Shown here one piece after another: positions 1-43,526 of a stretch of 43,526 nt of DNA. Source of the DNA: Betaproteobacteria bacterium (GTDB lineage: Bacteria; Pseudomonadota; Gammaproteobacteria; Burkholderiales; SG8-41); the NCBI GenBank assembly GCA_947476215.1, contig CANJQI010000020.1:1-43526 (forward strand). The letters run 5' to 3'. The translations under genes and the position numbers were made by a program. The notes beneath the pieces are model-generated. The model made no database searches. It saw only the letters and a program-made list of their open reading frames with translations, and was not told the origin of the DNA. Numbering within the stretch: position 1 is the first letter of the stretch; each line of letters begins with the position of its first letter.

Positions 1-88
1 CCGCGCGTTTGGCGTGGTGTATGACGTCGGTTGATAACGTGGATGTTTGTTCCTTGACGCCGTAATCGGCGAACTGCTCGACCAGCAT
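1..88 (-). CDS. MmgE/PrpD family protein, N-terminal fragment (cut by window edge)
   Basis: Only the first 29 codons are inside the window; the gene runs off the left edge. The ATG at 88 is preceded by GGGAG at a normal distance, and the peptide begins MLVEQFADYGVKEQ and continues with VIHHAKRA. This matches the start of MmgE/PrpD proteins, in which a short helix is followed by a 'HAKRAxxDxxG' segment, as in the five complete homologues further right. It lies downstream of the acyl-CoA synthetase gene on the same strand and may once have been in its operon, but a 210-bp repeat element now separates them. Subfamily and substrate cannot be judged from this fragment. Confidence 0.7.
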   Translation of the reverse strand, partial: MLVEQFADYGVKEQTSTLSTDVIHHAKRA

Positions 89-178
89 GCTGATACTCCC
101 TGCGTATCCTGCGTTTGAATCCGGGGTTAACTATTGTGGATCGTATGAATGACGGGCCATTGCACGGCGCGTGACATT

Positions 179-388
179 CCCCTCTCCCTCGGGGCATACG
201 TATCTGCACATCTTCATCTCTGTAGGATGGGTTGAGGCACGAAACCCATCTGTTGCAGCCTGTTCCTGCGAAAGATGTTTGATGGGTGTCGCAATGCTCG
301 ATCCATCCTAGGCCTTGCTTCGTGGCGAGAAAAGATGTGTAGATACGTATGTCCTCGGGGAGAGCGTAGCGAGCGGCCGGGGAGAGGG
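179..388. repeat. nested inverted-repeat element (MITE-like)
   Basis: This fills most of the gene-free stretch 89-414. The outermost arms are a perfect 10-bp inverted repeat, CCCCTCTCCC at 179-188 and its complement at 379-388. Inside, 196-220 (core ACGTATCTGCACATCTT) is mirrored with few mismatches by 327-351. Further in, 221-250 (GTAGGATGGGTTGAGGCACG and onward) is mirrored imperfectly by 281-310. The whole could fold as one long cruciform or hairpin. No open reading frame in it resembles a protein. A non-autonomous mobile repeat is the best reading; a role in mRNA processing between flanking genes is possible. 89-178 shows nothing recognisable. Confidence 0.65.
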
Positions 389-414
389 CGCGCGTCAATT
401 ATTCCATATGGGGC

Positions 415-2508
415 TCAAGGCGCATCGCTCTTGAACACGATCAGACCGTCTACTGCCACCACGCCCCGCCCCTCGGGTTTCACGATCAGCGGGTTGATTT
501 CCGCTTCGCTGACCGTGCGCCCTTGCAGTGCCGCGAGCTGGGACATGGACGCGACGGCTTGAGCAAGCGCATCACAATCGCCGCGTGGCAGGCCGCGATA
601 GCCGCGTATCACCGCCAGTCCTCGCACCTGCTCGATCATGGTGCGCGCTTCGGCCACGTCCACCGGCGCAAGCCGGATTGCAATGTCCTTGTAGATCTCG
701 GCCAGCACGCCGCCCACGCCGAGCACGACGACAGGGCCGACCAGTGGATCGCGCCGAAACCCCACGATAACTTCGGCCAGCCCGTGTTCCATGGTTTGCA
801 GCAGTATGCCGTCGATGCGGGCTGCAGGGTGAGAAGCGCGAATTTTTGACAGCATGCTAGATGCTGTCGATTTCAGATCCTCGGCGGTGCCTATGTTGAG
901 CGCCACGCCGCCCGCGTCTGTCTTGTGCAGGATGTCCGGTGAGAGGATTTTCGCGACCAGCGGAAAACCGAGAGCGGTCTTCTGCTCGGGCTTGGTAATA
1001 ACTTCAGTCTGTGCCTGCGCGATCCCCAGCTTCGCAAATACGCGACACGCGTCATATTCGTTGATCTGCTTGGCGGGCAGGGTCTCCAGCAAGCTCGTTA
1101 CCGCGCCCAGACGGGCGGTGTCGGGAGCGGGGACTGCGCAAGGTGGTGTCCAGTCGCGCCATGCGCGGATCGCATCCGCGCATGACTCCGGCGTCCGAAA
1201 ACCCGCAATGCCTGCTTCGGCCAGCAGCCGCAGCGATACGCCGGCATCCGGAGCAAGGAACACGGTCAGCGCTTTCTTGCTGCGATCGGCTTCTATCAGA
1301 GGTTCGATTGAGACTTGCGGCTGGAATTGCGCGGAACTGCCGGCGACCGCCAGCACCATATCGCAATGGTCCGACGCGATCAGCTCGTTCAGGACCGCAC
1401 CATATATCTCCTTTTTCGCCCCGGCCAGTGTTAAATCAGTCAGCCTGGCCTTTGATATTATTATGTTTTTTGCCGCGAGGTTAGTAATCACTTCGGTTGT
1501 CGGGCCGACCACGTCCACGCCGTAGGTACCCAGTCGGTCCACCACCAGTGCGGCGCCGCCGCCGGTGGTCGTCATCACCGCAACGCGGTGGCGTTGCGCG
1601 GGCTTGCGGCCCATGAGCAGCGTGGGCACCTCAAAAAGACCTTCCAGGCTGTCTACGCGTACGATGCCGTGGGCGCGGAAAAACGCGTCGGAAACCTCAT
1701 CTCCACTGGCCATGGCGCCGGTATGCGATGCCGCCAGATCCTGGCCGACTTCGGAGCGGCCGAGCTTATACACGATCACCGGCTTGCCGGCGGCCGCAGC
1801 CCGGCGCGCGGCATGCCCGAGACGATCGGCGTCGCGAAAGGTTTCGAGGAACAACAAAATGGCGCCGGTCTGCGGATCATCAATCAGGCAGTCGGTCACC
1901 TCGCCGACGCCGATATCGCATTCATTACCGATCGAAACCAGTTTGGAAAACCCGACGCCGCGACCGAGGCCGCGCGACAGCAGGCCGCCCATCATGCTGC
2001 CGGACTGAGAAACGATGGCGAGCGGTCCGGGTTTGATTTCCAGTTTTTCAAGCACGGCGTTGATCGACAGCGCGCACGACGGCACGCTGCTGAAAAGGCC
2101 TATGCAATTGGGCCCCAACAGCCGTACGCCGCCGGCACGCGCAATCGCCAGCAGCTTGTTTTGCATCACCAGCCCTTCCGCGCCGGTTTCGGCAAATCCG
2201 TCGGTATAAATGGTCGCCACCGGCACTTTTTTGGCGACGCATTGTTCAATCGCGTCGGCGACGGCTTTTGCCGGCACCATGATGAATGCTTGATCGATGT
2301 CGCCCGGCACTGCCTGCAGGTTGGGATAGGCCGTTTCGCCCGAAATCTCCTTGCGGCCCGGATTGATGGGAATCACCTTTCCGGGATAGCCGTGGAGCTT
2401 CAAATAACGCTGCGGGCGTGACGTGTTCTTGTCGGGGTCGCCCGAGGCGCCGATGAGGGCGATGGATCTGGGCGCAAACAATATCTGAAACAGCTCGGAA
2501 TTCGTCAT
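415..2508 (-). CDS. NDP-forming acyl-CoA synthetase (acetate-CoA ligase, ADP-forming type)
   Basis: Predicted 697-aa cytoplasmic enzyme that joins a carboxylic acid to CoA with ATP. The start is the ATG at 2508, one base after the stop of the upstream acyl-CoA dehydrogenase; a longer ORF to 2601 would overlap that gene. Order of domains: CoA-binding Rossmann domain (about 8-135, with IALIGASGDP), succinyl-CoA-ligase-like flavodoxin domains (about 160-460, with IVSQSGSMMGG and SHTGA, whose H262 is the likely phosphohistidine), and a C-terminal ATP-grasp domain (about 490-697, with HKTDAGGVALNI). This single-chain fusion length is usual for the family. With the dehydrogenase it suggests activation followed by alpha,beta-oxidation of an acyl-CoA. 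The acid substrate is unknown; family members also include propionyl-, pimeloyl- and aryl-CoA ligases. Confidence 0.9.
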   Translation of the reverse strand: MTNSELFQILFAPRSIALIGASGDPDKNTSRPQRYLKLHGYPGKVIPINPGRKEISGETAYPNLQAVPGDIDQAFIMVPAKAVADAIEQCVAKKVPVATIYTDGFAETGAEGLVMQNKLLAIARAGGVRLLGPNCIGLFSSVPSCALSINAVLEKLEIKPGPLAIVSQSGSMMGGLLSRGLGRGVGFSKLVSIGNECDIGVGEVTDCLIDDPQTGAILLFLETFRDADRLGHAARRAAAAGKPVIVYKLGRSEVGQDLAASHTGAMASGDEVSDAFFRAHGIVRVDSLEGLFEVPTLLMGRKPAQRHRVAVMTTTGGGAALVVDRLGTYGVDVVGPTTEVITNLAAKNIIISKARLTDLTLAGAKKEIYGAVLNELIASDHCDMVLAVAGSSAQFQPQVSIEPLIEADRSKKALTVFLAPDAGVSLRLLAEAGIAGFRTPESCADAIRAWRDWTPPCAVPAPDTARLGAVTSLLETLPAKQINEYDACRVFAKLGIAQAQTEVITKPEQKTALGFPLVAKILSPDILHKTDAGGVALNIGTAEDLKSTASSMLSKIRASHPAARIDGILLQTMEHGLAEVIVGFRRDPLVGPVVVLGVGGVLAEIYKDIAIRLAPVDVAEARTMIEQVRGLAVIRGYRGLPRGDCDALAQAVASMSQLAALQGRTVSEAEINPLIVKPEGRGVVAVDGLIVFKSDAP

Positions 2509-2509
2509 G

Positions 2510-3673
2510 TTATTCCTTTTCACTGCGCGGCGGCCGTTGTGAAAACGTGCGCTCAAACACGCTTTCCGCGATGCGGTTCTTGAGTATCTCGATCGATCCA
2601 CCGGCGATCATCCAGCCACGGCATTTGCGCATGCAGTACTCGACCAGCGTTTCCTGGGTAAAGCCCATGCCGCCCATGATCTGCATGGCCTCATTACATA
2701 TGTCGAATCCCGCCTGGTTGCAATAGGCCTTGGCGATCACGGTCTCCTCGGCGGACGGAATGCCGTTGACGGCATTGGTGACGGCGCGATAAATCAACAA
2801 CTGACCGGCATCGAGTTTTACTTTCATGTCGGCAAATTTCCACTGCAGGCCCTGAAACTCGCACAACAGGCGTCCGAACTGTTTGCGCTGCATCGCCCAT
2901 TGCCGTGCCTGCTCATAGGCATAGCGCCCAAACGCCAGCGATCGCGCGGTGTTGCCGATACGCTCGACATTAAAACCGGAAATTTGTTTTTTAAAACCGC
3001 CCTCCTTGAGCATGACGTTTTCCGGACCCACGTAGACGTTGTCCAGATAGGTCTGCACCCACGCCTCGCCATTGAGGAATTTTGCAGCCTTGCCCTGCTT
3101 GAAGCCGGGGGCATCGCGCGGAATCAACACCGAGCCTATGCCGCCCACGCCGGGACCGAAACGCACATAGGTCAGCATCACCGCGGCGAATGAGGCGTGC
3201 GTCTGGAACACCTTGACGCCGTTGATTCGATAACCATCGCCGTCGGGCGTCGCGGTGGTCGTCAGATCGGTGACCGCGCTGCCGGCCTCGGGTTCGGTCA
3301 TGCCGACCGTAATGACCGACTCGCCACGCAATATTTTTCTCAGGTAACGGTCTTTCTGGTCGCGCGTGCCGTACTCGGCAAGCACGCGCACCGGCCCGAA
3401 GTTCCCCGACTGAATCACGTCGGCGCTGCGCGGACAAACCTGAGTCACGGTTTCGATCGCCAGTACCGCATCCATCAGCGAACCACCCTGTCCACCGTCT
3501 TCTTCCTTGATGGTGATGCCCATCAAGCCCTGCTTGGCCATCAGCTTGGCGACATCCCACGGATGTTCTTCCGTATGCGCACGCGCGATTGCGCCGCCCG
3601 CCAGATGGCGCTCGGCGAAGCCGCGTACCGAATCGCGAAACATTTGTTGTTCTTCAGTGAGCTGAAAGTTCAT
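2510..3673 (-). CDS. acyl-CoA dehydrogenase
   Basis: 387-aa FAD flavoprotein that oxidises an acyl-CoA to the 2-enoyl-CoA. N-terminal helical domain (about 5-120), middle beta domain (GMTEPEAGS at about 124-132), and C-terminal helical domain with RKQFGR and QIMGGMGFTQE. The usual C-terminal catalytic glutamate of short/medium-chain enzymes (YEGTSEI) is absent; the equivalent is AGGSIEI. E237 in NVERIGN sits where isovaleryl-CoA and long-chain acyl-CoA dehydrogenases place their base, so the enzyme is probably active and of that type. It is first in a two-gene minus-strand operon with the acyl-CoA synthetase (1-base spacing). Substrate unknown; branched or dicarboxylic acyl-CoA is compatible with the context. 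Confidence 0.9.
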   Translation of the reverse strand: MNFQLTEEQQMFRDSVRGFAERHLAGGAIARAHTEEHPWDVAKLMAKQGLMGITIKEEDGGQGGSLMDAVLAIETVTQVCPRSADVIQSGNFGPVRVLAEYGTRDQKDRYLRKILRGESVITVGMTEPEAGSAVTDLTTTATPDGDGYRINGVKVFQTHASFAAVMLTYVRFGPGVGGIGSVLIPRDAPGFKQGKAAKFLNGEAWVQTYLDNVYVGPENVMLKEGGFKKQISGFNVERIGNTARSLAFGRYAYEQARQWAMQRKQFGRLLCEFQGLQWKFADMKVKLDAGQLLIYRAVTNAVNGIPSAEETVIAKAYCNQAGFDICNEAMQIMGGMGFTQETLVEYCMRKCRGWMIAGGSIEILKNRIAESVFERTFSQRPPRSEKE

Positions 3674-3705
3674 CGTGTTAACTCGTCCCCGTTTTTCGTG
3701 TGCAG

Positions 3706-3711
3706 ATTATA
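3706..3711 (-). promoter_or_regulatory. candidate -10 box of the acyl-CoA dehydrogenase operon
   Basis: Reading the minus strand, a perfect TATAAT lies 32 bases before the ATG at 3673. I see no good -35 hexamer at 16-18 bases upstream, so it is either an activator-dependent promoter or chance. Confidence 0.3.
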
Positions 3712-3776
3712 TGGCACCGCAAGCTGGGCCGCCTAGCCGGATCCATGCGTATTTCACGATCTGTCCGCGGACTTAC

Positions 3777-3917
3777 AAGAACCCGCCTCACCCCGGCGAT
3801 TCTATCCGCACGGAGATTATCGAACCCGTGCGCCTGTCCGTCACCGACGCGGCCAAGGCGCTGCAGGTTTCCCGTCCTACCCTGTCCAGTCTGCTCAATG
3901 GCAAAGCTGGTTTGTCC
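3777..3917 (+). pseudogene. remnant of a HigA-type (XRE family) antitoxin
   Basis: One frame reads NPPHPGDSIRTEIIEPVRLS, followed by VTDAAKALQVSRPTL and SSLLNGKAGLS. This is the characteristic N-terminal half of HigA addiction-module antitoxins, including the helix-turn-helix, whose usual continuation is 'GIS-PEMA'. It breaks off right after NGKAGLS and the frame closes at 3935. No plausible start codon with a ribosome-binding site precedes it, and no HigB toxin is next to it. It is directly joined to a broken SRPBCC gene in another frame, so this is the scar of a deletion or recombination. Confidence 0.65.
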
Positions 3918-4164
3918 GGACGGCGAAATGCATGATGTGAGCGGCATATATCGCGAGGTGATACCAAACCGCAAGCTCGTTTATACATGGGCGTGGAAGA
4001 CGACGCCCGAGCGCGAGTCGCTGGTTACGGTTGAGCTGCGGGCGCTGAATGGCGGCGCCGAGCCAACCCGGCTGCACGAGCAGTTCTTTGACGTGGAAGC
4101 CCGCGACCGCCACCAGCAAGGCTGGATCGGCTGCCTCACCCGGCTAGATCGGGCGCTGGCGTGA
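3910..4164 (+). pseudogene. C-terminal fragment of an SRPBCC / AHSA1-like protein
   Basis: From about codon CPDGEMHDVSGIYREV to the TGA at 4162-4164 the frame encodes the second half of an 'activator of Hsp90 ATPase homologue 1-like' START-fold protein: VPNRKL-like turn, KLVYTWAWKTTPE, SLVTVELR, and the closing HEQFFDVEARDRHQQGW and GCLTRLDRAL. The N-terminal half, about 60 residues, is missing and replaced out of frame by the HigA remnant. It is unlikely to be expressed as a folded protein. 4165-4292 contains only the leader of the next gene. Confidence 0.7.
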
Positions 4165-4292
4165 ATACTGGGCAATAGTGGTTTGGCCTGTAACGAAAAA
4201 CTCGCACAGCGTGTGTGTGCTTTGTGTCAGGGAGCTATTTGCATTAAAGCGGCGTAAAGTAACCATGTTGACCAATCTGGGAGGAAAAAACC

Positions 4293-4685
4293 ATGCATGA
4301 TTTTCACTGGCCGGCGTTGATTACGTTGTTGGTTTTGGTACTGCTGTTTGTCGCAGGGGCGAAAGTCGGCGCCGCGCGCGGCAAGTACGGGATCCAGGCG
4401 CCGGCGGTCGCGGGCAATCCGGATTTCGAGCGCATATTCCGCGTGCAGATGAACACCAACGAGAGCGCATTGATGTTCCTGCCGGCGTTGTGGTTGTTCG
4501 CGGCCTTCGTGAGCAGCCCATGGTCGGCGGGCATAGGCGCGGTGTGGGTGGTGGCGCGGGTATGGTACGCGGCCGCTTATGCGCGGGAAGCGAACAAGCG
4601 CGGACCTGCTTTTGGCTTGTCGGCGGCGGTCACCGTGGTGCTGATGCTGGGGGCGGCATGGGGCGTGGCGAAAAGTTTCATGTAA
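4293..4685 (+). CDS. MAPEG family membrane protein
   Basis: 130-aa integral membrane protein with four predicted hydrophobic segments (about 7-26, 58-75, 78-98, 107-127). MAPEG proteins are glutathione-dependent transferases or peroxidases of the inner membrane in bacteria. The family signature is present after the first helix: FERIFRVQMNTNESALMFLP, holding the conserved E, R, N and E that line the glutathione site, and a second cluster RVWYAAAYAREANKRGPAFG in the third-fourth helix region. The ATG at 4293 has a strong GGGAGG ribosome-binding site. It is two bases upstream of the ankyrin gene, so the two are probably co-transcribed. The physiological substrate is not known. Confidence 0.88.
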   Translation: MHDFHWPALITLLVLVLLFVAGAKVGAARGKYGIQAPAVAGNPDFERIFRVQMNTNESALMFLPALWLFAAFVSSPWSAGIGAVWVVARVWYAAAYAREANKRGPAFGLSAAVTVVLMLGAAWGVAKSFM

Positions 4686-4687
4686 AG

Positions 4688-5380
4688 ATGCGGCGCGGGC
4701 CAGGGCGGTTGCTGGCATTGCTGTTTTGCGTCGTCGCTGGAGCAGCGTTCGCGCAGGTCGCGCCCAATTCCAGCGACACCGCGGGTTACACCGGATTGCT
4801 GGCCGCCGCGGCGCGCGGCGACGCAGCGGAAATTGGCAGACTTGTCGCTGCCAAAGCGGACGTGAATGCGCGCGACGGTTATGCCCGCACACCGCTGCAC
4901 GTCGCGACGTTTGGGCGGCACCGGGATGCGATTGCGGCACTCGTCAAGGCCGGCGCCGACTTGAATCTCAAGGAGCGCGACCGCTACGACGCTGTTACGA
5001 TAGCCGCTGTCGCCAACGACGCCGCGACGCTGCGCTTGCTGTTGCAACTCGGCGCCAGCGCGAGGCAGGTGACGAGCCGCTACGATGGCACGGCGCTGAT
5101 AGCAGCGGCACATCTCGGTCATGACGAGGTTGTAAAGCTGCTTATCACCGCAGGGGCGCCGCTCGACCACGTGAACAATCTTGGCTGGACGGCGCTGATC
5201 GAATCCATCGTGCTCGGCGATGGCGGGCCGCGTCACGTCGAGACCTTGCGCGCCATCGTGCGCGCCGGCGCAAACGTCAATCTCGCTGATCGCAACGGCG
5301 ATACACCGTTGCGGCTTGCGCGCGCGCGCGGATTCAAGGCGATGGCCGCTGTTCTCGAACAGGCGGGTGCGACGCTGTAG
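4688..5380 (+). CDS. exported ankyrin-repeat protein
   Basis: 230 aa. The ATG at 4688 follows the MAPEG stop by two bases and opens a clear signal peptide (MRRGPGRLLALLFCVVAGAAFA, cleavage before Q23). The longer open frame back to 4490 is only overlap with the MAPEG gene. The mature part is almost entirely ankyrin repeats, about five or six units of 33 residues with hallmarks TPLHVA, LVKAGADLNL, LLITAGAPLDHV, IVRAGANVNLADRNGDTPL. Ankyrin repeats bind proteins; no enzymatic domain is present. A periplasmic binding or inhibitor role, perhaps for a membrane partner, is inference. Confidence 0.88.
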   Translation: MRRGPGRLLALLFCVVAGAAFAQVAPNSSDTAGYTGLLAAAARGDAAEIGRLVAAKADVNARDGYARTPLHVATFGRHRDAIAALVKAGADLNLKERDRYDAVTIAAVANDAATLRLLLQLGASARQVTSRYDGTALIAAAHLGHDEVVKLLITAGAPLDHVNNLGWTALIESIVLGDGGPRHVETLRAIVRAGANVNLADRNGDTPLRLARARGFKAMAAVLEQAGATL

Positions 5381-5382
5381 AA

Positions 5383-5449
5383 TCCGGCGTGGCAGGTACG
5401 CCGGACATGTGCCGCCGGCCGGGAAATGAATCACGGGTAAACGTGATTC
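5383..5449 (+). terminator. two consecutive hairpins after the MAPEG-ankyrin pair
   Basis: A perfect 8-bp stem TCCGGCGT/ACGCCGGA (5383-5390 with 5398-5405, 7-base loop) starts three bases after the ankyrin stop. A second perfect 8-bp stem GAATCACG/CGTGATTC (5428-5435 with 5442-5449, 6-base loop) follows. Neither is trailed by a T run, so they are at best weak or factor-assisted terminators, or mRNA 3' end stabilisers. Confidence 0.4.
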
Positions 5450-5496
5450 CGGCGTGATCGCGGAACAGAAGCGCTTTTTTGCACGGAGGACGAATA

Positions 5497-6456
5497 ATGT
5501 TTCTGCGTAATTTGGTTCGGGCGTTCCCGTTCAGCATGCTGACGATGGCCTGCAGCCAGGTTGCCGGCCAGGATTATCCCAGCAGGCCGATCCGCGTGGT
5601 GACTTCCGCCACCGCCAGCGCCGCGGATTTTGTGGCGCGCATCATGGCGCAGGGCCTCGCCGCGGAACTCGGCCAGCAGGTGATCGTGGACAATCGCTCA
5701 AGTTCGCTGGTGCCGGGTCAGAACGTGGCGCAGGCGCAGCCCGACGGACATACCCTGCTCGTGCATGGCCCGACATTCTGGATCGGCGCGCTCATGCGCA
5801 GCACGCCGTACGATACCGAGCGCGACTTTGCGCCGATTACGCTCGCAACCAGTTCTCCCAATATTCTGGTGGTGCATCCCTCGGTTGCGGTAAGGACGGT
5901 CAAGGATCTCATAGCGCTCGCCAAATCGAAGCCCGGCGAATTCAATTACGGATCGGCGGGGAGCGGATCATCGTCACATCTGGCGGGCGAATTGTTCAAC
6001 GCCATGGCGGGTGTGAAAATCGTGCGCGTTCCTTATGCGAATAACGCGCTGCGCATGGCGGATATACTGAGCGGCCAGGTACAGGTCATGTTTCCGAGCC
6101 CCGCTCCCATGATGCCGCACATCAGATCGGGCCGCTTGCGGGCGCTCGCGGTCACCAGTCCACAACCGTCAGTGCTGGTGCCGGATTTGCCGACGGTGGC
6201 GGCCTCCGGTCTGCCGGGCTATGAATCCGTATCCATGTTCGGCATGTTTGCACCGGCGCGAACGCCGGCGGCTGTCCTCAGCCTGCTCAATCGCCTGAGC
6301 GTGCAGGTCCTTAACAGGCCCGAGGTCAGGGAAAAATTCTTCAACGCCGGCGCGGAAGTGATTGCCAGTTCGCCTGCGCAATTTGCGGCCACCGTCAAAG
6401 CCGAACGGGAACGCCTGGGCAAGGTCATCAGGGATGCGGGTATACGGGAGGAATAG
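5497..6456 (+). CDS. TTT (Bug) family substrate-binding protein
   Basis: 319-aa exported periplasmic binding protein of the tripartite tricarboxylate transporter family. ATG at 5497 has GGAGGA six bases ahead, preferred over 5479. Signal peptide to about AGQ, then DYPSRPIRVV, the standard mature N-terminus. The family landmarks follow: VIVDNR, PDGHTLL, YDTERDFAPI, GSGSSSHLAGELF, and the C-terminal LGKVIRDAGIREE. Two features stand out: the glycine-rich first loop (normally xGGxxDF) reads SATASAADF, and the loop after DNR is short (SSSLVPGQ instead of a GAGG type). It is the first of two Bug genes that overlap by one base. Ligand unknown; typical ligands are carboxylates. Confidence 0.92.
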   Translation: MFLRNLVRAFPFSMLTMACSQVAGQDYPSRPIRVVTSATASAADFVARIMAQGLAAELGQQVIVDNRSSSLVPGQNVAQAQPDGHTLLVHGPTFWIGALMRSTPYDTERDFAPITLATSSPNILVVHPSVAVRTVKDLIALAKSKPGEFNYGSAGSGSSSHLAGELFNAMAGVKIVRVPYANNALRMADILSGQVQVMFPSPAPMMPHIRSGRLRALAVTSPQPSVLVPDLPTVAASGLPGYESVSMFGMFAPARTPAAVLSLLNRLSVQVLNRPEVREKFFNAGAEVIASSPAQFAATVKAERERLGKVIRDAGIREE

Positions 6457-7424
6457 TGCCAGGGGAAATGTTCCGCGGTCATCGCGCATGGATGCTTGCG
6501 GTCGCTGCACTTGGTTTCGTAACGACGACCTGTTTCGGTCAGGATTATCCGGTTAAGTCATTGCGTGTCGTGACTTCGGAAGCAGGCGGTGGTCTGGATT
6601 TTGCGGCGCGCCTCATCTCACGATCGGTCTCGGAGCGGTTGCAGCAGAATGTGATCGTGGACAACCGCCCGATCGCGGTCATGGGGATTACCGTGGCCAG
6701 GGCGCCGGCGGATGGATATACGATGCTTTTCGCGGGCACTACTTTCATGATCGCGCCGCTGCTCGAGAAGACGCCGTATGATCCGTTGCTGGATTTTGCG
6801 GCCGTCACGCTGGTGGCAAGACAGCCCAATATTCTGGCGGTGCCGGTTTCGTTTCCGGCAAAATCGGTCAAGGAATTAATCGCGGCCGCAAAATCCCGGC
6901 CGGGAGAATTCAACTACGCGTCATCGGGTACGGGCTCCCAGGCGCATCTGGCCACCGAGCTGCTGAAATCCATGGCCGGCATCGATATCGTGCATGTCCC
7001 CTACAAGGGCGTAGGACCGGCACTCGCTGATTTGAGCGGAGGACGGGTGCAGATGATGATCGCCACGTCCGCCTCCGTGATACCGCATGTCAAAGCAGGG
7101 CGCCTGCGGGCACTGGCCGTGACCAGCGCCGAGCCATCCGTGCTGGTGCCCGGTTTGCCGACGGTCGCGGCTGCGGGCCTCGCGGAGTTTGAAGCGATCA
7201 CGATACAGGGCATGTTCGTCCCCACCAAAACGCCGTCGGCGCGTCTTGATCGGCTCAACCGGGAAATTGTCGCGGTGCTGAGCCGGACGGAGATCAGGGA
7301 TCAGCTGATCAATGCCGGTGTCGAGGCCGTCGGCAGTTCGTGCGAGCAGCTTTCAGCGGTGATGCAGGCCACCGTCAACCGCATGGGGCGCTTGATCGCG
7401 AACCTTGGGCTTGCGCCGCGCTAA
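6456..7424 (+). CDS. TTT (Bug) family substrate-binding protein
   Basis: 322 aa if it starts at the GTG at 6456, which overlaps the TAG of the preceding Bug gene by one base and has GGGAGG just upstream; ATG 6468 is the alternative, but its own ribosome-binding site is too close. Signal peptide ends near CFGQ, mature start DYPVKSLRVV. Landmarks: EAGGGLDFAAR, VIVDNR followed by the shortened loop PIAVMGI, ADGYTMLF (A replaces the usual P), GSQAHLATELLKSMAG, VPYKGVG, LPTVAAAGL. The C-terminus (NRMGRLIANLGLAPR) departs from the usual 'GKVIKDAGIREE'. Translational coupling suggests the two proteins are made together and bind related ligands. Confidence 0.92.
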   Translation: MPGEMFRGHRAWMLAVAALGFVTTTCFGQDYPVKSLRVVTSEAGGGLDFAARLISRSVSERLQQNVIVDNRPIAVMGITVARAPADGYTMLFAGTTFMIAPLLEKTPYDPLLDFAAVTLVARQPNILAVPVSFPAKSVKELIAAAKSRPGEFNYASSGTGSQAHLATELLKSMAGIDIVHVPYKGVGPALADLSGGRVQMMIATSASVIPHVKAGRLRALAVTSAEPSVLVPGLPTVAAAGLAEFEAITIQGMFVPTKTPSARLDRLNREIVAVLSRTEIRDQLINAGVEAVGSSCEQLSAVMQATVNRMGRLIANLGLAPR

Positions 7425-7580
7425 GGACATAGCCTTGTAATGATAAGGACGTTACGAAGTGGTATGTTAGACAATAGTAAGCTTTGCGTTATTGAGTCTG
7501 TACAACTGGGCGACGAGGGCGCTGAAGTCAATTGGATCCGCGGCGTCACGAGGTTTGGTAAATTTCGACAGGAGCGAACG

Positions 7581-8365
<785 letters not shown>

Positions 8366-8445
8366 GCGGAGCGACTTTTGATTCTTGACCATCACGCCCC
8401 AAAAACAAATTAATCAGGCGCGACTTATTACTTCCCGCTGTCCCT

Positions 8446-9822
8446 TCAGATGATATTCAACGTCGGCGGAAGTTCGGCCATGTCTTGAATTTCATCCAGA
8501 TGCCAGAGGCGCTCGAGCAGCGCGGTGACGCGCGCTGAGCCCAGTGTATCTTCGGTGAGGCCGCGGAATTTCTCGACGATTTGTGCGGCGCTTTTTTGCG
8601 TGGCGAGATCATTTTCCTCGCCGCCGGATTCGCCCACCAGGCGCTCATCATTGCTGGTCACCACCGTAACGCGCGTGCGATGCTGCTGCGGCAGGCGTTC
8701 GAAGGCATTCGTGAACTCGGCATCTTCGATCACTTCTATTTTTTTCATCACCGCCCGCAGTTCCGGATTCCAGAGGTGTGCATCATCAAAGGTGCGCGTG
8801 TTGACGGTTCCATCCATCAAGGTGGCCGCAACCAGATAGGGTATGCTGTGATCGGCGGTTTCGCGGGAGTCGGGGTTCCAGCGGTGTTCGCCGCTGCCGG
8901 CACGTTCCCACGCGTGTTTGTAGACTTCAACGACCACCCGCTTGACGCTGGCGCTTCTGAGCGGCGCGACTTTTTCGGCGGCAAGCACGGATGATATGGA
9001 AAGTCCGCCGCACGGCCGCAGCTTGATGCTGGTATCGAGTATCTTGCACGGCTTGCTGTTACGCATGATGTCCAGATCGAATCGTTTTCTCGCCACATGA
9101 TCGCACCATCCCGCTTTGCCTTCGAAGGGCAGATGCGGGCCTTCCATGCCCGCGCGCGCCAGCAGCGCCGCGTATACGCCGGCGCGTGCCGCCTGTCCGG
9201 ATGCCGTGGCCTTGAACATCGACATGTGGCCGGTTCTTACCTGTCGCAATATGTTGTTGGGTACGATCGCCATGGCGATGCAATGCGATAGTTGTTCAAC
9301 CGATAATCCCAACAGTTTGCCTGCACCCATCGCCACGCCCAGACAATTAAACGTGGCATGATCGAACCCCATGTTGTCGAAACCATCGCTTAATCGCGTG
9401 TAGGTCTCGTAGGCGATCAGGACGCTGGTAATGAGATCGCGGCCGCTGGCGTGCGCAAATTCGGCAACGCCCAGCAAGGGTGTAATGACATCGCTGGGAT
9501 GGCCGCCAAAGCTTCCGGCTTTCTGATAGTTGTCGGTCAACTCTATGTAGCGTGCGGTGATGCCGTTGACGAACGCCGCAAGATCGGGCGCGGTCTTCAT
9601 GCGCGTTCCGATGATCGTGGCGCCCGCGGGATCCGGCATGCGCGCCGCAAGGTTGCGCGAAATCCGGCATGGCTCCGCGAAGAAGCCCGCAAAAAGCGCG
9701 CCCAGTGTGTCGATGACGCGCACCTTCGCGGCGTGCTTCGCTTCGGCTGTAATGTCGTCGTATCGCAGGTCGCACGCGTAATGCGCGAGACACTGTTGAA
9801 TGCTGTCCACGGGTTTATCCAA
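8446..9822 (-). CDS. MmgE/PrpD family protein, PrpD-type active site
   Basis: 458 aa. The family includes 2-methylcitrate dehydratase (PrpD), cis-aconitate decarboxylase and iminodisuccinate epimerase. N-terminal all-helical domain with VRVIDTLGALFAG, then the active-site segment NGITARYIELTDN and GGHPSDVITPLLGVAEFA, which matches the RY/W-x-DF-x-D ... HPSDN pattern of PrpD rather than the AHALD pattern of decarboxylase-type members. The C-terminal alpha/beta domain carries RETADHSIPYLVAATLMDG. The start is a TTG at 9822 without a clear ribosome-binding site; an internal GTG at 9810 is possible. It is 16 bases downstream of a second PrpD-type gene, presumably in one operon. Substrate unknown. 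Confidence 0.88.
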   Translation of the reverse strand: MDKPVDSIQQCLAHYACDLRYDDITAEAKHAAKVRVIDTLGALFAGFFAEPCRISRNLAARMPDPAGATIIGTRMKTAPDLAAFVNGITARYIELTDNYQKAGSFGGHPSDVITPLLGVAEFAHASGRDLITSVLIAYETYTRLSDGFDNMGFDHATFNCLGVAMGAGKLLGLSVEQLSHCIAMAIVPNNILRQVRTGHMSMFKATASGQAARAGVYAALLARAGMEGPHLPFEGKAGWCDHVARKRFDLDIMRNSKPCKILDTSIKLRPCGGLSISSVLAAEKVAPLRSASVKRVVVEVYKHAWERAGSGEHRWNPDSRETADHSIPYLVAATLMDGTVNTRTFDDAHLWNPELRAVMKKIEVIEDAEFTNAFERLPQQHRTRVTVVTSNDERLVGESGGEENDLATQKSAAQIVEKFRGLTEDTLGSARVTALLERLWHLDEIQDMAELPPTLNII

Positions 9823-9838
9823 GCCGTTATACCGACCG

Positions 9839-11218
9839 TTACGCAGACTTCGCGGGTATGCGTGTCAACGTGAACAGCTCCTTCAAGTCGTTCACCTGTT
9901 CCAGATTCCACACCAGATCGAGCAGCGCGCGCGCACGTTTTTTGGGTATCAAACCCTTGATTTGTGAAAGGAATTTCTCATTGATCTCGTCGTCCGACAT
10001 GGGATTGGCGGGGTGCCCTTTGGGGTTGGTCCGGTGCAACGTCACCAACTCGCCGGATTTCAGTTTCACTTCGAAGCGGCAATTGAAGGTTTTCGGGAAT
10101 ACCGCGGTATAGGCGGCATCGGGCTCTAGGCGGACTTTTTGTACCAGCGCCAGGATGGCGGGATCGCGAAAGCGCTCGGGCGTAAAAGTATGGTGCGTAA
10201 TTTCTCCATCGATCAGCGCAGCCCCGATCTGGTACGGCAGGCTGTGATCGGCGGTTTCGCGGGTCTGGGGGTCCCACAGATGAGGTTTGTCGGCGCGCGT
10301 AACTGCATAGCGCGTGACGAGATAAACGCATATGGACTCGATGTCCTTGTGCTTTACACGCTTGCGCAGTTCCAGTGCGGTACCGGTGGGAAGTTGCCCG
10401 GAATAATTGATCGGCAGATATTTGAATGCGGTGCCTTCAACCTTGTAGGGTATGGCGCCGCCACCGAAATCACCCAGTTCGAACGACTGCCCGAGCTGCT
10501 TCTTGAAACCGGCCTGTCCTTCGAACGGCTCGTCAGGCCCCGTCAGTCCTTCCCGCGCCAATAGGGCGGCGAACAAGCCGTTGCGGCTGCCGTTGGGACC
10601 GGCACACCCTTTCCAGTTGCTCAGTTCACCCATGCGCGTCTGCAACAAACCGATGTTGGGAACCAGCGCCAGACCGAGCGCGTTGCGCAACTGCCCGCGC
10701 GACAGGCCCAGCACCTTACCCGCGCCCAGCGCGGTGGCGAGCGCGTGATACATCGCGTAGTCCCATCCGCGCGCCGCAAGCGAACAACTGTCGGCGATCT
10801 GGCCGCATGCCTCATACGCGACAGCGATGCCCAGTATCAGCGCTTTGCCATTCTCGCCAGCGGACTCGGCGGCGGCGAGGATGCCGCCGATGTTGTCGCT
10901 CGGATGCGGCCCGCTGTCGCCTGAAAGCCCGAAGTAATCGTCGCTGAAGTCGCCATAGCGGATCATAGAGCCGTTGGTGAATGCCGCCAGTTCGGGCGAG
11001 GTGCGTATGCGCGTGCCTATGATGGTCGCCGGGTCTCTGGCATTGATGCCGCACGCCAGATTGCGTATGGCCTTCAGCGGCGCTTCGTGAAATGAACCTA
11101 TCGCGCATCCCAGCGCGTCAACCACGCATCGCTTGGCGGCGTGTACCGCGCCCGGCGTGAGATCCGCGTAACTCACGTCGAAGGTATACGAAACAAATTT
11201 CTCGGCGGTTCTGTCCAA
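9839..11218 (-). CDS. MmgE/PrpD family protein, PrpD-type active site
   Basis: 459 aa from the TTG at 11218, chosen because AGGAG lies six bases upstream and the family N-terminus (DRTAEKFVSYTFDVSYADL) begins there; an ATG at 11284 would add 22 unrelated residues and lie upstream of the promoter. Active-site segment NGSMIRYGDFSDD and GPHPSDNIGGILAAAES agrees closely with 2-methylcitrate dehydratase. C-terminal domain has RETADHSLPYQIGAALIDGE. It is first in a two-gene operon with its divergent paralogue, driven by a good sigma-70-like promoter. Two different PrpD-type proteins side by side may make a heteromer or act on two substrates; both are inference. Confidence 0.9.
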   Translation of the reverse strand: MDRTAEKFVSYTFDVSYADLTPGAVHAAKRCVVDALGCAIGSFHEAPLKAIRNLACGINARDPATIIGTRIRTSPELAAFTNGSMIRYGDFSDDYFGLSGDSGPHPSDNIGGILAAAESAGENGKALILGIAVAYEACGQIADSCSLAARGWDYAMYHALATALGAGKVLGLSRGQLRNALGLALVPNIGLLQTRMGELSNWKGCAGPNGSRNGLFAALLAREGLTGPDEPFEGQAGFKKQLGQSFELGDFGGGAIPYKVEGTAFKYLPINYSGQLPTGTALELRKRVKHKDIESICVYLVTRYAVTRADKPHLWDPQTRETADHSLPYQIGAALIDGEITHHTFTPERFRDPAILALVQKVRLEPDAAYTAVFPKTFNCRFEVKLKSGELVTLHRTNPKGHPANPMSDDEINEKFLSQIKGLIPKKRARALLDLVWNLEQVNDLKELFTLTRIPAKSA

Positions 11219-11254
11219 GGCTGTCTCCTGCGCGTTGCGTCCGTGATGGCGCCG

Positions 11255-11284
11255 ATTGTAGGCACGACACCACGCCGAGGTCAA
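11255..11284 (-). promoter_or_regulatory. sigma-70-like promoter of the PrpD-type gene pair
   Basis: On the minus strand TTGACC (11279-11284) and TACAAT (11255-11260) are separated by 18 bases, a near-consensus pair. It lies 37 bases before the TTG start at 11218 and supports that start over the longer frame. The region to 11352 is shared with the divergent dioxygenase gene; TATGCT at 11296-11301 on the plus strand is a weaker -10 candidate for that gene. Confidence 0.5.
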
Positions 11285-11352
11285 AGCATGTCATGTATGC
11301 TAATCTTGAGTTCAGACAATTTTCCGCGCGGGCATAGTCTCGGAGAGAGCAG

Positions 11353-12210
11353 ATGAGTTTGCGAATACACCCCTTGTCCTACAATCTGGGCGCTGAAATC
11401 ACCGGGGTGGATTTCAGCCGGCCGCAGAGCGAGCAGAATCTCGCGCTCATACACGGTGCATTTCTGGACCATAGCGTGCTGCTGTTTCGCGGGCAGCCTG
11501 TCACGCGCGAGCAGCACATAGCCGTCAGTGGCTGGTTTGGGGAGCTCGAGAGCAACGATGCCGCGCCCGTCATGCGCATCGAGAATTATCCGCAGATACT
11601 GATGGTCAGCCATAAGCCCAATCCAAACTGGAAACCCTCCGACGACTACGTCGGTAAAGTGTGGCATACCGATCATTCGCATACGCTGCATCCGGCCAAA
11701 GCGACGACGCTGCGTGGTGTCGAAGTGCCGGACATAGGCGGTGACACGATGTTCGCGAACATGTGCCTGGCCTATGAGACGCTGTCCGACGGCATGAAAA
11801 AACTGCTCGAAGGGCAGCACGCCATACATCCGGTGGGCGTGCATACGCGACGCATCGACAAATCGAGTCCGCAGCGCATGGCGGAATCGATACGGCGTAA
11901 TCCGCCGATCGCACAGCCGCTGGTGAGAGTGCATCCGGATACCGGCCGCAAGGCGCTCTACCTGTCGGTCAAACTGAAGCAGATCGTCGGTATGACGCCG
12001 GAAGAGAGTGCGCCGCTGCTGGATTACCTGTGCCGACACTCCGAAAAGCCGCAGTTTGTTTATCGCCACCACTGGCGCAAGGACGATCTGCTGGTGTGGG
12101 ACAACCGCTGCCTGATGCACATGGCGGTCAATGATTTCGACAAGACGCAGACGCGTTACCTCGAGCGCACGGTCATCAAGGGGACGCCGTCGGGTTACGC
12201 AACCACATGA
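11353..12210 (+). CDS. TauD/TfdA family Fe(II)/2-oxoglutarate dioxygenase
   Basis: 285-aa soluble oxygenase. The facial triad is visible: H105 and D107 in VWHTDHSH and the distal H256 in NRCLMHMAVNDF. R272 in RYLERTVIKG is the likely 2-oxoglutarate-binding arginine. Length and motif spacing are normal for the family, whose members hydroxylate taurine, alkylsulfates, phenoxyacetates and similar acids. Start ATG 11353 follows GGAGAGAGCAG. Its stop overlaps the next gene, a Bug binding protein, as ATGA, so uptake and oxidation are translationally coupled. Substrate not predictable; a carboxylate or sulfonate fits. Confidence 0.92.
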   Translation: MSLRIHPLSYNLGAEITGVDFSRPQSEQNLALIHGAFLDHSVLLFRGQPVTREQHIAVSGWFGELESNDAAPVMRIENYPQILMVSHKPNPNWKPSDDYVGKVWHTDHSHTLHPAKATTLRGVEVPDIGGDTMFANMCLAYETLSDGMKKLLEGQHAIHPVGVHTRRIDKSSPQRMAESIRRNPPIAQPLVRVHPDTGRKALYLSVKLKQIVGMTPEESAPLLDYLCRHSEKPQFVYRHHWRKDDLLVWDNRCLMHMAVNDFDKTQTRYLERTVIKGTPSGYATT

Positions 12211-13187
12211 GCACCGGCAATTCCGGCACGCATATGATCGTGCGAGTTTTGCTGATCGCAGGCGTGGCGGTCAGTGCTGGCACGCCGCATGCCCAGACCA
12301 CCGCCTATCCCAACAAACCGGTGCGCATCATGACATTTGGCGCCGGCGGCACGCTCGATTTCACCGCGCGCATGATGGCGCAGAACCTTGCCGAACCACT
12401 CGGTCAGCCAGTGATCGTCGACAACCGCAACGGCAGTCTGCCGATAGAAATCGCGGCCAAGGCGATGCCCGACGGTTATACCTTGCTGGTTTCCAGCGGC
12501 GTGCTGTGGCTGACTCCTTATCTCAGAGACCGTGTGTCGTGGGACCCGATCGGCGATTTCGCGCCGATTACCTTGCTGGTGATGTCGCCGAACGCGATTG
12601 CACTGCATCCGTCGGTGGCGGCAACGTCTGTCAAGGAATTGATCGCGCTGGCGCGGGCCAAGCCGGGCGTGCTGAATTACGCGACCTCGGGAACGGGAAC
12701 AGTCAATCACATTTCCGGGGAGTTGTTTAAATCCATGGTAAGCATTGATATCGTGCGCATCAACTATTCGAGCACCGGAACCGCGGTCACCGGATTGCTT
12801 GCCGGGCAAGTGCAGTTGATGTTCGCCAATCTCGCGGCGATGGCGCCGCACGTCAAGTCGGGGAAAATGAAGGCGCTGGCGGTAACCAGCGCGGAACCGT
12901 CGATACTGTTCCCCGGTCTGCCCACCATCGCGGCATCCGGGTTGCCCGGCTATGAAGCAGTCTCCCGCCTGGGGGCATTTGCCCCCGCCCGAACCTCCGC
13001 CACCATCGTCACCCGGCTTAATCAGGAGATGGTGAAAGTTCTCAACAAGACGGATGTAAAAGAAAAGTTTTTCAATTCCGGCATAGAAACGGTAGGCAGC
13101 TCACCGGCGCAACTCACTGAAAAAGTGAAATCGGAAATGGCGCGGCTAGGCAAAGTCATCAAGGACGCCAACATCCGCGACGAATAG
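12207..13187 (+). CDS. TTT (Bug) family substrate-binding protein
   Basis: 326 aa starting at the ATG that overlaps the dioxygenase stop (ATGA). Signal peptide runs to about PHAQ; mature start TTAYPNKPVRIM. Landmarks: GAGGTLDFTAR, VIVDNR followed by the shortest ligand loop of the set (NGSLPIEIAAKAM), PDGYTLLV, ISGELFKSMVS, LPTIAASGLPGYEAVS, and LGKVIKDANIRDE at the end. The usual PYKG is INYSSTG. Coupling to a TauD-type oxygenase hints that it delivers that enzyme's substrate. It faces the ABC ATPase gene tail to tail, 8 bases away, with no obvious terminator. Confidence 0.92.
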   Translation: MSTGNSGTHMIVRVLLIAGVAVSAGTPHAQTTAYPNKPVRIMTFGAGGTLDFTARMMAQNLAEPLGQPVIVDNRNGSLPIEIAAKAMPDGYTLLVSSGVLWLTPYLRDRVSWDPIGDFAPITLLVMSPNAIALHPSVAATSVKELIALARAKPGVLNYATSGTGTVNHISGELFKSMVSIDIVRINYSSTGTAVTGLLAGQVQLMFANLAAMAPHVKSGKMKALAVTSAEPSILFPGLPTIAASGLPGYEAVSRLGAFAPARTSATIVTRLNQEMVKVLNKTDVKEKFFNSGIETVGSSPAQLTEKVKSEMARLGKVIKDANIRDE

Positions 13188-13195
13188 TATCCGGA

Positions 13196-13918
13196 TTATC
13201 CGTGTTCAACGGTACTCGCGGCGGAACTGGGCGCATCGCTGACGATGGATCCGTCGCGCAACTCGATAGTGCGATCGCAGCGTGCCGCCAGGCGCGGATC
13301 GTGCGTGACCAGCAGAAACGCGGTGCCTTTCGTCTTGTTGAACTGACGCATCAGCGCAAATACTTCATCCGCGCTGTGCGTATCGAGATTGCCGGTCGGC
13401 TCATCGGCGAGTACCAGGTCGGGTGACAGCGATAACGCGCGTGCGATGGCAACGCGCTGCTGCATGCCGCCCGACAGCTGATTGGGCGGCTTGTTTAGTG
13501 CGTCGGCGAGGCCCACCGAAGTCAGAAGCTGTTGCGCATGCGCGCGATGTTCGCGCGTGAAGGCGCCGTCGCGCATCAAGCCGGGCAGCATCACATTTTC
13601 GATCGCCGTAAACGCCGGCAACAGGTGATGGAACTGGAACACAAAGCCCAGTGTCCGCAGGCGCGCACGTGTGCGCTCGTCATCATCGGCCTGCTGTATC
13701 GCGCGGCCTTTCAGGAGATAAGACCCGGCAGTGGGGCGTTCGAGCAAGCCGATCAGGTTAAGCAGCGTGCTCTTGCCGGATCCGGACGGACCTATCAGGC
13801 ATGCAAATTCGCCTGCTTGCAGCGCGATATTCACGCCATGCAATACTTCCGTGGCGACCGGCGAGCCTTCGTTATAGGTTTTGCGTATGTCCGCAAGCTC
13901 GATGATGGCGGCGTTCAT
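13196..13918 (-). CDS. ABC transporter ATP-binding protein (LolD/MacB type)
   Basis: 240-aa ATPase. Start ATG 13918 overlaps the stop of the permease gene (ATGA, 13915-13918); the open frame extending to 14110 is overlap only. Walker [10 protein letters not shown] at 43-51, Q-loop Q95, signature LSGGM at 148-152, Walker B LVLADEP at 168-174, H-loop H206 in LVTHDP. It follows the LolD/MacB pattern ('[17 protein letters not shown]'). With the FtsX-type permease it forms a two-gene exporter or mechanotransmission system. No periplasmic adaptor or outer membrane component is adjacent. Confidence 0.93.
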
Positions 13919-15132
13919 ATGCGTATCGCCATCGCGGGGTCCAGCTTCGAAGCTCGGCGTGCCGGCATGGCGGCGGCGACTACGCCCAGCATGGCGGCGA
14001 CGATGAAGGTGTAAAAATAGAGATCCGGCTCCAGTCGCGCGACGAAGATGCGTGTGCCATCCGAGGCGCGCAGTATGCCGCTCATGACCGACGTCAGCGC
14101 ATAACCGCACAGACTGCCCAGCACCGCGCTGCTCGCGCCTATCAGCGCGCCCTGCAGCAGAAACACGCGCAGAATGCGGCCGCGCGACGCGCCCATGGCG
14201 CGCAGAATTCCGATTTCCTTGGTTTTTTGGACCACCGCCACGACCAGCACACTGGACACGCCGATCGCGACGACCAGTGCAAGAAAGAATCGCACCAGCA
14301 AGGTCATGATGGTCTGGTTCGAGAGTGCCGCCAGAAGTTGCGGGTTCGCCTGCGTCCAGCTTTCGACTTCATGCGGCATGGCATGGCCCAGACGCGACGC
14401 GAGCTTGGGTGCGCCAAACAGATCATCAACCGCCAGCTCTATGCTAGATACCCCACCGGGCAGGGCGTGCAGCGCCTGGGCCGTGGCGAGACCGACATAC
14501 ACACCGGCGCGATTGAGATTGCGTGCGCCCAGGTTGTAAATGCCGCGCACCTGATAGGCATCGCCGGGAGACGTTGGCGTCGACAGCCGCACCTTGTCGC
14601 CTATGCCCACGCCCAGATCCCTGGCAAGGTCGACTCCCATCAGCACATCACCCGGATCTACGCGCAGATCGCCGGCGACGATTTTTTCATTGAGGCGCGT
14701 CACCGCCACGAATGGCGCGAGGATGATGCCGGTGATGGTTACGGTTTTACTGGCATCGCCGCGGGCAATGATGCCGGGGCCTGCGGCGACAGGTGAAACG
14801 GCGCGTATGCCGGGGGTGTCGGCCAGTACCGGTACGAGGGATTGCCACTGCTCGACTGAGCGCAGTCTTTGTGCCCGAGTCTGTATCTGCGGTATCTGGG
14901 TAACGGCCGCGGGGGCGTCACGCAGCGGCCTGGCGACCTCCTCGGCGGGCCGTACTACGATATGCGCCTGCACGCCCAGCGTGCGTTTGATCAAATCGCG
15001 CTGCAGATCGCCGAGAAAACCGGTAATGAACACGATAACCGCAATGCCGATGGTGGTGCCCGCGACGATCAACAGCGTCTGCATGCCGCCTTCGCGCAGA
15101 AAGCGCAGCGCGACGGTCCATTCGAAACCCAT
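13915..15132 (-). CDS. FtsX/LolC-type ABC permease
   Basis: 405-aa inner membrane protein. One N-terminal transmembrane helix (about 17-40, LLIVAGTTIGIAVIVFITGF), a large periplasmic domain of about 230 residues, then three helices near the C-terminus (around 275-300, 323-350, 365-390) ending with [16 protein letters not shown], the standard FtsX-family tail. The coupling segment VQKTKEIGILRAMGASRGRI is intact. Members move lipoproteins, peptides or macrolides without crossing the substrate through the membrane. It is the only permease here, so a homodimer is likely. It lies 27 bases downstream of a Bug gene; functional link unknown. Confidence 0.9.
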   Translation of the reverse strand: MGFEWTVALRFLREGGMQTLLIVAGTTIGIAVIVFITGFLGDLQRDLIKRTLGVQAHIVVRPAEEVARPLRDAPAAVTQIPQIQTRAQRLRSVEQWQSLVPVLADTPGIRAVSPVAAGPGIIARGDASKTVTITGIILAPFVAVTRLNEKIVAGDLRVDPGDVLMGVDLARDLGVGIGDKVRLSTPTSPGDAYQVRGIYNLGARNLNRAGVYVGLATAQALHALPGGVSSIELAVDDLFGAPKLASRLGHAMPHEVESWTQANPQLLAALSNQTIMTLLVRFFLALVVAIGVSSVLVVAVVQKTKEIGILRAMGASRGRILRVFLLQGALIGASSAVLGSLCGYALTSVMSGILRASDGTRIFVARLEPDLYFYTFIVAAMLGVVAAAMPARRASKLDPAMAIRI

Positions 15133-15159
15133 GGTGGCGTTCCTGACTAGCCGTTGGAA

Positions 15160-16134
15160 TCAATAGGTAGCCGTGATGTTCGCGTCCTTGATGACGCGCG
15201 CCCACTGGGTCACTTCCGTCTCCACGATGGCTTTGAATTCCGCGGGCGTGCTGCCGGATGCATCCAGCGCCTGCGCGGCGAACTTGGTTTTGATTTCTTC
15301 CATCTGCACTATCCTGCGGATCTCGGCATTGAGCGGATTGATGATGTTGGCCGGCGTATCCGCGGGCGCGAACAAGCCATAAGTATTGAGCATGAGAAAG
15401 CCCGGATAGCCGGATTCGGCGACCGTCGGTACGCCGGGCAATGCGCCTACGCGCTGTGCACTCGAAACTGCCAGCGCGTTTACGCGTCTCGCATTGATCA
15501 TCGGTATGGACGCGGCGATGCTCAGGAACGCAACCTGTATTTCCCCGGCCACCAACGCGCTGATGGCAATGCCGGAACCCTTGTAAGGAACATGCACCAT
15601 GTTCATTCCGGCGCGGCTCATCAGCATCTCCATGGTGAGATGGACGGGTGCGCCTATGCCGGACGAACCATAGAGGATCTGTTTCGGACGGGCGCGGGCG
15701 AAGTTGACAAATTGCGCGACAGTCTTCACCGGCATGGAAGGATGGGCAACCAATACCACCGGCGCGCTCGCCACGGTCGAGATGTATGCAAAATCCTTCA
15801 GCAGATCGTAATTCAGTTTTTTGGGAAAAAGGCTGCGCGCAGGGGCCAATGCCGAGGTAAGTCCCATGAACAGGGTATAACCATCCGGCTTGGAACGCGC
15901 CGCGTACTCGGCACCGATGTTGCCGCCGCCGCCAAGTCGCGTTTCGAGCACGATAGGCTGACCAAAACGCTCGGTGAGTTTGGGCCCGATCAGGCGAACG
16001 ATGAAATCCGTTGTTCCGCCAACCGAGAATGCATCAATGATGCGTATCGGTCTGCTCGGGTAATCCGTGTCGGCGGCAATGGCGCCGAAGGTGGCGCACG
16101 CCAGTATTGATGCAATCAGGAGCCGCTTCCACAT
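15160..16134 (-). CDS. TTT (Bug) family substrate-binding protein, canonical loop type
   Basis: 324 aa from the ATG at 16134 (MWKRLLIAS opens the signal peptide, cut near IAA; the extension to 16182 is not family-like). Mature start DTDYPSRPIRII. It differs from most neighbours: loop 1 is FSVGGTTDF, and the loop after ETR is the full-length canonical LGGGGNIGAEYAARSK. Other landmarks are PDGYTLFMG, GAPVHLTMEMLMSRAG (ELF replaced), VPYKGSG and VIKDANITATY. Probably an older, separate branch of the family. Its ligand is unknown. Confidence 0.92.
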   Translation of the reverse strand: MWKRLLIASILACATFGAIAADTDYPSRPIRIIDAFSVGGTTDFIVRLIGPKLTERFGQPIVLETRLGGGGNIGAEYAARSKPDGYTLFMGLTSALAPARSLFPKKLNYDLLKDFAYISTVASAPVVLVAHPSMPVKTVAQFVNFARARPKQILYGSSGIGAPVHLTMEMLMSRAGMNMVHVPYKGSGIAISALVAGEIQVAFLSIAASIPMINARRVNALAVSSAQRVGALPGVPTVAESGYPGFLMLNTYGLFAPADTPANIINPLNAEIRRIVQMEEIKTKFAAQALDASGSTPAEFKAIVETEVTQWARVIKDANITATY

Positions 16135-16197
16135 GGCGTATTCCAATGAATGATAAGACCAATCAATTGTACATGACCGCAACTATCGTTATCGTAA

Positions 16198-17163
16198 CTA
16201 TTCGGCCTTGATTCCGGCATCCTTGATGACTTTGCCCCATTTGGTCATTTCGGCCTTGATGAGCGTGCCTAACTGTTCCGGCGTGTTGCCTACTGTTTCC
16301 AATCCCAGGCCGAGGAACTTCTCCTTTTGTTCCGCGTTGCTCAGCACGCGCACGATTTCCTGGTGCAGCCGTTGAATGATGGGATCGGGGGTTTTTGCCG
16401 GCGCGAAAATTCCGAGTATCGATCCGGATTCGTAACCGGGCAGGCCCGACGCCGCCACGGTAATAAGGCCGGGAAGCAGCGCGGACGGGCCGGCGCTGGT
16501 AACCGCAAGCGCCTTCAGCTTTGCGCTCTTCAGGTAGGGAAGTCCCGCCGGCGCGGTGGGGAACATGACGTGCAACTGGCCGGCGATCAGATCGATGAGG
16601 CCTTGCGCCGACGCCTTGTAAGCGACGCGCACAAGGTCTACGCGCGCCATGGCCTTGAACAATTCTCCCGCGAGATGGTAGGAAGATCCAGAGCCCGTGG
16701 TGCCGTAGTTGAGCGCGCCGGGCTTGCTTCTCGCCAGCGCAATCAAATCCTTGACGGTCTTAACCGGTAGTGAAGGATGGACGACCAGAACATTGGGCGT
16801 GGTCACAGCCAGCGTAATCGGCGCAAAATCCCGCACCGGATCGAAGGGCACATGATCTTGCAGGAACGGTGAAAGCCAGATCACCGTGCCGGCGATCAGC
16901 AACGTATATCCGTCGGGCGTTGCCTTGGCGACAATCTCGCCCGGAATAATTCCCGTGCCGCGATTTTCTATCACCACCGGTTGACCGAGGGGGCCCGTAA
17001 TATGCTGCGCGATGATGCGGGCCGCGACGTCACCAGCGCCCCCGGCGGCGGTTGCGACCATTTTTACAGGACGGTTCGGGTACGTCTGGCCGAACGCCGC
17101 ATCACCCGCGACTAGCATGGTGGCGACGGCATATAGACACGCTAACGGTATGTGCATGATCAT
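16198..17163 (-). CDS. TTT (Bug) family substrate-binding protein
   Basis: 321 aa from ATG 17163, five bases after the stop of the alpha/beta hydrolase gene; ATG 17157 is an alternative, and the frame extending to 17241 overlaps that gene. Signal peptide ends at AFGQ, mature start TYPNRPVKMV. Loop 1 is AAGGAGDVAAR; the loop after ENR is short (GTGIIPGEIVAKAT). Landmarks PDGYTLLIAG, YHLAGELFKAMAR, LITVAASGLPGYESGS, GKVIKDAGIKAE. Position directly after a hydrolase and a flavoprotein suggests it captures a substrate or precursor for that operon. Confidence 0.92.
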   Translation of the reverse strand: MIMHIPLACLYAVATMLVAGDAAFGQTYPNRPVKMVATAAGGAGDVAARIIAQHITGPLGQPVVIENRGTGIIPGEIVAKATPDGYTLLIAGTVIWLSPFLQDHVPFDPVRDFAPITLAVTTPNVLVVHPSLPVKTVKDLIALARSKPGALNYGTTGSGSSYHLAGELFKAMARVDLVRVAYKASAQGLIDLIAGQLHVMFPTAPAGLPYLKSAKLKALAVTSAGPSALLPGLITVAASGLPGYESGSILGIFAPAKTPDPIIQRLHQEIVRVLSNAEQKEKFLGLGLETVGNTPEQLGTLIKAEMTKWGKVIKDAGIKAE

Positions 17164-17167
17164 AGGT

Positions 17168-17980
17168 TCATCCAGAGAAATTGCGGGAAATGAATTCAAG
17201 CGCGGCCTGTGCACAGGTTTCAGCATGGCTCGCCGCGACATGATAGGAATTGGCCTGCAGCACGAGCAGGCTTGAATTCGGGATCATCTGCTGCCACGCG
17301 CGTGTTTGATGGACCGAGGCGAGACCGCTTTCCTCGGTCGTGATAACCAAAGTTGGGCACGTTATGCGCGGAATGTCGGCGCTGATGTCGGCGTAGCCGA
17401 TGTGGCTGATAAAGCCGATCTGCGAGGATACCGGTGTGCGCCCCATGAATTTCGTCCACCATTCAGCACCTTCCGCGGGAAAAGTGCTGCCGAGGCGCGA
17501 GCTCATGTTGCGGCGCGCCCAGTGTTCCACGCCGTGCGCCTCGAACTCCGCCACCCATTTGGGTATGGTGGTTGCGCCGCCCTCACGACTCGGCGGCGGC
17601 GTGCCGATCGCGGTAAGCGTGCTTACGCGGCCGTGATGGCGTGCCGCCAACGCACGTGCAAGGGTGCCGCCGATCTTGGCGCCGACGAGGTGGAATCGTT
17701 CGACGCCCAATTCGTCCATGAGCCGCAGGTAGTCGTTGATGATTACGTCTATGGTCCACGGGAAGTCGCGTGGCATGGGCGTGGAGAACCCGAAACCCCG
17801 CATGTCGGGCCGTACCACGCGATAACGCCGCGCAAGCACAGGCACCCATGCATACCATGCGGCGCTGCTCTCGGCATTGCCGTGCAGCAGCAGTATCGTT
17901 TCAGCTTTGCGCCACGGGTCGGTGAAATCGTCAACCTGATAAAACAACTCGGCGTCGGACGACAGGCGTAATGTGGGCAT
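17168..17980 (-). CDS. alpha/beta-hydrolase fold protein with lysine at the nucleophile position
   Basis: 270 aa. The fold is clear: oxyanion segment LLLHGNAESS (31-40), strand VVRPDMRGFGFS, nucleophile elbow and C-terminal LVITTEESG and NSYHVAASHAE. The elbow, however, reads LVGAKIGGTLA: K102 replaces the serine of G-x-S-x-G, and the codon is AAG. The acid position near 'TTEESG' is Glu and the catalytic His is retained (HVAASH). It is either not a classical hydrolase or acts through another mechanism, as in some non-hydrolytic family members. It follows the OYE-type gene by 32 bases and precedes a Bug gene by 4, so it belongs to this long operon. Confidence 0.85.
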   Translation of the reverse strand: MPTLRLSSDAELFYQVDDFTDPWRKAETILLLHGNAESSAAWYAWVPVLARRYRVVRPDMRGFGFSTPMPRDFPWTIDVIINDYLRLMDELGVERFHLVGAKIGGTLARALAARHHGRVSTLTAIGTPPPSREGGATTIPKWVAEFEAHGVEHWARRNMSSRLGSTFPAEGAEWWTKFMGRTPVSSQIGFISHIGYADISADIPRITCPTLVITTEESGLASVHQTRAWQQMIPNSSLLVLQANSYHVAASHAETCAQAALEFISRNFSG

Positions 17981-18012
17981 ATGTGCGACCTAGCCTTTAG
18001 TCCGTGTTCGTG

Positions 18013-20004
18013 CTACACGGCATTTCCGGCTGCATGTCCTTCCGCGGTTGCGTCCAGCATGGTTCGCGGATACTTGCAGTCGCCGACCACGTGTACTTCG
18101 ATGCCGGCTGCGCGCAGCGGGTCGGCCAGTGCGTCTTCCGGCGTGCGCGGCGTGGAATAGGCGAAGAAAGCGACATCTTCAATGGCGCTGGTAGTGCCGT
18201 TGTAGACGTGCACGTATTCCAGTTTTGCCTCTTCTAAGCTGTCGTTCCACTTCAGATCGGTGAGCACGAGAGACTCTATTCCTTGCTGACCAAAGCGCCG
18301 GAGTATGGCCTGGCATGTCACCACCGGCGCTTCCTGCGCCAGACTGTCGCGCGGCGTAATCACGACCACACGTTCAAAGCGCGCGCGCAAAAACTCGGCC
18401 GCAGCGTAAGTGCCCTCGGTGTGATCAAGATCGTAAATCACGGCAGCACCGTGCTGGCGATTGCTGCGCCCCAGGAGTGGCAACAGCGCACTGCGCAGGT
18501 CAGGCACCAGTCCCGAGGTAACGGCATCGGCCGGCAACCAGCGTGGTACCACCATGTTGGAGCCGCTAGCCAACACGACCGCGTCCGGGCGCAATGCGAT
18601 GACATCGGATGCGGTGACAGATACGCCGAGTTCAAACTGCACACCGGCCCGGCGTGCCGCACCGAGCTGGTAATCGACGGGATTACGGTAAGTCTCGCCG
18701 CCCGGCAACAAAGCGCGAAGGCGCGCCTTGCCGCCGACTTCGCCGGTACGGCCGAACACGGTAACCTGATGCCCGCGAGCGGCGGCAATCCACGCCGCTT
18801 CCATGCCGGCGACGCCGGCGCCCACCACCACCACGCGCCGCTTGCGTTCGGCCGGCGCCGGCCACCAATCCACCTCGTCGGATCGGGCTACGCGCGGATT
18901 GTTGTCGCACGCGGAAGGGCGGCCGGTACTCCAGCAACTGTTGCGTGAAACGCAGTAACGAATATCGTGGGCGCGACCCTGCGCTGCCTTGGTAAGCCAG
19001 GCGGGATCCGCAATCAGCGAACGCCCCAGCGCCACCAATTCAGCATCGCCGCTTGCAATGATGGCATCGGCTTCCGCGGGATCGGTAATGTAGCCGAGTG
19101 CGGCGACCGGTACGCCCGGAATACCGCGGCGCAGTTCGCGCACCAGCGGCAGATAGGGCGCACGTGGCCCGTGGCTGTCGGGTATGTGCATTTCCAGCGA
19201 ACGCGCGTGGCTGCCTTGAGCGAAGGACAGGAAGTCGACATCGCCGGATGCCGTCAGATGCGCGGCGATACGCACTGCCTCGACAGGACCGATCCCGCCC
19301 GCAACGCCGTCGTTGCCCGGCAGTTTGAGTGCGACGATGAACTGCCGTCCGCACAAAGCGCGCACCGCGCTCACGATTTGCGCGACGAAGCGGGTGCGTC
19401 CCGCCAGATCGCCGCCATACGCGTCGCTGCGCACGTTGGACCAGGGCGACAGAAACTGGTGGAACAGATGTCCGTGTCCACACGACAGTTCGACACCGCT
19501 GAATCCGCATAGCTGCAGCCGTTGCGCGCCTTGCGCAAAGCTCTCAACCAGGCGTTCGAGTTCGGCGCCGGACAGCACGTGCGGCACGGTGCCGCTGATG
19601 TCATCGGCCAGCGCCGAGGCGCCGACCGCGTGCGGATTGCGGCCGGGCAAATGGCGGCCCCGACCCGGATCCTGAATCTGGCCCAACAGCCGGCAGTCCA
19701 GAGACTCGACTGCCGCCGCCCAACGCTTGAGACCATCAAGATTTTCGTCGTTCCATACGCGAACTTTGGCCGGGATATCCTGATGCGGCGCCATGCTCAG
19801 CGGTTCAGTGACGATTAAAGCCGCGCTGCCGCGCGCGCGGTTGATGTGATACTGGATCAATCGATCCGTCACACGTCCGTGTTCGGCGAGACGCGTGGTC
19901 ATGGATGCATGCACGACGCGATTGCGCAGCCGACCGCCGCGCAGCGTGTAGGGCGAGAGCAGCGCCGGGTACAGCGCGTTGTTATCTTGTATGACGGCGG
20001 ACAT
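18013..20004 (-). CDS. NADH:flavin oxidoreductase, 2,4-dienoyl-CoA reductase / TMADH type
   Basis: 663-aa three-part flavoprotein: an OYE TIM barrel with FMN (1-340), an Fe-S segment (350-370), and an FAD/NAD(P)-binding domain (388-663, with VVVVGAGVAGMEAAW). In the barrel HGHLFHQFLSPWSN is the active-site strand; the usual Tyr of 'HGYL' is H179. The Fe-S motif reads YCVSRNSCW, then SACDNNP: C351, C357 and C366 remain, but the second ligand position is R354 (codon CGC, one change from TGC). The family reduces enoyl/dienoyl-CoA or demethylates amines. With one ligand lost, cluster assembly is doubtful or uses another residue. It is 18 bases downstream of a dehydrogenase gene. Confidence 0.88.
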   Translation of the reverse strand: MSAVIQDNNALYPALLSPYTLRGGRLRNRVVHASMTTRLAEHGRVTDRLIQYHINRARGSAALIVTEPLSMAPHQDIPAKVRVWNDENLDGLKRWAAAVESLDCRLLGQIQDPGRGRHLPGRNPHAVGASALADDISGTVPHVLSGAELERLVESFAQGAQRLQLCGFSGVELSCGHGHLFHQFLSPWSNVRSDAYGGDLAGRTRFVAQIVSAVRALCGRQFIVALKLPGNDGVAGGIGPVEAVRIAAHLTASGDVDFLSFAQGSHARSLEMHIPDSHGPRAPYLPLVRELRRGIPGVPVAALGYITDPAEADAIIASGDAELVALGRSLIADPAWLTKAAQGRAHDIRYCVSRNSCWSTGRPSACDNNPRVARSDEVDWWPAPAERKRRVVVVGAGVAGMEAAWIAAARGHQVTVFGRTGEVGGKARLRALLPGGETYRNPVDYQLGAARRAGVQFELGVSVTASDVIALRPDAVVLASGSNMVVPRWLPADAVTSGLVPDLRSALLPLLGRSNRQHGAAVIYDLDHTEGTYAAAEFLRARFERVVVITPRDSLAQEAPVVTCQAILRRFGQQGIESLVLTDLKWNDSLEEAKLEYVHVYNGTTSAIEDVAFFAYSTPRTPEDALADPLRAAGIEVHVVGDCKYPRTMLDATAEGHAAGNAV

Positions 20005-20022
20005 GTGGGGCTGGCATCAAGG

Positions 20023-21000
20023 TTACTTTTTCCTGAGCGCTTCAGGGTTGAGAACATTGACCGGACTGCCTGAAGCGTATCCGAGTATGCTGTCTATCGC
20101 CGTGCCATGCATGCCTTCGAACGTGTTGGTTACGGCGTAACCCAGGTGCGGGGTGCAGATGACGTTGGGCATTTTCAGCAACGGGTGGTCGCCGTTCAGT
20201 ATCGGTTCTTCTTCGTAAACGTCAACCGCCGCACGACCGGGCCGTCCCTGTTTCAACGCAGCCACCAGTGCGCCTTCCTGTATCAGGCGCGCACGGCTGG
20301 TATTGACCAGCAGCGCAGTGGGTTTCATGCACGCGAGATCGGCAGCGGTAATGATGCCGCGCGTTTCCCTATTGGCGAATATGTGCAGACTCAAAATGTC
20401 GACTGTGCTGAAAAATTCTTCGCGCGTCGCCGGCATTTCGTACCCCGCGGCGACGATCTTGGCGCGTGAGGCTTCGCGTCCCCAGCACATGACTTTCATG
20501 CCGAATGCCTTGCCGACCTGCGCGACCAGGCCGCCTATGCCGCCCAGCGCATAAATGCCCAGTATCTGGCTGCGCAGTCCGGTGCCTATGGTGGTCTGCC
20601 ATGCGCCTTTTTTCAGTTGTTCGACCTCATGCGGCAGATTGCGCAGGCTGGCGAGTATCAGCGCCCAGGTAAGTTCGGCGGTGCTCACCCCCACGCCTAT
20701 CCTGGTGGGTGCCGCAACGATGATGCTTTTCTCGGTGCACGCGTCGAAATCGATGTGATGTCTGTGGCTGCCCGTTTGCGCCACGAGTTTGATGGTGGTC
20801 AGTTTCTCCACCAGCGCACGCGGAAAGGCCGAGCGCTCCTGCGTGAGCAGCACCACTTCCGCGCCATTGAGCCGCGCCGCCAGTTTGGCCGGGTCTTTTT
20901 CGGTGTCGTGGTATACGACCACCTCGTGATCCTTGAGGCGTGAAAAACACTTAAGCTTGCGAAACTCTTTCGCCCAGTCATCCAGTACTACTATTTTCAT
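20023..21000 (-). CDS. D-isomer-specific 2-hydroxyacid dehydrogenase
   Basis: 325-aa NAD(P)-dependent enzyme of the D-3-phosphoglycerate dehydrogenase superfamily that interconverts 2-oxo and D-2-hydroxy acids. Catalytic residues are in place: R236 in VNTSRARLI, the Glu cluster 263-265 in DVYEEEP, and H285 in CTPHLGY. The Rossmann motif is ALGGIG (151-156), with the first glycine of GxGxxG replaced by Ala. TPHLGYAV replaces 'SPHIGG'. Length is ordinary. It lies between an SDR gene (133 bases upstream, with a hairpin and a repeat in between) and the flavoprotein gene. Substrate unknown. Confidence 0.92.
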   Translation of the reverse strand: MKIVVLDDWAKEFRKLKCFSRLKDHEVVVYHDTEKDPAKLAARLNGAEVVLLTQERSAFPRALVEKLTTIKLVAQTGSHRHHIDFDACTEKSIIVAAPTRIGVGVSTAELTWALILASLRNLPHEVEQLKKGAWQTTIGTGLRSQILGIYALGGIGGLVAQVGKAFGMKVMCWGREASRAKIVAAGYEMPATREEFFSTVDILSLHIFANRETRGIITAADLACMKPTALLVNTSRARLIQEGALVAALKQGRPGRAAVDVYEEEPILNGDHPLLKMPNVICTPHLGYAVTNTFEGMHGTAIDSILGYASGSPVNVLNPEALRKK

Positions 21001-21025
21001 CGGATTCCCCCAAATATTGATTTTT

Positions 21026-21053
21026 GCGAAACCGCATGGCCATCGGGTTTCGC
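21026..21053. other. hairpin in the SDR-dehydrogenase spacer
   Basis: A perfect 8-bp stem, GCGAAACC (21026-21033) with GGTTTCGC (21046-21053), and a 12-base loop. On the plus strand it is preceded, not followed, by a T run; read on the minus strand the stem is followed by AAAAATCAATATT. It may slow or end transcription between the two genes, or be part of the neighbouring repeat. Confidence 0.4.
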
Positions 21054-21055
21054 CC

Positions 21056-21113
21056 CACGTGTCTGCACATCATCAAAACCGTAGGGCGGAAGAGCGTAGC
21101 GCCTCCACCCTAC
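21056..21113. repeat. dispersed palindromic repeat sharing a core with the 179-388 element
   Basis: The 3' part is an imperfect hairpin: GTAGGGCGGAAG (21081-21092) against CCTCCACCCTAC (21102-21113). The 5' part ACGTGTCTGCACATCATCA (21057-21075) matches ACGTATCTGCACATCTTCA in the left arm of the element at 179-388 in all but two positions, and in both places a GTAGG-GG palindrome starts five bases later. This indicates one repeat family with at least two copies in the window. Confidence 0.55.
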
Positions 21114-21133
21114 AAAGCGACGTTAGGCGTTTC

Positions 21134-21898
21134 CTACATCTGCCTGCCGCCCGAGCAGCATATGAAATCCCCGGTAACATAAGACGATTCATCGGAGGCG
21201 AGGAATAACGCAACGTTGGCGACTTCCTGCGGGTTGCCGGTTCTGCGCAGCGGAGTAATCTCATATTCCGTGTCGTCGGTATTGAAGTCCCCGCCGATAT
21301 CCTTATACCATTCCGGATTAGCGCGCTGGTTTTCGATGAATGACGGCACCAGCATATTGGCGCGTATGCCGTGCGGGCCAAATTCCAATGCCAGCGATTT
21401 GATCAGGCCGTGCAAGCCGAACTTCGAGGAAACCACCGCCGAGCCGAGTTTCTGGGGCGCCAGCGCGGCCAGTCCGCCGAGCGCGATAATATTGCCGTTC
21501 TTGCGTTCGACCATCCCGGGTATCAGCGTCTGGGCAAGATAAAACGTCGAGTTCAGATTGACCGCCTGTATCTGGTGCCAGTCCTGATCGGTGATTTTCA
21601 GAAACGGCGTGTGCGGCCGCAGTCCAGCCACACTGACCAATATGTCCACCTTGCCGAAGTGGTCCAGCCCTTGTTGCGCCATGCGGCGCGCATCGGCCGA
21701 TTGCGCGAGATCGCCGAGCAGCGCGAGCGTCTTGACGCCGTGGCTGCGGCATTCGGCCGCCACCTGGTTCAACTCGTCGCTACGGTTTCTCGCGATCAGG
21801 ACCAGGTCCGCGCCCTCGCGCGCAAACGTCAGCGCAATGGCCTTGCCGTTGTTGCGTCCGGCTCCCGCGATCAATGCGGTCTTGTTTTTCAGGCGCAA
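21134..21898 (-). CDS. SDR-family protein lacking the catalytic Ser and Tyr
   Basis: 254 aa from a TTG at 21898 with AGGAGA eight bases upstream. The Rossmann fold is evident: nucleotide motif AGAGRNNGKAIA (11-22), DILVSVAG (85-92) and the helix-4 Asn in VNLNSTF. The catalytic centre is altered: the Ser of 'NISS' is Gly (IIALGGLAA, G141-G142) and the Tyr of YxxxK is V155 in AVVSSKFG, while K159 remains. The C-terminus ends with DFICCSGGRQM, resembling the usual 'VDGG' end. It may bind NAD(P) and an acyl-type ligand without ordinary dehydrogenase chemistry. It follows the three methyltransferase-like genes by 42 bases. Confidence 0.87.
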   Translation of the reverse strand: MRLKNKTALIAGAGRNNGKAIALTFAREGADLVLIARNRSDELNQVAAECRSHGVKTLALLGDLAQSADARRMAQQGLDHFGKVDILVSVAGLRPHTPFLKITDQDWHQIQAVNLNSTFYLAQTLIPGMVERKNGNIIALGGLAALAPQKLGSAVVSSKFGLHGLIKSLALEFGPHGIRANMLVPSFIENQRANPEWYKDIGGDFNTDDTEYEITPLRRTGNPQEVANVALFLASDESSYVTGDFICCSGGRQM

Positions 21899-21940
21899 CT
21901 CGGCGTCTCCTGCGTTGAGCGGTTCATGCCGGTGTGGAGA

Positions 21941-22774
21941 CTATCGGGTCGCGTTCCACGTCCCGCCGCTGCCGCCTTTGATGGTGCCGTCCATGCTGTT
22001 GCCGCTGACTTTGCCGCTGTAAACGGCGCCGTCCGCACTGAAGCTGATCTGGTCACCGAGCAGCCGTCCGCTGGAAATGGAAATATTCTTGCTTCCGCTC
22101 TTGAGTGTGCCTGTAACCATTTGAAAGGATTGGGAAAGTGTCAGTTCGCTCTGGCCGAGCTTCCATGTGCCTTCGACTTTGGCCGGCACTATCCACAGCA
22201 GCGCCTTGCACCAGTATCCGCTGCAACCTTGCTTCTCATCCACGATCGCGGATTCGTCGGTGACCCACTCGCCCATCGTAAATGTATTCGAAACGATACG
22301 CGTGCCGGGCTTGAGGTCGAGAATTTTCGGACGCAGTTTGAGATTGATGTCCGGCAGCAGGAACATGGTGATGACGGTGGCTTTCGAAAGATCCATTTCG
22401 AACAGGTCCGCTTTCATGAAGTCCGCTTTGCCGGAAACGCCGGCTTTCGCGGCATTGGTTTTCGACAACGCAACCATATCCGGGTTGTATTCAACGCCGG
22501 TCGCACGTATACCGCGTTTGGCGGCTGTTATGACGGTGCGGCCGTCGCCCGAACCCAAATCCATCACATAGTCGCTGGTCGTGACTTTCGCCATATCGAG
22601 CATCTTGTCGACCAGCGCCTGCGGTGTCGGCACCCAAACCACGTCTTTGCCGGGTTGACCGGAATACGGTTCGAACGGCTTTTGCGCCGGTTGGGCCTGC
22701 GCAACGGAACACAGCATGGACAGGAACAGCAGCGTCAATAACGAACGCAGGCGCGGACCGGGGGATGGATGCAT
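21941..22774 (-). CDS. exported class I methyltransferase-like protein, copy 1
   Basis: 277 aa from ATG 22774 (GGAG eight bases upstream; a longer frame to 22819 is less likely). A signal peptide (RLRSLLTLLFLSMLCSVAQA, about 8-27) precedes a Rossmann methyltransferase domain: VPTPQALVDKMLDMA, motif I MDLGSGDGRT (71-80), motif II acidic E95 in GVEYNPDM, KADLFEMDLS, then LRPKILDLKPGTRIVS. From about 195 a beta-rich C-terminal domain follows, ending in GKVSGNSMDGTIKGGSGG. Unique to this copy is the pair C184 and C189 (GCSGYWC), a possible disulfide. Methyl transfer outside the cytoplasm would be unusual because SAM is not known to be available there. First described here as last of three tandem copies. 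Confidence 0.85.
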   Translation of the reverse strand: MHPSPGPRLRSLLTLLFLSMLCSVAQAQPAQKPFEPYSGQPGKDVVWVPTPQALVDKMLDMAKVTTSDYVMDLGSGDGRTVITAAKRGIRATGVEYNPDMVALSKTNAAKAGVSGKADFMKADLFEMDLSKATVITMFLLPDINLKLRPKILDLKPGTRIVSNTFTMGEWVTDESAIVDEKQGCSGYWCKALLWIVPAKVEGTWKLGQSELTLSQSFQMVTGTLKSGSKNISISSGRLLGDQISFSADGAVYSGKVSGNSMDGTIKGGSGGTWNATR

Positions 22775-22831
22775 GGTGTTTCTCCGGAGGGGTTTAAGTT
22801 TTTTAGTGTTGCTTGTCATCGAACGATAAAT

Positions 22832-23665
22832 TTACTTCGCCGGTGCGGCGGCGGGTCTCACGGCACGCGTTGCGTTCCAGCTACCGCCGCTGCCGCCTTT
22901 GACTGTACCTTCCATGTTATTGCCGCGGATGGTGCCGCTATACTCCGCGCCGCCGGCGGTGAAACTGATCTGATCGCCGCGCAGCTTGCCGTTCTGAACG
23001 TTCACCGTATTGCCGCCGGTTCTGAGCGAGCCGGCGATCATCTGAAAGATTTGCTTAAGATTCAGCTCGCCCTGCGGCATTTGCCATACACCTTCGACCT
23101 TCGCCGGGACGATCCACAGATAGGCAGTGCGGTTGTCAAACGAGTCGGTCTGGTCGGCCATCCACTCCTCCATCGTAAACGCGTGCGAAACGATGCGGGT
23201 GCCGGGCTTGAGGTCCAGAATTTTCGGGCGCAGCTTGACGTTGAGTTGCGGCAGCAAATACATGGTGATGACGGTGGCTTCGGAAAAATCGCTTTCGAAG
23301 ATATCCGCTTTCATGAACGCTGCTTTGGCCGAAACGCCGGCCTTGGTCGCGTTGGCCTTGGACAATTCGACCATGTCCGGGTTGTATTCGATGCCGGTCG
23401 CGCGGGCGCCGCGTTTCGCGGCCGTGATCACCGTGCGGCCGTCACCCGAGCCCAGGTCGATGATATAGTCACTGGATGTAACCTTGGCCATGTCCAGCAT
23501 CTTGTCGACCAGACCCTGCGGGGTCGGCACCCAGATTACATCCTTGCCCTCCTGGCCGACTTGCGGTTCATACGGTTTCTGTGCTGTCTGCGCCAACACG
23601 CCGCAGGCGGAGAAAAACAGCAAAAGCGTCAGTACCGATACATGCAAATGGCGGGCAGGCTTCAT
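22832..23665 (-). CDS. exported class I methyltransferase-like protein, copy 2
   Basis: 277 aa; ATG 23665 has AGGAGA seven bases upstream. Signal peptide about 1-25 (VSVLTLLLFFSACGVLAQ), then KPYEPQVGQEGKDVIWVPTP, motif I IDLGSGDGRT, GIEYNPDMVELS, KADIFESDFS, LRPKILDLKPGTRIVS. The region of the cysteine pair of copy 1 is here DSFDNRTAYLWIVPAKV, without cysteines. The beta-rich tail ends with EGTVKGGSGGSWNATRAVRP plus an alanine/proline-rich extension. Spacing to the neighbours is 57 and 47 bases, so all three are probably one transcript. It is the closest relative of copy 1 in the window. Confidence 0.85.
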   Translation of the reverse strand: MKPARHLHVSVLTLLLFFSACGVLAQTAQKPYEPQVGQEGKDVIWVPTPQGLVDKMLDMAKVTSSDYIIDLGSGDGRTVITAAKRGARATGIEYNPDMVELSKANATKAGVSAKAAFMKADIFESDFSEATVITMYLLPQLNVKLRPKILDLKPGTRIVSHAFTMEEWMADQTDSFDNRTAYLWIVPAKVEGVWQMPQGELNLKQIFQMIAGSLRTGGNTVNVQNGKLRGDQISFTAGGAEYSGTIRGNNMEGTVKGGSGGSWNATRAVRPAAAPAK

Positions 23666-23712
23666 GTCGGTTCTCCTGGTACGGCATTGAAGGGAAACGT
23701 TTTCAGTTGCTA

Positions 23713-24555
23713 CTACTTCTGTGCATTGGATGCCGGATCGCTGGCGCGCGAGGCACTCCACGGACCCGAAGCGCTGCCTTTAACCGTGCCTTCAACGCGA
23801 TTGCCGCTTACTCGTCCCGTGTAGTCCGCGCCGCCGGCGCTGAAACTCAGCTGATCGCCGCGCAACTGGCCGTTTCGGATGGCCTGGGTGCCGTCCGCGG
23901 TCTTGAGAGCGCCTTCCACAAACTGATAGCTCTGGGTGAGGGTGAGCTCGCCTTGAGTCAGTTGCCATACACCCGCAACCTTGGCCGGCACCAACCACAG
24001 ATAGGCAGTCTTGCCTTCGATGGTTTCGGTGCGATCCGGTTTCCAGTCGGCCATGTCGAACGCATGCGAAACCACGCGCGTGCCGGGCTTGAGATCGAGT
24101 ATTTTGGGACGCAGTTTGAGATTAAGCGAGGACAACAGGTACATGGTTACCAGCGTGGCTTCGTTGAAATCCGTTTCGAACAGGTCAGCCTTGATGAACT
24201 TGACCTTGTCCGACACGCCCGCGGCTTTCGCGGTGCGATTGCTGTATTCCACAAGATCGGGATTGTATTCAATGCCCATGCCGCGTGCGCCGCGCCGTGC
24301 CGCGGTGATTACCGTGCGGCCATCGCCTGAACCCAGATCAATCACGAAGTCCTTGGCGGTAACTTGTCCCAGATCGAGCATCTTGTTGACGACCTCCTGC
24401 GGCGTTGCCAGCCAGATGACATCCTTGCCTGCCTGGAACGGCGTCGGCTCATAGGGTTTCGGTGCGGGTTGCGGCTGGGCAAAAACGAGCGGTGCACACA
24501 GCAGTGCCGGGAGCGCGAGCGCATAGCGGAACGTTCGATGAAAACGAATAGTCAT
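23713..24555 (-). CDS. exported class I methyltransferase-like protein, copy 3
   Basis: 280 aa; ATG 24555 with GGAGAG upstream. Signal peptide about 1-26 (YALALPALLCAPLVFAQ), then KPYEPTPFQAGKDVIWLATP, motif I IDLGSGDGRT, GIEYNPDLVEYSNR, KADLFETDFN, LRPKILDLKPGTRVVS, KTAYLWLVPAKV (no cysteines), and the C-terminal beta-rich domain GGADYTGRVSGNRVEGTVKG. It is the most divergent and the promoter-proximal copy. The 105-base gap to the CoA-transferase gene upstream probably holds the promoter, although no consensus pair is obvious. Function unknown; SAM binding is predicted from fold only. Confidence 0.85.
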   Translation of the reverse strand: MTIRFHRTFRYALALPALLCAPLVFAQPQPAPKPYEPTPFQAGKDVIWLATPQEVVNKMLDLGQVTAKDFVIDLGSGDGRTVITAARRGARGMGIEYNPDLVEYSNRTAKAAGVSDKVKFIKADLFETDFNEATLVTMYLLSSLNLKLRPKILDLKPGTRVVSHAFDMADWKPDRTETIEGKTAYLWLVPAKVAGVWQLTQGELTLTQSYQFVEGALKTADGTQAIRNGQLRGDQLSFSAGGADYTGRVSGNRVEGTVKGSASGPWSASRASDPASNAQK

Positions 24556-24660
24556 GTTTAGCTCTCCAAGGGTACTTATGATCCGGGTATACAGGGAGTC
24601 AAGGGAAGAATTTCTTCTTGCGCGGCAAGTATGCCATACCCTTTTGCCTGAGCGCGCGAG

Positions 24661-25881
24661 TCAATCGTCGATATTTTTCAAGCGACCATCGACGGTCGCG
24701 CCAGTGGCCGATAACTGCTCGATTTCAGTGTCGCTGTACCCGGTTTCACGCAGAATTTCGAACGATTGCTGCCCCAGCTTGGGTGCCGGGCTCCAGTCTG
24801 TGCGCGTGCCGCACGACCAGCGGTTAGGCAGTCGCATTTCGCGGATCTTGCCCTCCGTGGGATGATCCCTGATGTCGAAAAATCCGGCGTCCTGCAGGTG
24901 CGGATCGTCGAGCAGGCTGTCTAGCGTGTGATACGGCATGGCCGGTACGTCGTGGCGGTCGAACACGTCCAGCCACTCTGCCGTGGCCTTAGCCTTCAGC
25001 GCGTCTATCCGCACCTGAAAATAGTCTTTCACATTGGCGAAGCGCGCCTGCACACTTGAAAAGCGCGCGTCGGTTTTCAGTTCCGGCCGGCCGACCGCGT
25101 CGAAAAACGCAAACGCCTGCTCATTGGTATTGGGTGAAACACAGATCCAGCCATCCTTGGTCGGTATGGGTTTACCCAGCGGGTCGAGCAGGCGCGGATC
25201 GCCGGTTTCTCCCAATGGTGGGTCAAACGTTTTCAGATACATGTGCTCTTCGAGCACGAACTTGACGAGATTTTCGAACATCGGAATTTCGATGGCGCAA
25301 CCCGCGCCGGTCTGCGTGCGGCGATACAGTGCCATGGTTATCATCTGTACCGCGGTCAGTCCCGCGACTTTGTCGGCGACCACCATGGGCACGTAGCGCG
25401 GCTCGCCCATTGCGCGATGATGCAGCGCCGCCATGCCGCCGGAGCCCTGAATTATCGTATCGTAGGCGGGTTTGTCGCGATAACGGCCATCCTGTCCGAA
25501 GCCGAACATGCCGCAATAGATCAGGCGCGGATTTACAGTGCGCAGGTCTTCGTAGGACAGTTTCAGGCGCGCCATGGCGGCCGGGCGCACATTCCAGATC
25601 AACACGTCGGTGCGCGCAATCAGTTTGAGCAATGCCTGATGGCCCTGCGGTTTCTTGAGATCAAGAACGATGGAGCGTTTGTTGCGATTGAGATGCAGGA
25701 ATTTGGCGCCCATGCCGGGCGTTACAGACTTGCCATTCATGTTGCGCACGAGATCGCCGCTTCTGCTTTCGACCTTGATGACGTCCGCGCCGTGGTCGGC
25801 GAGTATTTGTGTGGCGAGCGGGCCCGCGACGACCGATGTCAGGTCGACGACTTTGACACCGGCAAGCGGTCCACCGGCCAT
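24661..25881 (-). CDS. family III CoA-transferase (CaiB/BaiF)
   Basis: 406 aa from ATG 25881, which shares its A with the upstream TGA (TGATG). Family III enzymes move CoA between carboxylic acids through an aspartyl-CoA thioester. Landmarks: LAGVKVVDLTSVVAGP (N-terminal), NRNKRSIVLDLK, DVLIWNVRP, and VADKVAG, in which D170 is the likely catalytic aspartate. DRHDVPAMPYHTLDSLLDDPHLQDAGFF is the usual C-terminal stretch. Length is standard. Coupling to a MaoC/HTD2-like hydratase suggests CoA activation of an unsaturated acid followed by hydration (or the reverse), as in mesaconate or itaconate pathways. Confidence 0.92.
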   Translation of the reverse strand: MAGGPLAGVKVVDLTSVVAGPLATQILADHGADVIKVESRSGDLVRNMNGKSVTPGMGAKFLHLNRNKRSIVLDLKKPQGHQALLKLIARTDVLIWNVRPAAMARLKLSYEDLRTVNPRLIYCGMFGFGQDGRYRDKPAYDTIIQGSGGMAALHHRAMGEPRYVPMVVADKVAGLTAVQMITMALYRRTQTGAGCAIEIPMFENLVKFVLEEHMYLKTFDPPLGETGDPRLLDPLGKPIPTKDGWICVSPNTNEQAFAFFDAVGRPELKTDARFSSVQARFANVKDYFQVRIDALKAKATAEWLDVFDRHDVPAMPYHTLDSLLDDPHLQDAGFFDIRDHPTEGKIREMRLPNRWSCGTRTDWSPAPKLGQQSFEILRETGYSDTEIEQLSATGATVDGRLKNIDD

Positions 25882-26729
25882 CAGCTGAACTGGGCCTCCG
25901 CGCTGAGCGCCAGCGCGCCGGTGTCGTCGAGCGCCCACAGTTTGGCGCGCATGCCGTCGCTTTCGGGGGCGCCCTGAATCGAGATAGGCCGGTTAACGAA
26001 CAAGGGGCGCACATTGCGCGAAGCGATGTAGCGGATGGTCTTGCCCTGAGCACGCGCAAGTTCAAACACCAGCAGCGTGGTGAGCCCGCCATTCATGAGC
26101 AGGGTAGGGTAGCCCTCGGTCTGTGTAACATAGGGAAGATCATAATGTATGCGGTGGCCGTTGAAGGTCAACGCCGAATAGCGAAACAGCATGACCGTGT
26201 CCGGCGTAATGGTTTTATCCCATACTGCCTGTGCCGGCGCGGGCTGGGGCGCGGCCGGTGGCGCGTTCTTGCCGGTCTCTTCGCGATAGACGATGTCCTG
26301 TTCCTCGGTGATGGCGAGGCCGCGTGAACTGGATATTTCCGCGACCACGGTCACAAATACCATCTGGCCCGAACGCCCGGTCTTGGGTGTAATGCTCTTG
26401 ATCACCGAGCGTTTTTGCACTTCGTCGCCGACGAGCAAATCGTCATGAAAGGTAATGCGTTTGCCGGCAAACATGCGGCGCGGCAAGGGTACCGGCGGCA
26501 GAAAATCGCCCAGCCGCGGATGGCCATCACCGCCTATCTGTGAATGACGCACCACGCGCGGAAACAGCACGCAGTGCCAGCCTGTCGGCAACGGCCTGCC
26601 CAGTTTCGGCATGGCTTCGTCGCGGTCCAGCGTGGCTGCCAGGCGGTGCACGGCGGGCGCGGTGACGTAGTCGGTCGTCGTCTCTTCGCGGCCTATCCAT
26701 TGCTTGAGTTGTTCGATATCGTCGCTCAT
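25881..26729 (-). CDS. hot-dog fold acyl-CoA hydratase (MaoC / FAS1-like, mesaconyl-C4-CoA hydratase type)
   Basis: 282 aa with two hot-dog halves joined by a Pro/Ala-rich linker (about 155-170). The N-terminal half has the FAS1-like dehydratase pattern (HSQIGGDGHPRLGDFLPP, RRMFAGKRITFHDDLLVGD). The C-terminal half holds the active-site strand FRYSALTFNGHRIHYD with H192, H195 and D197. This organisation is that of mesaconyl-C4-CoA and itaconyl-CoA hydratases. The stop overlaps the start of the CoA-transferase gene by one base. The start at 26729 has only a weak ribosome-binding site. Confidence 0.87.
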   Translation of the reverse strand: MSDDIEQLKQWIGREETTTDYVTAPAVHRLAATLDRDEAMPKLGRPLPTGWHCVLFPRVVRHSQIGGDGHPRLGDFLPPVPLPRRMFAGKRITFHDDLLVGDEVQKRSVIKSITPKTGRSGQMVFVTVVAEISSSRGLAITEEQDIVYREETGKNAPPAAPQPAPAQAVWDKTITPDTVMLFRYSALTFNGHRIHYDLPYVTQTEGYPTLLMNGGLTTLLVFELARAQGKTIRYIASRNVRPLFVNRPISIQGAPESDGMRAKLWALDDTGALALSAEAQFS

Positions 26730-26771
26730 GTCGAATGCGTCCGGTTGAAATAATGGTGGGTGTGTGAAATT

Positions 26772-27968
26772 CTAGCAATCTTTGTGCAAACCAATCATGC
26801 CCATCCAGAACATCGGAACCTTGCTCGCATCGATATCGTACTTGCGCACGAAGTCGAGTTTGCCATCCGCACCGATGCGGAACAGGTCCATGCAGGCTGA
26901 AACGGTATGCACGCCGGATGCGTCCTTGACCGGCACAGTGGACTTGTTGGCCGCCACCAGCAGACGGCCACTCGGATCGATGGCGAAGGTGCGCGGGTGC
27001 AGTCCGCGCGTGTAGATGCGATCGATCAACGCCGGCTCTCCGCTGCTTTGATCGATGGAATAAGCCAGTAGCGTGTTTTCTCCGCCCGAAAAAACACGCT
27101 GGCCATCGACTTCCACCTCGTTGTCGCCGCGTTCAGCGGTATAGACGTAGCGGCCGTTGGGATGCACATGCACGGTGCTGGTCAATTGCCGTGATCCCAC
27201 ATTGACCGGATCGACGAGCGTATCCTTGCAGAAGTGCGGTGTTGCACTCAGCTTATTCCCGTCGATGGAAAACATGCACAGCTTATTTTGCGCTTCCAGG
27301 GACATGTATATCCACGGCTTGGACGGATGGAAATCGAGATGGCGCGGACCGAATGCATGCCCGCCGTCCGGCGCTATCGATACTTCATCGCTGAGGACAC
27401 CATCGCGATACTGAAAGACCTTGAGCGCGCCGGGTGCCTTGGCCTTGCCGGGCGTGATGTGGTGGCCGCGTGTCACCAGTATCACCATGTCGTTGGCGGG
27501 TGTGACGCGTATCTGGTGCGGATAGGTTCCCGTGTCTATACGCAGGGTCTGCTGAACTTCGTCGCCCAGCGTGCCGTCCGGATTGATGCGATGTATGCTG
27601 AGGCCGCTCGGGTCGCTGTAGGCGACCAGCGCGTGCCTGGAAGTAATGTCCAACGTCATGTGGATCGGACGATGCTGGAGCCGCACCGGCGTGCCGTGCG
27701 GCTCCAGTGCACCTGACTCGGGATCGATGCGAAAAGCGCTCAGATGATGTTGCGATCCACTGGCGCCGCCTGACGCCGCCGGACCGCCGTCGCTTGAGGT
27801 GGCGTAGAAGTATTTTTTCGACACATGCGGCCAGCAGTACTGTACGCTGGCCGGCAACCTTACCGTGCTGCGCCGCGTGAGAGTGGCTGCGTCGACATCG
27901 ACTTCATAGTGCGTGAGATCCGCGCCGAGGCTTGCGTAGACTGCGACTCGTTTGAGATTACCGTTCAT
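26772..27968 (-). CDS. lactonase-family seven-bladed beta-propeller protein
   Basis: 398 aa, no signal peptide. Repeated blade patterns are clear, e.g. RIDPESGALEPHG, RINPDGTLGDE, HPHxIRVTP (TYPHQIRVTPAND), PRHLDFHPSKPWIYMSLE, VHVHPNGRYVYTAER, PRTFAIDPSGRLLVAANK. This matches the 6-phosphogluconolactonase (Pgl) / muconate lactonizing-like propeller family (Lactonase, PF10282-type). True Pgl activity is uncertain; in a catabolic operon it may open another lactone. It is 42 bases upstream of the hydratase gene on the same strand and probably heads this operon. Confidence 0.87.
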   Translation of the reverse strand: MNGNLKRVAVYASLGADLTHYEVDVDAATLTRRSTVRLPASVQYCWPHVSKKYFYATSSDGGPAASGGASGSQHHLSAFRIDPESGALEPHGTPVRLQHRPIHMTLDITSRHALVAYSDPSGLSIHRINPDGTLGDEVQQTLRIDTGTYPHQIRVTPANDMVILVTRGHHITPGKAKAPGALKVFQYRDGVLSDEVSIAPDGGHAFGPRHLDFHPSKPWIYMSLEAQNKLCMFSIDGNKLSATPHFCKDTLVDPVNVGSRQLTSTVHVHPNGRYVYTAERGDNEVEVDGQRVFSGGENTLLAYSIDQSSGEPALIDRIYTRGLHPRTFAIDPSGRLLVAANKSTVPVKDASGVHTVSACMDLFRIGADGKLDFVRKYDIDASKVPMFWMGMIGLHKDC

Positions 27969-28025
27969 AGGGATGGCCTTCTGTAGATATTAGGTATGGA
28001 AGCATTGCAACCGGCTGATGCGTGC

Positions 28026-29000
28026 CTACTCTTCCCTGATTCCCGCATCCTTGATCAGCTTGCCCAGCCTTGCCATTTCGCTCTTCATCGTCGCTGCAAG
28101 CTCCTGCGGCGTGCTGGCGATGGGTTCGACGGTCGACTTCAATAATTGATCTTTTGCTTCCGGCGAGAACAGGTAACGTTTGATTTCCTGATTCAGACGG
28201 TTGATGCGTGCAACCGGTGTTTTGGCCGGCGCGAATATAGTCCCCAACGAAGCCGATTCGTAGCCGGGCAAACCCGACGCGGATACCGTCGGCAAATCAG
28301 GAAATAGCGCGGATGGTTTTGAGCTGGTCACGGCCAGTGCGCGAATCTTGCCGGCCTTGATCAAGGGTACCGACCCGCCGGCAGTGCCGAACATGACCTG
28401 CACCTGACCGGCGGAAAGCCCGATCAGTGCCGGGCCCGTCCCTTTGTAGGGAACGCGCACGAAATTTACCCCCGCCATGGACTTGAATAACTCGACCGAC
28501 AAATGCGAGGACGCGCCGAGCGCACCCGAACCATAATTGAGTTCGCCGGGTTTGGCCTTTGCGAGTGCAATCAGCTCCTTGATGGACGTTGCCGGCACCG
28601 AGGGGTTTACCACAACGATGTTGGGCGAGCTCACCGCCAGCGTCACCGGCGCAAAATCCCTGACCGGATCGTAGTTCACTTTCTCGCGCAGAAACGGTAC
28701 CAGCCAGATGGTGCTGCCGAACACCAGCAGCGTATAGCCGTCGGGCTGCGCCCTGGCCACGGTTTCAATGGCAATGACGCCGCCCGCGCCACCGCGATTT
28801 TCGATGATAATCGCCTGACCCAGGCCGCCGGTAATTCCGTGGGCGATGACGCGCGAGGCAAAATCGAGTCCGCCGCCCGGTTCGGAGGTGACGATGCGTA
28901 TGGGTTTGCTCGGGTAATCCTGGCCGTGAATTCCGCCGGCCAGCAACGCCATTACGCCGATCGAAATTGTCTTCGCTAATACGCGAGGTTGTTGCCGCAT
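28026..29000 (-). CDS. TTT (Bug) family substrate-binding protein, canonical loop type
   Basis: 324 aa from ATG 29000, with GGAGGG three bases ahead; the frame to 29075 is not family-like. Signal peptide to about IHGQ; mature start DYPSKPIRIV. Loop 1 EPGGGLDFASR and full-length loop GGAGGVIAIETVARAQ after ENR, then PDGYTLLVFG, YDPVRDFAPVTL, SSHLSVELFKSMAGV, VPYKGTG, LPTVSASGLPGYESAS, LGKLIKDAGIREE. Last gene of the long minus-strand operon that contains the lyase and LeuCD-type genes, 92 bases downstream of another Bug gene. Confidence 0.92.
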   Translation of the reverse strand: MRQQPRVLAKTISIGVMALLAGGIHGQDYPSKPIRIVTSEPGGGLDFASRVIAHGITGGLGQAIIIENRGGAGGVIAIETVARAQPDGYTLLVFGSTIWLVPFLREKVNYDPVRDFAPVTLAVSSPNIVVVNPSVPATSIKELIALAKAKPGELNYGSGALGASSHLSVELFKSMAGVNFVRVPYKGTGPALIGLSAGQVQVMFGTAGGSVPLIKAGKIRALAVTSSKPSALFPDLPTVSASGLPGYESASLGTIFAPAKTPVARINRLNQEIKRYLFSPEAKDQLLKSTVEPIASTPQELAATMKSEMARLGKLIKDAGIREE

Positions 29001-29092
29001 GTTCCCTCCTTGATGTTCAAACTGCGGGCGGCCGGTGGAGCGCACGGTAACACCGCGTCGCCACGTCACCCGCATACAAAATCCGTGCCGGA

Positions 29093-30157
29093 TCAGTCAG
29101 CCTTGGCGCCGGTGGCACGCACGACCTTGCCCCACTTGTTGAATTCGGATTTGATATAGGCGCCGAAAGCCTCGGGCGTGCTGCCCACCGGTTCGGCGCC
29201 GGCGTTCTGCAGCGCGGACTTGCCGTCCGGTGATTCGAGCGCACGGCGTATCGCCGAATTCAGGCGCGCGATGATAGCGCGCGGCGTTCCGGCAGGCGCG
29301 AGCACGCCGGTCCATGAGGTCGACTCCGCACCCGCATATCCCGCTTCGGCCATGGTCGGAACATCCGGCGCAACGGAAATCCGGTTGGCGGTCGTGACCG
29401 CCAGCGCGCGGACTCGTCCGCTCTTGAGCGGCCCCAGCGAGCTGGTAATGCCATTGAGCGCCAACTGAACCTCATTCGATAACAGCGATGTGTTCATGGC
29501 CGCGCCGCTTTTGTACGGTACATGGGTCACCTTGATACCCGCTACATTCAGAAACAGTTCAGTGGCGAGATGCGAGCCGGTGCCGCTGCCAGCCGAAGCA
29601 TATCGAAGTTGATCGGGCTTGCTGTGCGCGAGAGTCACAAACTCCCTGACCGTCTTGACCGGCAAGGAGGGATGCACCAGCATCATGTAAGCGGCGGCTG
29701 AAGTCTGCGCCACCGGTGCAAAGTCCTTCAGCGCATCGTAGGGAAGCTTCTGGTACAGGTGCGGACTGATAGCCAGATTGCCTATGGTGCCGATGAGCAG
29801 GGTGTAGCCGTCGGGAATGGAGCGTGCGACCATCTCGGTCCCTATGACACCGCCTGAACCGCCACGGTTGTCGGTGACGACCTGCTGGCCCAGCGCTTCC
29901 GACAATTTGTGCGCGATGGTTCTCGCGACGAGATCCGTCGATCCACCCGCACCATTCGGAATGATCAGGCGTATCGGCTTTGCCGGATATTTATCGCCGC
30001 TTGTCGTATCGCCCTGCGCGCCGCTACTTGAGGGCGCGGCGATGGTCAGCACGACACCGCTCACGCACACCAGCATGCGCTTCATCGAGCGCGCGTCCAA
30101 ATTGGAATTATGTCTCATGGTTGCGCATGATGGGGTGGTATGGATGGCATCGGCCAT
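29093..30157 (-). CDS. TTT (Bug) family substrate-binding protein, canonical loop type
   Basis: 354 aa if it starts at ATG 30157, chosen for GAGGA five bases upstream and its position 7 bases after the MmgE/PrpD stop. This gives a long N-region before the hydrophobic core; ATG 30085 (MKRMLVCVSGVV) would give a conventional signal peptide and is a real alternative. Mature part starts near GDKYPAKPIRLI. It has PNGAGGSTDLVAR and the full-length loop GGSGGVIGTEMVARSI, PDGYTLLIG, GSHLATELFLNVAG, VPYKSGA. The C-terminus WGKVVRATGAKAD differs from the local consensus. Together with 33006 it belongs to the classical Bug branch. Confidence 0.9.
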   Translation of the reverse strand: MADAIHTTPSCATMRHNSNLDARSMKRMLVCVSGVVLTIAAPSSSGAQGDTTSGDKYPAKPIRLIIPNGAGGSTDLVARTIAHKLSEALGQQVVTDNRGGSGGVIGTEMVARSIPDGYTLLIGTIGNLAISPHLYQKLPYDALKDFAPVAQTSAAAYMMLVHPSLPVKTVREFVTLAHSKPDQLRYASAGSGTGSHLATELFLNVAGIKVTHVPYKSGAAMNTSLLSNEVQLALNGITSSLGPLKSGRVRALAVTTANRISVAPDVPTMAEAGYAGAESTSWTGVLAPAGTPRAIIARLNSAIRRALESPDGKSALQNAGAEPVGSTPEAFGAYIKSEFNKWGKVVRATGAKAD

Positions 30158-30164
30158 CGTGTCC

Positions 30165-31538
30165 TCATTTAGATTTTCCTTCACAGCGTGCGATATCCAT
30201 GAGCTCAGTCACATCGGCAAGCTTATCGAGACGGTCCACCAGTTCCAGTATGAGGTTGGCGGACTTGTCGTCAAGAATGCGGCGCGTGCAGGCGTAGAAC
30301 TTCTTGAGCCGCAGTTCACGTGTCAGCGGATATCCGACCCAGCCGGTCAGTTTGTCGACCTTCTTGGTCACCTCGCGCCCGTCCTTGAGCCACACCGTCA
30401 CGATGGCATGCATGCGGTCAAAATCCGGCGGTATGGTGTCGTCCATTTTGAGCTCGACCTTGGGCAACAGCGCAGCCACATCGGCGGCAAAGCGCCTTTC
30501 GTTGTCGAAGGTATCGACGGTAATCTCGCCGTCGAGCAGCGCCACCAGCGTGGTGTACTGGACACTGAATTTGCCGTCGAGTCCGGTGCGTGGGTTAGGG
30601 CGATTCACGTACTCGAAGCGCGGGAAGATCACCTGCACGCGCTCGATATTCGCCGAATTGATTCCGTGTTCCTCGCGCAGCGACAATGCGGCATCGATGG
30701 GCCGGTGCGTGAAATAGTTGCAAGGGTGCTTTTTGAAGCCAACGCCGGGGTCAACCATGCGCAACGGCGCGGCGAATCCCTGATTCAGCAGTTCGGGTTT
30801 GGAGTCCCCGGGCATGAAGGTATCGAAGAACCCCTTGGGCCCGAACACATTGGCGCTGGCCGTCCATCCCATTTTCGCCAATACGCCGCATTCAACCCCC
30901 ATGCGTGCGGCGTGTCCCGAGTGCGACGATTTGGTCATGGTGCCGGTATTGATGGAGATGCTGCAGGCACGCGATCCGGCGAGGCCGAATGCCATCAGCG
31001 CCTGCTCACGCGTCAGATCGAGCAGCTTGGTCGCGGCTGCAACGGCGCCGAAGGTGCCGGTGGTCCCGGGTTTGTGAAATCCAACGCCGGTCTCCAGGCC
31101 GGTGGCAGCCATGCGCACGCGCGCCTGAACCTCGAATGCGGTCGCTATGGCTTCGATGATTTTTTCGCCCGACATGCGGTGGTGCTCCGCGATCGCCAGT
31201 ATCGCCGGCAGCGTAGGCGAGGTTGGATGATTGAGCGGATACCAGGTATTGTCCCAATCAAGCGCATGCGCCATGGTGCCGTTCACATAGGCGGCATTCT
31301 GCATCGAGGTCTTGAACCCGCCCGCGATCACGGATGCCTGCGGCGCACCGCCCATCTCACGCGCATACGCGGTCGAAATGCGACCCACCCCCTCGGGCTC
31401 GGTGTAGCCCGCGAACATGACGGCCAGTCCGTCGAGCGTGACCTGTTTGGACATCTCGACCGCGGCGGCAGGCAACTTCTCGTATTTGATGGCGAGGACG
31501 TGATCGATCAATGTTTCGGTAATGGTGGCTTCAGCCAT
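30165..31538 (-). CDS. MmgE/PrpD family protein, decarboxylase-type active site
   Basis: 457 aa; ATG 31538 follows AGGAC. The active-site segment is YVNGTMAHALDWDNTWYPLN and HPTSPTLPAILAIAEHHR, with H91, the AHALD pattern found in cis-aconitate decarboxylase and other non-PrpD members. HxTGTFGAVAAA-type segment appears as KPGTTGTFGAVAAATKLLDL. The C-terminal domain has YTTLVALLDGEITVDTF. It is strikingly similar over its whole length to the MmgE/PrpD protein at 38829, so the two arose by duplication. It lies between another, different MmgE/PrpD gene and a Bug gene in one operon. Reaction unknown (dehydratase, decarboxylase or epimerase). Confidence 0.9.
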   Translation of the reverse strand: MAEATITETLIDHVLAIKYEKLPAAAVEMSKQVTLDGLAVMFAGYTEPEGVGRISTAYAREMGGAPQASVIAGGFKTSMQNAAYVNGTMAHALDWDNTWYPLNHPTSPTLPAILAIAEHHRMSGEKIIEAIATAFEVQARVRMAATGLETGVGFHKPGTTGTFGAVAAATKLLDLTREQALMAFGLAGSRACSISINTGTMTKSSHSGHAARMGVECGVLAKMGWTASANVFGPKGFFDTFMPGDSKPELLNQGFAAPLRMVDPGVGFKKHPCNYFTHRPIDAALSLREEHGINSANIERVQVIFPRFEYVNRPNPRTGLDGKFSVQYTTLVALLDGEITVDTFDNERRFAADVAALLPKVELKMDDTIPPDFDRMHAIVTVWLKDGREVTKKVDKLTGWVGYPLTRELRLKKFYACTRRILDDKSANLILELVDRLDKLADVTELMDIARCEGKSK

Positions 31539-31586
31539 GATGTCCTTGATTAAGTAATGCGAATGTATTCCGGGTATCTTGCGCGA

Positions 31587-32993
31587 TCAGGGATTTTTCG
31601 TCAGCAGCCGCGCCAGCGTTTTGGCATCGTCCAGCTTTTCGAGTCCCAGCACGGCGTCTCTAATATTGTCGACCTGCGATTGCGGGAATGCATGGCGCGC
31701 AAGCGTGTCAAATTTCTTGATGACGCGTTCGGCACTGGGGAATGGCATCTCGTCGAAGCGTTTCTGTATCGTGGTCTTGAGCACGGCGCCGTCCTTGAGG
31801 CGCACTTCGACGTGGACCTTGTGCCGATAAGGCCGTCCAAGTGCCGTGATCTCCGGATCATGTTTGATTTCGATTCTTTCTATCATTGCCAGTCGCCCCG
31901 GGTCCGCCACCCGATTCTCGGAGAACTGATCCACAAAGCACTCTCCGTCGATCAGCATCGTCGCCAGGCAATAACTCATGTTGAGCTGCGCCGAAGTCAC
32001 TCCTTCCGGCCGGTACTTCCAGCCACTGTGATCTACGGAAATCTGCGATACGCCGACCGTCACTTTCTCCACTTCCTCAGCGCTAAACGCGCGCTTCTCT
32101 CGCAACTCGCGGATCGCATCCAGGGTGGGGTGCACACCGCCCACGCACGAATAAAACTTCAGGAATATTTCCATCGTGTGATAAGTCTCGCCCAGTCCCG
32201 CCGTCAGTTCGTGCAGATTGAAGCGGTCGGTGGAATTGGAGAATGCGGTGCAGAAGCCGCCGTATTTGCTCTCGAATACGTCGACGATGCCGGTAAAGCC
32301 GCGCGCGGCGAGCAGCGCGCCGTAGAGGCCGCTTTGCGAGGCGCGACCGGCATGCATGCGCTTGACCATCGCGCCGTACTGCGCCGCCATCAGGCCCGAG
32401 GCCTGCGTGCCCGCGATACCCAGCGCGTGCACGGCTTTTTCTTCGTCGAGGCCCAGCCCCGCCGCGGCACCCGCCGCCGCGCCGAACACACCGGTGGTCG
32501 CCCCCGAGTGCCAGCCCTGGCCCAGGTGCTCGGGTCCCATGCACAGCGCGGCGCGCGGCGCGATCTCGTAGCCGACGAGGGCGGCGCGCAGGAATTCGCG
32601 GCCGCTCATTTTCGGGCGCGTCTCGGCGACCGCGAACAGCGCGGGCAGCACCACCGCGCCGACGTGTATGGGGCCGCGATGAAACACGTCGTCGATCTCG
32701 AAGCCCTGTATCAGCGTGCCGTTGACCAGCGCGGCGTGCGGCGCGGAGATGCGATCGCTGGAGCCCCAGATCGCGCAGCCGGTCGAGGTGTCTACTTCCT
32801 TGAGCGCGTCTATCAGTATGCGGCTCCATTCAAGTTCGGCGGCGTAGATGCCGCAGCCTATCGAGTCCAGCATGACAAGCTTGAGACGTTCCCGGACTTT
32901 ATCGGGGATATCTTCGTAACGCTGCTTCGCGATGTACGACGCGATGCCGCGCGTGTAGGGATTGTCGGCCGTGCCTGAATTCTTCTTTGACAT
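31587..32993 (-). CDS. MmgE/PrpD family protein, third subtype
   Basis: 468 aa; start ATG 32993, 12 bases after the Bug gene stop. The active-site segment reads LVNGTLIQGFEIDDVFHRGP and IHVGAVVLPALFA: the His of AHALD is replaced by Gly and the next motif is 'IHVGA' rather than HPS/HPT, so it represents a third subfamily distinct from both PrpD-type and decarboxylase-type proteins in the window. The rest is standard: helical domain with VMLDSIGCGIYAAELEW, GATTGVFGAAAGAAAGLGL, C-terminal YCLATMLIDGECFVDQF. It precedes the 30165 gene by 48 bases. Reaction unknown. Confidence 0.9.
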   Translation of the reverse strand: MSKKNSGTADNPYTRGIASYIAKQRYEDIPDKVRERLKLVMLDSIGCGIYAAELEWSRILIDALKEVDTSTGCAIWGSSDRISAPHAALVNGTLIQGFEIDDVFHRGPIHVGAVVLPALFAVAETRPKMSGREFLRAALVGYEIAPRAALCMGPEHLGQGWHSGATTGVFGAAAGAAAGLGLDEEKAVHALGIAGTQASGLMAAQYGAMVKRMHAGRASQSGLYGALLAARGFTGIVDVFESKYGGFCTAFSNSTDRFNLHELTAGLGETYHTMEIFLKFYSCVGGVHPTLDAIRELREKRAFSAEEVEKVTVGVSQISVDHSGWKYRPEGVTSAQLNMSYCLATMLIDGECFVDQFSENRVADPGRLAMIERIEIKHDPEITALGRPYRHKVHVEVRLKDGAVLKTTIQKRFDEMPFPSAERVIKKFDTLARHAFPQSQVDNIRDAVLGLEKLDDAKTLARLLTKNP

Positions 32994-33005
32994 GATTATT
33001 CCATT

Positions 33006-33983
33006 TCAATCGGCGCGCGCGCCGGAATCATTGATGACTTTGGTCCACTTGGTGATTTCAGACTTCAGGTGCGAGCCCAACTGCTCGGGCGTGCCGCCGA
33101 CCACCTCGAAGCCCTGATTGAGCATGCGCTGCCTGACGTCGGACTGCGCGAGCGCGGTCACGATATCCGCATTAATCTTGCTGATGATGGCACGCGGCGT
33201 GGCGGCCGGCACCAGCGTCCCCGTCCACGAATTGGCTTCGAAGCCCGGCAACCCGGATTCAGAGATCGTGGGAATCTCGGGCGCCATGCTGGAGCGCTTC
33301 GCGCTGGCAACACCGAGTGCCCGTAACCGGCCGGACCTGATCTGCGAAATGCTCGACGGCAGTCCCGAGAGCTCAAAACTCGTTTCGCCGCTGACCACGC
33401 TGTTGTGCGCGGCCGGGCTGCCCTTGTAAGGCACATGGACGAGGTTGATTTTGGCCATGGACTTGAACAATTCACCGGCCAGGTGCGGCGTCGAGCCGCT
33501 GCCCGACGATGCGAAGTCGATGCGGCCTGGCTTGGTCCTGGCGAGCTTGATCAGGTCGGCCGCCGTTTTGACCGGTAATGATGGGTGTACGATCAGCACA
33601 TACGGCGTTTCCGCCACCAGTATCACGGGGGCGAAATCGCGTATCGGATCGTACGGGATCTTCTTGTATAGCGCTTGCGTGGTGGCGATGTTGCCATTGG
33701 ACGCGAACAGCATCGTGTAGCCGTCGGGCGCGGCCTTGGCCGCGGTGTCCGCGCCGACGATGCCACCGGCACCGGGGCGGTTGTCTATGGTGACCTGCTG
33801 GCCCCACATTTCAGTCAGTTTCTGCGCCACGATGCGCGCGCTGGTGTCCAGCGATCCGCCGGCCGCGGTCGGCGTGATGATGCGCACCGGCTTGCCCGGG
33901 TACGCGGGTGACTGAGCGCAGGCCGCGCCACTTGCAATCGAAACTGCCGCTAATGCAGCGTGCGTGTATATGCTTAATTTCAT
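33006..33983 (-). CDS. TTT (Bug) family substrate-binding protein, canonical loop type
   Basis: 325 aa; its ATG at 33983 overlaps the stop of the LeuD-type gene (ATGA), so it is translated with the hydro-lyase. Signal peptide to AACAQ, mature start SPAYPGKPVRII. Classical features: PTAAGGSLDTSAR, full-length loop PGAGGIVGADTAAKAA after DNR, PDGYTMLFAS, PHLAGELFKSMAK, VPYKGSP, WTKVINDSGARAD. Of all Bug genes here, its linkage to an identifiable enzyme is the tightest, so its ligand is most likely the substrate or a precursor of the LeuCD-type hydro-lyase and lyase route. Confidence 0.93.
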   Translation of the reverse strand: MKLSIYTHAALAAVSIASGAACAQSPAYPGKPVRIITPTAAGGSLDTSARIVAQKLTEMWGQQVTIDNRPGAGGIVGADTAAKAAPDGYTMLFASNGNIATTQALYKKIPYDPIRDFAPVILVAETPYVLIVHPSLPVKTAADLIKLARTKPGRIDFASSGSGSTPHLAGELFKSMAKINLVHVPYKGSPAAHNSVVSGETSFELSGLPSSISQIRSGRLRALGVASAKRSSMAPEIPTISESGLPGFEANSWTGTLVPAATPRAIISKINADIVTALAQSDVRQRMLNQGFEVVGGTPEQLGSHLKSEITKWTKVINDSGARAD

Positions 33984-34618
33984 TTGGCACCCTCTTGTGG
34001 CGCAGTCTGGAACAGCCAGCTCATCTGCTGCCGATGTTTGTCCTCGAACGCCTTGATGCGCGGTTCCTGCTCCAGTGTCAGCTTGATGTCGCTCAATCCC
34101 TGCAGCAGACAGCGCTTGCCGAATGCGTCGATGTCGAAGGGATAGACCGTGCCGTCCGGCCCGGTTACGGTTTGTTGCGGCAGGTCGAGCGCGATCGTGG
34201 TGCCCGGTTGCGCGTGCAGTTCGCGCCGCAACCTGGCCACTGTTGCTTCGTCCAGGCGCACCGGCAGTATGCCGTTCTTGAAACAGTTGTTGTAGAACAC
34301 ATCGCCGAAGCTGACGGCGATCACGGCGCGTATACCGTAGTCATAGTGCACATAGACCGCGCCCAGTCGCGACGAACCGCATGCGTAATTCTTGGCTGCG
34401 ACTACAATGCGCGCGTCGCGGAATCCGGGTTTGTTGAGCACGAAATCCGGCATCTCGCTGCCGTCTTCGTTGAAGCGCTGGTCGTGGAACCAATAACCGC
34501 CGTAAGCCTTGCCGATACGCGGCTTGCGCATCAGGCGTGCCGGGATGTGCTGGTCGTTGTCGACATTGTCGACGTCTATGGGTACCGCGACGGCGGTGAG
34601 GGTGGTGAACGCGTCCAT
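33980..34618 (-). CDS. LeuD-type hydro-lyase small subunit
   Basis: 212-aa swivel-domain subunit of the aconitase superfamily, paired with the LeuC-type gene one base upstream. The family landmarks DNVDNDQHIPARLM (N-terminal) and KNYACGSSR, then YGIRAVIAVSFGDVFYNN, are present. After GSSR the usual 'EHA' is LGA. The large and small subunits together add or remove water across a double bond in isopropylmalate, citramalate or dimethylmalate. No leuA or leuB homologue is nearby; instead a malate-type C-C lyase is. Dimethylmaleate hydratase (DmdB-like) or a similar catabolic hydro-lyase is therefore more likely than leucine synthesis, but this is inference. Confidence 0.9.
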   Translation of the reverse strand: MDAFTTLTAVAVPIDVDNVDNDQHIPARLMRKPRIGKAYGGYWFHDQRFNEDGSEMPDFVLNKPGFRDARIVVAAKNYACGSSRLGAVYVHYDYGIRAVIAVSFGDVFYNNCFKNGILPVRLDEATVARLRRELHAQPGTTIALDLPQQTVTGPDGTVYPFDIDAFGKRCLLQGLSDIKLTLEQEPRIKAFEDKHRQQMSWLFQTAPQEGAK

Positions 34619-34619
34619 G

Positions 34620-36026
34620 TCAGTTCCGCAGAAAATCGCGCACGTCGGCCAGGCGTCCCGAAAGCGCGGCAGCCACTGCCATGATGGGACTCACGAGGTG
34701 GGTGCGGCTGTCCTTGCCCTGACGTCCGCGGAAATTGCGATTCGATGTCGAGGCGCAGCGCTTGCCCGCCGGCACCGTGTCACCGTTCATGGATACGCAC
34801 ATCGAGCAGCCGGCCTCGCCCCACGCAAAGCCCGCCGCGCGAAAAATGCGGTCCAGGCCCTCGGCCTCGGCCTGTTGCTTGACGCCGGTGGAGCCGGGCG
34901 TGACCAGCGCCGGTACTATCGCCTTGCGGCCGTTGGCGATAGCCGCGGCGGCACGCAGATCCTCGATGCGGCTGTTGGTGCACGAACCGATAAATACCTG
35001 GTCGATCGCGATGTCGGTCATGCGTGTGCCGGGCTTGAGATCCATGTATTCCAGAGAGCGCACCATGCCCGCGCGGCGTTGCGCGTCGGGTTCGCTGTCG
35101 GGCTCGGGCACGACAGCGGTGATCGGCAGCGCGTTCTCGGGGCTGTTGCCCCACGTCACCATGGGCGCAAGCGTGGTCGCATCGAGCGTCACTTCGCGCT
35201 CGAACTTCGCGTCGGCGTCGCTGGGCAGCGAATTCCAGTATGCGACGGCCTGGTTCCACGCTTGCTCGCCGCGCGGCGCATAGGGGCGCCCTTTAACGTA
35301 GGCGGCGGTTTTCTCGTCCGGCGCAATGATGCCGGCGCGTGCGCCGGCCTCGATCGACATGTTGCACACCGTCATGCGCTCTTCGACCGACATGTCGCGT
35401 ATGGTGGACCCTGCATACTCGATCGCATGTTGCACGGCGCCGCCGGCGCCCACTTTCGCGATGATGGCGAGTATTACATCCTTGGCGGCGACGCCGGGCG
35501 GGCGCTTGCCCTCGACGGTGACGCGCATGTTGGCGGGCTTGCGCTGCCATATGGTTTGCGTCGCCAGCACATGCGCGAGCTCTCCGCCGATGCCGAACGC
35601 AATCGCGCCCACGGCCGCCTGCGTGGAGGTATGCGAATCGCCGCACAGGATGATCACGCCCGGCTGGGCCAGTCCCTGTTCCGGGCCGACCAGATGCTGG
35701 ATGCCACGCCGTGGATCGCCAAGGCCGAAATACTGGATGCCGTATTGCTGTGTGTTGCGATCCAGCGTCGCAATCATGTTGCGGCGTTCATCGTCGAGCA
35801 CATCGGCCATCGTCGGTCCGCCACTGGCCGGGTAGTGATCGGCGACACCGAACACGCGCTCCGGGCAGCGCACCTTCTCGCCCTCGGCGCGCAGGATGTT
35901 GAACGCGTGTATCGATCCTTCGCTGCACAGCAGCCAGTCTACGTAGAGCAGCGTCTGCCCGCCCTCGTTGGTGACGATGGTGTGCTGATCCCAGATTTTC
36001 TCGAACAAGGTGCGCGGAAGACTCAC
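34620..36026 (-). CDS. LeuC-type hydro-lyase large subunit (4Fe-4S)
   Basis: 468 aa from a GTG at 36026 preceded by GAGGAG. The three cluster ligands are visible: C349 in IGSCTNSR, and C407 and C410 in GEAGCSMC. Substrate-loop elements DSHTSTQAAVGAIAFGIG (130-147) and NRNFRGRQG (about 429-437) are intact. In the lyase-LeuC-LeuD-Bug operon it likely forms a heterodimer with the 33980 product. 3-isopropylmalate dehydratase is the textbook member; the neighbouring lyase points to 2,3-dimethylmalate, citramalate or another methylated malate. Oxygen-labile cluster expected. Confidence 0.92.
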   Translation of the reverse strand: MSLPRTLFEKIWDQHTIVTNEGGQTLLYVDWLLCSEGSIHAFNILRAEGEKVRCPERVFGVADHYPASGGPTMADVLDDERRNMIATLDRNTQQYGIQYFGLGDPRRGIQHLVGPEQGLAQPGVIILCGDSHTSTQAAVGAIAFGIGGELAHVLATQTIWQRKPANMRVTVEGKRPPGVAAKDVILAIIAKVGAGGAVQHAIEYAGSTIRDMSVEERMTVCNMSIEAGARAGIIAPDEKTAAYVKGRPYAPRGEQAWNQAVAYWNSLPSDADAKFEREVTLDATTLAPMVTWGNSPENALPITAVVPEPDSEPDAQRRAGMVRSLEYMDLKPGTRMTDIAIDQVFIGSCTNSRIEDLRAAAAIANGRKAIVPALVTPGSTGVKQQAEAEGLDRIFRAAGFAWGEAGCSMCVSMNGDTVPAGKRCASTSNRNFRGRQGKDSRTHLVSPIMAVAAALSGRLADVRDFLRN

Positions 36027-36035
36027 TTGAACTCC

Positions 36036-36935
36036 TCAGGACTTCAAGCCGACGCGGGCATGTTCCGCCACGCCGTAGCGTTGTTCCAGTTCCTGTATCT
36101 CATGCATGCCGAGCAGATCATGGCGTTCTTCCCACGCCGCCATCATGGGGTCGAGCTTGGCTATGGATCCGGTCGACTTGAGTTCGCGCAGCACGAGTTG
36201 CGCGGCACGTATTTGCGCGCGCATGATGAAGTTGGGATAAATTACTATTCTGAATCCCAGATCCGCAATCTCTTTCGGCGACAGGAACGGCGTCTTGCCG
36301 CTGCCGCCCATGTTGAACAGCGCCGGAATCTTGAAGGTACGCGGCACCGCCGCCAGTTGTTCCACGGTGCGCAGCTCTTCGACAAATATGACGTCGGCGC
36401 CGGCTTCTTCATAACACTTGGCGCGCTCCATGGCACGCTCGCAGCCTTCCACCGAGTAGGCATCGGTGCGCGCGATCACCACGAAATCCGCGTCGTGCCG
36501 CGCATCCACGGCCGCCTTGATCTTGCTTGCCATTTCTTCCTTTGTAATCAAAGTCTTGCCAGAGAAATGTCCACACCGTTTCGGCCACTGCTGATCTTCG
36601 ATGTGGATCGCCGCGACATTCGCACGCTCGTAGGCGCGCACCGTGCGGCGCACGTTGATCGGGTTGCCGTAACCGGTGTCGGCGTCCGCGATCAGCGGAA
36701 TACCTGCGGCATCGGCGATGCGTTCGGCGTTGTTCACCATTTCGGTCATGGTCAACAGTCCGATGTCCGGCATGCCCAACAGCCCCGCGGTCGTGCCGCT
36801 ACCGGTCATGTAGAGCGCGTTATAGCCTTCCTTGGCGACGATGCGCGCATTCAGGGCGTCGGCCACGCCGGGCGCCTGTATGAGTTCCTTGCCCGCGAGC
36901 AGCTTGCGCAGGGCCTGAGTAGGTCTGGAAGACAT
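36036..36935 (-). CDS. isocitrate lyase / PEP mutase superfamily C-C lyase (2,3-dimethylmalate lyase-like)
   Basis: 299 aa from ATG 36935 with AAGGA upstream; the frame to 36977 adds unrelated residues. TIM-barrel lyase: GVADALNARIV, LYMTGSGTTA, Mg-binding D84 and D86 in ADADTGYGN, HIEDQQWPKRCGH with the catalytic-loop C121, and IARTDAY. The KRCGH loop marks true lyases (methylisocitrate, oxaloacetate, dimethylmalate) as opposed to PEP mutase. It is 9 bases upstream of the LeuC-type gene. The set matches dimethylmalate lyase (to propionate and pyruvate) with dimethylmaleate hydratase in anaerobic nicotinate fermenters. Methylisocitrate lyase is the main alternative, but no prpC is nearby. Confidence 0.9.
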   Translation of the reverse strand: MSSRPTQALRKLLAGKELIQAPGVADALNARIVAKEGYNALYMTGSGTTAGLLGMPDIGLLTMTEMVNNAERIADAAGIPLIADADTGYGNPINVRRTVRAYERANVAAIHIEDQQWPKRCGHFSGKTLITKEEMASKIKAAVDARHDADFVVIARTDAYSVEGCERAMERAKCYEEAGADVIFVEELRTVEQLAAVPRTFKIPALFNMGGSGKTPFLSPKEIADLGFRIVIYPNFIMRAQIRAAQLVLRELKSTGSIAKLDPMMAAWEERHDLLGMHEIQELEQRYGVAEHARVGLKS

Positions 36936-37010
36936 GACTTTTCCTTGTTGAATTGTGCAGGGCGGAGCAGGGGGCATAGTGTACTACTTGCGACCCGCAA
37001 TCGCAGTAAC

Positions 37011-37985
37011 CTACTCTTCGCGTATGCCGGCGTCCTTGATGACTTTGCCGGTCCGGGCAATATCGTTTTTCATCGTGGCCAATAGCTGCGCCGGGGAACT
37101 GCCCACCGTTTCCACGCCGGAGGCAAGAAATCGCTGGTTTGCTTCCGGTGTGCGCAGATAGCGTACGATTTCCTGGTTGAGGCGATTGATCACGGTGGTG
37201 GGTGTCCGCGCCGGGGCGAACACCGCCGCCACGGACACCGATTCGTAACCCGCAAGGCCTGATGATGCGACGGTCGTCATTTCCGGAAACAGCGCGGACG
37301 GCTGTGCGCTGGTCACCGCCAGCGCTTTGAGCCGTGCCGACTTGAGATGCGGTACTACGCCGCCCGAGCTCGCAAACATGATCTGCACCTGACCGGCGAT
37401 CAGGCTGCTTAATGCCGGGCCGCTACCTTTGAAGGGGATGCGTGCCAGGTTGACACCGGCCATGACCTTGAAGAGTTCCGCCGCCAGATGCGATGTTGCG
37501 CCGGTGGATCCCGAAGAATAGTTAAGCTCGCCCGGGCGTGATTTGGCGAGCGCGATCAATTCCTTGACTGAGTTCGCCGGCACGGCCGGATGCGCCACCA
37601 GCACATTCGGCGCCATCGACGTCAGCGACACCGGCGCCAGATCGCGCAGCGGATCATAGTGGACCTTATCGCGCAGCAGCGGTGCGAGCCAGATATTGCT
37701 GGCGTGCAGCAGCAGCGTATAACCATCGGGCGATGCCTTGGCGACGGTTTCGATCAATACGATGCCGCCGCCGCGGTTATCAATAATCACCGGTTGTCCC
37801 AGCGCACCCGTGATCCCCAGCGCGATGGAACGCGTCGCGAAATCGAGGCCGCCGCCGGGTTCGCCGGTCACGATGCGTATCGGTTTGTTGGGGTACCCCG
37901 TTGCCGGGGCGGCGGAGCTTTGAGCGTACGCTGCCGGAATGTATGCCACCGCCCACACAAACGCAACACGCGAAATCGGCAGCAT
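37011..37985 (-). CDS. TTT (Bug) family substrate-binding protein
   Basis: 324 aa from ATG 37985 (MLPISRVAFVWAVAYIPAAYAQ is the signal peptide); the longer open frame to 38048 is a fused remnant of another gene. Mature start near TGYPNKPIRIV. GEPGGGLDFATR, then a short loop after DNR (GGGIVLIETVAKAS), PDGYTLLLHAS, TSHLAAELFKVMAGV, IPFKGSG, MTTVASSGLAGYESVS, TGKVIKDAGIREE. It heads the region of the lyase operon, 75 bases upstream of the lyase start. No clear ribosome-binding site precedes the ATG, consistent with a recent rearrangement right upstream. Confidence 0.9.
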   Translation of the reverse strand: MLPISRVAFVWAVAYIPAAYAQSSAAPATGYPNKPIRIVTGEPGGGLDFATRSIALGITGALGQPVIIDNRGGGIVLIETVAKASPDGYTLLLHASNIWLAPLLRDKVHYDPLRDLAPVSLTSMAPNVLVAHPAVPANSVKELIALAKSRPGELNYSSGSTGATSHLAAELFKVMAGVNLARIPFKGSGPALSSLIAGQVQIMFASSGGVVPHLKSARLKALAVTSAQPSALFPEMTTVASSGLAGYESVSVAAVFAPARTPTTVINRLNQEIVRYLRTPEANQRFLASGVETVGSSPAQLLATMKNDIARTGKVIKDAGIREE

Positions 37986-37987
37986 GG

Positions 37988-38055
37988 CATACCCGCGGAT
38001 GCCCACGTCGCGTATCACCTTGCCCAGTCTCGAAATTTCAGACTTCAAAGTAGCT
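37988..38055 (-). pseudogene. C-terminal remnant of a lost Bug gene
   Basis: The minus-strand frame between the VapC gene and the 37985 start reads GEATLKSEISRLGKVIRDVG followed by IRGYA. This is the nearly universal C-terminus of the local Bug proteins (compare MKSEMARLGKLIKDAGIREE at the end of the 28026 product), but it has no body: upstream is the toxin gene, and it runs without stop into the signal peptide of the next Bug gene. Hence the 5' nine-tenths of a Bug gene was deleted or replaced here. Confidence 0.75.
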
Positions 38056-38467
38056 TCACCCCGAATGTCTTGCAGGCAGTCTTGATTCCACCGTCTAGCG
38101 TTGCGATTGGTATCGCCAAACGCCGTGCAAGCTCGAAGTAAATTACGTCGTAACCTTGCAGGTGATACCGCTGACTGAGATCGATGACTTCCGATGCATT
38201 GAGCTCGAGTGCCAGTGTCTCAACGCCAAGTGCGCGTAACGCCGTTTGTGCAACACCAAGTTTTGCCGCTGAAATTCTTTTGTCCCTCCGTGCCGCGACG
38301 AGCACACTCCCCAATTCGTAATGCCAGAGATCGGGAACCATCGGTATGAGTTCACCGATGCCGATTTGCTCGAGGATGGTTTCGGCGTAGTGGCCACGAG
38401 GCCCGCCACATGGCAAAAACCATGCAACCGCGACGCTTGCATCCAGAACAAAGCGTTCAGCGGGCAT
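38045..38467 (-). CDS. VapC-type PIN-domain toxin
   Basis: 140-aa ribonuclease toxin. The four acidic PIN residues are in place: D9 (VLDASVAVAWF), E51 (WHYELGSVL), D107 (YDVIYFELA) and D125 (ATLDGGI). VapC toxins cleave initiator tRNA or rRNA when free of antitoxin. Start ATG 38467 overlaps the upstream small gene by 11 bases. The last codons overlap the Bug remnant in a different frame, so the module boundary lies within about 10 bases of its stop. Confidence 0.88.
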   Translation of the reverse strand: MPAERFVLDASVAVAWFLPCGGPRGHYAETILEQIGIGELIPMVPDLWHYELGSVLVAARRDKRISAAKLGVAQTALRALGVETLALELNASEVIDLSQRYHLQGYDVIYFELARRLAIPIATLDGGIKTACKTFGVKLL

Positions 38468-38660
38468 GGCGCGCCGCGCGGACTTCCTTAAGATACGTTT
38501 GTCCCGATTTGCCGGTGCGCTGATATTTCTCGCCGCGCATTGCGCTTAACAACAACAACGCTGCGCGCTGTCGCGCTGCGCGCGACTTCACCGGTACCGC
38601 GCGCAACAGGTAGACACCGTGCGCCATCGGAATCTTGATGAGTTTGTCCGGGGCGTTCAT
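38457..38660 (-). CDS. putative VapB-like antitoxin
   Basis: 67-aa basic protein (MNAPDKLIKIPMAHGVYLLR at the start, RTGKSGQTYLKEVRAARHAR at the end) whose stop overlaps the VapC start by 11 bases, the expected arrangement for an antitoxin. I do not recognise a standard AbrB, RHH or Phd domain in it, so the assignment rests on position and size. No clear ribosome-binding site. The 38661-38828 gap holds nothing else recognisable apart from a small hairpin. Confidence 0.55.
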   Translation of the reverse strand: MNAPDKLIKIPMAHGVYLLRAVPVKSRAARQRAALLLLSAMRGEKYQRTGKSGQTYLKEVRAARHAR

Positions 38661-38805
38661 TAATGAAAACGGTTAACAATAACATCAGGCATCACGGAAT
38701 TTTCCATTAACTCTTGATGGCAGGTCTATCTACTATGACCGATTGATTCTACATATTCGGTTTGCCGATGTCATCTGGCATCGATTTTCGCCATTGCAAG
38801 AGGCG

Positions 38806-38820
38806 TGGGCGGAACGCCCA
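38806..38820 (-). terminator. small hairpin after the MmgE/PrpD gene
   Basis: A perfect 6-bp stem TGGGCG/CGCCCA with a 3-base loop lies 9 bases after the stop of the 38829 gene (minus strand). No T run follows, so termination efficiency is doubtful. Confidence 0.35.
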
Positions 38821-38828
38821 GCTCAACA

Positions 38829-40196
38829 CTAAACCGGATCGCAGCGCGCAATATCCATCAACTCCGTTACATCGGAGAGCGTTTCCAGCCGTTCGACCAG
38901 ATGCAGCATGCGATTCGCGGATTTTCCATTCAGCAGACGGCGCGTGCAGGCGAAGAACTTCGCGATGCGTTCCTCGCGCGACAACGGATAGCCGACCCAT
39001 CCCGAGATGTGATCGACGCGTTTTGTAACCTGCCGTCCGTCCTTGAGCCAGATGTTGACGATGTTATGGGTCACGTCGAACTCCGGGTCGATGGAAGGGT
39101 CCGGGAAGAACGAAATCTTCGCCAGCATGTCCACGACGTCGGGCGCGTAGCGTCGCTCGTTCGTAAAGGAATCCACCGTCACCTCGCCGTCGAGCAGCGC
39201 GATCGCCGTCGTGTACTGCACGCTTTGCTTGCCGTCGAGTCCTGATCGTGGCTGCGGGCGGTTCAGATGGTGAAAGTCCGAGAACACGATTTGCACGCGA
39301 TCGATGTGCGCGGGTTGTATGCCGAATTCCCGGCGCAGCGCCAGGGCTGCGTCGATGGCGCGGTGCGTCTGGTAATTGCACGGATGCTTCTTGAAACCGA
39401 CACCGGGATGCACCATGCGCAAGGGCCGCGCGAAATCGCGTATCAGCAGCTCGGGCTCGGCATCGCCGGGCATGAAGGTATCGAAAAACCCCTTGCGCCC
39501 GAACACGTCCGCGCTCGCCGTCCAGCCCATCCTGGCGAGCAATGCGCATTCGACGCCCATGCGTGCGCCGTGTCCGGAGTGCGAGGATTTGGTCATGCTG
39601 CCGGTATTGAGCGAGATACTGCTCGCACGGGAGCCCGCAAGGCCCAGCGCCATCAGTGTTTGCTCCTCATTAAGATCGAGCAGCCGGGACGCAGCGGCGG
39701 TGGCGCCGAAGGTGCCTGTAGTACCCGGTTTGTGAAAGCGCAGCCCGGGTCTGAGACCGGTCGCGGCGAGGCGCAATCGCGCTTGCACTTCGAACGCCGT
39801 GACGATGGACTCTATAATTGTTTTCCCCGGCAGGCGATGGTATTCGGCGATGGCGAGTATTGCCGGCAGGGTCGGTGAAGTCGGGTGATTGAGCGGGAAC
39901 CACGTATTGTCAAAGTCGAGTGCGTGTCCCATGGTGCCGTTCGCGTAGGCTGCATCGGGCATGGCGGCCTTGAAGCCGCCGCCGATCACCGTGGCCTGCG
40001 GCGCGCCGCCCGTGTCACGCACATAGGCGGTGGTAATGCGGCCTATGCCCAACGGTTCGGTCGCGCCGGCGACCGTGACCGCAAGGCCGTCTAGCATGAC
40101 CTGTTTTGAAATTTCAATCGCTTCGGGTGGCAGGGATGCGTAATCGAGCGCACGAAAATTTTCGACCAATGTTCTTGTCAGGGTAGTTTTGTTCAT
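38829..40196 (-). CDS. MmgE/PrpD family protein, decarboxylase-type active site
   Basis: 455 aa; ATG 40196 without an obvious ribosome-binding site. Active-site segment YANGTMGHALDFDNTWFPLN and HPTSPTLPAILAIAEYHR with H91, in the same place as in the 30165 product, which it resembles throughout (shared KQVMLDGLAV, GGAPQATVIGGGFK, KPGTTGTFGATAAASRLLDL, MTKSSHSGHGARMGVECALL, YTTAIALLDGEVTVDSF, ELMDIARC at the end). The 30165 copy is followed by a Bug gene; this copy is followed by VapBC and a Bug remnant. Same candidate reactions as for the paralogue. Confidence 0.9.
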   Translation of the reverse strand: MNKTTLTRTLVENFRALDYASLPPEAIEISKQVMLDGLAVTVAGATEPLGIGRITTAYVRDTGGAPQATVIGGGFKAAMPDAAYANGTMGHALDFDNTWFPLNHPTSPTLPAILAIAEYHRLPGKTIIESIVTAFEVQARLRLAATGLRPGLRFHKPGTTGTFGATAAASRLLDLNEEQTLMALGLAGSRASSISLNTGSMTKSSHSGHGARMGVECALLARMGWTASADVFGRKGFFDTFMPGDAEPELLIRDFARPLRMVHPGVGFKKHPCNYQTHRAIDAALALRREFGIQPAHIDRVQIVFSDFHHLNRPQPRSGLDGKQSVQYTTAIALLDGEVTVDSFTNERRYAPDVVDMLAKISFFPDPSIDPEFDVTHNIVNIWLKDGRQVTKRVDHISGWVGYPLSREERIAKFFACTRRLLNGKSANRMLHLVERLETLSDVTELMDIARCDPV

Positions 40197-40225
40197 TGCT
40201 GAATTTTCGTTAATGCAAATGCTTA

Positions 40226-40252
40226 ACGCAGAGGACGCAGAGGTTCGCAGAG
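40226..40252. repeat. short GCAGAGG direct repeats, inverted relative to the 40365 array
   Basis: Three degenerate units (ACGCAGAGG, ACGCAGAGG, TTCGCAGAG) in the leader of the MmgE/PrpD gene. The unit is the reverse complement of the 10-bp repeat unit at 40365-40430, 113 bases away, so transcripts or single strands could pair across the spacer. Confidence 0.6.
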
Positions 40253-40364
40253 AAAATCTGATGATTCATCGTTTTCATAACCTTATCAATCTCAATATGT
40301 GCAATCGGATATGTTAACGACAATATCTAGTATATTGGGTCGATCCAAAACGCTCAGAATTACC

Positions 40365-40430
40365 CTGCGCTCCTCTGCGCTCCTCTGCGCTCCTCTGCGC
40401 TCCTCTGCGCTCCTCTGCGCTCCTCCGCGT
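40365..40430. repeat. 10-bp tandem repeat array
   Basis: TCCTCTGCGC occurs five times exactly from 40371 to 40420, preceded by a partial unit (40365-40370) and followed by an imperfect one (TCCTCCGCGT, 40421-40430). It lies in the 264-bp gap between a Bug gene and the MmgE/PrpD gene. Copy number is likely to vary by slippage. The rest of the gap (40253-40364) is AT-rich and could hold the promoter of the MmgE/PrpD gene; no clean -35/-10 pair is visible. Confidence 0.85.
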
Positions 40431-40460
40431 TGGGCGTTTATATTGTCGGGTGTAGAGCGC

Positions 40461-41435
40461 CTATTCCTCGCGTATGCCCGCGTCCTTGATGATCTTGCCC
40501 CACTTGATGACTTCCGCCTTGATGGTCGAGGCGAAGTGCTGCGGCGTGCCGCCTACGGCTTCGATACCCGCGGCATTGAACTTATCCTTGATGTCGGGAC
40601 GGTCGAGCGCGCGTATGATTTCCTGATTGAGGCGGGTAACCATCGCGGGCGGCATGCGTGCCGGCCCGAAAGCGCCGGCCATGCCCACGGAATCGTAGCC
40701 GGGCACGGTTGCCGATATCGGTGGCAGTTCGGGGAACAGCCTGGATGCCTGTCCGCTGGTGACGGCAAGTCCGCGTAACTTGCCGGACTTCATGTGCGGC
40801 GGCGCGGCGGTGGCGTTGGAGAAGAACAGTTGTATCTGTCCGGCCATCAGATCGGCAATCTGCGCAGCATTGCTCTTGTAAGGAATGCGCACCATGTTGA
40901 TGCTCGCCATCGACTTCATAAGCTCGGCGGCGAGGTGCGACGATGCGCCGGTGGCACCGGAACCGTAGTTAAGCTGCCCCGGCTTTGCGCGTGCGAGATC
41001 GACCAGTTCCTTGACCGATTTGGCAGGCAGACCGGGATACACGAGCAGCACATTGGGGGAGACCGTCGCCAACACGATGGGCGTGAAGTCACGCGCCGGA
41101 TTGTAAGGCGTGTTGTCGCTCATCAGGGGCCCTACCCACAGGCTGTTGGTGGTCAACAGCAGTGTGTAGCCGTCGGGCGTGGCACGCGACACGATTTCTC
41201 CCGGCACCACGCCATTGGCGCGGTTGTCGACGATCACCTGCCAGCCGTTGTTGGATGTCAGCCCCTGCGCCATCATGCGCGCCACGAAGTCGGCGCTGCC
41301 GCCTATACCGGGGGCGACAATACGTATCGGTTTGCTCGGATACGGTTGAGCAGCGCCTACGTTTTGCGCGCACGCCGTGCCCGTTGCCAGCGCCAGGCTC
41401 AATCCGAGACATGCATTACGAAATAACTGGGTCAT
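40461..41435 (-). CDS. TTT (Bug) family substrate-binding protein
   Basis: 324 aa from ATG 41435 with AGGAGG upstream; the frame to 41465 only adds the leader. Signal peptide to ACAQ; mature start near QPYPSKPIRIV. APGIGGSADFVAR, short loop after DNR (ANGVVPGEIVSRAT), PDGYTLLLTT, SSHLAAELMKSMAS, IPYKSNA, LPPISATVPGYDSVG, WGKIIKDAGIREE. The short loop closely resembles those of the 16198 and 41513 products (xxGxxPGExV). Third gene of a Bug triplet, 77 bases after the previous one. Confidence 0.92.
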   Translation of the reverse strand: MTQLFRNACLGLSLALATGTACAQNVGAAQPYPSKPIRIVAPGIGGSADFVARMMAQGLTSNNGWQVIVDNRANGVVPGEIVSRATPDGYTLLLTTNSLWVGPLMSDNTPYNPARDFTPIVLATVSPNVLLVYPGLPAKSVKELVDLARAKPGQLNYGSGATGASSHLAAELMKSMASINMVRIPYKSNAAQIADLMAGQIQLFFSNATAAPPHMKSGKLRGLAVTSGQASRLFPELPPISATVPGYDSVGMAGAFGPARMPPAMVTRLNQEIIRALDRPDIKDKFNAAGIEAVGGTPQHFASTIKAEVIKWGKIIKDAGIREE

Positions 41436-41512
41436 TTTTTCCTCCTGCTGGTCGCGGCGACACACCGCAACTATTTATACGATATCCGCTTGCCATGGAT
41501 GCCACGGCCCGT

Positions 41513-42487
41513 TTAGTCCGCGCGTATGCCGGCTTCCTTGACCATTTTTCCGATTCTGCTGACGTCGGATTTTATCTGCGCGGTGAATTCGTCCGGTGTC
41601 GAGGGCGACGCTTCGACGCCCAGCGTCAACAGTTTTTCCCGGGCTTCAGGCGTGGCGAGGAAGCGTACCGTACTTTCATTGATGCGCTTGATGATTGCGG
41701 CGGGAACTTTGGCGGGCGCGAGCAAACCGTAGACGGAGCCCATCGCGTACCCCGGCAACGTGGATGCGATGGTGGGCAGGCCGGGGAACAGTGGTGACGG
41801 CTGCGCACTGGTCACCGCCAGCGCGCGCAGCTTGCCGGCCTTGACATGCGGCATCACGGAAGCGGCCGTGCCGAAAGAAAGCTGCACCTGGCCGCCGAGC
41901 AGGTCGACGATTTCGGTGGCGCCGCTCTTGTATGGGATGCGCGCCATGTCTATGCCAGCCATGAACTTGAACAACTCGGGCGCGAGATGCGACGTCGAGC
42001 CCGTCGCGCCGGTCGAAAAATTGAGCACGCCGGGCTTGGCCTTGGCGAGTGCGATCAGTTCCTTGACGGAGTTGGCCGCAACCGCCGGGTGTACCACCAG
42101 CACCGTCGGCGCACGAGCGAGTAGGCTGACAGGCGCGAAGTCCGTGAGCACGTCGGTAGGCGCCTTCTGCAAGATCGGCAACTGCCACAGGCCGCCGCTG
42201 CCCGCCAGCAACGTATAGCCGTCGGGGTTGGCCTGCGACACGACTTCGCCGGGCAGCACGCCGCTGCCGCGGTTTTCAACGATCACCTGCTGGCCCCAGC
42301 CCGTGCTCAGGCCCTGCGCGAGCAGACGCGCGATCACATCATTGCCGCCGCCGACACCGCTGGTGACCACGCGTACCGGTTTCGTCGGGTAGGCCGAGCC
42401 CACCGAAGACGTCTGCGCCCACGTTACCGACGAACTCGCAGCCGCGGCCGTCATCAAAAAAACTATAGTCTTGGTACCGGACCACAT
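41513..42487 (-). CDS. TTT (Bug) family substrate-binding protein
   Basis: 324 aa from ATG 42487 with GGAGAG six bases upstream; the frame to 42550 has no signal-peptide features before that. Signal peptide to about TWAQ; mature start SAYPTKPVRVV. SGVGGGNDVIAR, short loop after ENR (GSGVLPGEVVSQAN), PDGYTLLAGS, SHLAPELFKFMAG, IPYKSGA, LPTIASTLPGYAMGS, IGKMVKEAGIRAD. It shares the rare 'STLPGY' / 'ATVPGY' motif with the 40461 product, so these two are recent duplicates. Confidence 0.92.
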   Translation of the reverse strand: MWSGTKTIVFLMTAAAASSSVTWAQTSSVGSAYPTKPVRVVTSGVGGGNDVIARLLAQGLSTGWGQQVIVENRGSGVLPGEVVSQANPDGYTLLAGSGGLWQLPILQKAPTDVLTDFAPVSLLARAPTVLVVHPAVAANSVKELIALAKAKPGVLNFSTGATGSTSHLAPELFKFMAGIDMARIPYKSGATEIVDLLGGQVQLSFGTAASVMPHVKAGKLRALAVTSAQPSPLFPGLPTIASTLPGYAMGSVYGLLAPAKVPAAIIKRINESTVRFLATPEAREKLLTLGVEASPSTPDEFTAQIKSDVSRIGKMVKEAGIRAD

Positions 42488-42571
42488 AATGACTCTCCAA
42501 TCAGAGGTTTCGAAACGGAGGAGACAGAATATCGCTATTGAGCGTTTCATAATAGATGACAGTCGGAATGC

Positions 42572-43489
42572 TCAATTCCTTACCCTAACCCTCTCCCGGA
42601 GGGCGAGGGGGAGAATGGCCGCGACCTCCACGCCAGACCCAAACAAGCGCTCTTTCACGTCCGCACTATTGAGCACCTTGATGATTTCACTGCTGATCCG
42701 GTTGACCAGTAATCTGGGAGTTTTCGCGGGCACGAAGACCCCCGACATGGAAACGGACTCGTATCCGGGTAATCCAGCGGCACTCACCGTCGGCAAGCCC
42801 GGCAGCAGGGGCGACGGTTGCGCGCCCGTCACCGCCAACGCTCTGAGCTTGCCTGACTGGATGTGCGGCGTTGCGCCGCCGGTGGTGGCAAACATCAACT
42901 GCACCTGCCCACTCAGCAGGTCAGTATAGGCCGCGCCATTGCTCTTGTAGGGGATGCGCACGACTTCGACGCCCGCCATGGATTTGAATAACTCGGCCGC
43001 GAGGTGCGGCGTGGATCCCGACGCACGCGCCGCGTAATTGAGTTCGCCGGGTTTGGATTTCACCAATGCGATCAATTCCTTCACCGACTTCGCCGCCACC
43101 GACGGATTCACCGCCAACACATTGGGCGAGCGGATTGCAAGCGTAACCGGCGCGAAATCGCGCACCGGGTCGTAGGGCAGATTGCTGCGCATGAAAGGCG
43201 AAACCCAGATCGTGCTGCCATAGAACATCAGCGTGTAGCCGTCCGGCTGCGCTCGCGCCACCACTTCCGCCGCACCGATGCCGCCGCCGCGGTTTTCGAC
43301 AACGACCTGCTGGCCGAGATTGGAAGTCAGCCCCTGCGCGATCACGCGCGACGCAAAATCTCCACCGCCACCCGTGCCGGATGCGACGATGCGCACCGGA
43401 TTGTGGGGATAATCCTGGGCATGCATGGCCCCGTTTGCAAGTCCTGTCAGCGCAGAGGCAAACAGCCCGAAATAATTTCGACTATGCAT
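42572..43489 (-). CDS. TTT (Bug) family substrate-binding protein, C-terminus replaced by a repeat
   Basis: 305 aa; ATG 43489 with an AT-rich leader and no ribosome-binding site. Signal peptide to MHAQ, mature start DYPHNPVRIV. SGTGGGGDFASR, short loop after ENR (GGGIGAAEVVARAQ), PDGYTLMFYG, PHLAAELFKSMAGV, IPYKSNG, LPTVSAAGLPGYESVS. Up to FGSGVEV it follows the family, then continues as AAILPLALRERVRVRN and stops, because a CCCTCTCCC palindrome (42589-42609) has been inserted or joined there. The last helix (normally about 30 residues ending GKVIKDAGIREE) is missing, so folding or partner contact may be impaired; possible pseudogene. Confidence 0.85.
   Translation of the reverse strand: MHSRNYFGLFASALTGLANGAMHAQDYPHNPVRIVASGTGGGGDFASRVIAQGLTSNLGQQVVVENRGGGIGAAEVVARAQPDGYTLMFYGSTIWVSPFMRSNLPYDPVRDFAPVTLAIRSPNVLAVNPSVAAKSVKELIALVKSKPGELNYAARASGSTPHLAAELFKSMAGVEVVRIPYKSNGAAYTDLLSGQVQLMFATTGGATPHIQSGKLRALAVTGAQPSPLLPGLPTVSAAGLPGYESVSMSGVFVPAKTPRLLVNRISSEIIKVLNSADVKERLFGSGVEVAAILPLALRERVRVRN
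42589..42609. repeat. REP-like palindrome inside the 3' end of a Bug gene
   Basis: CCCTCTCCC (42589-42597), loop GGA, then GGGCGAGGG (42601-42609): a 9-bp stem with one mismatch, preceded by TACCCTAA. The same CCCTCTCCC arm occurs at the ends of the 179-388 element. It supplies the new C-terminal codons and the sequence before the stop of the 42572 gene. Confidence 0.7.
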
Positions 43490-43526
43490 TAACTATTTGA
43501 TTAATATAGACAACTGTAGACCTGCG

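Follow-up and report, generated by a model that had tools for sequence, protein, structure and literature searches.

Tandem methyltransferase-like genes with predicted export signals and a candidate partner permease in a betaproteobacterial genome

SAM-dependent chemistry is treated as cytosolic and, to our knowledge, SAM is not known in the periplasm. Among described enzymes, the archaeal protein-lysine methyltransferase aKMT/aKMT4 of S. islandicus (PDB 5fa8, 5fad, 5jwj) resembles the proteins reported here over nearly the whole methyltransferase domain, including motif I and the segment LKPGTRVVSH. The solved aKMT chains, of 161-172 residues and aligned from residue 7, have no leader and no C-terminal domain, unlike the window copies. 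FAM173B (ATPSCKMT) and FAM173A (ANTKMT) are described as mitochondrial lysine methyltransferases related to aKMT (PMC5828452, PMC9006661), and SLC25A26 as exchanging SAM for SAH across the mitochondrial membrane, feeding methyltransferases (PMC9239748). The likeness to the FAM173 enzymes, which are mitochondrial whereas the window proteins appear to be exported from bacteria, is drawn from published descriptions. In bacteria, the Rickettsia OmpB lysine methyltransferases and the Anaplasma OMT are reported to methylate envelope proteins; Anaplasma OMT is reported to be without a signal peptide, unlike the window copies, and the passages of that paper on the two systems mention no transporter partner (PMC4636158). 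The literature on exported or periplasmic methyltransferases and on SAM carriers yielded no exported aKMT-type enzyme and no such SAM carrier, which, for a search of open-licence papers only, is weak evidence.

The three window genes

In the window, that is the whole stretch of 43,526 nucleotides analysed, a tandem triplet of methyltransferase-like proteins had been predicted at 21941-24555, and three open reading frames, all intact and on the minus strand, were found there. Their features are the following.

23713..24555, minus strand: copy 3, 280 aa, predicted signal peptide, aKMT/FAM173-type methyltransferase domain and C-terminal domain; first in transcription order
24478..24555, minus strand: 26-aa leader of copy 3, read by eye as a signal peptide with its cleavage site behind VFA
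23980..24420, minus strand: predicted methyltransferase domain of copy 3, covering roughly residues 46-192, with DLGSGDGR as motif I and GIEYNPD as post-I
23740..23973, minus strand: C-terminal domain of copy 3, beginning at residue 195; unmatched in Pfam for this copy and with no significant PDB match
22832..23665, minus strand: copy 2, 277 aa, predicted architecture as copy 3; listed reading frame reaches 23761
23591..23665, minus strand: 25-aa leader of copy 2, read by eye as a signal peptide with its cleavage site behind VLA
21941..22774, minus strand: copy 1, 277 aa, predicted architecture as copy 3; listed reading frame reaches 22819
22694..22774, minus strand: 27-aa leader of copy 1, read by eye as a signal peptide with its cleavage site behind AQA
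22208..22225, minus strand: cysteine pair of mature copy 1 (C184, C189), its only cysteines, at the site of the C-x3-C / C-x4-C of relatives

Copy 3 is 59% identical to copy 2 and 55% to copy 1. The listed reading frames of copies 1 and 2 begin further upstream than the likely starts, which are 22774 for copy 1, 23665 for copy 2 and 24555 for copy 3, each with a GGAG-type Shine-Dalgarno sequence upstream (CGGAG before 22774, AGGAG before 23665). A start codon beyond the hydrophobic segment, which the original prediction had named as the finding that would speak for a cytoplasmic location, was rejected, as every candidate start of the three copies lies upstream of that segment. The leaders of copies 1-3 (MHPSPGPRLRSLLTLLFLSMLCSVAQA, MKPARHLHVSVLTLLLFFSACGVLA and MTIRFHRTFRYALALPALLCAPLVFA) carry the export signals ascribed to them earlier, both by eye and by our own rule of hydropathy, charge and A-x-A ending. 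Copy 2 is possibly a lipoprotein because of a lipobox-like FSAC inside its leader. Mature copies 2 and 3 contain no cysteine.

The SAM methyltransferase fold assigned to all three copies agrees with their whole-domain similarity to 5bxy, 5fa8 and 5jwj, the three best PDB matches, which stood well ahead of the others in the searches with copy 3 and with the profile. Copy 3 matched 5bxy with an E value of 4.5e-47 and aKMT (5fa8) with 1.9e-30, and the profile matched aKMT with 1.2e-48. The sequences DLGSGDGRTVI and G[IV]EYNPD recur in all three copies as had been noticed. Moreover, D73, G75, G77, D78, G79 and E96 are invariant in an 86-row alignment, and a fixed-pattern scan of a different set, of 147 relatives, picked up motif I 144 times and post-I 140 times. 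In the PDB match to 5fa8 G77 falls on chain position 38, and the aKMT4 variant G38R is described as a dead enzyme (PMC4639711). Against NF041081 (NCBIfam archaeal protein-lysine N-methyltransferase) the three copies scored 104.8-109.6 bits, below the curated cut-off of 200, and for this reason they are not filed as its equivalog. It is highly probable from these comparisons that copies 1-3 have a SAM fold of the aKMT/FAM173 seven-beta-strand type, the link to FAM173 running via its published kinship to aKMT. The use of another cofactor, or a pseudo-methyltransferase, both offered by the original prediction, is not favoured, with motif I and the post-I acidic residue invariant in the 86 rows.

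The C-terminal domain may be beta-rich, judging from its sequence pattern. Among 46 members no significant Pfam family was obtained (best E 0.034), nor was anything significant in the PDB (best E 0.083). A galectin match of copy 1 (PF00337, E 0.019, under its cut-off) and matches to lumazine-synthase constructs (E 0.39 and worse) were taken as chance. In its own genome this domain occurs solely behind an aKMT-type methyltransferase domain (14 of 14 matches).

The same genome holds 15 clear matches to the aKMT/FAM173-type family; the profile search gave 19, of which these 15 are covered by the reading of export signals. The triplet copies group with copies from sister genomes, first with first, and the other two with some swapping of places. 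Judged from this grouping the triplet is old and its orthology runs across the genus. Orthologue pairs have dN/dS values of 0.07-0.34, which indicates purifying selection on the copies, so that the suggestion that divergent triplication reflects selection holds in the sense of maintenance by selection.

Export signals and cysteines among the relatives

Relatives were collected from loci picked by similarity to the exported copies, and 148 of 151 open reading frames were kept (score >150, motif found), leaving 147 distinct proteins after removal of one duplicate, the window copies (locus L111) included. A lenient signal-peptide rule, which chooses the most favourable start for each relative, was passed by 141 of the 147; the six failures comprised four leaders that carry no net positive charge, one that is lipoprotein-like and one protein for which no start was found. 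With a cruder protein-level rule 65 of 74 family reading frames passed, versus 140 of 480 flanking reading frames used as control. In the genome of the window all 15 clear relatives were judged by eye to have an export signal at the N terminus, one of them twin-arginine-like, and in the single-domain relatives Sec-, Tat- or lipoprotein-like signals were read by eye in eight of eight. Relative L195 has the C-terminal domain, and no signal was found in it.

The mature parts of the 147 relatives contain no cysteine in 58 cases, two in 88 and one in a single case, and the pairs are spaced by 4 or 5 residues in 87 of the 88, mostly as C-x3-C. Odd counts occur in 1 of 147 relatives versus 46% of the 480 control reading frames, taken whole (54% even). 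The presence of zero or two mature cysteines in 146 of 147 relatives fits folding outside the cytoplasm. The even pattern breaks in the single-domain relatives, where one cysteine was found in four of the eight read. From their leaders and those of their relatives, copies 1-3 are almost certainly exported.

The probable partner permease

The survey of neighbours in other genomes, which had been proposed as a check, ties the family to a permease, P0003, usually present once per genome: among 36 permease genes 31 directly adjoin an enzyme gene of the same orientation, one lies at a contig edge and four do not adjoin one. P0003 is an APC permease (Pfam AA_permease_2, 189.6 bits, cut-off 27) with L-type (SLC7-like) transporters as nearest kin. 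Its score against TIGR00911 (L-type transporter) is 200.6 bits, below the cut-off of 701.8, and the term L-type therefore denotes nearest kin and no membership. Over nearly its full length it matches 6f2g (E 1.5e-52), which we take to be BasC, and y+LAT1 8xxi (E 1.3e-49).

In 200 genomes of the order, 34 carry both enzyme and permease, seven only the enzyme, one only the permease and 158 neither (Fisher p 2.5e-30, ignoring kinship), so the permease at the cut-off used is missing from 7 of 41 family-bearing genomes; where the family match is below 1e-80, a cut chosen post hoc, 32 of 32 genomes also carry it. In the named loci it is present in 21 of 80, adjacent and on the same strand in 19, and both gene orders are seen. 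Azorhizobium oxalatiphilum (L091) is among the bacteria with an adjacent pair. Three adjacent partner permeases are only 25-28% identical to P0003. The coincidence is weaker in a sample of 299 genomes of the phylum (both in four, family only in three, permease only in six), and the permeases of the six permease-only genomes are 41-44% identical to P0003. No permease was found near the three window genes in the part of the window examined, from 18 to 29 kb; that of the same genome sits on contig C35, away from them.

The permease motif GGW[NS][DE] in TM6 has its acidic residue in 27 of 31 aligned rows. This residue is absent at the same column in the L-type relatives shown, and it is also missing from the three divergent partner permeases; it may be a hint of a cationic substrate. 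Taken together, the gene pairing makes it very likely that the exported family and the permease are functional partners, and this apparent pairing with a transporter puts in question the premise of a periplasm without SAM.

Proposed mechanism, rival readings and neighbouring genes

Exported enzymes that are paired with a transporter suggest methylation outside the cell membrane, and an extracytoplasmic methylation system in which the permease handles the SAM/SAH traffic is tentatively the best explanation overall. The exported copies would fold and work in the periplasm with intact SAM motifs, and would methylate amines with SAM as the donor, the likeliest acceptors being lysine side chains of proteins in the envelope or the periplasm, in keeping with what their cytosolic relatives do inside cells. 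The chances that SAM-dependent methylation takes place outside the membrane appear evenly balanced. The partner permease would swap SAM (out) for SAH (in), a role read from the gene pairing and possible but doubtful, and the window copies would rely on the permease of contig C35. SLC25A26 is proposed as its functional analogue; the two families are unrelated by name, P0003 being of APC type.

A duplicated exported SAM-fold family travelling with one transporter makes periplasmic SAM testable, and the P0003-type permease becomes a candidate bacterial SAM/SAH carrier. The arrangement would resemble, in bacteria, that of mitochondria, in which a SAM carrier and the FAM173 enzymes are found together. 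Should SAM play no part, an unexplained exported enzyme-permease system still stands.

A methyltransferase-like lipoprotein similar to P0002, which may belong to COG4798, is encoded in some of the clusters, with a lipobox in nine of nine by eye. Another cluster neighbour, P0001, scores 178.6 bits against NF037959 (fused MFS/spermidine synthase, cut-off 40); this membrane spermidine-synthase-like protein may face outward. It is conceivable, if rather doubtful, that several proteobacterial classes run an extracytoplasmic SAM economy made of a SAM/SAH-exchanging permease and exported methyltransferases, joined in some lineages by the lipoprotein methyltransferase and an outward aminopropyl-transferase-like enzyme; in that case SAM would serve as a cofactor in the periplasm.

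The kinship of P0003 with L-type amino-acid permeases would also suit a periplasmic step of uptake, where the enzyme acts on an amine or a compound resembling an amino acid, with SAM taken from outside or another donor, and the permease imports the product. Neighbours were read in four of the six permease-only loci of the phylum, and in two of them (L257, L258) a TonB-dependent-receptor-like gene lies beside the permease, by eye; at L252 (genome G503), where the permease has no family gene next to it, a receptor-like gene adjoins it, also by eye. These receptor-like neighbours point to uptake and not to SAM export, and the spermidine-synthase-like gene present in many clusters would indicate polyamine-type chemistry. 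However, no receptor group is found among the neighbours common to at least 4 of the 80 named loci, the synthase-like gene is present in 1 of these 80 versus 21 for the permease, and the nearest characterised relatives are described as methylating proteins. Uptake is a somewhat unlikely reading.

Lower in probability, and unlikely, is the idea of non-catalytic binders, in which the exported fold holds SAM, SAH or another nucleoside-like ligand and delivers this to the permease, no methyl group being transferred. We know of no methyl donor outside the membrane, a single permease goes with many paralogues, and tandem copies of differing specificity would be explained by it; against this, the family signature, motif I together with the later segments, is kept as in aKMT. 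The selection data do not discriminate here.

That the enzymes work in the cytoplasm prior to export, as the original prediction also allowed, or stay on the inner membrane face by an uncleaved leader like FAM173 in mitochondria, is very unlikely. FAM173B is described as having an N-terminal membrane segment, seemingly unprocessed (PMC9006661), and L195 would agree with such a location. Modification before export is nevertheless disfavoured by the cysteine pattern, which is even in 146 of 147 relatives though not in the single-domain ones, and by three kinds of export signal in different relatives, with A-x-A cleavage-like ends, lipobox-like and twin-arginine-like. A decayed or neutral exported family without coherent role, with which its patchy spread (found in 7 of the 299 genomes sampled from the phylum) would agree, is hardly credible and already largely contradicted by purifying selection, orthology across the genus and the conserved permease pairing.

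The genes around the triplet encode an FMN oxidoreductase, a hydroxyacid dehydrogenase, an SDR, a CoA transferase, a lactonase-like protein and a Bug-type protein, and these window neighbours yielded no functional lead. Bug-type solute-binding proteins rank second among the neighbour groups (16 of 80 loci) but recur throughout these loci, and accA- and dnaE-like genes, named by eye, are also among the neighbours.

The three window genes and their family

The tandem trio of methyltransferase-like genes predicted in the window proved to be three intact genes on the minus strand at 24555-21941, each preceded by a GGAG-type ribosome-binding site:

24555-23713, minus strand: copy 3, intact, first in transcription order
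23665-22832, minus strand: copy 2, intact, second in transcription order
22774-21941, minus strand: copy 1, intact, third in transcription order

In each protein a leader of 25-27 residues precedes a methyltransferase domain (about 150 residues), which is followed by a C-terminal domain of roughly 80, and the SAM-fold motifs named beforehand are found in all three. The closest solved structures are 5bxy, whose deposition label is RNA methyltransferase, and then the archaeal protein-lysine methyltransferase aKMT (5fa8, 5fad, 5jwj); for copy 3 alone the E values against these four were 4.5e-47 to 1.8e-29, and with an 86-row profile they were 9.8e-56 to 2.5e-47. The top family match of the copies is the NCBIfam archaeal aKMT model and, as the score falls under its cut-off, they are on sequence grounds named aKMT/FAM173-type and placed outside that equivalog. 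Human FAM173A and FAM173B are described as kin of aKMT (PMC5828452, PMC9006661). The G38R mutant of aKMT4 is reported to be a dead enzyme (PMC4639711); matched by its position in the chain, this glycine corresponds to G77 of copy 3, which is invariant in the 86-row alignment.

In a family tree of 53 rows the first triplet gene clusters with its first-position counterparts from sister genomes (9 rows, support 99/99). The second sits in a group of 7 rows (98/96) made up of second and third genes. The third is found in a group of 25 rows (97/98) in which second and third genes predominate, and which also holds dispersed paralogues and first genes from incomplete or rearranged sets. The dN/dS of orthologue pairs is 0.07-0.34. 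The selection on the tandem copies that the original prediction had proposed is supported by these values and by the sister-genome orthologues in the tree, and we regard the triplet as old and maintained.

A search for relatives gave some match at E 0.001 in 41 of 41 genomes, with 4-19 matches in the genus of the window. At E 1e-40 the family is present in 41 of 200 genomes of a Burkholderiales-level sample and in 7 of 299 genomes of a phylum sample. By their titles, the best 80 of 581 loci (the named loci) come from Proteobacteria belonging to several classes and from MAGs labelled Acidobacteria, Bacteroidales, Gemmatimonadetes and others. The longest array of the loci printed (L238:1969-12517) has 11 consecutive same-strand family genes adjoining a membrane synthase-like gene. 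A gene for a Bug-type solute-binding protein is found at 28026-29075 of the window; such genes are common near family genes in many loci, and in 16 of the 80 named loci they lie within 3 kb.

Export signals and cysteines

The export signals predicted for the copies were recognized by eye, as they were at the N-terminus of all 15 relatives in the same genome found at E 0.001 with copy 3 as query (19 with the profile). The relative on contig C65 has a twin-arginine-like leader and is the sole one of the 15 that lacks the C-terminal domain. Among 147 distinct relatives, taken from up to 107 loci and including the window copies, 141 passed a signal-peptide rule; of the six that failed, four have a leader lacking net positive charge, one has a lipoprotein-like leader, and for one no start was found.

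The mature parts contain no cysteine in 58 of the 147 relatives, two in 88 and one in 1, and of the 88 pairs 81 are spaced C-x3-C and 6 C-x4-C. An odd count occurs in 1 of the 147, counted over the mature part, versus 46% of 480 control ORFs, counted over the whole ORF with the leader included. The signals seen by eye in eight single-domain relatives resemble those of the Sec, Tat or lipoprotein type and, because four of these relatives have a lone cysteine, located in motif I (DLGCGDGR), paired cysteines are a trait of the two-domain type. No signal peptide was found in the protein of locus L195, which has the C-terminal domain and comes from a genome of the same class, rated 100% complete. 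It is a counter-example to export and possibly a cytosolic type. Its gene (L195:1441-2226) sits between dnaE-like and accA-like genes (by eye).

Pairing with an APC permease

An APC permease emerged as the commonest immediate neighbour of family genes in the 80 named loci (1.33 Mb; in 72 of 80 a family gene is flanked by 1.6 kb on either side), being adjacent on the same strand in 19, adjacent on the other strand in 1 and distant in 1. In the window's own genome the permease, P0003, closes a cluster on contig C35:

L024:8392-17806: six family genes with the genes of P0002, P0001 and P0003
L024:8392-9141: P0002, lipoprotein methyltransferase-like, of another kind than the family
L024:10072-11676, minus strand: P0001, fused membrane/spermidine-synthase-like protein

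The gene order is P0002, one family gene, the divergent P0001, five family genes and P0003, and clusters resembling it occur in sister genomes. A lipobox was seen by eye in 9 of 9 P0002-like proteins. The hydrophobic stretches of P0001 and 15 homologues read as seven segments by simple hydropathy, with the 41-residue stretch 155-195 taken as two, a count that decides sidedness. Since their positive charges concentrate in the loops that follow segments 2, 4 and 6, the C-terminal synthase-like domain of P0001 may lie outside the membrane by the positive-inside rule.

The nearest solved natural proteins to P0003 are 6f2g and y+LAT1; the L-type transporter model is nearest, yet the match falls under its cut-off. 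In three named loci the permease is just 25-28% identical to P0003 and is still adjacent, which suggests that permease and family have been paired repeatedly. The permease was also adjacent in 10 of 20 further regions, a non-random set picked from the family match tables of the order and phylum samples before the neighbours were seen, and in 9 of 20 regions picked mainly from multi-copy genomes. One of these nine (L228) has the permease in two pieces; this two-frame gene (L228:5702-7026) adjoins family genes, and the same genome has a second copy at G448:C152.

With cut-offs of E 1e-40 for the family and 1e-80 for the permease, 34 genomes of the Burkholderiales sample have both, 7 the family only, 1 the permease only and 158 neither (Fisher p 2.5e-30, which ignores kinship). 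The top family matches of the seven family-only genomes are 6.8e-70 to 1.5e-51, and the permease is present in all 32 genomes with a family match below 1e-80, a cut set after seeing the data. Exactly one permease match was obtained in 34 of 35 genomes and two in the other. Same-strand family genes directly adjoin 31 of the 36 permease genes; the remainder lie at a contig edge (G415) or are not adjacent (G411, G448, G486, G503).

Proposed methyl transfer outside the membrane, or uptake

What the sequences show is that the proteins carry export signals, that their cysteines come in pairs, that the SAM motifs are intact, that the genes are under selection and that the family is paired with a permease. 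In the proposed mechanism methyl groups would be transferred outside the membrane, onto lysines or other amines, and the permease would exchange SAM and SAH. This is modelled on the mitochondrion, as SLC25A26 is described there as exchanging SAM for SAH (PMC9239748) and FAM173 enzymes as methylating membrane proteins (PMC9006661). Targeted searches of a library of open-licence papers turned up no report of an exported aKMT-type enzyme or of a SAM-carrying permease of this kind. The nearest precedents found are the envelope methylations of Rickettsia and Anaplasma (PMC4636158); the Anaplasma enzyme is reported there without a signal peptide, whereas copies 1-3 have one by eye.

The chief alternative is that the system serves uptake: a periplasmic reaction would yield a compound that the permease then brings into the cell. 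The coincidence of permease and family is weaker in the phylum sample of 299 genomes, where the permease occurs in 10, the family in 7 and both in 4. The permeases of the six permease-only genomes are 41-44% identical to P0003, and a TonB-dependent-receptor-like gene was seen by eye beside two (L257, L258) of the four whose neighbours were read (L256, L257, L258, L261), as well as beside the permease of L252 (G503). Permease and receptor-like gene are possibly an uptake pair at L252, L257 and L258, a point in favour of uptake by those permeases. In the three genomes of the phylum sample, besides that of the window, that have both permease and family, the genes lie side by side in all three (L216, L217, L262).
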